DNA from: Methanosarcina spelaei
Lineage (GTDB): Archaea > Halobacteriota > Methanosarcinia > Methanosarcinales > Methanosarcinaceae
Direction of reading: 5' to 3'
NCBI RefSeq assembly: GCF_002287235.1
Contig: NZ_LMVP01000113.1
Span: 1 to 44,111 of the forward strand
DNA: 44,111 nt
In this document: positions 1 to 44,111 of the stretch, piece by piece
Numbering within the stretch: the first letter of the stretch is position 1
Layout of the letters: each line of letters starts with the position of its first letter
Translations under genes and position numbers: made by a program
Notes under the pieces: model-generated
Seen by the model: the letters and a program-made list of their open reading frames with translations, nothing else
What the model was told of the DNA's origin: nothing
The model's database searches: none

Positions 1-2
1 AA

Positions 3-644
3 ATTCTTGATCGAGAAATCTCTCAAAGTGCTGCATTCAGACTTCAGATCTGTCTGAAACTCATAAAGAGTATTGATGATGAGATCGAAGCTTTAGAGAA
101 AGAAATTTTCAATTATGCTTATAAAAAGCATAAGCGAGAAATGGAGATTTTAATGTCAGTTCCAGGTATAGGAGAACTTGGTGCGGCAATTTTACTTGCT
201 GAAATAGGCAATTTCAAGGATTTTTCTTCTGGAGATAAGCTTGCTTCCTGGCTTGGTCTGGTTCCTAATGTGTATCAATCTGCAGATAAATACCACAACG
301 GAAGAATCACAAAGAGAGGATCAAAGGGAGCAAGATGGATTCTTACGCAGATTTCTCAAGCAGCGGCAAGAAAGAATAACAGTAAGTTAAAAGAGTTTTT
401 TAACAGGAAAAAGAAGTCAATTGGGCATTCCAAGGCAATTATTGCCTTGGCAAGGAAAATTGCAACGATAATATGGCATCTTATCGTAAACGATGAGATG
501 TACGAAGATGGAACTGGATATAAAAAAGGAGAAATTCAAAATAGGAAGATTGTTGAGACAGAAATATTCTCAGTTGATGAACGAATAAAAATAATTAGTG
601 AAATATTTGCGATAATGGAAAAAGAAGGTGAAGAGAGCACGTGA
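3..644 (+). CDS. IS110-family transposase, C-terminal part (5' end outside window)
   Basis: The frame is open from the window edge to the TGA at 644, so only the C-terminal 213 residues are visible. The segment VPGIGELGAAILLAEIG (from about 155) is the helix-hairpin-helix start of the Transposase_20 domain. It is followed by SWLGLVPN, ITKRGSKGARWIL and a basic HSKAIIALARKIATIIWH stretch, the usual order in IS110/IS1111 enzymes. The N-terminal DEDD (RuvC-like) domain must lie upstream of the window. Enzymes of this family excise and insert their element using an element-encoded bridge RNA. The acidic tail after residue 180 looks element-specific. Family assignment is firm. IS110 versus IS1111 subgroup, and whether the element is intact, cannot be told here. 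Confidence 0.9.
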   Translation: MLDREISQSAAFRLQICLKLIKSIDDEIEALEKEIFNYAYKKHKREMEILMSVPGIGELGAAILLAEIGNFKDFSSGDKLASWLGLVPNVYQSADKYHNGRITKRGSKGARWILTQISQAAARKNNSKLKEFFNRKKKSIGHSKAIIALARKIATIIWHLIVNDEMYEDGTGYKKGEIQNRKIVETEIFSVDERIKIISEIFAIMEKEGEEST

Positions 645-687
645 GGAAGATATCCTCATGTACTTTCATGCTAAATCAAAGTTGCGC

Positions 688-870
688 TGGCGCACCCCGC
701 TGCAAGCAACGGGGTATGTTCGCGCCACCGCTCAAAATTCCGTTAAAGGAAATAATAACCCTAAACAATTTAGTGTGAGCAGAAGTTAGTAATCGAAAAT
801 GGAATTGAGAAATTTTATTATTATCAACGGTTACCGGGGAAGTTTCCATCCCCGCAGCAAGCTAGCGGGG
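688..870. repeat. GC-rich hairpins downstream of the IS110 transposase
   Basis: Two related GC-rich hairpin motifs stand in an AT-rich stretch. At 688-727 an outer TGGCGC/GCGCCA pair encloses CCCCG/CGGGG around a GCAAGC loop. At 836-870 GGGGA/TCCCC overlaps CCCCGC/GCGGGG, again around GCAAGC. The shared core suggests one repeat family or the remains of IS ends. They lie between the transposase stop and the Cas1-like fragment. A structured RNA of the IS is possible but unproven. Confidence 0.5.
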
Positions 871-886
871 TATTCGACTGAAATAA

Positions 887-1105
887 AATCCTGGATTTGT
901 TAGCCCTGATGTTGGAGTTCGGACGGTTGATTTCCGTGAAATCAGGCAAAAAATCCTGAACATTTCATATTCTGATTGGAAAAAGTTAGGGTTTTCGAAG
1001 GAAACTTTACATTACATGAAGCAGAACGCCAAAATTGATAAATCTTTCACCCTCAACAGCCACGTTTTAGAGAGTTTGGAGAATTTAGAGAGGGTTAAAA
1101 CATGA
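887..1105 (+). pseudogene. Cas1-like C-terminal fragment
   Basis: After an in-frame TAA at 884 the frame runs open to the TGA at 1103-1105 without a convincing start codon. The 72 residues include VDFREIRQKIL, YSDWKKLGFSKETLHYMKQ and a FTLNSHV motif. The order W-K-x-x-GFSKxTLHYxKxNA...F-x-L-N-x-H-V is what I know from the C-terminal end of Cas1 integrases. All catalytic Cas1 residues lie upstream and are absent. No repeats, cas2 or other cas genes are visible nearby. I read it as the 3' fossil of a cas1 gene cut off by IS activity. The family call rests on motif memory only. Confidence 0.5.
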
Positions 1106-1170
1106 GAAAATCTGGTTTCTGGGGTTTAGTCGGTAGTCAATTACCTGCTTTCTCTGTTTTGCTTTCTCTA

Positions 1171-2019
1171 TTAGACCGATACCAGTAATTTAGAGCATCT
1201 CGATGAAGCCCAAGTGCTATTATGCTCATAACTATACTTACCACTAGCAAAAAAGGCGGGTCCAGGATGACGTTTGAAACTAATCCTGCTATTCAGGAAA
1301 TAGGCATGAAATCCGAGAGGCACAAGAAAGACAAACGCAGCCTGGGATCGGATCGAGATTTCTGGGCGTAATGCCAGAATCAATAGCAGAGCACTTACTA
1401 AGACTGCAAGGATAGTAGCATAATGTATCAGGTCATTGGGAATGTTGGTAATGAGCTCGTTGGTAATAAGCACGCCTGTAGTGCCGCAAATTATAGCTCC
1501 TGCAGGGGAGAACCAGCGACCCCAGAAACCAGGTAGCTTTGATAGCAATCGAAGGCTTGCTGAAAATGAAAACACAACCCAGAACCATGCCCAGAAGTTG
1601 TTGTAAGGAACACCGAAGTACTGATAATCGAACCCTTTTCCCCAATCCCACATGCCCAGGCGGATGGCTATTGCATCCATGGAAAGGTCCATATTCAGGC
1701 CCATCAGCCCGTCGAGCACAGGCCGTGCCCATTCCGGAAGGCTGGTTTTATCGGAAAAGGAACGAACGCTATAGATGATAGTTCCCCAGGCCACCCCAAC
1801 GACCACAGGAACAGGCCCGAGCATTACAAGAAAACTTCCGTACTTGTAAGCGTCGAGCTGCTGGATCGTAGCCCATTCCAGCAGCAAACCGAAGAGCACA
1901 CCCGCAAAAAGCTGCCAGGCTACCGAAGAACCTCGCTGCCATGCATTTTGTAGACAGGCCAGAAAGAGCACTAAAACCAGAATCTCGAAGGCGAGAAAGT
2001 ATAGATTTGGCAAGGGCAT
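1171..2019 (-). CDS. Carotenoid biosynthesis (CruF/DUF422-like) membrane protein, C-terminus frameshifted
   Basis: This multi-span membrane protein of 282 residues has the Caroten_synth (DUF422) signature: LDGLMGLNMDLSMDAI, then GMWDWGKG and YFGVPYNNFWAWF. Relatives such as haloarchaeal CruF hydrate C50 carotenoid ends; the substrate here is unknown. Residues after about 243 (ISFKRHPGPAFF onward) are unlike a membrane protein. In another frame the same DNA encodes GLVSNVILDPPFLLVV and SIVMSIIALGLHRDALNYW, a proper last membrane helix ending at 1137. Removing one base near 1291-1293 joins the two frames. So the gene carries a 1-bp insertion or a sequencing error. The ATG at 2019 has no clear Shine-Dalgarno. 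Confidence 0.75.
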   Translation of the reverse strand: MPLPNLYFLAFEILVLVLFLACLQNAWQRGSSVAWQLFAGVLFGLLLEWATIQQLDAYKYGSFLVMLGPVPVVVGVAWGTIIYSVRSFSDKTSLPEWARPVLDGLMGLNMDLSMDAIAIRLGMWDWGKGFDYQYFGVPYNNFWAWFWVVFSFSASLRLLSKLPGFWGRWFSPAGAIICGTTGVLITNELITNIPNDLIHYATILAVLVSALLLILALRPEISIRSQAAFVFLVPLGFHAYFLNSRISFKRHPGPAFFASGKYSYEHNSTWASSRCSKLLVSV

Positions 2020-2195
2020 GCGTATTAGATACTGAATGACGGCTTAAAAAACTTGCGAAAATATTTGATCGCATAAATTTTAATTTCATTTAAACTTTTT
2101 TATAAAAGATACTGTTTTAAGAAAACTTTTAAAAATACGGTTGTGGTTATCTCTACAAAACCGCGTACACTTTTTAATTGTTATATCCCATAATT

Positions 2196-2297
2196 TTAGT
2201 GCGATGGGTAGTATTCAAACCCACGAAAACCTTCGTAAGTAATCTTAAATCCATCACCTTTGCCCCAGTTGTGCAATCCTTGAATATTAAATGACAT
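2196..2297 (-). CDS. Possible 33-residue small protein or gene fragment
   Basis: This short frame runs from ATG at 2297 and includes IQGLHNWGKGDGFKIT and YEGFRGFEYYPSH. The composition, rich in Gly and aromatic residues, looks protein-like rather than random. The frame continues upstream for ten more codons (RDLFALM...) before a stop, and no Shine-Dalgarno is visible. It may therefore be the tail of a lost gene. It sits between the carotenoid gene and the radical SAM gene on the same strand. I do not recognise a family. Confidence 0.25.
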   Translation of the reverse strand: MSFNIQGLHNWGKGDGFKITYEGFRGFEYYPSH

Positions 2298-2335
2298 TAA
2301 CGCAAATAAGTCACGTTAGAAATTTCCCCCATTTA

Positions 2336-3367
2336 TTAAGTGAAATACTCAATCCTGGCATCCGGAAACTTCTCTCCAATCAGCGAGGTGAGATATTCCC
2401 TGATTTCTACCGCGTCCTTCCTTGGGTAGATATATTTGTACCTGCCGAACTTTCCCCATTTCAGGGTGCGTTTGCTCTCGTCCATATCCAGGCGGGTGTT
2501 AGGGAAACGTTCCAGTATGACCTTCTTTGCGGCGGGGGTGAACCTGTGCTGGATGAGCTCGAAGGTGACGGTTTCGGTTGATTTGACCGCATCAAGCCGG
2601 CTGCGGAGCTTTTCAAAGAGTTCAAGGTAATCCTCCTTCCAGCGGTCATAAATCATGATGGGAGCTACTATAAAGCCGATGGGATATCCTGCTGCAGCAA
2701 GCTTTGAAGCGGCTTCGATCCTTTCGTCGAGGCTGGCTGTGTTGTGTTCGAAGTTCTCTATGACGTACCTGGAGTTGATACTTACGCGGAAGCGAGTCCG
2801 GCCGTTGTGCTTCAGGCCGAGCAGGGAGTCTACGTTGTTGAACTTTGTTACGACCCGCAGCCTGGCCTTGTCCAGGGTTCCGAAAAACTCGATCGTCCTC
2901 GCAAGGCTGCCTGTGATGTGTTCGATAGCTAGAAGGTCGCCCGCGCTTGCCACCTCAAAAGTAGTCAGCCGATCGCCGCTGCGGAAGATATGCTTTTTGA
3001 TGGAATCGAAGATCTCATCCAGGTTTACATAGGTCCTGAGATAGGGTTTGCTGCTCTGCGTGGTATACAGGTAACAGTATTCGCAGCTTGCCGGGCAGCC
3101 GGCCACCAGCGAGAATTCAAAATCTGCGGAAGGTTTGCATACGTCAAATTTCAAGCTTTTCTTAACTGTGACAACAAGGGTTTTCTTGCCACTTGCATAT
3201 CTCTGTCCCTCGGTGCTTCCCGGAATGATAGAGGATATCTTTTTAATGGGCACTTTTATGATTTCAGTAGAGGTACCCTCAAAATAGTCTTGAATTTTTC
3301 GTCCAAGGGGATAGTCCAGGGATCTGGGTTCAAAAATCACCCTGTCTGGTGAAAATGGTTTCATCAT
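2336..3367 (-). CDS. Spore photoproduct lyase-like radical SAM protein
   Basis: This 343-residue protein has the CPASCEYC motif (Cys91, Cys95, Cys98) that binds the [4Fe-4S] cluster of radical SAM enzymes. It is embedded in FSLVAGCPASCEYCYLYTT, as in SplB-type DNA photoproduct lyases. The C-terminal QHRFTPAAKKVILERFP segment also fits that family. The start is ATG at 3367, because GGAGG lies five bases upstream and overlaps the alternative GTG at 3373. No cysteine follows Cys98, so the hydrogen-donor Cys of Bacillus SplB (Cys141) has no equivalent by inspection. The exact reaction is therefore uncertain; repair or another radical reaction is inferred. Confidence 0.8.
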   Translation of the reverse strand: MMKPFSPDRVIFEPRSLDYPLGRKIQDYFEGTSTEIIKVPIKKISSIIPGSTEGQRYASGKKTLVVTVKKSLKFDVCKPSADFEFSLVAGCPASCEYCYLYTTQSSKPYLRTYVNLDEIFDSIKKHIFRSGDRLTTFEVASAGDLLAIEHITGSLARTIEFFGTLDKARLRVVTKFNNVDSLLGLKHNGRTRFRVSINSRYVIENFEHNTASLDERIEAASKLAAAGYPIGFIVAPIMIYDRWKEDYLELFEKLRSRLDAVKSTETVTFELIQHRFTPAAKKVILERFPNTRLDMDESKRTLKWGKFGRYKYIYPRKDAVEIREYLTSLIGEKFPDARIEYFT

Positions 3368-3917
3368 TAACACCTCCTTCGAATCATATCCTTGTAGTAT
3401 CTTTTGAAAATCTGTTCCTTACCTCATCGCTTCCGCAGTGCGAATTTTACAGCTGCAGCAAAAAACGCTGAGAAGTGCCAAACTCATTTTGTAAATGATA
3501 TCAACCGAATATTAGGAAACGGCCAACTTTTACAATATGCTGTTGTTGATTTTTCGGATAGGCTTTTACTTTAGTGTCGATTTTACTTTAGTGTCGATTT
3601 TACTTTAGTGTCGATTATTCTTAAATTTCAACAATGATACTTTTTCCAGGTCAATTCACGAAAACAGCAAAGGAAAAAAACAAAAATAGAAAAACAGTCA
3701 GGTTAAGGGCTGTAGGAGCCTGAACCTTTTTATCACCCCATCAAACGTGTGTTGATTATAGAATTTTCTTGCTCTAAGTATTAACAATTTCCCCATGTTT
3801 ATCGCAAGAATATATCATAACGTGTAAAATGTCAACGCTACCAATTTAATTGCAATTCAAGATTTTTGTTGAAGATTAAAATAAGAAAATGAGAAATATT
3901 TGTAACTACCAATTAGC
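3368..3917. other. AT-rich spacer with a 17-bp tandem repeat
   Basis: This 550-bp gap lies upstream of the SplB-like gene and downstream of the beta-propeller gene, both on minus. It holds the tandem array at 3564-3614 and otherwise no open frame, RNA gene or convincing hairpin that I can see. Confidence 0.6.
3564..3614. repeat. Three exact 17-bp tandem repeats
   Basis: The unit TTTTACTTTAGTGTCGA occurs three times without a mismatch at 3564-3580, 3581-3597 and 3598-3614. The array lies about 200 bp upstream of the SplB-like start, so it could touch its promoter region. No spacers separate the copies, which excludes a CRISPR array. Confidence 0.95.
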
Positions 3918-4469
3918 TCAGAACCTTCCAGTTATATAGACATCCATTATATTCATTAATCCATTTTTGTGTTCTACCCACACAACAATGTTTTCGTAAA
4001 TTTTGCCATCACCTGCTCTACCAATTCTGCTGATGTCACTTACTCTTTTTGTGGGTATGTCGTATATGGAAATATTTGTACTATATCCGCCTGGATTTAC
4101 CTGATTTGACCGGCTCCATACAATCTTATCCCCGTAAATAGAAGCACCGTAGGTTGCATGCTCATACAGAGTTAGCTGAATTTCTTCACTGGTGCTAAGG
4201 TTGTATAAGTACAAACTGTTATACTGATCATGTTGATAATAGGCATACTGGCCGTCAACCGATTTTGACCTTACATACACAAGATTATCACCATAGATCG
4301 CTGGTGTACTCGCATTAACGATTTCAATTTTTTTGCCGGCATTTGCTATTGATGTAAAGTTTATGAGAAAAATCAAAGCAAATGCTATATGTATGATTTT
4401 TTCTCCACATAATCCCCACAAGTAGATATAATACTGAAAACCTACATCAACATTGCTAATCATTGGCAA
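3918..4469 (-). CDS. Short secreted beta-propeller protein, start region probably frameshifted
   Basis: The protein has three TolB-like propeller repeats, each with an IYGDxxVxxR/W core (TPAIYGDNLVYVRS, GASIYGDKIVWSRS, GKIYENIVVWVEH). It resembles the N-terminal half of the large surface protein encoded divergently from 4800. The hydrophobic stretch IIHIAFALIFLINFTSIANA looks like a signal peptide, but the open frame places 20 odd residues before it. In the next frame an ATG at 4410 preceded by GGGG would give MWRKIIHIAF if the A6 run at 4397-4402 had five bases. I infer a 1-bp slip in that run. Three blades are too few for a closed propeller, so it may be a truncated copy. Confidence 0.6.
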   Translation of the reverse strand: MPMISNVDVGFQYYIYLWGLCGEKIIHIAFALIFLINFTSIANAGKKIEIVNASTPAIYGDNLVYVRSKSVDGQYAYYQHDQYNSLYLYNLSTSEEIQLTLYEHATYGASIYGDKIVWSRSNQVNPGGYSTNISIYDIPTKRVSDISRIGRAGDGKIYENIVVWVEHKNGLMNIMDVYITGRF

Positions 4470-4799
4470 AATAGGGGAAAAGAAGAAGAGCGAATATTGG
4501 AAACTACTTCCTTTTTCAGTATCCGGTTATCGCTTTCCGGATAGGTCTATACCAGGTAGGCATTATTTGCAATTATTTAATTTCAACTATCAGTTACTGG
4601 TCATTTTTTCATTTTTAATTCAAATAAACTTAAATTAGCAGTTTTGTTTTCGATAACTCTAACTTATTGTCCTATTTCGAGTATCCAGCCTTCAAGTATT
4701 CAACCACTTACAGTTTAAAACTCAAAGAGAATGTTTAAAAAATATTAGAATGTAGTAAGTATTGATATTTTTTAAATGTTGAGTGGTGAAGGAAAATAA
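4470..4799. other. Divergent promoter region of two surface protein genes
   Basis: This gap lies between the minus-strand propeller gene and the plus-strand surface protein. It is AT-rich and includes the inverted repeat at 4734-4776. A Shine-Dalgarno-like GGTGAAGG precedes the ATG at 4800. No gene was found. Confidence 0.5.
4734..4776. promoter_or_regulatory. 12-bp inverted repeat upstream of surface protein gene
   Basis: TTTAAAAAATAT (4734-4745) is an exact inverted match to ATATTTTTTAAA (4765-4776), with a 19-bp spacer. It ends 23 bp before the start codon at 4800. It could be an operator or a leader stem just upstream of the ribosome-binding site; the sequence cannot separate these. Confidence 0.45.
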
Positions 4800-7373
4800 A
4801 TGAAAAATTATAGAAAACCGCATTCAATAACTTTAGCTTCAACAGCCTTAGTTTTTGTGTTTTTGATTTTAATTTTTATTTCATCCGTGGCGTCAGCGTC
4901 ACAGGTAGCGACACAGGTGACGAGGATCGGTAACGGATCCGATCCTGCTATTTATGGCAGCAAAGTTGTATGGACAGACAGCGGTGTTATTCATGTTTAT
5001 GACTTGACATCGAAAACAGATACCACAGTTAGCTCTTCTGCAGCATCTCAGCCAGCTATTTACGGAGACAAATTAGTTTGGCATGATGAAAGCAGTGGAG
5101 TGCCAAGACTAACGGTTTATGACATACCTTCAAGTGATCGTTCGTATATCACACAGGATGTAGACAACCGCAGTATTCCTGCTATTTATGGCAATAGAAT
5201 CGTTTGGAGTGCAAACTACAACGAATCAAGTTACAATTACAATGTGTATATGAGAGACATCTCGACTTCAACACAGACCAGAATTGCAAGTGGTGAGAGT
5301 CCAGACATATACGATACCAAAATAACATATGGTTATGATGATGAGAACGGGCGAAATATTGCTGTTTATGATATTAATACTACGGTGCCCATAAATGTAT
5401 ATCATGCTAGTCAGGTATTTAGTCCACATATGTATGGTAATAAAGTGATATGGTCAAACTTCTATTCCAGAGACGGATTTATTCAAATGTATGACCTTGT
5501 TACTAAAAACACGATAGATGTTACCAGTGATAATACAGGTAATACCTTACCTGAATATGCAGGTTCGTATACTGATGCTGGAGACGATACCGGTACTCAT
5601 ATTGACATAAACAGGGACAAAATCGTATATTCAAAATCTGGCAATGACCAATTTGGTTATGCGGGTGTATACGTTTATGATATTCCTTCCGCAAAAAGCA
5701 CTCCAGTATATATTTACCCAATAGGGACTTACACGACACCTGATATCTACAATAGTACGATTGTATGGGGAATAGGAGATAACTATGGTGTGGGTGTTGC
5801 CAATGATAATGGCATCTATATGAGTGATCTTTCTGCCACAAACACCTTGCCACCAGTAGCTGAATTTACCGCCAACGTAACTTCTGGAACTATACCTTTA
5901 GTTGTGCAATTTACTGATATTAGCACTGGTGGGGTACCTACTTCCTGGTATTGGGATTTCGGTGATGGTATCAATTCAAAGCATGCCACGAATGCAACCC
6001 GCACGTTTCCAAACCCAGGGGTATATAACATTACTTTAACAGTTGCAAATGGAGCAGGCAATAGTACGGTAACGAAATCTAATTATATTACTGTAACTCC
6101 TCCACAAGCACCAGTGGTAAATTTCTCGACTAATGTTACCTCTGGAACAGCACCTCTAACGGTGTTATTCGCTGATACCAGCTCTGGTGCACCTACATCC
6201 TGGTATTGGGATTTCGGTGACGGTACCAACTCAAAAGATTCGGTTGCAGTTAACAAGTTTACGAAACCGGGAAATTATACAATCAGTCTGACTGTGGGAA
6301 ACAACGTAGGGAATAGTACACTGACAAAGCCGGGTTACATAGTTGTTACTGATCCGAATGCTCCGGTTGCAAACTTCAGTGCCAATGTAACAAGCGGCTA
6401 TGCTCCTCTTTGGGTCCTGCTTACCGACCTGTCACAAAACGCAACCTCAAGGAACTGGGATATCAGGAATGACGGAACTGTAGATTCTACGGACCCGATC
6501 ATTATTTGTGTGTTCACTGACCCCGGAACCTATCCTGTTAGCTTAACTGCAATAAATGAAAATGGCACTTCCGTGGCAAAACCTATTACAATAACTGTCA
6601 CGCAAAAAAGCAGTTCAGACGATGACGATGATGATGGACATAGCCACAAGAGTGGAGGCGGTGGAGGTGGCGGTTCCCCTGAACCTCAAACTAATGTCCA
6701 GGTCAAGGAACTTTCAAAGGCACAGGTTACAAACGGAAAGCCTGTAGTATTTGATTTTACAAACAATGCAACCTGCGTTGTGTATGTTAGCTTTGATGCA
6801 AAGAAGACTGCAGGTAAGATCACAACCATTGCCGAACAGCTCAAAGCAAAATCCACTCTTACTTCAGTACTGGACTCGGGTGAGGTTTATAAGTACTTCA
6901 ATCTCTGGGTAGGAAACAGCGGATTTGCAAGCGAAAAGAACATTGGAAACCCTGTAGTGTGCTTCAAGGTTGAAAAGTCCTGGCTGCAGGATAAGAAGAT
7001 CGACCAGAATTCAATTACACTCAACAGGTACAGCGACAAAAAATGGTCACAGCTACCTGTGAAATGCTTAAAAGAGGATGCTAACTACCTGTACTTCACG
7101 GCAGAAACAACGGGATTCTCGTTCTTTGCAATAACAGGAAAAGCTCAAGCAAATGGAACTGAAACGAAGCCTTTGGCCGGGAACAAAACGCACTCATCTG
7201 TGGACAATCAAAATAAATCTACTACTGGAAGTGAGGCAACAAGTGTAGAACAAACACCTGAGCAAAATCAAAGCTCAAAAACATCCGGAAAAGAAAATGC
7301 AAAAGTGCCTGGTTTTGAAATATCTTCCTGTATCTTCTGCCTACTTAGCTTGTTCTTGTACAAAAAAAGATAA
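4800..7373 (+). CDS. Surface protein: TolB-like propeller, PKD domains, PGF-pre-PGF and PGF-CTERM anchor
   Basis: The 857-residue precursor starts with a signal peptide (hydrophobic 12-33, SVASAS). Residues 40-345 hold repeated IYGxKVVW/VYDLT units of a beta-propeller. Three PKD-type domains follow at about 350-600, with WYWDFGDG in the first two; the third has NWDIRNDG. A low-complexity linker has a run of aspartates, HSHK and poly-Gly-Ser. Residues 625-780 match the PGF-pre-PGF domain (VQVKELSKAQVTNGKPVVFD). A Ser/Thr/Asn-rich stalk then leads to VPGFEISSCIFCLLSLF and KKR, a PGF-CTERM signal. Such tails are cleaved and lipid-anchored by archaeosortase A, so the protein should sit in the cell envelope. 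Its ligand is unknown. Confidence 0.88.
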   Translation: MKNYRKPHSITLASTALVFVFLILIFISSVASASQVATQVTRIGNGSDPAIYGSKVVWTDSGVIHVYDLTSKTDTTVSSSAASQPAIYGDKLVWHDESSGVPRLTVYDIPSSDRSYITQDVDNRSIPAIYGNRIVWSANYNESSYNYNVYMRDISTSTQTRIASGESPDIYDTKITYGYDDENGRNIAVYDINTTVPINVYHASQVFSPHMYGNKVIWSNFYSRDGFIQMYDLVTKNTIDVTSDNTGNTLPEYAGSYTDAGDDTGTHIDINRDKIVYSKSGNDQFGYAGVYVYDIPSAKSTPVYIYPIGTYTTPDIYNSTIVWGIGDNYGVGVANDNGIYMSDLSATNTLPPVAEFTANVTSGTIPLVVQFTDISTGGVPTSWYWDFGDGINSKHATNATRTFPNPGVYNITLTVANGAGNSTVTKSNYITVTPPQAPVVNFSTNVTSGTAPLTVLFADTSSGAPTSWYWDFGDGTNSKDSVAVNKFTKPGNYTISLTVGNNVGNSTLTKPGYIVVTDPNAPVANFSANVTSGYAPLWVLLTDLSQNATSRNWDIRNDGTVDSTDPIIICVFTDPGTYPVSLTAINENGTSVAKPITITVTQKSSSDDDDDDGHSHKSGGGGGGGSPEPQTNVQVKELSKAQVTNGKPVVFDFTNNATCVVYVSFDAKKTAGKITTIAEQLKAKSTLTSVLDSGEVYKYFNLWVGNSGFASEKNIGNPVVCFKVEKSWLQDKKIDQNSITLNRYSDKKWSQLPVKCLKEDANYLYFTAETTGFSFFAITGKAQANGTETKPLAGNKTHSSVDNQNKSTTGSEATSVEQTPEQNQSSKTSGKENAKVPGFEISSCIFCLLSLFLYKKR

Positions 7374-7430
7374 GAAGATAAGAAAGTAAGAAGCAGATGG
7401 TATAAAGTCCCTAATCAAATTTGACAGATG

Positions 7431-7468
7431 GGCAGATTTACCTCAGTAATCAGTTTAAATCTGCCTTT
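7431..7468 (+). terminator. Hairpin terminator after the surface protein
   Basis: GGCAGATTTA (7431-7440) pairs exactly with TAAATCTGCC (7456-7465) and is followed by TTT and a T-rich stretch. It lies 58 bp after the stop codon at 7373. Confidence 0.6.
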
Positions 7469-7590
7469 CTACCAGTATTTTTTAACGGAAACATAACATT
7501 CATTTTCGGGACTGATCACTTATTACTTTGAAATAATTGATTTAAAATATAATAAAGTTAAGAATTAACATTCATTTGGAGGAAGTTAAC

Positions 7591-8019
7591 ATGGATTTTA
7601 ATGAATGCATTAAATTTGCAAATGAAACACCTGTTTGCTATCTGGCAACAGTAGAAGGATATCAACCTCGAGTTAGGGCACTTGGGTTCTGGTTCGCCGA
7701 CAGAAGTGGATTTTACTTTCAAATCGGAGCTATGAAAGATATATACAAGCAACTTCAGACAAACCCAAAAGTAGAGGCATGTTTCTGGCAACCCGGTGAA
7801 GCAACAGGAAAAATGATGAGAGTTGCAGGTAATATAGAGTTTGTAGATGATCCGGAGCTTAAGAAGAAAGTCCTGGAGGACAGGCCATTTCTTAAAGAGT
7901 TTGGTCTGACATTTGATCATCCGGGACTTATAATTTTCCGCATTGCTAAAGGTGAAGCATACTTCTGGACAATGGAAACTAACTTCGAGCCTAAAAAGTT
8001 CATCAAATTCGGCGATTGA
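7591..8019 (+). CDS. Pyridoxamine 5'-phosphate oxidase-family split-barrel flavoprotein
   Basis: The 142-residue protein has the FMN-binding split-barrel pattern. TPVCYLATVEGYQPRVRAL opens the barrel, FYFQIGAMKDIYKQLQTNPK and VEACFWQPG form the middle, and VAGNIEFVDDPELKKKVLEDRP is followed by a strand ending at GEAYFWTM. Proteins of this size usually bind FMN or F420 and reduce small molecules; they are rarely true PNPOx enzymes. The start is ATG at 7591, because GGAGG at 7578-7582 is well spaced from it and overlaps the TTG at 7576. It is a single gene between two hairpin terminators. The substrate is unknown. Confidence 0.85.
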   Translation: MDFNECIKFANETPVCYLATVEGYQPRVRALGFWFADRSGFYFQIGAMKDIYKQLQTNPKVEACFWQPGEATGKMMRVAGNIEFVDDPELKKKVLEDRPFLKEFGLTFDHPGLIIFRIAKGEAYFWTMETNFEPKKFIKFGD

Positions 8020-8154
8020 AATATTCTCCAGAAATATTTTTAATTAATGAGCCGTCGTAAAACCAATCTAATTCTTTCTGAGTATGTGTATGTTTCAGGG
8101 TCATTCATCAGGATCAAAAGCTCAAACAATTGTTTTAAATTCATAAAATAGTAG

Positions 8155-8195
8155 GATTTTGAGTTTTGAATCAGCTCTCAAAATCTATTTTTTCA
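8155..8195. terminator. Bidirectional hairpin terminator
   Basis: GATTTTGAG (8155-8163) pairs exactly with CTCAAAATC (8177-8185), followed by TATTTTTTC. It lies between two converging genes, the split-barrel gene ending at 8019 (plus) and the small Cys-rich gene ending at 8210 (minus). Confidence 0.5.
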
Positions 8196-8209
8196 TATTT
8201 TGTCCAATA

Positions 8210-8380
8210 TTACTCCATCAAACGTGAACGGTACATGAATCTTTGACAATTTTCGTAGTCGCCTTTGCAGTATTTCGATATTACTTCGGCAGGTAACTTA
8301 CCTTTTTTTGGGGAAACATCGCATGTATGGGATTCATTTCCGGAACTAAGAGCTATTGTTATAAGATAAGAACAACACAT
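8210..8380 (-). CDS. Small Cys-rich protein (56 residues)
   Basis: A frame shorter than usual gene-calling limits starts at ATG 8380, with GAGGTG six bases upstream. It contains MCCSYLITIAL, then HTCDVSPKKGKLPAEVISKY and CKGDYENCQRFMYRSRLME. The pattern C-x(17)-C-x(6)-C with a CKGDYENCQRF ending resembles short cysteine modules (C-x-G-x-Y-x-x-C-x-R-[FY]) seen in methanogen regulators and small proteins; this likeness is from memory. The cysteines could bind a metal or cluster. It converges on the split-barrel gene with a terminator between them. Confidence 0.7.
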   Translation of the reverse strand: MCCSYLITIALSSGNESHTCDVSPKKGKLPAEVISKYCKGDYENCQRFMYRSRLME

Positions 8381-8673
8381 TCAAAACACCTCTTATATAT
8401 TACTATCTAAATAATCCTTACGTGCATAAAATAATATCTTTTTCGGAGCACAAAACGCCGTTGTTAGCTTTAGGAAATATTTTTACTTTAATGCGTTCTT
8501 TCCATCGTTTCTGGCACTGCTGGGTCAACCTGCTGTACGAGCATATAAACGAAAGTAAAATCCGTGTTGAAAATTTTACTTTTTTGGAAAACAATGGACC
8601 TGTAAACAAGTACTCTGGATAATAAACCTCGGAGAACGGAAAGTTTTTTCCTAGAATAGTAATATTTATTTTT
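8381..8673. other. Spacer before pentapeptide gene
   Basis: There is a 66-codon frame at 8422-8622 with a RSFHRFWHCWVNLLYEHI stretch. It has no Shine-Dalgarno and matches no family I recognise; it could be an IS remnant. Nothing else is visible. Confidence 0.35.
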
Positions 8674-9393
8674 ATGGAACACCAATTATTACGTATGAAC
8701 ATTATAGAGAGGAAAAATTATAAAGGAGTTAACCTTCCAGGTGCTCATCTCGAAAGAAATAATCTTATATGGGCTAACTTTCAAGGAGCTAACCTTCAGG
8801 AAGCTTATCTCATAAAAGCTAATCTTACACAGGCTGATCTTCGCGGGGCTAACCTTTATAGAGCTGATCTTCGCGGGGCTGACCTTCGTGGGGCTAACCT
8901 TCAGGAGGCAAACTTACAGGAGGCTAACCTTCAAGGAGCCGACCTTTCAAATTCTTACCTTTTAGAGGGTGTAGGCGCTAATCTTCAAGGGGCTAATCTT
9001 CAAGGAGCTGATCTTCAAGGAATTAACCTTACAAGGGCTGATCTTCGCGGGGCTAACCTTCAAGGAGCAAACCTTCAGTTGTCCAATCTCCATTTGGCTA
9101 ACCTTCAAGGAGCTAATCTTCAAGGTGTTAACTTCCAGGGAGCTAATCTTTATGGAGCTAATCTTCGCGGGGCTAACCTCCAGGCAGCTGATCTTTATGT
9201 AGCTGATCTTCAAAAGTCTGACCTCCAAGAAGCTAACCTTCAGGAAGCTAACCTTCAGGAAGCTAACCTTCAGGAAGCTAACCTTCAGGAAGCTAAACTA
9301 AATAATGTGAAAAACTTATCATTTGCCCAGCTCAGGAAGCTAACCTTCAGGAAGCTAACCTTCAGGAAGCAAACCTTCAGGAAGCTAAACTAA
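8674..9393 (+). CDS. Pentapeptide-repeat protein with C-terminus displaced by a duplication
   Basis: Residues 20-205 are almost pure A-[ND]-L-x-x pentapeptide repeats (GANLQGADLQGINL and so on). These predict a right-handed quadrilateral beta-helix; the function of such proteins is usually unknown. The DNA is correspondingly a run of 15-bp units. The frame ends with a basic, low-complexity LRKLTFRKLTFRKQTFRKLN tail that does not belong to the fold. It arises because a 92-bp segment is duplicated in tandem at 9242-9425 and 92 is not a multiple of three. Without the second copy the frame would run on through SKVKTLHNAKLDEENF and end at 9506, giving 246 residues. Start is ATG 8674 or 8695; neither has a clear Shine-Dalgarno. 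Confidence 0.8.
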   Translation: MEHQLLRMNIIERKNYKGVNLPGAHLERNNLIWANFQGANLQEAYLIKANLTQADLRGANLYRADLRGADLRGANLQEANLQEANLQGADLSNSYLLEGVGANLQGANLQGADLQGINLTRADLRGANLQGANLQLSNLHLANLQGANLQGVNFQGANLYGANLRGANLQAADLYVADLQKSDLQEANLQEANLQEANLQEANLQEAKLNNVKNLSFAQLRKLTFRKLTFRKQTFRKLN

Positions 9394-9425
9394 ATAATGT
9401 GAAAAACTTATCATTTGACCAGCTC
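9242..9425. repeat. 92-bp tandem duplication that breaks the pentapeptide gene
   Basis: Copy 1 is 9242-9333 and copy 2 is 9334-9425. They differ at only two positions by eye (GCCCAG/GACCAG and GAAGCTA/GAAGCAA). The junction falls in short repeated units, which fits slipped-strand duplication. Confidence 0.9.
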
Positions 9426-9623
9426 TCTAAAGTAAAAACCCTTCATAATGCAAAATTAGATGAAGAAAATTTTACACTATTTAATGAGTTATATGTTACC
9501 GCTTGAAAATCAGTAAAAAACGGTTTAAGAATAACACTGAAACTTTCAAGTGGTTACATCAACTTTTTTTGTTTATCGACTCCTTTTATGATGCTTCTTA
9601 TGAGTTTAAGTTCAATCTGAAGT

Positions 9624-9905
9624 TCACTTTAGTTCTTTCAGTACGAGAAGTCTGCCTTGAATTGATTTTTGCTGCTCCTCTTCACTCAAGGAAGGGTCCT
9701 TTAAAGAAACCCAAAGTTCGCAGGGAATTTGAGAACAATCGCCGCAATTTTGATAACCTTTTTCCTTAACGCATTTGTAAATAGGGCAGACATCAGCACA
9801 GATATACTGGGCCCAATAAACCTTGCCTTCAATAGAATCACAACCAGCGCATCCGCTATTCAAATGAAGGCAGTCGTCACAATTTGCTCCACATACACAA
9901 GTCAT
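9624..9905 (-). CDS. DUF3795-family Cys-rich protein
   Basis: The 93-residue protein begins MTCVCGANCDDCLHLNSGC and continues AGCDSIEGK. It later has ICADVCPIYKCVKEKGYQNC, GDCSQIPCELW and a charged helix. This is the layout of DUF3795 proteins: a set of CxxC pairs, then a C-x-x-C-x-x-[IFL]-P-C motif. They probably bind a metal or Fe-S cluster, and no activity is established. The start at 9905 is chosen because GGAAGGT lies five bases upstream; the longer frame to 9944 has no such site. Confidence 0.8.
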   Translation of the reverse strand: MTCVCGANCDDCLHLNSGCAGCDSIEGKVYWAQYICADVCPIYKCVKEKGYQNCGDCSQIPCELWVSLKDPSLSEEEQQKSIQGRLLVLKELK

Positions 9906-10500
9906 TATATACCTTCCGTAAACAATTTTATAAAATATAAACAAATTTTGAGATTTAAGGTAAGTAACTGTTTTAGGTTATTCAAAGCATTGAGTACATT
10001 TAGTTAGTCTTTTGAAGCTCATTACATTGTATTCACCTTTAATTCCAAAAGTTGCCTAAAATTTATAGTACTTTGCCAAGTAAGTTGAAAGTATTCTTCT
10101 ATTTCAAAAATTATTTTTTCAGATTAATACTTCAAAGTGTTATCAGAAAAGGCAGCAAATCTTTATTAATTTTAGATTTTAGTCTCAAGCACCTGATGGG
10201 GTCATCTTCTTAAAATTTATTAATTTTAGAAGTCGCTATAATACCGTGAAATGACATAAAACAAAAAGACGAGATAGATGTTATTCAATTGTATAATTAA
10301 AAATAGTTGTAAAGTAGTATAATTCGATAGTTTGCACAGAAAGTTTATAAAAAATGCCTTGAAAGTAATATACAGAGTTCAAATATGTCTGTCAAACTAA
10401 ATTTGAAACCAATATACAGAGGCGAGAAATGATAACTTTGAGAGTACTTAGGGTTTGTTTATCCCTGCCTCTTGAGTAAAAGAAAAGAGGTAAAGAGTAG
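9906..10500. other. Spacer and promoter region
   Basis: This is about 600 bp of AT-rich DNA between diverging genes. I see no gene or RNA. The last 180 bp before 10501 contain AT-rich TATA-like stretches and a GAGGT ribosome-binding site at about 10487. Confidence 0.4.
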
Positions 10501-11196
10501 ATGACAATAAAGAAAAAACTTGGAATAGGTGCAGTATTTGCAACAACATTACTTGCAGTCATTTTGTTAGTTTCGGTAGTAAGTGCACAAGAAAATGAGA
10601 CTACACCAGAAAGTGAGACTACACAAGAAAACATAGCTGTGGAGCTTACCTTTGGCCCGGAAACTCTGGATAAACTGAAAAATGACCCGAATTGTGTTGC
10701 TGCATATGGAAGCATGCCCGCTTTTACAACTTCGGAGGAGAGATATCAATGGATTGACACCCTTGGTAACATACTGGACAAATTATATACTGCAAGTTTT
10801 ATGCAAAACCAGGAAAATTCGAAGTATTTTGATCCACTTGGCCCTATTGTGACTTCTGGTATAACCTTTGATGGTGTTATAGAGATAACTGTTAACAATA
10901 CTTCGGAAATTGATAAGCCTTTATTGGATGAATACTATCAGATTATTGACTCAAAAGCAAGCAGTATGGGAGTTAAGGAAGTTCCTGTTGTGTTCATGCG
11001 TGAAAATGATTTAACTCTGGATGATTTTGAATCTCCAGGCTTGACTGAGACAGATGAAAACTCCGTTAATGATAGTACTTCTAATATAAACGACTCGAAT
11101 GGAAATAAATCGAGTAAGGTTAACTCAACTCCAGGTTTCGAATTATTAGGGAGCCTGGTTTGTCTATACAGTGGTTGGAAGCTCAGAAAAAAGTAA
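10501..11196 (+). CDS. Secreted PGF-CTERM-anchored protein of unknown function
   Basis: The 231-residue precursor has a signal peptide (MTIKKKLGIGAVFATTLLAV, then SVVSAQ), an acidic Thr/Glu linker and a compact domain of about 130 residues. An Asn/Ser-rich stalk (NSVNDSTSNINDSNGNKSSK) leads to STPGFELLGSLVCLYSGWKL and RKK. The TPGFE-hydrophobic-basic end is a PGF-CTERM sorting signal, so the protein should be cleaved and lipid-anchored by archaeosortase A. I do not recognise the domain (ELTFGPETLDKLKNDPNCVA to EVPVVFMREND). GAGGT precedes the ATG by nine bases. Confidence 0.75.
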   Translation: MTIKKKLGIGAVFATTLLAVILLVSVVSAQENETTPESETTQENIAVELTFGPETLDKLKNDPNCVAAYGSMPAFTTSEERYQWIDTLGNILDKLYTASFMQNQENSKYFDPLGPIVTSGITFDGVIEITVNNTSEIDKPLLDEYYQIIDSKASSMGVKEVPVVFMRENDLTLDDFESPGLTETDENSVNDSTSNINDSNGNKSSKVNSTPGFELLGSLVCLYSGWKLRKK

Positions 11197-11390
11197 ACTG
11201 AGAACTGACTGCATTCTGAAATAGAGTTTGTTGAACTGAGGATTAAGGGTCAGAAGAGAGATATTTGTGTCATGTTAATAAGCAACGTACCTATCGTTCC
11301 TTAAACTTTGACTTTTCTGTATCCTCTTTTTTCATCAAAAATAGAATTTTATTATTTCCAATGCAGAGATCGTGTCTAAATGCCTGCATT

Positions 11391-11489
11391 ACCAGGTAGT
11401 ATCTTTTAATAATTCATTAAAAACAGCATAATTACCACGTAGCATCTTTTAATAATTCTTTAAAAGTATTCGTTAAAAACAGCATTAAT
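11391..11489. repeat. Imperfect direct repeat pair in a spacer
   Basis: A block of about 40 bp starting ACCAGGTAGTATCTTTTAAT at 11391 recurs at 11434, starting ACCACGTAGCATCTTTTAAT. Both end in TTAAAAACAGCAT; the second copy carries an insertion of about 14 bp. It lies in the 480-bp gap 11197-11675, which otherwise shows only the promoter and GGGGGAT ribosome-binding site for the next gene. Confidence 0.6.
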
Positions 11490-11675
11490 CGAATAGCTGG
11501 GAATGATCTGTTTTTACAGCATGCCATTATACTTTTTACAACATGACATTAACTTTTCAAATATGTTTGTGATCGATAGAGCATACACCTGCAGTTATAA
11601 ATATCATCTAATTTTATAGTTAATCACTGGATAACTTACATACACGACCAAATAGGGAATGGGGGATGGAAATAG

Positions 11676-12896
11676 ATGAAAAATAAAGATAGTTTATACT
11701 TAATGTTTTTCACTTCAGCAGTCCTGATTTGTTTTCTAATTCTAGGTTCATCGGCTGCGTTCGCGTCCAGCGAACAAAATGCTTCGCAGAATGATTCCTT
11801 AACCGGTAATGAATTTCCTTATCCGCGTGGTATAGCCCCTGCTTATGGGATGATGGGATGGGAAACTGGCACTCAATTTTTAGAAGATAACGCTACGCTT
11901 GTTCATCTCGGATGGAAAACTTCTATAACGCCACAGCAGTTTGTTGATAACATAAACAAAGGCAAAGAGCTTGGAATTTCAAAATATTTAGTAGCTACTA
12001 GCGGCCCTCAGATGGTTTCTGAGAGTTTCTGGAAATCAGTCAAGGATATGGGAGTTACAGACAATGATTTTTATGGTGTCTATTTCCCTGACGAGGAAGG
12101 AAGTCCTTCAACACTTATCACCATGCGCACAGCTATGAAGAAATACTTCCCCAATGCTGTTGCTGGAGATTATCTGGGCGATATGGCCAATATCGATGAT
12201 GAGGAATTTATTCCAGGCCTTGACGTTTGTTACTTTACTACCTACACGAAGTTTCATCCTGAACGCCCGCATGCCTGGGTATATGGAAATCTCATTGCCC
12301 ATGCTCCTGACTGGAAAAAAGCAGGAAGAACAGTATATGTAACAACAGAAGCCTTTGGTCAGGCTATTGAGGTAAATGCTTCCGATCCGGATCTGGATAC
12401 TGAGCAAAAAGTGGCTGACCGTCATCAAAGCCAGATTGTGATGGGAATTTTAGGTGGAGCGCAGGGGGTTTTCTCATATGCTTATAAGTATGCAGCCGAT
12501 ACTCCAAACTATGCTGGATGGGCCGATTTTAAGCCAAAGTATGAACAGGTCTGGCCCTGGATTATGAACGGCGACCGGATGCTTCTGACAACAAACGTAA
12601 CTAGCGGCACGAGAAGTATTAATTCAGATCCAGGTGGCACAATTTCTGCAGTTACAGCCTACATGTTTACCGATGCGGACGGTAGAAGGTTAGTTGCATC
12701 ATCAAGTATGCTCGATTTTACTGAAGCAGATTGTACGGCAAATAATGCAACAATTGCCGGCGTGCCAAACGGAACGTATGATGTCTTATGGGAGAACAGA
12801 ACCCTGACTGTCACTGACGGAACCATCAAAGATACCTGGCAGCCGTACGAGTATCACTTTTACCAGTTAAAGGCGAATGATGCTGGTAATAAATAA
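11676..12896 (+). CDS. Secreted TIM-barrel-like (glycoside hydrolase-like) protein
   Basis: The 406-residue precursor has a signal peptide (hydrophobic 9-28, SSAAFAS) and no sorting tail, so it is probably released or loosely bound. The mature part reads like a beta/alpha barrel: PRGIAPAYGMMGW, VHLGWKTSITPQQFVDNINK, FYGVYFPDEEGSPSTLITMR and AVAGDYLGD. Later elements are YVTTEAFGQAIEV and QIVMGILGGAQGVFSYAYKY. The acidic pair in FPDEEG lies at the end of a strand, where glycosidases of this fold keep a catalytic residue. A C-terminal beta domain follows from about 305. No family could be named and the enzymatic role is inference. Confidence 0.65.
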   Translation: MKNKDSLYLMFFTSAVLICFLILGSSAAFASSEQNASQNDSLTGNEFPYPRGIAPAYGMMGWETGTQFLEDNATLVHLGWKTSITPQQFVDNINKGKELGISKYLVATSGPQMVSESFWKSVKDMGVTDNDFYGVYFPDEEGSPSTLITMRTAMKKYFPNAVAGDYLGDMANIDDEEFIPGLDVCYFTTYTKFHPERPHAWVYGNLIAHAPDWKKAGRTVYVTTEAFGQAIEVNASDPDLDTEQKVADRHQSQIVMGILGGAQGVFSYAYKYAADTPNYAGWADFKPKYEQVWPWIMNGDRMLLTTNVTSGTRSINSDPGGTISAVTAYMFTDADGRRLVASSSMLDFTEADCTANNATIAGVPNGTYDVLWENRTLTVTDGTIKDTWQPYEYHFYQLKANDAGNK

Positions 12897-12940
12897 GCTC
12901 TTACTGATACCAAATGTTCGGTCCGGGTTCTTTCACAGAG

Positions 12941-12979
12941 AGTTAACAGATTAATATTTCTGTTAACTTTCTTTTTATT
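12941..12979 (+). terminator. Hairpin terminator after the exoprotein
   Basis: AGTTAACAGA (12941-12950) pairs exactly with TCTGTTAACT (12959-12968), with an 8-bp loop, and is followed by TTCTTTTTATT. It lies 45 bp after the stop at 12896. The rest of the 12897-13248 gap shows only an AT-rich promoter-like stretch. Confidence 0.75.
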
Positions 12980-13248
12980 AATATCGATTTTTTAGCGTAC
13001 TATCTGCCTATCCTTATACGGGAATGCAGTTTTGAAGTCTAAATACTGGTTGTGCTTATCTTGCAGGATATAAAAAATGCTCACTCTTGTGGGTTTAATC
13101 TCAGGATAATCTCAGGATAGGGGATTCATAAAAGGTTGTGGGGCTAGTTACTGAGAATATCGAGTAGCAGAACTTCTTTGTGCTTCCTTATATAATTCGG
13201 AACTCACTTCCGGCGTTTTGATTAATACATCAAAATGGAGTAGTGATT

Positions 13249-15003
13249 ATGAGAATTATTTCATTACTGGCAGGGAAACGCGGTGTAAAAAACCCAGCAA
13301 ACTTACAGCATAAAGGCATTGACTATAAATGGATCGTGCTTTCGATTACAACCATCGAGATGTTCATGGTATCAGTTAACGGGAGCATTATTCTCATTTC
13401 GCTGCCCGCGATTTTCGATGGTATCAATATTAACCCTCTGACCTCATTCCAGTATCTTATTTGGGTGCTTATGGGGTATAACCTGGTCACTGCTACGCTT
13501 CTGCTTAGTTTCGGTCGACTCTCGGATATGTATGGAAGAGTTCGGCTTTATAATGTCGGATTTGCGATCTTTACGTTTGGTTCAATCCTGCTTTATCTTA
13601 CTCCTGATACGGGCGATGCCGGAGCAATCGAAATTATCGTTTTCCGACTTGTTCAGGCTGTTGGTGCGTCATTTACTTACTCCAATAGCGCAGCGATTCT
13701 TACCGATGCCTTCCCAGAAAATGAACGGGGCAAAGCACTGGGATTGAACATGGTGGCGTTTCTCTCAGGCCAGTTTATTGGACTTATCCTTGGAGGCATA
13801 CTTGCTTTCTATCACTGGCGATACGTATTTCTGGTAAGCGTTCCAGTTGGAGTCCTGGGTACTGTGTGGGCTTACATTAAGCTTAAAGAGACGAATTTAC
13901 CTGAAAAAACCAAGAAAATAGATGTATGGGGAAATCTGGCGTTTTTAGGTGGCCTTACAATCTTTTTGATCGGTATTACATATGCACTGCTTCCATACAA
14001 GCGGGACCCTATGGGATGGCGAGATCCATGGGTAATCGCATCTCTATTTATCGGTATTGTTCTTTTAATTTTATTCCCAATAATAGAAAGCCGTGTAGAG
14101 GATCCGATGTTTCGACTAAGCCTTTTTAAGAACCGAATGTTTTCCTTTGCGAATATAGCTGGGTTTTTGAATGCGATAGCCCGCGGTGGTATGATGTTCA
14201 TGCTAATCATGCTGCTTCAGGGTATCTGGCTGCCTCTACATGGATATAGTTATGAGTCAACACCCCTCTGGGGAGGAATTTTCATGTTGCCTTTAACTGC
14301 TGGCTTTGTAATTATGGGACCACTTTCGGGCTGGCTTTCTGACAAATACGGTTCCCGTTTGTTCGCGACGTCAGGTCTACTCCTTACTACCATTTCATTC
14401 CTGATACTGGCTACGCTGCCATATAATTTCAATTACCCGATTTTTGCCGTTGCTCTTTTTATTATGGGCCTGGGAAATGGCATGTTCGGTGCACCTAACA
14501 TCGCAGCCATTATGAACTCCGTGCCATCTGACGAGCGAGGTGTTGCATCTGGAATGAGAGCAATGTTGCAGAACAGTGGGATGGTTACTTCCATGGCTAT
14601 GTTCTTTACAATTGTTATTGTCAGCCTGACAAGACTGTTTCCTGAGGAACTCGCACGATCACTGAAAGATGTCGGCGCTTCAAATCTCATTGTTCCAATG
14701 AGTGAGATTCCCCCTACAGGTGCATTATTTGCAGCGTTTCTGGGATATAATCCGGTCAGTACTATTCTTGCTGGAATACCGCAGTCAGTCACCGCTACAA
14801 TCAGCCCGGAGACTATAAGTATTCTGACAGGAACGACCTGGTTCCCTACTACTCTCGCACAGGCGTTTATGCCTTCCCTACATTTGTCTTTTTATATAGG
14901 CGCAATCCTCTCTATCATTGCTACGGTTCTGTCAGCAATGCGCGGGCCAACGCACATGATTAATGAGGAAACCAGTGAAAACCTAATAGAAGGGCGGAAA
15001 TGA
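13249..15003 (+). CDS. MFS drug exporter, DHA2 (EmrB/QacA, 14-helix) type
   Basis: The 584-residue protein has about 14 membrane helices, the DHA2 layout. Motif A is seen as [16 protein letters not shown] after helix 2 and again in weaker form as [16 protein letters not shown]. Motif C-like glycine-rich sequence follows at [20 protein letters not shown]. These antiporters export drugs, dyes or lipids in exchange for protons; the substrate here is unknown. The start is ATG at 13249, because GGAG at 13237-13240 lies eight bases upstream. The GTG at 13243 would be too close. It is a lone gene, with a 737-bp spacer downstream. Confidence 0.88.
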
Positions 15004-15400
15004 TATGAGAAAGAGGCTATCCCGAAATTTCACTTAACCTCATTATTACTGCTAAGATTACAATTCCATAGTAAGATATTTCTTTTATCTCTATCTTGAA
15101 AACACTTTCTTGCATGACTCTATCCAGCTAAAGAACCTTTTTACTATTCCTTTTTTTATATTCTTGATAATCTACCTTTATTGGTCATCCTCGTTTCTTT
15201 TTCTTTGATTTCTTTTTTATTGGCATATTAGACTTTATTACTCTATTTGATTACATTTTGCAATTTTGGCTGTAATAACTACGTACAAAACACCATTACA
15301 TTTACTTCTTATATCAGCACGTGACCTTCCTGTATGTGGTTTCTATGGAGGTAAATAGGGTTTTATAAACTTCCATAGAGCATCATCAGTTTCACGGAAT

Positions 15401-15613
15401 AACATAATGACTCTGTTCCAAAATCCAGTGATTTTTGCATTTTTGATAGAAAGTCTTAATTAGCAAGAAGAATCCAGTTTTTATCAAAATCGATATTCGC
15501 TATCTAAAGACTTGAATCACTAAGTTGTATTACATGGATGGTGACCATTTATAAAATCTAGTGATTTTGAGTTTTACATTCATCACTAGATTTTGGTACT
15601 GAGTCAACATAAT
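15401..15613. mobile_element. MITE copy 1 with 8-bp target site duplication
   Basis: The element (15409-15605, 197 bp) starts GACTCTGTTCCAAAATCC and ends GGATTTTGGTACTGAGTC in inverted form (one base differs, with AGATTTTGG). It is flanked on both sides by AACATAAT (15401-15408 and 15606-15613). An internal copy of the left arm, AAAATCTAGTGAT, at about 15553 pairs with the right end to make a terminal hairpin. No transposase is encoded. The second copy is at 16681. Confidence 0.9.
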
Positions 15614-15740
15614 ACTTAAATTATAAATTTAATATTAGTCCTGGGATAGGCTTATTCCGCAATTTTTATCTTGATTCCCTTCTTTTTAATTCTAACAGCA
15701 AATCAAGATTAAGCGGCAACTAGCCAGCAGGAAATAGTTT

Positions 15741-16184
15741 ATGACTAATTCAAAGTTATTCGAAAAAATACTGATCGCGACTGATGGATCTGAAAAAAAT
15801 AAGTCTGCGGTTGAAGAAGCAGTAAAAATTGCCCGCGCATGCGGGTCCACAGTCTACGCTGTCTATGTAATGGACGAGAGCCTGATGAAATCTGCAATTG
15901 AAGTTCCAATTGCAGAGGATCTTTACAGAAGAATCAGAGATGAGGGAGAAAAAGCAGTTAATCGGGTAAAAGAAAGTGCACAGGGTGTGAATCTGGAAAC
16001 CTTTATACTATCTGGCAGGCCAGCCCGTGTAATCACCGAATTTGCAGAACAAAAAGCTGTTGATCTGATTGTTGTCGGAACGCAGGGGAAAAGTGGTATT
16101 GAAAGGTTTTTGTTAGGTAGCGTTGCCGATGAGGTAATAAGAACTGCTGATTGCCCGGTATTGGCTATAAAAAGTAGAAAATAA
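15741..16184 (+). CDS. Universal stress protein, UspA family
   Basis: The 147-residue protein is the usual single-domain size. FEKILIATDGSEKNKSAVEEA is the first strand and helix. VVGTQGKSGIERFLLGSV is the G-x2-G-x9-G-[ST] ATP-binding motif of the ATP-binding subclass, and DEVIRTADCPVLAIK closes the fold. Such proteins bind ATP and act in stress signalling, with poorly defined targets. AGGAAATAG precedes the ATG at 15741. The gene stands alone between two MITE copies (ends at 15613 and 16673), which lie 127 bp upstream and about 490 bp downstream. Confidence 0.92.
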   Translation: MTNSKLFEKILIATDGSEKNKSAVEEAVKIARACGSTVYAVYVMDESLMKSAIEVPIAEDLYRRIRDEGEKAVNRVKESAQGVNLETFILSGRPARVITEFAEQKAVDLIVVGTQGKSGIERFLLGSVADEVIRTADCPVLAIKSRK

Positions 16185-16469
16185 GAAGGCATTAGTCCTC
16201 TAGAAACTTGTTTACGTTAGGCTCAACTTAAACCCGGTATCGCGTTAACAGCAAAATGAAGTGTCGAATCGGTTGTAAATACTCAGATTAGTAAGGTCTT
16301 CGAAGATTGATGCAACACCACAAACTCGACTCTATTATATCTATTTAAAAACATTTAGTGTATTATAAATTGGAAGATTTTTACATAACTTTTAATTTAA
16401 AATATTTTTATAAAAATATACCGTTTAGGATTTTTAAAACCGAATAACAAATGAAAAGACAGAGCTAAA

Positions 16470-16545
16470 GGGTAGTAAGTTCATCACTCAAATCTGACAA
16501 AAAAGTGAAAGCACTTTTCTTATCAGACTGAGAATTACCCTTTTT
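16470..16545. other. Long imperfect hairpin followed by T5
   Basis: GGGTA (16470-16474) and TACCC (16536-16540) enclose a stronger inner stem, CTGACAAAAAAGTG against CACTTTTCTTATCAG. TTTTT follows directly. It could be a terminator, a small RNA or the remains of another small repeat element. It is 290 bp after the universal stress protein gene. Confidence 0.45.
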
Positions 16546-16672
16546 ACAGTTTTCAGCAACTGATCCTCATAATCCAGTTCCTTAATTGATTTTAAGTCAA
16601 TTTAAGACATTCATAGCCTTAATTTATTTTTCGTTGACCACTTTTTTGTATCGAAATGTTGATAATTACTGT

Positions 16673-16886
16673 ATTATACTGACTCTGGTCCAAAATCCAG
16701 TGATTTTTGCATTTTTCGATTGAAACACTGAATTTGCGGGAAGAATTCTTTCTTCTATAAACTCACTATTCGATATCTAAAGACTTCAATCAAGAGGATG
16801 TATTCAAAGGATTGTGTCCATTTTCAAAATCTAGTGATTTTTAATTCTACGTTCATCACTGGATTTTGGTACTGAGTCATTATACT
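16673..16886. mobile_element. MITE copy 2 with 8-bp target site duplication
   Basis: The element (16681-16878, 198 bp) has the same ends as copy 1, GACTCTGGTCCAAAATCC and its inverted counterpart. It lies in the same orientation and has the same internal AAAATCTAGTGAT hairpin. It is flanked by ATTATACT at 16673-16680 and 16879-16886. The termini are nearly identical to copy 1, while the central 100 bp have diverged clearly. The remaining DNA of the 16185-17156 gap is AT-rich without genes. Confidence 0.9.
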
Positions 16887-17156
16887 CATCAAGCCTTAAA
16901 ATTTGAAACTTTGACCAAAGTGTAAAGCAATAACTCAATATAATCTGAAAACTAAAACTGAATAAGTATAATTTGGGTATATTATTTAAATTGCATGACA
17001 GTTTTCAATAAATTATAAAAATATGTGAATCCGTAAACTAACAAATAGCACCTTGATAGCCCTAATAATAACCTTGATCACAATCAAGAATTCCTGAAGA
17101 CAACCCTGGAAAGAACCCTATACTAAATCCCTATAAAAAACTAAAAACTGATTCCT

Positions 17157-18674
17157 ATGCACCCGAAAACTCAACAAATCCTCGAAGTCTTCGAAGAAAT
17201 CAATAAAATCCCGAGACGTTCAAAGCATGAAGAACAGATTTCAACCTGGCTACAGGAGTGGAGTCGGTCCAGAGGTTTTGAGACAAAAACCGATTCTTTA
17301 AACAATGTACTTATCAAAGTTCCTGCAACAGCCGGATATGAGAACTCTACCACATTTATTCTGCAGGGGCATATGGATATGGTCTGCGAGAAATGTAAGG
17401 ATTCCGGACACGACTTTTCCAGAGACCCTATAAGATGCATTTGCGACGGGGACTGGATGCGGGGAGATGGAACTTCCATAGGTGCGGATGATGGAATTGC
17501 CCTTGCACTTGGGCTGGTGCTGGCAGAAGCAGGGGAGAAAGGAGAAATCGGGCATCCTCCACTTGAGCTGCTTTTTACGGTGGACGAGGAAACAGGCTTA
17601 ACAGGAGCAAGAGGACTTGATACTGGCTTTTTTGAAGGAAAAATACTTCTGAACCTTGACTCCGAGGATGAAGGTATTTTTATAATAGGGTGTGCAGGCG
17701 GGCAGAATTCGTTAATTACACTTCCTGTTGAGTGGGAAGAATTTGACTTCAAAAAAGAAGATTTATTCAGGTTTTTCAGACTCTCGGTTGAAGGTCTGGA
17801 AGGTGGACATTCCGGAGTTGAAATCAACAAACAGCGCGCAAACGGGATACAGCTGCTCTTCCTGGCACTGACCGAACTCCGGAAAAAGCTTGGGACAGAA
17901 AATATAAGGCTTGTCCTGATGAACGGAGGAAGCGTCCATAATGCAATTCCCAGTACTGCAGAAGCCTTTGTTGCACTTCACAGGGAAAAACGCGAAAAGG
18001 CCGAAAAAACCGTATCAGATCTCAGGCACGCGTTTAAAGCTGAATATGCAAAAACTGATCCTGGACTTATTTTGAGTCTTGAAGAAATTAATAGAGAAAT
18101 AATCTTTGAAGTTGCAGAAGATAAGATACGTAGAGAGGAAGTGCCTTGTATTAGGGTCTTTTCACCAGAGACCGAAGAAAAACTTGAAAAACTGATTCTG
18201 GGGCTACCTCATGGGGTTTACAGGATGTCGGAAACTATTCAGGGACTCGTCGAAACCTCAAACAATCTTGCAACGGTGCGGACAGTTGAAAACGAAGTGA
18301 TAATTGTATCAAGCCAGCGCAGTTCAAACAATCTCAGACTGGAGAAAATTAGTAAAAAAGTAGAAAACATCGCAAAACTCGCAGGCGCATGGGTTGAACA
18401 TGAACCCAAATATCCTGCCTGGGAACCTGACCTGAAATCTGAACTACTCTTAAAATGCAAGCAAGTTTATACCGAAACTTTTGGGAAAGAACCTGAGGTT
18501 GAAGTAATTCACGCAGGACTTGAATGCGGAATAATCGGCTCGGTGCATGAAGGTATGGAAATGATTTCTTTTGGACCGACGATCAAAGATGCACATTCTC
18601 CTTCGGAAAAAATCTTCATTCCTTCTATTGAGAAAGTCTGGACATTCCTGGAAAACCTGTTTAAAACTTATTGA
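17157..18674 (+). CDS. pepD: Cytosol nonspecific dipeptidase (aminoacyl-histidine dipeptidase)
   Basis: The 505-residue protein has the M20 metallopeptidase signatures. GHMDMV (His72, Asp74) supplies a zinc ligand, GADDGIAL gives the bridging aspartate, and DEETGLTGA carries the catalytic and metal glutamates. The C-terminal half has GGHSGVEI from the lid domain, AGLECGIIG and the final HSPSE zinc ligand. Length and motif spacing fit PepD (M20C), which cleaves Xaa-His and other dipeptides in the cytoplasm. No Shine-Dalgarno is evident before the ATG, so a short leader is possible. Two hairpins follow the gene. Confidence 0.92.
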   Translation: MHPKTQQILEVFEEINKIPRRSKHEEQISTWLQEWSRSRGFETKTDSLNNVLIKVPATAGYENSTTFILQGHMDMVCEKCKDSGHDFSRDPIRCICDGDWMRGDGTSIGADDGIALALGLVLAEAGEKGEIGHPPLELLFTVDEETGLTGARGLDTGFFEGKILLNLDSEDEGIFIIGCAGGQNSLITLPVEWEEFDFKKEDLFRFFRLSVEGLEGGHSGVEINKQRANGIQLLFLALTELRKKLGTENIRLVLMNGGSVHNAIPSTAEAFVALHREKREKAEKTVSDLRHAFKAEYAKTDPGLILSLEEINREIIFEVAEDKIRREEVPCIRVFSPETEEKLEKLILGLPHGVYRMSETIQGLVETSNNLATVRTVENEVIIVSSQRSSNNLRLEKISKKVENIAKLAGAWVEHEPKYPAWEPDLKSELLLKCKQVYTETFGKEPEVEVIHAGLECGIIGSVHEGMEMISFGPTIKDAHSPSEKIFIPSIEKVWTFLENLFKTY

Positions 18675-18750
18675 TAAGGTCCTTTCATCCAGCATGGGCA
18701 GGTATCCACCTGTACTTGAAACTAAAGCCTTTTAAAAAAACTGCTTGCCC

Positions 18751-18850
18751 ACAAGCCTTTTAAAAAAAGGCTTGAGCGAAAAGCACTGCTAACTCAAAAA
18801 CATCATGACAGTGTGGTCACAAGCCTTTTCAAAAAAGGCTTGAGTGAAAA
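18751..18850 (+). terminator. Twin hairpins after pepD
   Basis: CAAGCCTTTT pairs with AAAAGGCTTG at 18752-18774 and again at 18820-18842, each followed by GAGYGAAAA. The two copies are direct repeats 68 bp apart. They probably end the pepD transcript. A half copy (AAGCCTTTTAAAAAAA) precedes them at 18726. Confidence 0.6.
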
Positions 18851-18905
18851 CCCCAAGAAACGTTTAAGTTTGAGTACCTTATCCCCAAACCCTATAGGCG
18901 TGATA

Positions 18906-18969
18906 AACCGGCGCAACGGTTTTGATTAACTGGCGCAACGGTTTTGATTAACCGGCGCAACGGTTGATC
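18906..18969. repeat. 22-bp tandem repeat overlapping the protease stop codon
   Basis: The unit AACCGGCGCAACGGTTTTGA plus TT occurs at 18906-18927, 18928-18949 (one change) and in part from 18950. Each unit carries the palindrome-like CCGGCGCAACGG. The third copy encodes the last residues (TVAPVNQNRCAS) of the minus-strand protease. Confidence 0.9.
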
Positions 18970-19681
18970 GAAAGCCTCGTAATAACCAGATGCCATAAAA
19001 TAATAAAATAAAAGAAAAGAATAACAATACCAGCCCTAGCCTTTCCGAGGAACCTGCAAGAAATGCCAGACAATCCCATAGCCAGTGAATGATGATTAAT
19101 GGAATGACTGTATCGAGGCGAACCCGCAAGGCTACTGCCCAGACTCCAAACATACCTGCAAAAAAAGCCTGGAATGCGCTTGCACTAAAGTCTCCGGTTA
19201 TTAAGCTGTTTAACGTATGAACCGAACCGAAAATAGCTGCTGTGATCCATGCTGCACGCCAGATCCCAAATGATGAAGAGACGCCATAAAACAATACACC
19301 CCGAAACATTAACTCTTCGCTGATACCTACCATCAAGGTGTTTATAATTACAATTAAGAGTACCCGGGTTGACGGCAGGCCTGTAAATAAAACTATCAGT
19401 AGCATGATGAAAAGGAACAGAGCCGGTAATGATAAAAGGCGCAAATTCCGTGAACTATTAGGGCCTTTCCATCCAATCTTATTCCACCAGTTAAAATAGG
19501 TAATTGTTCCGGACAAAAAGATTATTGCAGCAAGCACTCCATAAATAAGCTGACTTTTAACCAGTTCATCAAGTTGAGTAGGCTGGCCTTTAACCTGCAG
19601 CAGTCCTCCTCCTACAACAACAATCAGCCAGATTGTAAAGATCCCAAGTGAAATTGGCCAGGGTTTTCGTGATACATTCAT
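18926..19681 (-). CDS. CPBP-family intramembrane metalloprotease
   Basis: The 251-residue protein has about seven membrane helices and the three CPBP motifs. These are EELMFR (Glu122, Glu123, Arg127), FGSVH (His155) and HWLWD (His199). Together they form the intramembrane metal site of CAAX-type proteases related to Rce1 and bacteriocin-immunity proteins. The start is ATG at 19681, with GGGG nine bases upstream; the longer frame begins with TTG at 19696 inside that site. The C-terminal tail after RGFR is encoded by a tandem DNA repeat and is unlikely to be conserved. The peptide substrate is unknown. Confidence 0.85.
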   Translation of the reverse strand: MNVSRKPWPISLGIFTIWLIVVVGGGLLQVKGQPTQLDELVKSQLIYGVLAAIIFLSGTITYFNWWNKIGWKGPNSSRNLRLLSLPALFLFIMLLIVLFTGLPSTRVLLIVIINTLMVGISEELMFRGVLFYGVSSSFGIWRAAWITAAIFGSVHTLNSLITGDFSASAFQAFFAGMFGVWAVALRVRLDTVIPLIIIHWLWDCLAFLAGSSERLGLVLLFFSFILLFYGIWLLRGFRSTVAPVNQNRCAS

Positions 19682-19991
19682 CTTTGTTTTCCCCAATTTG
19701 ATTTGACAATATCTTTATTGGAGTTTTGTTACTTTCATCAGGGCTATTACTAACACTATTGCCGGAGTAAAATATTCACCAGAGACGGGGTTCGATCAGG
19801 AGGGTGGCGCTTCATCTAAAATCCGACAAGTGGATACCTGAGTCTCAGAAATTGCACAACGTCCAATTTAATTATCAACTTTAATCTGTAATTCGCTACC
19901 GGTAGAAAGCCGACAACATAAAGCATAAATGAATTACCAATAAAAATAGTCAACCAATGATTATTGAGTTGACTACAACTGATGACAATAT
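19682..19991. other. Spacer without recognised genes
   Basis: This 310-bp stretch lies between two minus-strand genes. A short GC-richer segment (19776-19810) contains a GGGGTTCGA that recalls a tRNA T-arm, but no tRNA fold surrounds it. Confidence 0.4.
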
Positions 19992-20688
19992 TTACCACAA
20001 AAATGGAATTAATCTATAACGAACTTTTTGGCAGTATTCTTCATAGCCTGGCAGATTTTTGGATAGAAACTTCTCTTCATCAATAAGTCTCCAGATAATT
20101 ACCAGCGTAAGGGGAATAAATACAAGTAAGCTACGCCACGATCCAAGCGCGAGAGGAGTGCCTAACATTATAATGAGACCACTCACATACAGTGGATGCC
20201 GGACTATACTATACGGTCCGGTTGTTATTATTTTGATCGGCTGTTACTTCAATGATTGCGGATGCAAAGGCATTTTCTCTGAAGACGAGAAAGAGTAAAA
20301 AAAATCCCAGAATCACAAGAATGTCGCCCAGGATGACAATGTAGAACGGAACATGCGACCAACCAAAACGATGGTCAAACGCGGAAATAACGAGAATGGC
20401 AATAAATAATAAGATAACAAAAAAATGTGTAATCTTCTGCGTCTTTTCTTTTTCAGCGCCTGGTCCCGCATTAACCCTACGAGCCAGAAGTTCAGGGTTT
20501 GTTCTCCATAAATAAAAAGTAATTGTCACTGATGATGCGACGTATATAATTGAATAAACCCACGCTTGCCAAAAATTTAATGAACCTGCAGGAGCAAAAA
20601 GGAACAACCCCAGAATGACAATAAGCTCTACAAAGCCAAGCAAAGTTTTTATTTTTAGGTTAGAAGTGGTTGTTTCAGCAGTATTCAT
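19992..20688 (-). pseudogene. Isoprenylcysteine carboxyl methyltransferase-like membrane protein, frameshifted
   Basis: Two minus-strand frames form one gene. The first (20688 to a TAG near 20208) has four membrane helices and ends ASAIIEVTADQNNNNRTV. The second continues with TTGPYSIVRHPLYVSGLIIM and ends with LPGYEEYCQKVRYRLIPFLW. The GPYxxVRHPxY and E-E-x-x-L-x-x-x-x-P-G-Y-x-x-Y motifs define the ICMT/NnrU-like methyltransferase fold, which uses S-adenosylmethionine at the membrane. The frame break is at the A-run near 20231-20236, where one extra or two missing bases would restore DQKIITTGPYS. GGGGAG precedes the ATG by eight bases. This is either a recent pseudogene or a sequencing error. 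Confidence 0.75.
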
Positions 20689-20747
20689 TTAATTAACTCC
20701 CCTCTATTGTGGAAGTTGCAGTTGGTAATTATTTTTAGGATAAGCTT

Positions 20748-21407
20748 TTATTTGGCAATACGTCCTAATACGTAGCTTACAGAGAGAAAAACGGCAATAG
20801 CAAGAACGGCGTAAACTGCAAAAAGCAAAAACGAACCGTACTTATCCAGGATAGGGTTTGCATTATCTATCTGCTCGTTGGTTGGATACATAATATCCTG
20901 CTTGTCGTTGCTGTGATTCAAACCCAGGGCATGCCCCAATTCATGTTTTGCAATGGCAAGCATTGCAGTATCACTATAAGGGATCCATTCCCCCCACTGA
21001 GAATATCCAACTCCGAGCATTATATCTGCGCGTATATATCGCCCGTTGACGATCAATGGAACTGTAGCACCTGCAACTTCAGGAGGAACACCCTGGTCTT
21101 TCTGCAGGTTTTCAACCCATCTTATCCTGATGTCAGCTTTTTCGGAATCCACAATTTCAAAAACGGGAGTATAATCCAGTTTTCCATTTCCTCCTTCTGC
21201 CCAGTAATTCAGAGCTTTTTGTACCTGTGTGTAATAAGTAGGACTATAATGTGGAGGAACACTTTTGTTATCTATATATACAGTGATAGGAGAATGATCC
21301 CAGGGATGGTCTAAGATTCTTGGATAATTAAACTCCGAAGCTGCCGGGTCTACGGGCAAAATAAGTACCATCAACAGCAGTAAAAAGAGCAATCTTACTC
21401 CAGACAT
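20748..21407 (-). CDS. Membrane-anchored matrixin-like metalloprotease
   Basis: The 219-residue protein has an N-terminal signal sequence (hydrophobic 5-19). A zinc-protease domain has KHELGHALGLNHS (His155, Glu156, His159, His165) and the Met-turn IMYP (Met173), the metzincin M10 arrangement. A strong C-terminal helix (FLLFAVYAVLAIAVFLSVSY) anchors it with the catalytic domain outside the cell. The protein has no recognisable prodomain cysteine switch and is short for the family. The physiological substrate is unknown; surface protein turnover is an inference. It is a single gene, with an AT-rich upstream region after 21407. Confidence 0.85.
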   Translation of the reverse strand: MSGVRLLFLLLLMVLILPVDPAASEFNYPRILDHPWDHSPITVYIDNKSVPPHYSPTYYTQVQKALNYWAEGGNGKLDYTPVFEIVDSEKADIRIRWVENLQKDQGVPPEVAGATVPLIVNGRYIRADIMLGVGYSQWGEWIPYSDTAMLAIAKHELGHALGLNHSNDKQDIMYPTNEQIDNANPILDKYGSFLLFAVYAVLAIAVFLSVSYVLGRIAK

Positions 21408-21582
21408 ACTGTTTCGGGTAATATAAATCTGCCTCCATACTATTAGTTAAGTGATCCTGAAAACTTAATACAATATTATGAACAAAATGCACTTAAAAGC
21501 AATTGTTGATTTATACAGACACATAAAGAACAATCTGCAAAGAAGAACGTGAAATAGTCGATCTGACTTCAGTCTCCCTTTT

Positions 21583-22143
21583 TCAGTCTCCCTTTTTGTT
21601 TATTAGCCAGTTTGATTCGCTGTTTACAGAAGTCACTTCACCTATGTTTCTCATTTCTTCCTCATCATTACTTCCTTTTCTAATATGTGAACGCACTTTC
21701 ATAAAGTAAGCAAGAGCTGCGATGGGTAAAGCATAGCCTATTCCATATATTGCTAAATCTGTCTCTTGAGGTTCAAAGATAATACTCAGGAAGTTGACCC
21801 CCAGTACGACCACAGTAAGCCCTACAAGGTTTAATTCTAGTTCTTCAATATTGTTTACTTTCACCCATTCAGGTAAAGGAAGCGGCTGTATAAACAACTG
21901 GTATAACCCGAAAGATGTAAGGAAAAGCACTGTACCGACTAAGAAGAGGTGGACAGTTTCCACAATTTCAACAATAATACTTTTTTCTGGCCCTTCTTCT
22001 GACATTCCGATAATGAGTTCTCCCATGAAATGAATAATATCTATGCCGCCTTTAATGAATAAAACACATGCAGCAATCGCCAATCCTATCACCGGAATCA
22101 ATACGAAAAAACGCATTCCTGCAATAAACCTTACAACTTTCAA
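21583..22143 (-). CDS. YqhA/UPF0114-family membrane protein
   Basis: The 186-residue protein has an N-terminal helix (FFVLIPVIGLAIAACVLFI) and the family core IIVEIVETVHLFLVGTVLFL-TSFGLYQLFI, followed by two more helices. The layout matches UPF0114 (YqhA), a family of unknown function. The C-terminal 40 residues are charged and soluble. The start is TTG at 22143, supported by AAGGAG seven bases upstream; no ATG lies nearby in frame. The 22144-22406 side contains no gene of its own. Confidence 0.82.
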   Translation of the reverse strand: MKVVRFIAGMRFFVLIPVIGLAIAACVLFIKGGIDIIHFMGELIIGMSEEGPEKSIIVEIVETVHLFLVGTVLFLTSFGLYQLFIQPLPLPEWVKVNNIEELELNLVGLTVVVLGVNFLSIIFEPQETDLAIYGIGYALPIAALAYFMKVRSHIRKGSNDEEEMRNIGEVTSVNSESNWLINKKGD

Positions 22144-22406
22144 TGGCAGACTCCTTCTTGCTTTCTCCAGATGAGCAGGATAATTGGTTTCTTTTCTTCC
22201 ATTCTTAACCCCCCAAATAGATTGGTTGATATCTTGAATTAGCGCTTTTAAACAGCCTTCTGAAATTAAATAGAAAAAACTACGAATTTTTATGTTACTA
22301 AACTATGAATTTTTTCTTTTACTCTCAGCTTTACTTCTTTCAAAATCAAACTACAGGTCCGGGCTGCAGCTGAACTCTCTGCTTTATCTGTTTCAGGCTC
22401 CTTCTT

Positions 22407-23708
22407 TCAAATACTTCTTTCTTTTTTTCTTGTGCCATGACAGCGTTTAAACTTTCGTCCACTACCGCAGGGACAGGGATCATTGCGCCCTGCCTGGGAA
22501 AAAGCATCTTCCAGAACCATAACTCTCATAACTTCCAAAGCCGGATAACCCCTGCGAATTAAACCTGTCATTATCTGCATCGGAAAATCAATGTGCTGAA
22601 AGAAAGCTTTCCAGCCCTTACAAAGATAGTTCAGGCCGTTTTCTCCGGCAGAAGTGGTCAGAAAACGGTTCTTTGGGCACTCTCCCTGGCAGGCAAAGAG
22701 CACCTTGCATTCACGGCATACATGAGGCAAAGAGTCACGTTTATCCTGTCCGAACCTGTACTGCTTTTCCGCTGCGGCAAGCTCGCTTATTTCTTTTTTC
22801 ATTATATTCCCTAAAAGGTATTCAGGTTCCACAAAATGGTCACATGAGTAAAGATCCCCATTATGCTCCAGAACAAGCCCTATACCGCATGTTTCTTCAA
22901 AAACGCACATGCCTGAAGGCAGACCAAGCCATTTGCGAGCGGAAGCTTCAAAAGTCTGCACGAATATTTTCCCCACATCGTTTCTAACCCACTCGTCGAA
23001 AATAAGACTCAGAAAACTTCCAAGCTGTTCAGGCTGTACTGAACGGTCTGAGACCGTTTTTCCTCTCTGGTAAAGAGTATGCCCTTCCTCATTGATTCGC
23101 TCTACAACCGGAATAAACTGAATCCAGTCTGTTCCGGCTTCATCCCGCAGGAAGCGATAGACTTCCAGTGGATAGTCAGCGTTAACTCGGTTGACTGTTG
23201 TCAGGACGTTGTATTTCACATCATGTTTTTGCAACAGGCGAAGCCCTTGCATGACCCGGTCAAAAGTCCCCTCTCCTTTTTTGTCCACCCGATATGCATT
23301 GTGCAGTTCACGAGGACCGTCGATGCTGATCCCTATGAGAAAATTGTTTTCCTTAAAAAACCGGCACCATTCATCGTCCAGAAGCGTGCCGTTTGTCTGC
23401 ATTGTGTTTTCGAATACCATACCCGGTTTTCTGTACTTTTCCTGCAGTTTGATTGCACGCTGATAAAAGTCTATTCCCATAAGTGTGGGTTCTCCTCCCT
23501 GCCAGGCAACAGTTACCTGCGAGCTGCGGTGGGCTGTGATAAGCTGCTGGATATAGTTTTCCAGAACTTCATCTGACATTCGGAACCTGCTACCCGAGTA
23601 GAGTGCTTCTTTAGCCAGGAAGAAACAATAGGAGCAGGCAAGGTTGCAGATCGCTCCCGTAGGCTTGGCCAGCAAATGAATTCTGGGAGGCAGATAGTTT
23701 TGTGTCAT
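22407..23708 (-). CDS. Anaerobic sulfatase-maturating radical SAM enzyme with SEC-C tail
   Basis: The 433-residue protein has CNLACSYC (Cys21, Cys25, Cys28) for the radical SAM cluster and GGEPTLMG for S-adenosylmethionine. The SPASM region (CGIGLVLEHNGDLYSCDHFV and CRECKVLFACQGECPKNR) binds two auxiliary clusters. This is the anSME plan. Such enzymes oxidise the active-site Cys or Ser of sulfatases to formylglycine without oxygen. The last 25 residues, NDPCPCGSGRKFKRCHG, form a SEC-C zinc motif. A GGGGGGAAA site precedes the ATG. The gene lies 143 bp downstream of an arylsulfatase remnant on the same strand, its natural partner. Confidence 0.9.
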   Translation of the reverse strand: MTQNYLPPRIHLLAKPTGAICNLACSYCFFLAKEALYSGSRFRMSDEVLENYIQQLITAHRSSQVTVAWQGGEPTLMGIDFYQRAIKLQEKYRKPGMVFENTMQTNGTLLDDEWCRFFKENNFLIGISIDGPRELHNAYRVDKKGEGTFDRVMQGLRLLQKHDVKYNVLTTVNRVNADYPLEVYRFLRDEAGTDWIQFIPVVERINEEGHTLYQRGKTVSDRSVQPEQLGSFLSLIFDEWVRNDVGKIFVQTFEASARKWLGLPSGMCVFEETCGIGLVLEHNGDLYSCDHFVEPEYLLGNIMKKEISELAAAEKQYRFGQDKRDSLPHVCRECKVLFACQGECPKNRFLTTSAGENGLNYLCKGWKAFFQHIDFPMQIMTGLIRRGYPALEVMRVMVLEDAFSQAGRNDPCPCGSGRKFKRCHGTRKKERSI

Positions 23709-23851
23709 TCAGTATTTCCCCCCTGCATCGAAATAACCAGGCTCAACGTACATCACACTCCCGACAAAACAGTTCTGGAGGCTTTATTCGTAATGATTCT
23801 CACCCTTTCTGAAGAACTGGCAGTCCCCTGGCTCCTTGGATGTGTTTCCGT

Positions 23852-24502
23852 TTACTGCCGTGCCATGACCATGCGTGTTTCAGCTTCCTTGTCCTCGATC
23901 AGTTTGCCGCTCACGTCCACGGTCACCCTGTAGATCTTGCCTGTGAACTCAAAAGGAGGCTCGTAATCAGGTGTAACCGGTGATCCGTGAGCTGAGCCGC
24001 AGGTAACCCCGCTGGTTAACCCGAGTACAAGAGGAGTAGTTACAGGGATCTCAGCCTGGCCGACTAATTTCCCGTCTATATAGAGTTGAGCCTTTCCGGG
24101 TGCACCCTTACCGTTAGCAACATCTGGCTTACCTGTCACCTCAAACTCGAAGCGCAGTTGGTGCTGTCCCTCAGGCACATTGTTGAATAATAAATTCTCG
24201 TTGACCGGTACGGTAGAACCACCTTCGGAACTGGCACCATTGTCGGAAATAACCATAATCAAGATGTTTTCAAATTCGCCAATGTCTTTTAGAAACTGCA
24301 GCAACCTGTCTATATGGTAATCGGTGTGTTCCAGAAATCCGACAAAGACTTCCATCATGCGGGCATAGAGCTTCTTTTCTTCATACGAGCTTTCTTCCCT
24401 GAGTCTGACATCCGGGTCATGGCATGATGGTTCAGACTGGTCAAATGTGCGCCCGATTACACCTGGAAAAGTGGTTCCTGGTTTGTATTCTTTAAGCGGC
24501 AT
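23852..24502 (-). CDS. Arylsulfatase remnant with two in-frame internal deletions
   Basis: The open frame of 216 residues begins MPLKEYKPGTTFPGVIGRTF, as in large (about 780-residue) arylsulfatases. It then jumps after DQSEP to HDPDV...EEKKLYARMMEVF. It reads through SDNGASSEGG and VNENLLFNNVPE, then jumps again to GQHQLRFEFEVTGKP and the normal C-terminus. Missing are the N-terminal catalytic block with CxPxR, whose Cys becomes formylglycine, and the central domain. The protein cannot be an active sulfatase. The start at 24502 has GGGAG five bases upstream and the frame is intact, so the deletions were in frame. The family comparison is from memory. Confidence 0.75.
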   Translation of the reverse strand: MPLKEYKPGTTFPGVIGRTFDQSEPSCHDPDVRLREESSYEEKKLYARMMEVFVGFLEHTDYHIDRLLQFLKDIGEFENILIMVISDNGASSEGGSTVPVNENLLFNNVPEGQHQLRFEFEVTGKPDVANGKGAPGKAQLYIDGKLVGQAEIPVTTPLVLGLTSGVTCGSAHGSPVTPDYEPPFEFTGKIYRVTVDVSGKLIEDKEAETRMVMARQ

Positions 24503-24687
24503 TTGTCTCCCTATCAATTTTTGATTTTCTAAAAAATTTATAAAAATAAGGGTGTAGAGAGGAACTGAATTTACTCTGCACCCCCACTCATTTTATTCCC
24601 ACTTATTTTCTTCTTGAATTTTTGTTCTTGGCTTAAACTAAGTTCTAGAAACACGTGTTTCCCAGATTAGCATTTTTCGATCAAATT

Positions 24688-25194
24688 TTAGCGTGCCGGA
24701 GCTGCTTCTTCTTCGGCGAATGTCTCATGCAGCTTTCTCTCTTCTTCTTTGGACAAATTGGTAGCAATGATTTCAAACTTGAACTGTTTCATTGCATCTG
24801 CGACTCTATCTTCTATGGCATCACTGGTCATCAAAAAGAGAGCTGAAGTGCCTTCAGTCACTTTGCTGCGCACTGACTTTATAAAATTTTCATCAATACC
24901 CACATGAGACATGGAACCCATCAGTGCACCCATTGCTGCCCCAACTACCATACCAAATATAGGAATAAAAAAGATCAGGCCAAAAAGTAAACCCCAAAAA
25001 GCTCCACTTAACGCTCCGGCACCTTTTAAATCGCTCAAATGTTTTGTTTTCGGTTTCTTTTTTCCCTCAGGCCAGGTGACTATGGCTGCATCATGCAGAT
25101 TGATCAGTTGCTCTTTGCTTAAATTTTCTATCACCTCAAGAGCTTGTTCAGCACCGTCAGCGGTTTCAAACTTCAGAACTGTTAATGTTGCTAT
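24688..25194 (-). CDS. DUF1269 membrane-hairpin protein, apparent ATA start
   Basis: The 168-residue protein has the DUF1269 core: NLHDAAIVTWPEGKKKPKT, a Gly-rich double helix GAGALSGAFWGLLFGLIFFI and GMVVGAAMGALMGSM, then GTSALFLMTSDAIEDRV. Family members begin MATLTVLKFxTxxGAExAL. Here the matching sequence is ATLTVLKFETADGAEQALEV, and the codon before it (25194-25192) is ATA. GGAGG lies eight bases upstream and a TGA is in frame two codons before. The first standard start (GTG at 25134) would delete 20 conserved residues. Either AUA is used or the start is mutated. Function is unknown; a stress role is often assumed. Confidence 0.8.
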   Translation of the reverse strand: MATLTVLKFETADGAEQALEVIENLSKEQLINLHDAAIVTWPEGKKKPKTKHLSDLKGAGALSGAFWGLLFGLIFFIPIFGMVVGAAMGALMGSMSHVGIDENFIKSVRSKVTEGTSALFLMTSDAIEDRVADAMKQFKFEIIATNLSKEEERKLHETFAEEEAAPAR

Positions 25195-25916
25195 GGTTCA
25201 AACCTCCTTTTATGCGACATATTTGCTGGTTATTATGTTTTCACGTCAGTTCATTAATAGAGGTGAAATCATAATCGCAATTATCGTTTTTTAAGTATTG
25301 AAAAAGCTGGGTTAGTCCTGTCTTCATCCCGGATTACATGTTTTATGCTGTCTTAACATGCAGAAGCACAATAGTCGGGAAAAAACCTGACTTAAATCCC
25401 TCAAGCTTTTTGTGGCAGGGTCAGGGAGCAGCCAGTTTGTTGCAGAAAGCCACCAGTATGATTTTCTTCGTACAGTGTGATCTTGCATATTTCACATGTA
25501 TTGATGTCCTTTCACAGACCAGTGCCGCATCAATTCTGAAGAACTCAATTATTTCGAGTAATGGCAATCGATTTTGTATGACATTTTGTTGTATACATGA
25601 CACTGGACTGTCCAGAGGTAGGCAAATCGATTAAAATTGTTTTTTGAATTCTCTATTTCAACCCGGATGCTGAGATATGTCGAATATCTCTTTACGAAAA
25701 CCTCTTGCAGGAATCTACATGTCAATTTTTATACTGTCAACTCCCCAATAGAACCTTCGAGATTTCCCCAATCTCGGGGTTCAATAAATCACTTTATATA
25801 ATTATTCTTTTATATATTATTCTATGCACGTTGACTTATTTTATCGAGTCTGCTGAGGAGAATTACTCTTTAAAATTAAAAATGTTCTATTCTTTTTGCT
25901 AATCTTATTTCCTTTT
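25195..25916. other. Spacer with no supported gene
   Basis: Frames exist on both strands around 25338-25634, but none has a Shine-Dalgarno, a recognisable motif or gene-like composition. It may hold old IS debris. AT content is highest near 25790-25910. Confidence 0.4.
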
Positions 25917-26672
25917 TTAATTTTCGTCTTTTTTGGAAATTGTTAACACATTTCCCTGGTCAGCAAAATGAATAATAATATCAGAAGAAGGCATTGCTAT
26001 ATTTGCATTTATCAAAGCTTTATAAATTGCCGTGTTTAGTCGGTCCTCTGAAACTCTTGTCTCCACGTAATCCTCTATCCAGGATCTGGCTTTGAGTTTC
26101 ATTCCTGACCCTGTGAACTCGAGTAAGAGAACCTGTATAGGATTTTCATGCATGATCCAGTCTTCGTGCTTGCTTCAATAATCAGGTTTCGTACGTACTC
26201 TATATCCGGGCCATATGATACGACTACATCGGTCTCGACACGGTATATCTTATCGGGTATGGAATAATTAGTGATCAAATCCATTCCGATCACAGAATTA
26301 GGGACTATTACAAGTCTATTGTCTCTTGTAAGAACACGTGTTGACCTCCACCCGATTTCTACCACATCTCCCCACGTATCGAGTTTTTCTATCCGAATAC
26401 GGTCTCCGATTCTAAAAGGGCGGTCAATTAAAAGCACAATCCCGGTAATGATATCAGTAAGAGTTGTCTGCGCTGCAAGCCCGATGATTACTCCACCAAG
26501 ACCGAGGGCTGTAAGTGATGCGGTAAGTGCATTTCCCGTGATTCCGAAATGTCTCAGGAGTATAACTATGGCTAGAAAACTAAAAACCAGCAGGAACATG
26601 TACTGTATGGAGCGAACAACTCGCTGGTCGATTTTTTCATCATCTATCTCTTGATATCAGGGCATTATGCAC
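25917..26672 (-). pseudogene. MscS-type mechanosensitive channel, two frameshifts
   Basis: Three frames make one MscS gene. A GTG at 26672 with AAGGAG seven bases upstream gives MHNALISRD. The frame then shifts near 26645-26657 to IDDEKIDQRVVRSIQYMF and the pore region GLGGVIIGLAAQTTLTD, IITGIVLLIDRPFRIGDRI. A second shift near 26160 leads to WIMHENPIQVLLLEFTGSGM and the C-terminal domain ending ISKKDEN. The motif AAQTTLTDxxxGxxLLxDRPFRxGDxI is typical of MscS pores, which open under membrane tension to release solutes. With both shifts the channel would not be made whole. Sequencing errors remain possible. Confidence 0.75.
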
Positions 26673-26766
26673 CCGTTTTCTCCTTAGAAGTTCTTTACTT
26701 TACCTGCTTTGCCTGTGTGGTGCCCAACCTCTTCTTAAGGATATATGTTTTTGGCCAAGAAGTGCA

Positions 26767-26799
26767 GACATAGTGAAGACATAGTGAAGACATAGTGAA
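26767..26799. repeat. Three exact 11-bp tandem repeats
   Basis: GACATAGTGAA occurs three times at 26767-26777, 26778-26788 and 26789-26799. The array sits upstream of the MscS remnant and next to the sulfatase fossil. Confidence 0.9.
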
Positions 26800-26815
26800 G
26801 ATGTATAATATGAAG

Positions 26816-26914
26816 TTAGACTCTGTCGCGCAGTGATTCCGGCCAGGCTGATTCAGACTGGTCAAACGTGTATCCGATTACACCTGGAAAAGTGGTTCTT
26901 GATTTGTGTTCTTT
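26816..26914 (-). pseudogene. Second arylsulfatase fossil (N-terminal piece)
   Basis: The minus strand encodes EHKSRTTFPGVIGYTFDQSE and SAWPESLRDRV before a stop. This is a clear relative of the start of the sulfatase remnant at 24502 (EYKPGTTFPGVIGRTFDQSE). The SAWPE continuation is closer to an undeleted sulfatase than the remnant is. A TAG precedes it and no start is left. It shows that a second sulfatase gene, or a duplicated 5' end, once stood here. The rest of 26915-27365 is AT-rich spacer. Confidence 0.7.
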
Positions 26915-27365
26915 CTATTTCCAGTCCTGCTGTTATGATTCTGTTGTGCTGAGCTTCACAAACAGCTAGTTGTCATATGAGTGAGATCTGGATCTCGTAC
27001 GCTTTCTATAGGCTTCGTTCCCTCTATCAAAATCTCTGCGGTCAAAAAACTGTCACAGAAGTACTATTCAATAAATATATAAAAATGAGAATATATATAT
27101 AAACGAGTATGTATAAAATTAACATCAGGATTAAACCGGCAAAAAGTAGAATCGGATTTAGAACCTGCCCGAAAAGTCTGTGATGCAAGTTGAAAGGTTA
27201 AAATGGATCATGATTTGCGAATATCCTTTCTGGCTGTGTATATTGCCCGCTGTGAAAGTTTCACATAAGAACAATTTTCGGATAGGCCTAAGTCTCTTCA
27301 GATGAGTTTATACCTGTATATGGCAAGCATTAGTGATAAGGTCCGAATATAGGGAGATGGGATAT

Positions 27366-27911
27366 ATGGAGCAACCAATTGGTACTGATTCCAAAACGGA
27401 GTTAAAAGTATCGCAGATACCCTGGTGGTCTGTACTTCTTGAAGGAATTATTGCTGTTGTTATAGGTATATTTCTTTTATACGAGCCTATAGCAACCACT
27501 ATTCTGTTAATACGACTCCTGGCTATTTTCTGGCTAGCGGAAGGAATTATTGCTGTTATAGGAGCGCTGATCTTTACGAAGGACGGAAAATGGAAGCTGC
27601 TTTCAGGTATTTTGAGCATTATTGCAGGAGTTATTATACTGATGTACCCTATCTTCAGTCCTTACATAGTTCTTAAGCTTCTCGTTATCTTCATAGGAGC
27701 ATTAGCTATTGTCAACGGTGCTGTAATACTTGCTTCAACACTTAAAGGGGGAGGAGGTATGTGGATTCTTGGTGCCGTTTCTATTATCCTTGGTTTACTT
27801 TTGTTGACTAACTCTCTGACAGGAGTTCTGATCCTACCCTGGATATTCGGATTTTTCCTTATTATTGGGGGAATTGGAGCGGTTATTTGGGGAATAAGAA
27901 TACGAACCTGA
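27366..27911 (+). CDS. HdeD/DUF308-family membrane protein
   Basis: The 181-residue protein has six closely spaced membrane helices in three pairs. Repeated motifs include VLLEGIIAVVIGIFLLYEP, FWLAEGIIAVIGALI, LLSGILSIIAGVIILMYPI and ILGAVSIILGLLLL. This is the HdeD (DUF308) pattern, named for an E. coli acid-resistance membrane protein; the archaeal role is unknown. The start is ATG at 27366 with GGGAG nine bases upstream. The ATG at 27357 lies directly against that site. The gene converges on the AI-2E transporter, with a tandem hairpin array between them. Confidence 0.85.
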   Translation: MEQPIGTDSKTELKVSQIPWWSVLLEGIIAVVIGIFLLYEPIATTILLIRLLAIFWLAEGIIAVIGALIFTKDGKWKLLSGILSIIAGVIILMYPIFSPYIVLKLLVIFIGALAIVNGAVILASTLKGGGGMWILGAVSIILGLLLLTNSLTGVLILPWIFGFFLIIGGIGAVIWGIRIRT

Positions 27912-27964
27912 ATACGAATTTCGAAGGATAAAAAGAGGAGATATATTACCGGATATTTCGATTA

Positions 27965-28198
27965 AGGTTTTTAGATAGGTTATTCTACACTTTAAGATAA
28001 GTTACTTTACTCTTTAAGATGAGCTATTTTACTCTTTAAAATAAGTTATCTTACTTTTTCATAACTTATTTTACTCTTTAAAATAAGTTATCTTACTTTT
28101 TCATAGCTTATTTTACTCTTTAAGATAAGTTATCTTATTTTTTCATAACTTATTCTACTCTTTAAAATAAGTTATTCTACTCTTTCATAAGTATTTTA
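27965..28198. repeat. 42-bp tandem palindromic array between converging genes
   Basis: About four units of 42 bp start at 28031, 28073, 28115 and 28157, each opening ACTCTTTAAAATAAGTTATC or a close variant. Degenerate half-units precede them from about 27965. Inside each unit AATAAGTTAT pairs with ATAACTTATT, so the array can fold into serial hairpins. It ends at the stop codon of the AI-2E gene and probably acts as a two-way terminator. Confidence 0.85.
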
Positions 28199-29224
28199 TT
28201 CTTTACTTCCTGATTCCATCAGTTTTGCCATCCAGCGTGTATTATCGGAACTTTCAAGGATCATCTTCACGACCATTGTAAGAGGTATGGCTATAAGTGC
28301 ACCTGAGCCGCCCAGCACATAACCCCAGTAGAATAGAGACAGAAACACTATGGAAGGAGATAATTTAAGGCTCTTTCCTGCAAGGGATGGAAAAAGAACA
28401 TTCTCTATAAGCACGTTTATCAGCCATATCCCGACAAGCACTGCAATGGCCCCTATGGCCCCGTATTTAAATAATGCAAGCAGTACAGGTGGAACAGCTG
28501 CGAGGAAAAAGCCCAGATAAGGAATATAACCTAGCAGGAATGTCAGAAAACCCCAGAGAATTGCAAAATCGATTCTTCCGATAAGGAGCAGTATCGCCGT
28601 TCCGATGCCGCCAATCAAGTTGGTTTCGGTCCTTATGAGGATAAAATCTACCAGACTTCTTCCAAATTCGCGAACCCGCAAAAGAAGGACTGGTTGATCT
28701 TCAATTTCTCTTTCCAACTTTTTTGGCGCACCTGCAGCATCCAGAAGTAAAAATGCTGTCGTGATAACAATGAGCGCAATTGTTGTTCCGGCATTTAAGG
28801 CTCCTGTGAGTATTCCTACAGTCAGACCCAGCAGGAATGCTCCTACGTCACGTAAAATTCCCTCAATGGAAGAATATTGACCTGACGAAGGTAAATACCG
28901 CTCAATATTTTCAAAAATACTTGTTAATTGAGTTTGATACTCCGGGATCTGGGTACTGAGCTGAAGTAAGGACCCCGTAACAAGGAGCACTGCAGCAATA
29001 GCAAATATGATAAGGAAAATAATTACCAGACCCACACTAATCGAACCAGGAACTTTTTTTCTCTGGAGCCAGTGGACAATGGGAGAAAAGATTAGAAAGG
29101 CGAATATTGAGAAAAAAATAGGCACGAGTATGCTTCCAATTTCCCGCATCCCAATAGTCAGGATAACCGCAGCTGTACCGTAAAGTAAAATACTGGCTGG
29201 TACCGAATTATCGTCCGTGTCCAT
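28196..29224 (-). CDS. AI-2E/PerM-family transporter, paralogue 1
   Basis: The 342-residue protein has about eight membrane helices. It shows the family core YIPYLGFFLAAVPPVLLALF and GIWLINVLIENVLFPSLAGK, then SLFYWGYVLGGSGALIAIPL. Members of PF01594 include the quorum-signal exporter TqsA and Na+/H+ antiporters; the archaeal substrate is unknown. The start is ATG at 29224 (MDTDDNSVPASILLYG) with GGGG five bases upstream; the longer frame to 29257 lacks a site. A close paralogue lies at 31604-32638, and the two N-termini align residue for residue. Confidence 0.85.
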   Translation of the reverse strand: MDTDDNSVPASILLYGTAAVILTIGMREIGSILVPIFFSIFAFLIFSPIVHWLQRKKVPGSISVGLVIIFLIIFAIAAVLLVTGSLLQLSTQIPEYQTQLTSIFENIERYLPSSGQYSSIEGILRDVGAFLLGLTVGILTGALNAGTTIALIVITTAFLLLDAAGAPKKLEREIEDQPVLLLRVREFGRSLVDFILIRTETNLIGGIGTAILLLIGRIDFAILWGFLTFLLGYIPYLGFFLAAVPPVLLALFKYGAIGAIAVLVGIWLINVLIENVLFPSLAGKSLKLSPSIVFLSLFYWGYVLGGSGALIAIPLTMVVKMILESSDNTRWMAKLMESGSKE

Positions 29225-29892
29225 ATGTGCCCCAAATGTTTTTACATTAATTAACATATGAGTCTAAATATAAGAAATTCTCCTAAACTATGGTTTGATT
29301 AATGGCTATTTCTTCAGTTGGTTCTACTCTTACATTAACAGACTTAAGAGAAAAACCTAACGAGCAAGTATGATGCAGAATCAATATGAGCAGTGTTGAA
29401 GCTTACTTACGAGCTTATCCGGAACTCAATAAAAGAATCTCTGAGTTTTCAAATTCCGAATAAACAACAAGTTTCTTATCATGAAAATGGCTTTTAAACT
29501 TTTATTGATATGAAGATAAAAATTGGCTTTAGATCGTGAAATCCGGTGTCAATCACTGGACGAACAAGTATGTTAAAGAGCAAAAAATAATCGTTATCTT
29601 TTAATACTTCCGAACATGCAATAGTTTGTCCCTGCTAGCAGACCAGAAACATCACAGATGTCAACAAATGGCAGATTTTTTGATTTTTTAGTTTTCTTTC
29701 TTTTTAAAAGTGCAGTACAACATAAGAAAATTAGAGTTGGATTAAAAGATTACATATAAATTTCGTAAAAAAGAAAAATTTTTCTATCAATGATATAAAT
29801 TTTTTCTTTTATCATAAAAACAAAATATATAAATCTTTTATGGAGTTATTTTACTTTGTAAAATAATAAAACTGTATGGAGTGTAGTAAATA
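29225..29892. other. Spacer with promoter of the lamin-tail gene
   Basis: This 668-bp gap is AT-rich. Short frames near 29302 and 29388 (MSSVEAYLRAYPELNKRISE, about 25 codons) lack ribosome-binding sites and may be fossils. AAAATATATAAAT at about 29822 is a likely TATA box for the gene at 29893. Confidence 0.4.
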
Positions 29893-30333
29893 TTGAAAAA
29901 TCGCTTAGCGGTAGCTATTGTCGTTATGTGTTTGCTTTTGGGTACCGTTCCTTTTGCGTTTGGTGCCACTGAAAAGATAAGCGGCTCGTCAAGTTCAGCT
30001 TATGTAAGTGCTTTATATGTTGGCGCTACTGGTGAAAAGCCTAACCAGGAATATGTTAAACTTACAAACGGCGGAAAAACATCAGTAAACTTGAAAGGTT
30101 GGAAAATCAAAGACGAAGGTGCAAAACACACCTATATCTTTAGTTCATACACATTAAAATCTAAATCTACGGTAACTCTCAGAAGCGGAATTGGTAAAAG
30201 CTCTGGAAGCACGCTTTATTGGGGCAAAAATATTTTCATATGGAATAATCACGACCCCAAACATAAAGAGTATGGAGATACGGCTTATTTGTGGAACGCT
30301 CAGGGAAAACTAGTTTCGTCGAAGAAAGGATGA
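29893..30333 (+). CDS. Secreted lamin-tail-domain (LTD) protein
   Basis: The 146-residue precursor starts at TTG 29893 (MKNRLAVAIVVMCLLLGTVP) with a signal peptide ending at FAFGA. Residues 36-140 form a lamin-tail domain: VSALYVGATGEKPNQEYVKL, TNGGKTSVNLKGWKIKDEGA, TLKSKSTVTLRSGIG and DTAYLWNAQGKLV. Free-standing secreted LTD proteins are common in archaea and bacteria; the domain is often paired with nucleases or adhesins, but none is attached here. GGAG lies 11 bases upstream of the TTG. The function is unknown. Confidence 0.82.
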   Translation: MKNRLAVAIVVMCLLLGTVPFAFGATEKISGSSSSAYVSALYVGATGEKPNQEYVKLTNGGKTSVNLKGWKIKDEGAKHTYIFSSYTLKSKSTVTLRSGIGKSSGSTLYWGKNIFIWNNHDPKHKEYGDTAYLWNAQGKLVSSKKG

Positions 30334-30370
30334 GATATTAAGAACTCTTCTATTTTTCTTTTTTAATATC
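30334..30370 (+). terminator. Hairpin terminator after the lamin-tail gene
   Basis: GATATTAA (30334-30341) pairs with TTAATATC (30363-30370). The loop is T-rich and a T-rich stretch follows. It starts directly after the stop codon at 30333. Confidence 0.45.
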
Positions 30371-31145
30371 GTTTGTTTAATGCTTGTTATCAAGGTTATT
30401 AATAAGTATCGAGCTTGTCCCGAATTGTTGCATTCTGAAATGACTTCGTGAACTCCTGAAATGACTTCGTGGACTCCTGAAATGACTTCGTAGACTCAAC
30501 ACAATTTGGAAGTCCAATATACATAATACAACAACAGGGGACGTAAAAAGTCAAATGTTGAGTAAATTTCAATTTCATTTTGTGTTGTGCAATGATAATG
30601 TAAAATAAAACAAATTAGAAGTTGGCAAAATAATGGGTCACCTGTATACAAAAACTGACTGTACTAATAAATTAAAAATTAAATAATTTTAGAATAAAAC
30701 AACAACAGCAATAATCAAAGATATAAATTATACGGTTTCTCAAAATAACTCATATGAAAGGTGTTAAATTAAACAAAGACTTTAGAAATTAATTTTAAAT
30801 CTTGCTAAATAAATACGTAAAAAACCAATAAACTTATATCTGATTCTGCAGATTGTTATATGCGCGAATAAGATTTATTTAAATAAACATTGAAATGGTA
30901 GGAAAATCCTACACTACTTTTGTATTACAAAAATTCGCGAATAACACACCAAAACAAAGATAGAACACTACTGCAAGCATTGCAGCCATAGTTGTTTGTT
31001 GATACGTATGCTGAAAAGCATCTGGCATTTAAGTTGAGAGAAATGAGCCACCTGTATTTACTTCTTGTTTTTGGGTGGTTTTATGAAAACAGTATAATGT
31101 ATCAAAATTGTAGTATACTGTATCAGAATTGTAGAGTTGATATAT
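30371..31145. other. Spacer with a 21-bp tandem repeat
   Basis: CTGAAATGACTTCGT followed by GAACTC, GGACTC or AGACTC makes three 21-bp units at 30435-30455, 30456-30476 and 30477-30497. The remaining 640 bp are AT-rich with no supported gene. Confidence 0.75.
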
Positions 31146-31349
31146 ATGAATATAGAAAAAAAGAGCTTTCTAAAATCAATAAGACTTAGACGAGAAGTTT
31201 TGATAGTTAAAAAGTGTATATGTCCGTTATGTGCGGAAAAAGTAGACGAAAAAGAATTCCGAAACGAAGTATTTGTCAAGGAATTCAAGAGTTCGGGGCT
31301 GTGTCAAGAATGTCAGGACATGGTTTTTGGATATAAGGTAGCATGGTGA
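31146..31349 (+). CDS. Small zinc-ribbon-like protein
   Basis: The 67-residue protein has CICPLCAEKV, then FVKEFKSSGLCQECQDMVFG. The two CxxC pairs (CPLC and CQEC) can hold one zinc ion. The S-G-L-C-Q-x-C-Q-D-x-x-F-G ending is common in small phage and archaeal proteins. The start is uncertain: ATG at 31146 gives a basic N-terminal extension, while TTG at about 31198 would keep only the ribbon. No good Shine-Dalgarno supports either. Function is unknown; nucleic-acid binding is possible. Confidence 0.6.
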   Translation: MNIEKKSFLKSIRLRREVLIVKKCICPLCAEKVDEKEFRNEVFVKEFKSSGLCQECQDMVFGYKVAW

Positions 31350-31603
31350 TAGATCAATTACCCGTTAAGGTATTGGAAATCCCTGTTCAGGTGGCAAGCA
31401 TGGATTTTGATTTATCTCTACCTTTTATTCTTGCAGAAAATTTTCAATTTTTTCATTAATTTATTGTTTTAACTCTTCTCATCGTCGTTTCTTGTTCACA
31501 TTTCCTGATTCGATAGTGATTTAATTATCCAGGCTACAAAATTTGTCAGGCTTCTAAGTTTTCTGGCCTTCATAGAAGGTTAGTTCACAGAATCTAGTTT
31601 TTC

Positions 31604-32638
31604 TTAACTTTCTTCAGCATCTTCAATCGGGCCCATCAATCTGGCCAGCCATTTTGTTTCCTCAAAACTTTCAAGTATAATCTTCAGAACTATTGTAAGC
31701 GGTATCGAAAGCAGCACACCTCCGAGTCCAAATACGAAATTCCAGTAGAGAAGAGCAAGAAATAGGAAAGCAGGAGATAATTGCAGGCCTTTTCCCATAA
31801 GTGACGGGAAAAGGACATTTTCTGCAAGCGCGTCTACGATAACGATAATTAGAATGACTGCAAGAGCACCTAGAGGCCCATACTTGAGAAGCGCAAGCAT
31901 TATGGGAGGAATAGAAGCAATAACCAGACCAATATAGGGAATATAACTTAACAGAAATATGAGGACTCCCCAGAGAATAGCATACTCGATGCCTCCGATA
32001 AATAGAAGGAGGGCGATTACAGTACCTGTTATAAGGTTTATTTCTGCTCTTATAACAATGAATTTTACCAGTTTTTTGCTAAACTCACTCATCCTCAAGC
32101 GGAGTTCGGATTGCTTTCCAATTTCCAAGTCTACTTTTTCAGGAGCACTGGCTGCATCTATTAGCAAAAATGCTGCTGTAATAATAATAATTCCGGCTGT
32201 TGTTCCGGCGTTCACAATTACATTAACAGTATTTGCCATGAGAGAAATCGTTACTGACAAGGCACTACGGAGAATTGACTCTACGGAAAATCCTTTATAT
32301 GAAGGGACAAGTTTTGTAAGATTATTTATGAGTTCAGTCAACTGAGCTTGATAAATCGGTATTTGACTTCCAAACTGCATTGCTGCTTTAACAACTATTA
32401 CCCCAAGGACCAGGATAATTAGAGTAAATAATAAAATTACCAGAATAACACTCAGTACACCTGGAACCCCTTTTTTTTTTAGCCAGCGGACAATCGGAGT
32501 AAAGATCAGCGCGGTAAACATAGAGAAAAAGACCACTGTAAGTATTGATGCAATCTCCCGCATCCCTATTGTCAAAATAACAGCAACGGTGCTGTAAAGT
32601 AAAATTTTAGCGGGTACTGAGTGATCATTTGAATTTAT
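31604..32638 (-). CDS. AI-2E/PerM-family transporter, paralogue 2, apparent ATA start
   Basis: The 344-residue membrane protein shares the full family core with paralogue 1 (YIPYIGLVIASIPPIMLALL, AENVLFPSLMGKGLQLSPAF, GLGGVLLSIPLT). The frame continues upstream of the first usual start (TTG at 32575) through NSNDHSVPAKILLYSTVAVI. This aligns exactly with DTDDNSVPASILLYGTAAVI, which follows the ATG of paralogue 1. The codon in the start position (32638-32636) is ATA. GGAGGGGTGA lies just upstream and no ATG, GTG or TTG is available. AUA initiation or a mutated start are the options. The substrate is unknown. Confidence 0.82.
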   Translation of the reverse strand: MNSNDHSVPAKILLYSTVAVILTIGMREIASILTVVFFSMFTALIFTPIVRWLKKKGVPGVLSVILVILLFTLIILVLGVIVVKAAMQFGSQIPIYQAQLTELINNLTKLVPSYKGFSVESILRSALSVTISLMANTVNVIVNAGTTAGIIIITAAFLLIDAASAPEKVDLEIGKQSELRLRMSEFSKKLVKFIVIRAEINLITGTVIALLLFIGGIEYAILWGVLIFLLSYIPYIGLVIASIPPIMLALLKYGPLGALAVILIIVIVDALAENVLFPSLMGKGLQLSPAFLFLALLYWNFVFGLGGVLLSIPLTIVLKIILESFEETKWLARLMGPIEDAEES

Positions 32639-32776
32639 ATTTTCACCCCTCCAGTTTCTCTTTTCGTAGTCATCATAGAAGTTTATGCCCTGATTGCTAC
32701 TTCTCTAAAAGCAACATCTATCAAAGATACCTGCCTTAACCTATCAACTTTTTTCGGACTCTTTTCAGATTAGAAC

Positions 32777-33304
32777 TCAGTCCTCGTGTGCCATTTGATC
32801 GAGCGTAGCTGTAATCGCCAGGATGAGTGCATTGTCATGCCCAGGCTCTATTTCCACTCCATAGGTGTCCCTGATGTGGAACCATTTTTTCGAAATTTCT
32901 GCGATTTTCTCCCCTTCAACATCAATCCGATACTCATGATCCAGAATATCGCCTTTAATTTCCATTTCAGGGCCGTCCGGAATTTCGACCTTCCAGGTGT
33001 CCCTCAAAATATTAATCAACGCTTTTTTAATTGTTGCAGCCAGTCCGTTGTCAGCTCGCTTGATATCCATTGTGTCCCTTATTTTGAGTAACCTCTCCTG
33101 GATTTTGTAAAGATCTCTTCCCTGTGCGTCCTTTAATATCAGGGTGTTTCGGAGACGAAATGCCTTACCGTCAATATAAAATTCTCGTTTTCCTTCTTCA
33201 TTCTCGATCCAATAATCGTCTCCAATGGCAACAAGCTTTTCATGCATCAGATAAATGTGCTTTTTTTCTTCTTCATAGCCTTCACGGCCGCCAAATAGTT
33301 TCAT
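32777..33304 (-). CDS. LURP-one-related (LOR) family protein
   Basis: The 175-residue soluble protein has the tubby-like LOR pattern of repeated strands. Examples are YLMHEKLVAIGDDYWIENEE, REFYIDGKAFRLRNTLILKD, LYKIQERLLKIRDTMDI and AEISKKWFHIRDTYGVEIEP. The family (PF04525) is related to phospholipid scramblases and plant LURP1, and its prokaryotic function is unknown. Length fits a complete single domain. GAGAGTGATT lies upstream of the ATG. It is near, but separate from, the AI-2E gene (138 bp), both on minus. Confidence 0.85.
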   Translation of the reverse strand: MKLFGGREGYEEEKKHIYLMHEKLVAIGDDYWIENEEGKREFYIDGKAFRLRNTLILKDAQGRDLYKIQERLLKIRDTMDIKRADNGLAATIKKALINILRDTWKVEIPDGPEMEIKGDILDHEYRIDVEGEKIAEISKKWFHIRDTYGVEIEPGHDNALILAITATLDQMAHED

Positions 33305-33432
33305 CGAAAAATCACTCTCTCTTATCTATGCAATCTTAATACCTTCTCTTAAAGAAACAATTTACAAATCTTATCCTCAAACAAAGAAAAAAATAAAGAA
33401 AGATAATAATAGTTCGTTTTTTAGCAAGATAA

Positions 33433-33636
33433 TTAAAAACGTAATATCTCAATTTTACGCTTTCTTTCCAGGTTTAAGCTTTCCAGACTTGAACTTTCCA
33501 GAACTACTTTATCCGGAATTTCCTTCTTCAGGCTTGAACTTTCCAGAACTACTTTATCCGGAATTTCCTTCTTCAGGTCTAAGCTTTTAAGAATTGTTTT
33601 ATCGGGAATTGGCCTCTCCAGGTTTAAGCTTTTCAA
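33433..33636 (-). CDS. Doubtful frame inside a 45-bp tandem repeat
   Basis: The frame from TTG 33636 encodes repeats of SLKKEIPDKVVLESS (15 residues). The repeat unit is 45 bp, so the frame stays open through every copy. No Shine-Dalgarno is present, and upstream codons (WREKLWKKSSLKKKI) run open to a TGA that overlaps an ATG at 33712. That ATG gives only a 22-residue peptide in another frame. It may be translated as a short repetitive peptide or be non-coding. Confidence 0.2.
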   Translation of the reverse strand: MKSLNLERPIPDKTILKSLDLKKEIPDKVVLESSSLKKEIPDKVVLESSSLESLNLERKRKIEILRF

Positions 33637-33700
33637 AACTGTTTTATTCGGAATTTTCTTCTTCAGGCTTGATTTTTTCCAGAGTTTTTCTCTCCAGAAT
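33484..33700. repeat. 45-bp tandem repeat after the alcohol dehydrogenase gene
   Basis: Units begin at 33484, 33529, 33574 and 33619, with a partial one at 33664. Each opens CAG and most contain CTTTATCCGGAATT or a close variant. The first two are nearly identical and the others more diverged. The array starts 20 bp beyond the dehydrogenase stop codon. Confidence 0.92.
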
Positions 33701-33719
33701 TGCTCTTTTCATGTATTTT

Positions 33720-34880
33720 TTACAGGGCTTTTCTGTAAATCTTAATAATATCTTCTTTTGAGAGCTCTCTGGGGTTTGTCAGGCGGCAAACATCCTGCAT
33801 CGCATGTTCAGCCAGGAGTTCCAGATCTTCTTCCTTTGCGCCAAGTTCTTTTAAGCCGGAAGGAATTCCGATATCCGATGCAAGTTTCCTGATGGCTTCT
33901 ATAGCCCTGTCTGCCGCCTCTTCATTGCTTAACCCTTCCACTTTTTCTCCCATTGCCCTGGCAATATCGGCAAAGCGTTCAGGGACGACCTGCTTATTGT
34001 ATGCCTCCACATACGGAAGAAGAATCGCGTTGCAGACTCCGTGAGGAAGGTTGTAGAACCCTCCTAGCTGGTGCGCCATGGAATGTACATAACCAAGGCT
34101 TGCGTTATTGAAAGCGATACCTGCAAGGTATTCGGCATGCGCCATCATGTCCCTTGTTCTTATATCTTTTCCATGGGAAACAGCTTCACGTAAGTACTTT
34201 GAAATAAGTTCTATGGACTTGATAGCAGCTGCATCCGTTGTAGGCGTAGCCATGGTAGAAACGTAAGCTTCAACTGCATGGGTTAAAGCATCCATACCGG
34301 TTGCAGCCGTAAGTGCAGGCGGCATGCTTACCATGAGTTCAGGGTCGTTAACTGCAATATCAGGGGTAATACGCGGGTCTACGATTGCCATTTTGATATG
34401 TCGCTTAGTATCCGTAATAATCGTAAAACTTGTCATCTCACTTGCAGTACCGGCAGTTGTATTTACTGTGATAAGTGGAGGAATTCCTTTCGTAACTTTT
34501 CCTACGCCTTCATATTCATTGATCAGTCCACCATTATATACTACAATGCCAATCGCCTTTGCACAATCCATAGGGCTTCCTCCTCCGACAGCAATTATTA
34601 TGTTACAGTCCTTTTTTCTGTAAATATCCGCTCCTTCCATAACTGAAGTATCAGTCGGATTCGGGTCTGCCCCTGGGAAGATTGTGCCCTCCAGGCCTGC
34701 GTCTTCAAGAATTTTGTAAATATCCAATGCAAGCCGTTCTCCATGTTTGCTTTTGCCTGAAACTATAAGGGCTTTTGTAGCCCCAAGATCTTTTGCATGC
34801 TTGCCTATTTCTTTTACGCAACCGGCCCCCATAAGGGCTACTTTCGGATTCAGATAAGTGTATGTCCTGTTTTCTGTCAT
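33720..34880 (-). CDS. Iron-containing alcohol dehydrogenase (group III)
   Basis: The 386-residue protein is full length for the family. GGGSPMDCAKA binds the NAD(P) diphosphate and TTAGTASEMT follows. The metal ligands are visible as Asp and His in GMDALTHAVE and the two histidines in GYVHSMAH and NLPHGVC, spaced 14 apart as in FucO. Such enzymes interconvert short alcohols and aldehydes. In a methanogen it may handle ethanol, propanediol or detoxify aldehydes; the substrate cannot be read from the sequence. GGGGAAG precedes the ATG. Confidence 0.93.
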   Translation of the reverse strand: MTENRTYTYLNPKVALMGAGCVKEIGKHAKDLGATKALIVSGKSKHGERLALDIYKILEDAGLEGTIFPGADPNPTDTSVMEGADIYRKKDCNIIIAVGGGSPMDCAKAIGIVVYNGGLINEYEGVGKVTKGIPPLITVNTTAGTASEMTSFTIITDTKRHIKMAIVDPRITPDIAVNDPELMVSMPPALTAATGMDALTHAVEAYVSTMATPTTDAAAIKSIELISKYLREAVSHGKDIRTRDMMAHAEYLAGIAFNNASLGYVHSMAHQLGGFYNLPHGVCNAILLPYVEAYNKQVVPERFADIARAMGEKVEGLSNEEAADRAIEAIRKLASDIGIPSGLKELGAKEEDLELLAEHAMQDVCRLTNPRELSKEDIIKIYRKAL

Positions 34881-35337
34881 GCTTTTTACTTCCCCTGGAA
34901 ACTCCTTCTAGATATCCTAAACAGATCTTTCAAAATCTGTTATTGAAAACACAAAATATTAATAAAAATAATTTTCCCGGTAACTAATAAAGTTTTGCTC
35001 CGGGATAGAATTTTTGAAGCCTCAATTAAAAATCCTGAGAGCGAAAGGCAAATATTTTTTAATATTTACTATCCTTACTTTTTAAAATTATTTGTCATAA
35101 GGAAAATATATTCTATCTATTTTATATATTTATCAGTAATCAAAATATACATAGATTATCAGTTGTTTTCCGGTTTGCTCTGAACAATGTATACTCAAAC
35201 AAAATTACATTTGTGAGTTTTATTGTGAATTTTAAAACAATTACTCATGTGGCGGTGGACAATCAAGGATATTGTTTTGCCTTATTTGCCGGCAATAGTA
35301 TTAAGTACGATTTAATCAAGCCAGGAGGATCTTATCC
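34881..35337. other. AT-rich spacer between diverging genes
   Basis: No gene was found. The gap must hold promoters for the dehydrogenase (minus) and the esterase (plus). A strong AGGAGGAT at about 35323 serves the GTG start at 35338. Confidence 0.4.
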
Positions 35338-36303
35338 GTGAGTCAACCAATCGACTTGCTCGAACCAGCAACCAAAGCATTTATAGAAAAGGTAAACAAG
35401 CAGGGTGGGACACCAATCTACCAGCTATCACCAAAAGACGCCCGTAAAGTCCTTTTGGATTTGCAGGCTGATCAGGTAGCAAAACTACCTGCTGAAATTG
35501 ATGACCTGGACATTCCAGTCGGTCCTGAGGGGCAGGTTTCAATCAGAATAATCAGGCCAAAAGGAAATAAGGAAATCCTGCCAGTCGTTATGTATTTTCA
35601 TGGTGGGGGCTGGGTACTCGGAGACAAAAATACACATGACCGACTAGTTCGAGAAATTGCAAATGGAGCTAACGCTGCGGTTGTGTTCGTTAACTTCACG
35701 CTGTATCCGGAAGCAAAATACCCGACACCAATAGAAGAGGCGTACGCAGCAACAAAATATATTTCAGAAAATGGGGAGAAGCTCAAACTGGATAGTTCAA
35801 GGCTTGCAATTGTTGGTGACAGTGTAGGCGGAAATATGGCGGTAGCTGTTTCACTTCTGGCAAAGGAAAGGGGCGGTCCAAAAATTGATTATCAGGTGCT
35901 ATTTTACCCTGTGACGGATGCTAATTTTGATACCCATTCTTATCAGCAGTATGCAAACGGTATCTGGCTTACTCGTGAAGCTATGAAGTGGTTCTGGGAC
36001 AATTATTTGCCTGACAAAGAAACACGCAAGAAGCCCACAGCTTCTCCTTTACAGGCATCGCTTGACCAGCTCAAGGGACAGCCACCAGCTCTTATCATAA
36101 CCGATGAAAATGATGTGCTGCGCGACGAGGGTGAAGCCTATGCCCACAAACTGATGCAGGCTGGTGTCAATGTTACAGCCGTTAGATATTTAGGAACTAC
36201 ACACGATTTCGTGATGTTAAATGCACTTGCTGGTACACCTGCGACTTGCAGTGCGATTGGTATGGCGAACGAGCACCTCAAGGCGGCTTTCAAAAAATCA
36301 TAA
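35338..36303 (+). CDS. Alpha/beta-hydrolase esterase, hormone-sensitive-lipase type
   Basis: The 321-residue protein has the oxyanion motif HGGGW (from His88), the nucleophile GDSVGGN (Ser162), an acid in ITDENDVLRDEG and the final histidine in GTTHDFVML. This is the bacterial HSL (family IV) esterase layout. It should hydrolyse short acyl esters in the cytoplasm; no signal peptide is present. The start codon is GTG, supported by AGGAGGAT seven bases upstream. The GDSVG variant replaces the more common GDSAG. The gene is followed by a short tandem repeat. Confidence 0.9.
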   Translation: MSQPIDLLEPATKAFIEKVNKQGGTPIYQLSPKDARKVLLDLQADQVAKLPAEIDDLDIPVGPEGQVSIRIIRPKGNKEILPVVMYFHGGGWVLGDKNTHDRLVREIANGANAAVVFVNFTLYPEAKYPTPIEEAYAATKYISENGEKLKLDSSRLAIVGDSVGGNMAVAVSLLAKERGGPKIDYQVLFYPVTDANFDTHSYQQYANGIWLTREAMKWFWDNYLPDKETRKKPTASPLQASLDQLKGQPPALIITDENDVLRDEGEAYAHKLMQAGVNVTAVRYLGTTHDFVMLNALAGTPATCSAIGMANEHLKAAFKKS

Positions 36304-36643
36304 TTGTTATGGTTGCTTCATGAAGGTGCAATATCAAACATATCACAAATCCTAAATATCTCAGATCCTAAATATCTCAGCTCTTAAATATCTCAGCTCT
36401 TAAACATCAGCTCTTAAACATCAGCTCTTAAACATCAGCTCTTAAACATTAGATCTTAAACATCAGATTTTAACGTAATATAAAATCTATTAATTCTGAT
36501 TTTATAAATATATAAAAATAAATTTGAAGATGCATAAAACTCAGAGATCTAATAAATATATAAAAAAGGTGCAATAGCTCTGGATAAGCTTGTTTTTTTC
36601 CAAACGTATAGCTATTTAATAAATCAATCCTAATTAAATATAC
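36304..36643. other. Spacer with 14/16-bp tandem repeat and promoter
   Basis: From 36358 to 36471 about eight units occur, first 16 bp (ATCTCAGCTCTTAAAT), then 14 bp (ATCAGCTCTTAAAC). An ATATATAAAAAA stretch near 36553 may be the TATA box of the debranching-enzyme gene. No Shine-Dalgarno precedes its ATG. Confidence 0.7.
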
Positions 36644-38719
36644 ATGAGTGGGATCAGCCTTGACGCAGACTGTCTTTCAACATATGAAGAAGGAATAAAA
36701 AGAGAATGGATTATAGGAAACGGACTTGGAGGATATGCTTCTTCTACAGTTATTGGAGTAAGCACAAGGACTTACCACGGACTGCTTGTTGCTGCTCCGG
36801 AAAACTCTCCAGGAAGGTTTGTATTACTTTCTTCCTTTGATGAGGAGATCTCTACTGATGAAGATATTTATAAACTTGCAGTCCATAAATATCCAGGTAC
36901 TATCTCTCCCACAGGCTTCAATTACCTTTCCGAGTACACTCAAAATCCATTTCCTCTCTGGGTCTACCAGCCCGGTGATTTTACCGTGAAGAAAAAAATT
37001 TTTTTGGTTCATAATAGTAACATGACATGTGTTCTCTATGATATAGAATCCAAAAAAGAAGAAGCTTTACTAAAAATTTTTCCATTGGTAAACTCAAGAG
37101 ACTTCCATTACACTGCTCGCTCAGGATACCTTTCTTTTTCTCAGAAAACTGATTCTTCAGGAGTAAAACTGGAGAGTTCTAACGGTTTCACCTTTTATCT
37201 TTCATCCAATCTTGAGTATCATTCCGATCCCAGGTGGTACTATAACCTGGAGTATGACGCTGAAAAGCAAAGAGGGCTTAACTCCCAGGAAGACAATTTT
37301 AATCCCGGCTATTTCGAAAGCAAACTAAAATCGGGAACTTCTCGTTTCTTTATTGCAGCTTCAACAGAAGATATCTCCTCACTTAACCTCAGAAAAGTTG
37401 ACGAACTTTATAAACGGACAGTAAACCGACAGAATCTCCTTGTTCTTAATTCCAGGCTTAGAGATCCCTTTGCCCTTAAACTTCTCAGGGCAACGGATAC
37501 TTTTACGGTGAAGAATACTTTTTCAGGTGAAAACACTGTAATTGCAGGATATCACTGGTACTCTGATTGGGGAAGGGATACCATGATATCTCTGACCGGA
37601 CTGTTTTTAATTCCTTATCGACATGAAGAGGCCAGGTCCGTTCTCATGAATTTTGCTCGATATTGCAGGAAAGGCTTAATCCCCAATACTTTCCCGGCTT
37701 TCGGAGGAGAACCAGTCTATAATACGGTAGACGCTTCTCTCTGGTTTATACATGCAGTTAGCCGTTACTTCGCATATACGAGCAACTTTCTTTTCCTTGC
37801 GGATATCTGGGACACTATAGAGGCTATTATAGATAATTACCGTAAAGGTACGGACTTCGGAATCTGCATGGACTCTGATCATCTTATTCAACAGGGACCT
37901 CAACTAACCTGGATGGATGCCAAAATTGGAGAGTGGGCCGTAACTCCAAGAGCAGGTAAAGCCTGTGAAATCAATGCCCTCTGGTACAATGCCTTGAAAA
38001 TTGCTTCCAGCCTGGGTACTCTTCTTGGAAAAGAAGTCTTTTTATATGAAATGCTTGCAGATGGTGTTGCCTCAAATTTTGAGAACACTTTCTGGAACTC
38101 GGAAACTAATTGTCTCTTTGACCTTATATATAGAGATGAAGCCGGAAACGAGGTTAAAGATCCTGCAATCCGTCCCAATCAAATCTTTGCAGTAGCTCTT
38201 CCTAACACCATACTTCCTCCTGATAAAGAAAAAGCGATTGTGGACAGAGTTGAAAAAGACCTTTTGACACCCTTTGGGCTTAGAAGTCTTTCGTGTGATC
38301 ATCCATTATATAAAGGACAGTATCACGGGGATGCGCTCACCCGAGATACAGCCTATCATAACGGGACAGCCTGGCCCTGGCTCCTTGGTGCTTATGTGAG
38401 AGCTTACCGGAAAGTCCACAACTATTCCGAAAAGAGTCTGGAAGATATGAAGGCTCTCCTGGAGGGTTTTAATACTCATCTTGAATCCGCAGGACTTGGC
38501 ACCGTTTCCGAAGTTTTTAATGGAGATTATCCACACTCTCCAGGCGGATGCATAGCTCAGGCCTGGAGTGTTGCAGAAATTCTTAGAGCATATGTAGAAG
38601 ATGTGCTTGAGATAAGGCCACTCTTAAGCACAATATCTCCAGCACTCTTAAACGCTATATCCCCGGAACTGGATATAATGAGTTTTTCGTCTATGAATAT
38701 AAATGAGAGAACAATATAA
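36644..38719 (+). CDS. Glycogen debranching enzyme (amylo-alpha-1,6-glucosidase type, GH133)
   Basis: The 691-residue protein has an N-terminal beta domain (EWIIGNGLGGYASSTVIGVS, TRTYHGLLVA) and an (alpha/alpha)6 barrel. The barrel contains GYHWYSDWGRDTMISLTGLF, YNTVDASLWFIHAV, LTWMDAK, ALWYNALK and YHNGTAWPWLLGAY. This is the archaeal and bacterial GDE family, which removes alpha-1,6 branches from glycogen. Methanosarcina store glycogen, so turnover of reserve polysaccharide is the likely role. Its last 16 bp overlap a longer frame of the next gene, and the true next start follows 16 bp after its stop. The two genes are surely co-transcribed. Confidence 0.9.
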   Translation: MSGISLDADCLSTYEEGIKREWIIGNGLGGYASSTVIGVSTRTYHGLLVAAPENSPGRFVLLSSFDEEISTDEDIYKLAVHKYPGTISPTGFNYLSEYTQNPFPLWVYQPGDFTVKKKIFLVHNSNMTCVLYDIESKKEEALLKIFPLVNSRDFHYTARSGYLSFSQKTDSSGVKLESSNGFTFYLSSNLEYHSDPRWYYNLEYDAEKQRGLNSQEDNFNPGYFESKLKSGTSRFFIAASTEDISSLNLRKVDELYKRTVNRQNLLVLNSRLRDPFALKLLRATDTFTVKNTFSGENTVIAGYHWYSDWGRDTMISLTGLFLIPYRHEEARSVLMNFARYCRKGLIPNTFPAFGGEPVYNTVDASLWFIHAVSRYFAYTSNFLFLADIWDTIEAIIDNYRKGTDFGICMDSDHLIQQGPQLTWMDAKIGEWAVTPRAGKACEINALWYNALKIASSLGTLLGKEVFLYEMLADGVASNFENTFWNSETNCLFDLIYRDEAGNEVKDPAIRPNQIFAVALPNTILPPDKEKAIVDRVEKDLLTPFGLRSLSCDHPLYKGQYHGDALTRDTAYHNGTAWPWLLGAYVRAYRKVHNYSEKSLEDMKALLEGFNTHLESAGLGTVSEVFNGDYPHSPGGCIAQAWSVAEILRAYVEDVLEIRPLLSTISPALLNAISPELDIMSFSSMNINERTI

Positions 38720-38735
38720 GCTGGAGGGAGATAAT

Positions 38736-39740
38736 ATGGCCTGGAAAGACCATGGGGAGTTATTTGTACGGTCTAGAAAAAATCCAATACTTACGGTTGA
38801 AGATTGGCCTTATCGGGCTAATTCGGTATTTAACCCTGCAGCTGCCATAGTCGATGGTAAAATACTGTTACTGGTCAGGGTTGAGGACCACAGGGGATTA
38901 TCTCACTTTACAGCAGCAAGGAGTGAAAACGGAATTGATGGCTGGGAAATTGACAGTCAGCCAACCTTTTTTCCGGATCCTGTAAATCACCCTGAAGAGA
39001 TATATGGCGTTGAAGATCCGCGCATAACTTACATAGATGAACTGGGAAAATGGGCAATAGTGTATGTAGCTTTTTCGGATAGTGGTCCCTTGCCAGCCCT
39101 TGCATTTACCGAGGATTTTCGTAATTTTGACCGAGCAGGACCTTTGATGCCACCTGATAATAAAGATGCTGCTGTTTTTCCTGTAAGGTTTAATGGCAAA
39201 TGGGCAATGTTACACAGGCCTGCGCCTACTACTCATACTTTGAAGGCTAATATCTGGATCTCCTTTTCTTATGATATGAAATCCTGGGAAAAACCGGAAG
39301 TTCTCCTGTATGCCAGGGAAGGTGGATGGTGGGATGCTTACAAAATCGGTTTATGTCCTCAGCCGTTCCGTACACCCGAGGGCTGGTTAGTTATGTACCA
39401 TGGGGTACGCCAGACGACTTCCAAAATAAGTTATCGGCTAGGACTTGCTCTTCTTGATCTCGAAGATCCCACGAAAGTGCTTCGCAGGTCTGAAGGCTGG
39501 ATCTTCGGGCCTCGTGAGCCATACGAACGCAGTGGAGATGTCAATGACGTTGTTTTTCCCTGCGGATGGGTTCAGATAGGCGATGAACTCCGTATTTATT
39601 ACGGAGCTGCTGATACATCGGTATCAGTTGCCAGTGCAAAAATGAAAGATATTATGGAATATATTTGCGGGTGTCCTGAGAAACAATGCCCTGAAGAATA
39701 CTGCAGGTGGTTTGAAGAAAACAAGGGAAAGCCCTATTGA
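38736..39740 (+). CDS. GH130 family glycoside phosphorylase
   Basis: The 334-residue protein is a five-bladed propeller with GH130 motifs: FNPAAAIVDGKILLLVRVED, YGVEDPRITYIDE, DAAVFPVRFNGKWAMLHRP, WWDAYKIGLCPQPFRTPEGW and VMYHGV. Known members phosphorolyse beta-1,4- or beta-1,2-mannosidic bonds to give mannose 1-phosphate. The conserved Asp in VEDPR is the family's catalytic acid. The start is ATG at 38736 with GGAGGGAG directly upstream. The C-terminus carries an unusual Cys cluster, CGCPEKQCPEEYC. It is paired with the debranching enzyme, so a role in reserve or envelope glycan turnover is likely; specificity is open. Confidence 0.88.
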   Translation: MAWKDHGELFVRSRKNPILTVEDWPYRANSVFNPAAAIVDGKILLLVRVEDHRGLSHFTAARSENGIDGWEIDSQPTFFPDPVNHPEEIYGVEDPRITYIDELGKWAIVYVAFSDSGPLPALAFTEDFRNFDRAGPLMPPDNKDAAVFPVRFNGKWAMLHRPAPTTHTLKANIWISFSYDMKSWEKPEVLLYAREGGWWDAYKIGLCPQPFRTPEGWLVMYHGVRQTTSKISYRLGLALLDLEDPTKVLRRSEGWIFGPREPYERSGDVNDVVFPCGWVQIGDELRIYYGAADTSVSVASAKMKDIMEYICGCPEKQCPEEYCRWFEENKGKPY

Positions 39741-39819
39741 TCTGAGAAGAGGATGAGTCTGGAGCTGGATATGGACTGTCTACTGAAGACCATAAAAAGA
39801 GAATGAGCACTAAAGAGTG

Positions 39820-39932
39820 GCATGAAGATGCAGGCTTTTTCAGCTATAAGCCCTCGAACACTTAAAAAGAAATATCATTTAAGCTTTCAAAAGGCAAAAA
39901 TAGAAGACTTTGAGGTTTATACTTAACTTTTG
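39820..39932. repeat. Dispersed repeat, copy 1
   Basis: About 112 bp, including TTTTTCAGCTATAAGC and GGCAAAAATAGAAGACTTTG, recur in diverged form at 42550-42661. Copy 1 encodes an open stretch on plus (KMQAFSAISPRTLKKKYHLS), which copy 2 does not keep. It is in the 39741-40413 gap, which also holds the palindrome at 40206. Confidence 0.7.
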
Positions 39933-40205
39933 CTAGATGTAAATAGCAACCGATTGTCATATGTTGATCCTGTAATCGATTTATTAAAGACAGAAGCTGA
40001 ATGTGAAGGAAGTAAAGGTAGCATACGAGTTTCGGAAAAGTGGAGACATAATGCTAAAATTTGCTGAAAATGTCATTAGGATAATTCCAGTAGAGTATTT
40101 ATCCGTGAAAGGTAACTCAAATTATCATATTTCAGAGACACAAATAGAAAATTAAAAAACGGCTAATTTTGGGATAAAACATGCAGGAAATAACAATCAA
40201 AAGTC

Positions 40206-40243
40206 AGTTGTATATATACAAGTGTGTATGTATATATACAACT
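40206..40243. promoter_or_regulatory. 15-bp perfect inverted repeat
   Basis: AGTTGTATATATACA (40206-40220) is an exact inverted match of TGTATATATACAACT (40229-40243), with an 8-bp spacer. It lies about 170 bp upstream of the small zinc protein gene. It may be an operator, a cruciform or the end of a transcript. Confidence 0.55.
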
Positions 40244-40413
40244 TGCGCTTATTACAATATACAGGACTTACGCACTTGAGGGACAAAATCAATCACAATA
40301 GCACTGTTTTTCAAGTTAACATTTTAAACTGTTGAGGGTTAATGTTGTTGATTTTTCAGTTCAGCACATAAGTTCTAAAACTATAACTAACAACCAGAAC
40401 AAAGGTAAAACAA

Positions 40414-40620
40414 ATGGCTTTTAATGATAGAGGAAAACCCTTCAGGGGAAGAGACAGCAATAGCAGAGATTTCAGAGCTCCCAGAGAAATGTACAAGGCA
40501 ATCTGTTCGGATTGCGGTATTGAGACAGAGGTTCCATTCAAACCAACCGAAGGACGGCCGGTTTACTGCAGGGAATGTCTTCCTAAACACAGGACACCCA
40601 GAGAAGACCGTAGATATTAA
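40414..40620 (+). CDS. CxxC-x17-CxxC zinc-binding small protein
   Basis: The 68-residue protein has an Arg/Ser/Gly-rich N-terminus (RGRDSNSRDF) and one zinc knuckle: CSDCGIETEVPFKPTEGRPV then YCRECLPKHR. The distance between CxxC pairs and the EVPFKPxxGRPVYCRxC core match the family known by its CxxC-x17-CxxC motif. Relatives in bacteria and archaea are small and basic and are thought to bind nucleic acids. The gene stands alone, with a palindrome upstream and a hairpin terminator downstream. No clear Shine-Dalgarno is present. Confidence 0.85.
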   Translation: MAFNDRGKPFRGRDSNSRDFRAPREMYKAICSDCGIETEVPFKPTEGRPVYCRECLPKHRTPREDRRY

Positions 40621-40670
40621 ATGTTATTTTTGTAACTGATTTACATCAAAACATATTTTTCCTTCCCTTT

Positions 40671-40698
40671 ATGGGGCAGAGTTAAGGTTCTGCCTCAT
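40671..40698 (+). terminator. Hairpin after the CxxC protein gene
   Basis: ATGGGGCAGA pairs with TCTGCCTCAT (one G-T pair), with an 8-bp loop. It is 51 bp after the stop codon. Only a modest T-rich stretch follows, so termination strength is unsure. Confidence 0.5.
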
Positions 40699-40774
40699 GA
40701 ATTTCTCTCCGAGAGCACGATGCTTCTTTAGCAATATTGCGATCTCTATCCAAGACATCTTGAGATTTATGATT

Positions 40775-41005
40775 GAGCCTATCCCAAAACCTTGAATTTT
40801 GAATAATTGCTCTAATTTCTAAACATGAAAATAGTATAGGAGCCTATCCCAAAAGCCATTTAGTTCTTAATCATCAAGAATTTTCAGGATTGTTGTCATG
40901 ATCAGAAACTTGAGTGATCATTCGAAATACAGGATTCAGAGAAGCAATTTTTAGTTTTGGGATCAGCTCTAGATTTGGGAATGAAATTGGTTTTGGGATG
41001 AGCTC
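40775..41005. mobile_element. Nested MITE-like inverted repeats
   Basis: GAGCCTATCCCAAAA occurs at 40775-40789 and 40840-40854. Inverted counterparts occur at 40955-40969 (TTTTGGGATCAGCTC) and 40991-41005 (TTTTGGGATGAGCTC). The four ends form an outer pair (231 bp) and an inner pair (130 bp). No transposase frame lies inside. I read this as one small element inserted into another, or one with doubled ends. No target duplication is evident. Confidence 0.65.
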
Positions 41006-41227
41006 ATTTTATAGAAAATCAGCACAGTCCCCGTCCTTTTCGCTCGCTCACGCGAACTGGTTTGTTTTTTATAGTGGTGCATCGACCAAAACAGGCACAT
41101 AATTGAAGATCGTTAATCTCTCCTGGATCTAAAATCAAATGTTTAGTTTTTGATGTAACTTGAGATCGATGCATCAGTATACGTTATTTAGATACTAATT
41201 AATGTGTATAGATACGAGGAGTTGAAA

Positions 41228-41389
41228 ATGAAAATCGGTAAATCAAAAGCAAAGAAAGGGGGGAACTATGCCCCATGTGAAATCTGCGGAGAATACTATA
41301 AGCAAGCTGTTTATATGTATATTGGAAGGAAATGGACTAAAATCGGGCAGGGATGCCCTGAGTGTCTTAAAAAGGAACTACAAAAGTAA
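41228..41389 (+). CDS. Small zinc-ribbon-like basic protein
   Basis: The 53-residue protein starts with MKIGKSKAKKGGNYAPC and has CEIC and CPEC pairs 26 residues apart, enough for one zinc site. It is strongly basic. ATG at 41228 has GAGGAG nine bases upstream, whereas the longer frame from 41204 begins inside the leader. I recognise no named family. Binding to RNA or ribosomes is a guess from charge and size. Confidence 0.7.
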   Translation: MKIGKSKAKKGGNYAPCEICGEYYKQAVYMYIGRKWTKIGQGCPECLKKELQK

Positions 41390-42263
41390 TTTATCGTACT
41401 CTGTTAACCAATGACAAATAAAGAGTAATTGAAATATCAGCTGGAATCAGTGCTCCAGATCATTATATTGCAGGTAACTACTCTTACATTAAGAGACTGA
41501 AGGTTCTGAATATCTTTTATTACTTTTTCAACAGTTTAATATCAATATGTATCTTCAAACTCATTTTACAGATGGAATTTAATATATACAATATAGCATC
41601 GCTCTGCACTTCTGCCGGCTATTTTTATATCTGGGTAGCATTTGCATTGTTTGGTATTTTGAAAAGTTTACATTGAGAAATTTGATGAACTTCAGTTTAT
41701 CAAACTCCTCTGAGAACTTTAAGGTCTAACATATATATGTTTGATTTCTTGAACACAGCTAGTACTGTGATTCTAAAGTAGGTTCATAAAACTTAACTTT
41801 TGAATAGACTAGAAGATCACGGATTTTTCCAGAAATTAAGGAATTGATTTTGGAATCGAAGCACTAGTTTTCGTTCTGTATGAACCTTGACCAACTGGCA
41901 TTGGGTCAATAAGATATATAAACTAATCATAAACAGGTATCTCGGTATTCTCTATACAGTCTATTTATCAGTTAGTTATCAAACTCCTTGTTTTCATTAA
42001 AATCGATATCAAATGACTTTTTTGACAGGCTAAGCAGTTAAACTATTCCCTGAGTCTATCTGAAACTATTGTGGAAATCTTGCATAAAATACAAGAGAAT
42101 TCAAAAGTACCAACGACATAGTTGGCAAAGTTACTAGAACTATAAACAGTTTTGGCAGCTGATTGGAATACTGACAAAACATTAAATATGCAAAACTTAA
42201 ACAAAAATTTATTTATGTAATGAGTTTATATTAATAAATTAAGAAATTTAAGAGGCATCACTA
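41390..42263. other. Long AT-rich spacer without genes
   Basis: I see no gene, RNA or hairpin of note in these 874 bp. A weak TATA-like stretch (about 42220-42240) precedes the next small gene. Confidence 0.5.
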
Positions 42264-42461
42264 ATGGACACAGAAACGCAAACTGAAATAAACGAGAAAT
42301 TAAGAACTATACAGTCAAATGAGAAGAAAATAAAAATTGCAAAAAAACAAATTACAGCAATAGAAGAAAAGATAAAAAAGTATACTAACCAGAACAATAA
42401 GCTTAAAGAAGAAGTTAATAACCTGGTAGGAGAATCAAGCCTTCAAATGAACCTGCCGTGA
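42264..42461 (+). CDS. Small coiled-coil protein
   Basis: The 65-residue protein is a single charged coiled coil (INEKLRTIQSNEKKIKIAKK, ITAIEEKIKKYTNQNNKLKE) with hydrophobic residues in heptad positions and a short tail. GAGG lies 13 bases upstream of the ATG, a long spacing. It is a lone gene in a repeat-rich gap. No family is recognised; oligomerisation is likely. Confidence 0.55.
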   Translation: MDTETQTEINEKLRTIQSNEKKIKIAKKQITAIEEKIKKYTNQNNKLKEEVNNLVGESSLQMNLP

Positions 42462-42549
42462 CGGCTACAAATTCCGATTTGACAAAGTAGGACAAGAGAT
42501 ATTGTAATCTATCAAAAACAAAGAAGCAAAAGAAGAACACTCAAGAACG

Positions 42550-42661
42550 TCATGAAGTGAAAAACTTTTTCAGTTATAAGCTCTCGAATACTTAATAAAA
42601 ATATATTTAATCTCTCAAGATGGCAAAAATAGAAAACTTTGAGGATTATACATAACTTTTC
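42550..42661. repeat. Dispersed repeat, copy 2
   Basis: This is the diverged direct copy of 39820-39932, sharing CATGAAG, CTTTTTCAG, TATAAGC and GGCAAAAATAGAA blocks in order. The remaining 42662-43255 is AT-rich with no supported gene. Confidence 0.7.
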
Positions 42662-43255
42662 TGCAATGTGCTCAATGCAGAGATATTTGTTAACCTTAGC
42701 TTAAATATCTATACGTAATTTGTTAAATAACAAATTTAATTAATTGCTTATATATTCTTCACAAGCAACCGATCAAAATCGGGTTTTTTAAATCTTTTAT
42801 AACTGTTTGCTTACTTATCCCGGTTTATTTCTTATTTTTTGTCAGCAAGGTTTTAAATATTTATTTCCTTCTTCATCTGGAAAGTTCTTTTCGATGCCAT
42901 AAATATCACTTTCATAACCAGGGAACTCATTCTTGAAATTCTGTTGAGCCAGAAAACATACAACTATCTTTGAAAATTCAGACATCTGATACTTAAGCTC
43001 GGTCCGAAGCTGAAAGGCAGAGAATTAGTAAACATGTGATTACGTAATCAATAAAACCCGAAAAATTGACCTCACTTGAAATTTAATTCTACAAAAAAGC
43101 TCATTGAAATTTTCAATACCATTAAAAAAACTCATAACTTGAGTTCTGCCCATTAGGGTCGTCAGAGCGCACTGGCTTTTCAAATGCACGGGTAGTACTC
43201 AAGTTCTCACCTTTTTTGAAAAAACTCTACAGGTTGGGCTAAATAATTCAGGACT

Positions 43256-43267
43256 TATATATAAATA
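43256..43267 (+). promoter_or_regulatory. Likely TATA box of the mtbC operon
   Basis: TTATATATAAAT is the best TATA-like sequence upstream of mtbC, about 80 bp before its ATG. Transcription would be expected to begin some 25 bp downstream, near 43285-43292. Confidence 0.5.
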
Positions 43268-43275
43268 TCCTATTG

Positions 43276-43326
43276 GAATGCCAGATTCAGTTTATTCCTC
43301 AAACACTAAGTGAATTTCTGGCATTC
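43276..43326 (+). promoter_or_regulatory. Inverted repeat abutting the mtbC ribosome-binding site
   Basis: GAATGCCAGA (43276-43285) pairs exactly with TCTGGCATTC (43317-43326). The Shine-Dalgarno GGAGGT begins at 43329. It may be a regulator-binding palindrome at the transcription start, or an RNA stem if the transcript begins upstream of it. Confidence 0.5.
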
Positions 43327-43341
43327 GTGGAGGTACAAAAA

Positions 43342-43986
43342 ATGGCAACTAAAGAGGAACTTATTCAGGAGCTTTCTGATGCAGTTATCTCCTGCAAAAA
43401 AGACGCAGTGCTCGCAGCTGTCGCGAAAGCGAAAGAAGTTATGGAACCTGCTGAGATCATTGACAAAGGTCTTTCTGCAGGCATGAACCAGGTAGGAATT
43501 CTTTTTGAGAGAGGGAAACTTTTCCTGCCACATGTAATGATAGCTGCTGATGCAATGACAGCAGGGGTTAAAGTGCTTGAAGCTGAGCTTCCAGAAGGGA
43601 CGGAGAACAAGAAACTCGGTGTTATCGTAAACGGTACTGTCGAGGGCGATGTCCATGATATCGGCAAGTCCATAGTGTCAACAATGCTCCAGTCCTCTGG
43701 CTTTGAAGTCTATGACATTGGCCGTGATGTTCCGGTCATGAACTTCATCGAAAAGGCAAAGGAAGTCAATGCCAATATGATTGGAATTTCCGCCCTTATG
43801 ACCACAACCCTTCAAGGACAGAGGGCCATAATAGATCTACTCAAGGAAGAAGGGCTTAGGGACAAAGTAAAAGTCATGGTAGGCGGAGCTCCTGCAACTC
43901 AGGCCTGGGCTGACAAAATCGGTGCCGACTGCTACGCTGAAAATGCAAGTGAAGCTGTCGCAAAAGCAAAGGAACTGCTACTCTGA
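43342..43986 (+). CDS. mtbC: Dimethylamine corrinoid protein MtbC
   Basis: The 214-residue protein has the helical cap domain (MATKEELIQELSDAVISCKK to ADAMTAGVKVLEAE) and the B12-binding domain with DVHDIGKS. The latter is the D-x-H-x-x-G motif whose His105 ligates cobalt; MTTTLQGQR and VMVGGAPATQ complete the nucleotide-tail pocket. MtbC accepts a methyl group from dimethylamine via MtbB and passes it to coenzyme M via MtbA. The start is ATG at 43342 with GGAGGT seven bases upstream. mtbB follows 76 bp downstream, the usual order. Close corrinoid proteins MtmC and MttC share the fold, so the MtbC call leans on the mtbB neighbour. Confidence 0.93.
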   Translation: MATKEELIQELSDAVISCKKDAVLAAVAKAKEVMEPAEIIDKGLSAGMNQVGILFERGKLFLPHVMIAADAMTAGVKVLEAELPEGTENKKLGVIVNGTVEGDVHDIGKSIVSTMLQSSGFEVYDIGRDVPVMNFIEKAKEVNANMIGISALMTTTLQGQRAIIDLLKEEGLRDKVKVMVGGAPATQAWADKIGADCYAENASEAVAKAKELLL

Positions 43987-44062
43987 ACCCAATAATCAAT
44001 AAAATCTGTTCAGTATAAACTAAGTTACAGTCTAAACTAAATTCATTTGAAAGAGGATAAAA

Positions 44063-44111
44063 ATGGCAACTGAATACGCTTTGAGAATGGGAGACGGAAA
44101 ACGTGTCTTCC
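44063..44111 (+). CDS. mtbB: Dimethylamine methyltransferase MtbB (5' end only)
   Basis: Only the first 16 codons, MATEYALRMGDGKRVF, are inside the window. This is the conserved N-terminus of dimethylamine:corrinoid methyltransferases. GAGGAT lies upstream of the ATG. Full-length MtbB carries a pyrrolysine at an in-frame amber codon, which would be well beyond the window edge and cannot be checked here. It follows mtbC in the same operon. Confidence 0.88.
   Translation, partial: MATEYALRMGDGKRVF

Follow-up and report, generated by a model that had tools for sequence, protein, structure and literature searches.

Probable AUA start codons conserved in Methanosarcina genes for an AI-2E family transporter, a DUF1269 protein and a CooC-type ATPase, with AUU in SufC

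The AI-2E and DUF1269 genes of the window

The window (the whole analysed stretch of 44,111 nucleotides from Methanosarcina spelaei, NZ_LMVP01000113.1) corresponds to contig C113 in a draft genome made up of 559 contigs, which is labelled here as G000. The genes considered in this work, with their predicted start regions, are the following:

24688..25194, minus strand: DUF1269 protein (PF06897, E=1e-38; ATA is followed by 168 codons, with the stop counted)
25192..25194, minus strand: predicted ATA start codon of the DUF1269 gene (ATA/ATG column across species)
25202..25208, minus strand: Shine-Dalgarno (SD) sequence AGGAGGT, 7 bases from the DUF1269 ATA
28196..29221, minus strand: AI-2E paralogue 1 (ATG at 29221-29219)
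31604..32638, minus strand: AI-2E family transporter paralogue 2 (PF01594; ATA is followed by 343 codons)
32636..32638, minus strand: predicted ATA start codon of AI-2E paralogue 2 (genus-wide, the column reads ATA, ATG or GTG)
32643..32652, minus strand: SD sequence GGAGGGGTGA of AI-2E paralogue 2 (4 bases from ATA)

AI-2E paralogue 2 is matched by the Pfam profile PF01594 (E=2.2e-45, 155.7 bits; the cut-off of 34.3 is passed), and the alignment of paralogue 1 to it begins at the ATG of the former (29221), opposite the ATA at 32638-32636. The earlier note, which was made from the letters of the window alone, had assigned this ATA to the start position, had seen no alternative start upstream and had pointed to a second case within 8 kb, and all three observations hold. 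Read on the minus strand, the start region has the form ...AACTGGAGGGGTGAAAAT-ATA-AATTCAAATGATCACTCAGTA..., in which GGAGGGGTGA is followed by AAAT, by ATA and by the codons AAT TCA AAT GAT CAC TCA. The GGAGG core of GGAGGGGTGA lies 9 bases from ATA, and the duplex with GAUCACCUCCU, computed for the identical site of the nearest complete genome (G004), amounts to -11.3 kcal/mol. The 22 open codons upstream of ATA, up to an in-frame TAG, include no ATG, GTG, TTG or CTG, and the first canonical in-frame codon downstream is TTG 32575, 21 codons in. No Rfam matches were found within the window, and no stable mRNA structure was found in the start region.

The DUF1269 gene, whose ATA lies at 25194-25192, represents the second case and behaves in the same manner: its upstream frame is closed by an in-frame TGA at 25200-25198, two codons before ATA. 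Both window genes possess a ribosome binding site at proper spacing (GGAGGGGTGA for AI-2E and AGGAGGT for DUF1269), and a canonical in-frame substitute start is missing from the AI-2E genes of G000, G004 and G015, from the DUF1269 genes with a nearby stop and from the CooC-type ATPase of G026 (see below). The window also contains a sulfatase gene (23852-24517, minus strand) of about 221 codons, which looks internally deleted when compared with the 811-codon frame in G004.

The start column in other Methanosarcina genomes

The AI-2E protein was searched for in 31 Methanosarcina genomes, and 44 genes could be given a start, with ATA in 16, ATG in 26 and GTG in 2 of them; a few members with a longer N-terminus have an ATG upstream of the column and were assigned that ATG in the count. 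Orthologues of paralogue 2 were identified in seven other genomes (87-96% identity), and the column reads ATA in 8/8 close orthologues (87-100% identity). A second AI-2E subfamily contributes seven further members with ATA (in G001, G007, G009, G010, G011, G019 and G026), so that ATA is present in two subfamilies. At least 6 changes of the ATA label have to be placed on the protein tree; they are forced by well-supported branches (the mean for shuffled labels is 13.2).

Several start regions of AI-2E members show peculiarities of their own. G006 and G009 display an apparent swap, one having ATG in the SD sequence and an ATA start, the other ATA in the SD sequence and an ATG start. In G001, SD-like sites ahead of the start are multiplied by tandem ATTGGGGTAAGAAAA repeats, and the ATA of the G016 member stands ahead of an expanded AATTCA repeat.

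For DUF1269 the column is ATA in G000, G004, G027, G007, G019, G026, G011 and G023, and ATG in most others. G001 and G010 also have ATA in the column, but with an additional in-frame ATG two codons upstream. Several members carry a stop two codons upstream of the start column.

The CooC-type ATPase and SufC

Two further genes, with non-canonical codons in the start column, were identified outside the window:

G000:C53:2550 and G004 1382421, plus strand: CooC-type ATPase, predicted ATA start (column compared across 30 Methanosarcina genomes)
G004 2101767, minus strand, and G000:C538:18806, plus strand: SufC, predicted ATT start (found by the ATN pattern)

The CooC-type gene is unlinked to the two ATA genes of the window and begins ATA-KIAITGKGGVGKTT. 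Its column is ATA in 30/30 Methanosarcina genomes checked, preceded by the SD sequence CAGGGGGA or close variants. In most genomes there is no ATG, GTG or TTG upstream of ATA and in-frame stops are near (in G026 an in-frame TGA directly adjoins ATA), while the next in-frame ATG lies 39 codons on, beyond Walker A. The product is similar to the solved structure of CooC (3kje) from residue 1 and over nearly the full length (E=2.8e-46), with residue 1 after ATA aligned to residue 2 of the crystallised protein. The prediction that it is a genuine CooC (CODH maturation ATPase) rests on this similarity and on the Walker A motif GKGGVGKT; there are no data on nickel insertion.

The start ATA is kept in 29/29 genes, as compared with 22-26/29 for the remaining Ile codons that read ATA in this gene, with the exception of codon 3, which is invariant. 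Synonymous variability along the gene is lowest over the first eight codons (0.10 vs 0.31-0.41 elsewhere). The stretch of unusually low synonymous variation spans the first 8-12 codons.

An order-wide pattern search with the CooC N-terminus found ATA at 36 loci, of which 35 belong to the own family and one does not, and ATG at 29 loci (DTG pattern), all of them outside the family. Within the family the column of the sister genera is ATA, ATC (three loci) or ATT (one locus) where resolved, apart from TTT in G176, and none of the resolved loci has ATG, GTG or TTG, with 11 loci of these genera remaining unresolved. Since the resolved family loci never have ATG, GTG or TTG, whereas the outgroup families use ATG, we infer that the non-AUG start has been kept within the family. 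As judged from these pattern searches, the non-AUG state of CooC is conserved over long times.

The start of SufC is ATT in 11/11 Methanosarcina genomes matched by the ATN pattern, and in many Methanosarcina the frame opens exactly at this codon.

Alternative readings, proposed mechanism and precedents

The comparison of genomes shows the position of the predicted start, its conservation and, for AI-2E and DUF1269, its exchange only with AUG or GUG. Among the other readings of the column, re-initiation after a tiny leader ORF with a stop overlapping ATA (e.g. ATG AAA TTA TAA) survives best, so that the terminating ribosome and not the SD sequence would set the start, yet we regard it as very improbable. 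The SD sequence of several AI-2E orthologues does contain an ATG or GTG that is out of frame and opens a short frame, which ends with TAA across or near ATA. However, such a frame is found only near some AI-2E starts, varies between species and is not present in DUF1269 or CooC, and its ATG abuts the GGGGG core with zero spacing.

A slightly poorer case can be made for translation starting downstream, at TTG 32575 or at an ATG 25 codons in, with ATA belonging to a leader. A start at TTG 32575 was the outcome that the earlier note had expected to refute the use of ATA; it is the nearest canonical codon and is TTG in 6/8 close orthologues, but it is not conserved, being CTG in the other two (G015 and G022) and CTT in 6/7 further ATA-started AI-2E rows counted. 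It has no SD sequence of at least 5 bases ahead, and its use would cut the first membrane segment. Codons 2-20, which include the motif SxPAKILLYSTAAV, are conserved as protein in ATA- and ATG-started members alike, with dN ~0.045 vs dS 0.15-0.25 in four more distant pairwise comparisons. On these estimates, the region just after ATA evolves as coding sequence under selection at the protein level, and the same applies to CooC.

Weaker again is the possibility that translation begins upstream at another codon and that ATA is an internal Ile codon. The upstream frame is open in several AI-2E members, and in those of G005, G030, G001, G011 and G026 this frame contains TTG or ATG within a few codons of the column (TTG at -5 or ATG at -10/-11 in some), but no such codon is common to the members, and the TTG at -5 gives way to TTT, TCA or TCT in other members that likewise have ATA or ATG in the column. 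In-frame stops intervene five codons upstream in AI-2E of G015 (a TGA with no start codon between), two codons upstream in DUF1269 and immediately upstream in CooC of G026. An ordinary internal Ile codon would moreover drift to ATT or ATC, which are absent from the column among the AI-2E genes sharing this N-terminus, and no such drift is seen in DUF1269 either. Because of the upstream TGA in G015, the lack of conservation of TTG 32575, the coding-like character of codons 2-20 and the variability of the TTG at -5, we assign the AI-2E start to ATA.

The earlier note had left a choice between real use of AUA and linked G-to-A changes. A sequencing error or recent linked mutations in one genome could be suspected from the draft state of the assembly and from the occurrence of two cases within 8 kb, but this reading fails because the same ATA state recurs in separate assemblies, complete genomes included, in many AI-2E species and in all 30 CooC genes, and we consider it virtually ruled out; real use is instead supported by ATA columns in many species for both window genes and by the invariant column of the unlinked CooC gene. 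A-to-I editing of the mRNA (AUA to AUI, read as AUG) would account for the ATA/ATG exchange, but we found no direct evidence for it and it could not convert the ATC and ATT of the CooC column or the ATT of SufC, which leaves it with hardly any credibility.

We are therefore highly confident that ATA 32638-32636 is the authentic start of AI-2E paralogue 2, placed by the SD sequence and read by the initiator Met-tRNA, and that the DUF1269, CooC and SufC genes behave alike. From the conserved columns in these four families it follows that AUA (and AUU) are very probably genuine, conserved start codons in these methanogens, a conclusion for which neither protein nor ribosome-profiling data are available. 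In the proposed mechanism, the strong SD sequence would bring AUA into position under the 30S subunit. There it would be accepted by the usual Met initiator tRNA, whose CAU anticodon mismatches AUA at the third position, and the protein is accordingly inferred to begin with Met; DUF1269 (25194) and the CooC-type ATPase would start at AUA likewise, and SufC at AUU. The 2.0 Mb of G004 that were scanned contain two tRNA-Met(CAT) genes and no tRNA with the anticodon TAT that could serve as a special initiator (the remaining genome was outside the scan).

Archaeal aIF1 destabilises non-AUG complexes (PMC6237735), and AUA starts should therefore be weak and aIF1-sensitive. The decoding by the normal initiator tRNA, the N-terminal Met and the low, possibly aIF1-sensitive translation are all inferred. 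We propose that the weak start may be kept for low, possibly factor-sensitive translation, most clearly in CooC, for which a low-level, fidelity-sensitive start would be the likeliest reason for staying on AUH, in the absence of expression data. Judging by the free exchange with ATG, any such tuning seems loose in AI-2E and DUF1269.

In E. coli, infC starts with AUU and is subject to autoregulation by IF3. More speculatively, with a confidence that falls somewhat short of even, a conserved weak-start translational control may operate in Methanosarcinaceae, in which AUH (AUA, AUU, AUC) starts are kept in defined genes (those for CooC and SufC, two metallocluster factors, among them) and are gauged by aIF1 much as IF3 gauges bacterial infC. 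Streptomyces sigR has a GTC start (PMC5472188). The Methanosarcina genes would resemble both in that a weak start is kept by selection; however, infC and sigR are bacterial and their regulator is identified, whereas none is identified here. In Staphylococcus aureus, infC, ccpN, citZ and cvfC1 have AUA/AUU starts behind strong or extended SD sequences, and reporters with such starts reach ~10-30% of AUG expression (PMC13009471). The combination of a non-canonical start with a strong SD sequence and the conservation across species (ccpN and cvfC1 in S. aureus) are shared, but S. aureus employs a bacterial ribosome and IF3, while Methanosarcina has an archaeal ribosome and aIF1, other genes are involved and there are no expression data. 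ATG-to-ATA/ATT mutants of Listeria rsbW have a weak start (ATG > ATA > ATT; PMC13068326), in agreement with the function of ATA as a weak start that we infer for Methanosarcina; those mutations were, however, selected in the laboratory, whereas the Methanosarcina starts are long conserved.

A review of archaeal initiation names only AUG, GUG and UUG (PMC7531240), Ribo-seq of small ORFs in M. mazei reported ATG, TTG, GTG and CTG starts (PMC11456600), and a 2021 review states that, for Archaea, elongation and termination were the only steps for which non-canonical events had been shown (PMC8211752). The AUA case would share SD-led initiation and the initiator Met-tRNA with usual archaeal initiation and differ in the start codon. 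We found no report of an archaeal AUA start in the open-access literature (subscription papers were outside the scope); conserved AUA/AUU starts are known in bacteria, and the archaeal case appears to be new. Archaeal gene finders and reviews accept only AUG, GUG and UUG (sometimes CUG). Should AUA and AUU indeed serve as starts, and have been kept for the age of the family, the N-termini of CooC, SufC, AI-2E and DUF1269 are likely misannotated or the genes called too short. If true, this would also provide a natural system, amenable to genetics, in which to test how aIF1 enforces start-codon fidelity in Archaea.

The genome search for SD-led ATA genes that had been proposed in the earlier note was carried out on 2.0 Mb of G004, by scanning for ORFs with a strong SD sequence upstream of the first canonical codon. 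It yielded a modest excess of ATA (11 vs 6.8 expected), too noisy if taken alone; individual hits read as true N-termini, the best and a stronger example being the CooC-type ATPase. The modest excess in the SD-only scan of one genome suggests that the class of ATA starts is small. A pairwise comparison of starts between 400 kb of G004 and 400 kb of G005 (119 resolved pairs) returned only the two window families, the other flagged pairs being rejected as shadow frames or for a nearby ATG. As leads only, G004 contains candidate ATA starts in a gene for a NosD-like protein with a signal peptide (1098671, minus strand) and in an HD domain gene (1065795, minus strand), an ATT start in a gene for an unknown protein (1400792, plus strand), an ATC start in a PhoU/AbrB-like gene (2332057, minus strand), and CTG starts in genes for an 8-oxoguanine glycosylase-like (3347957, minus strand) and a ferredoxin-thioredoxin reductase-like protein (321077, plus strand).
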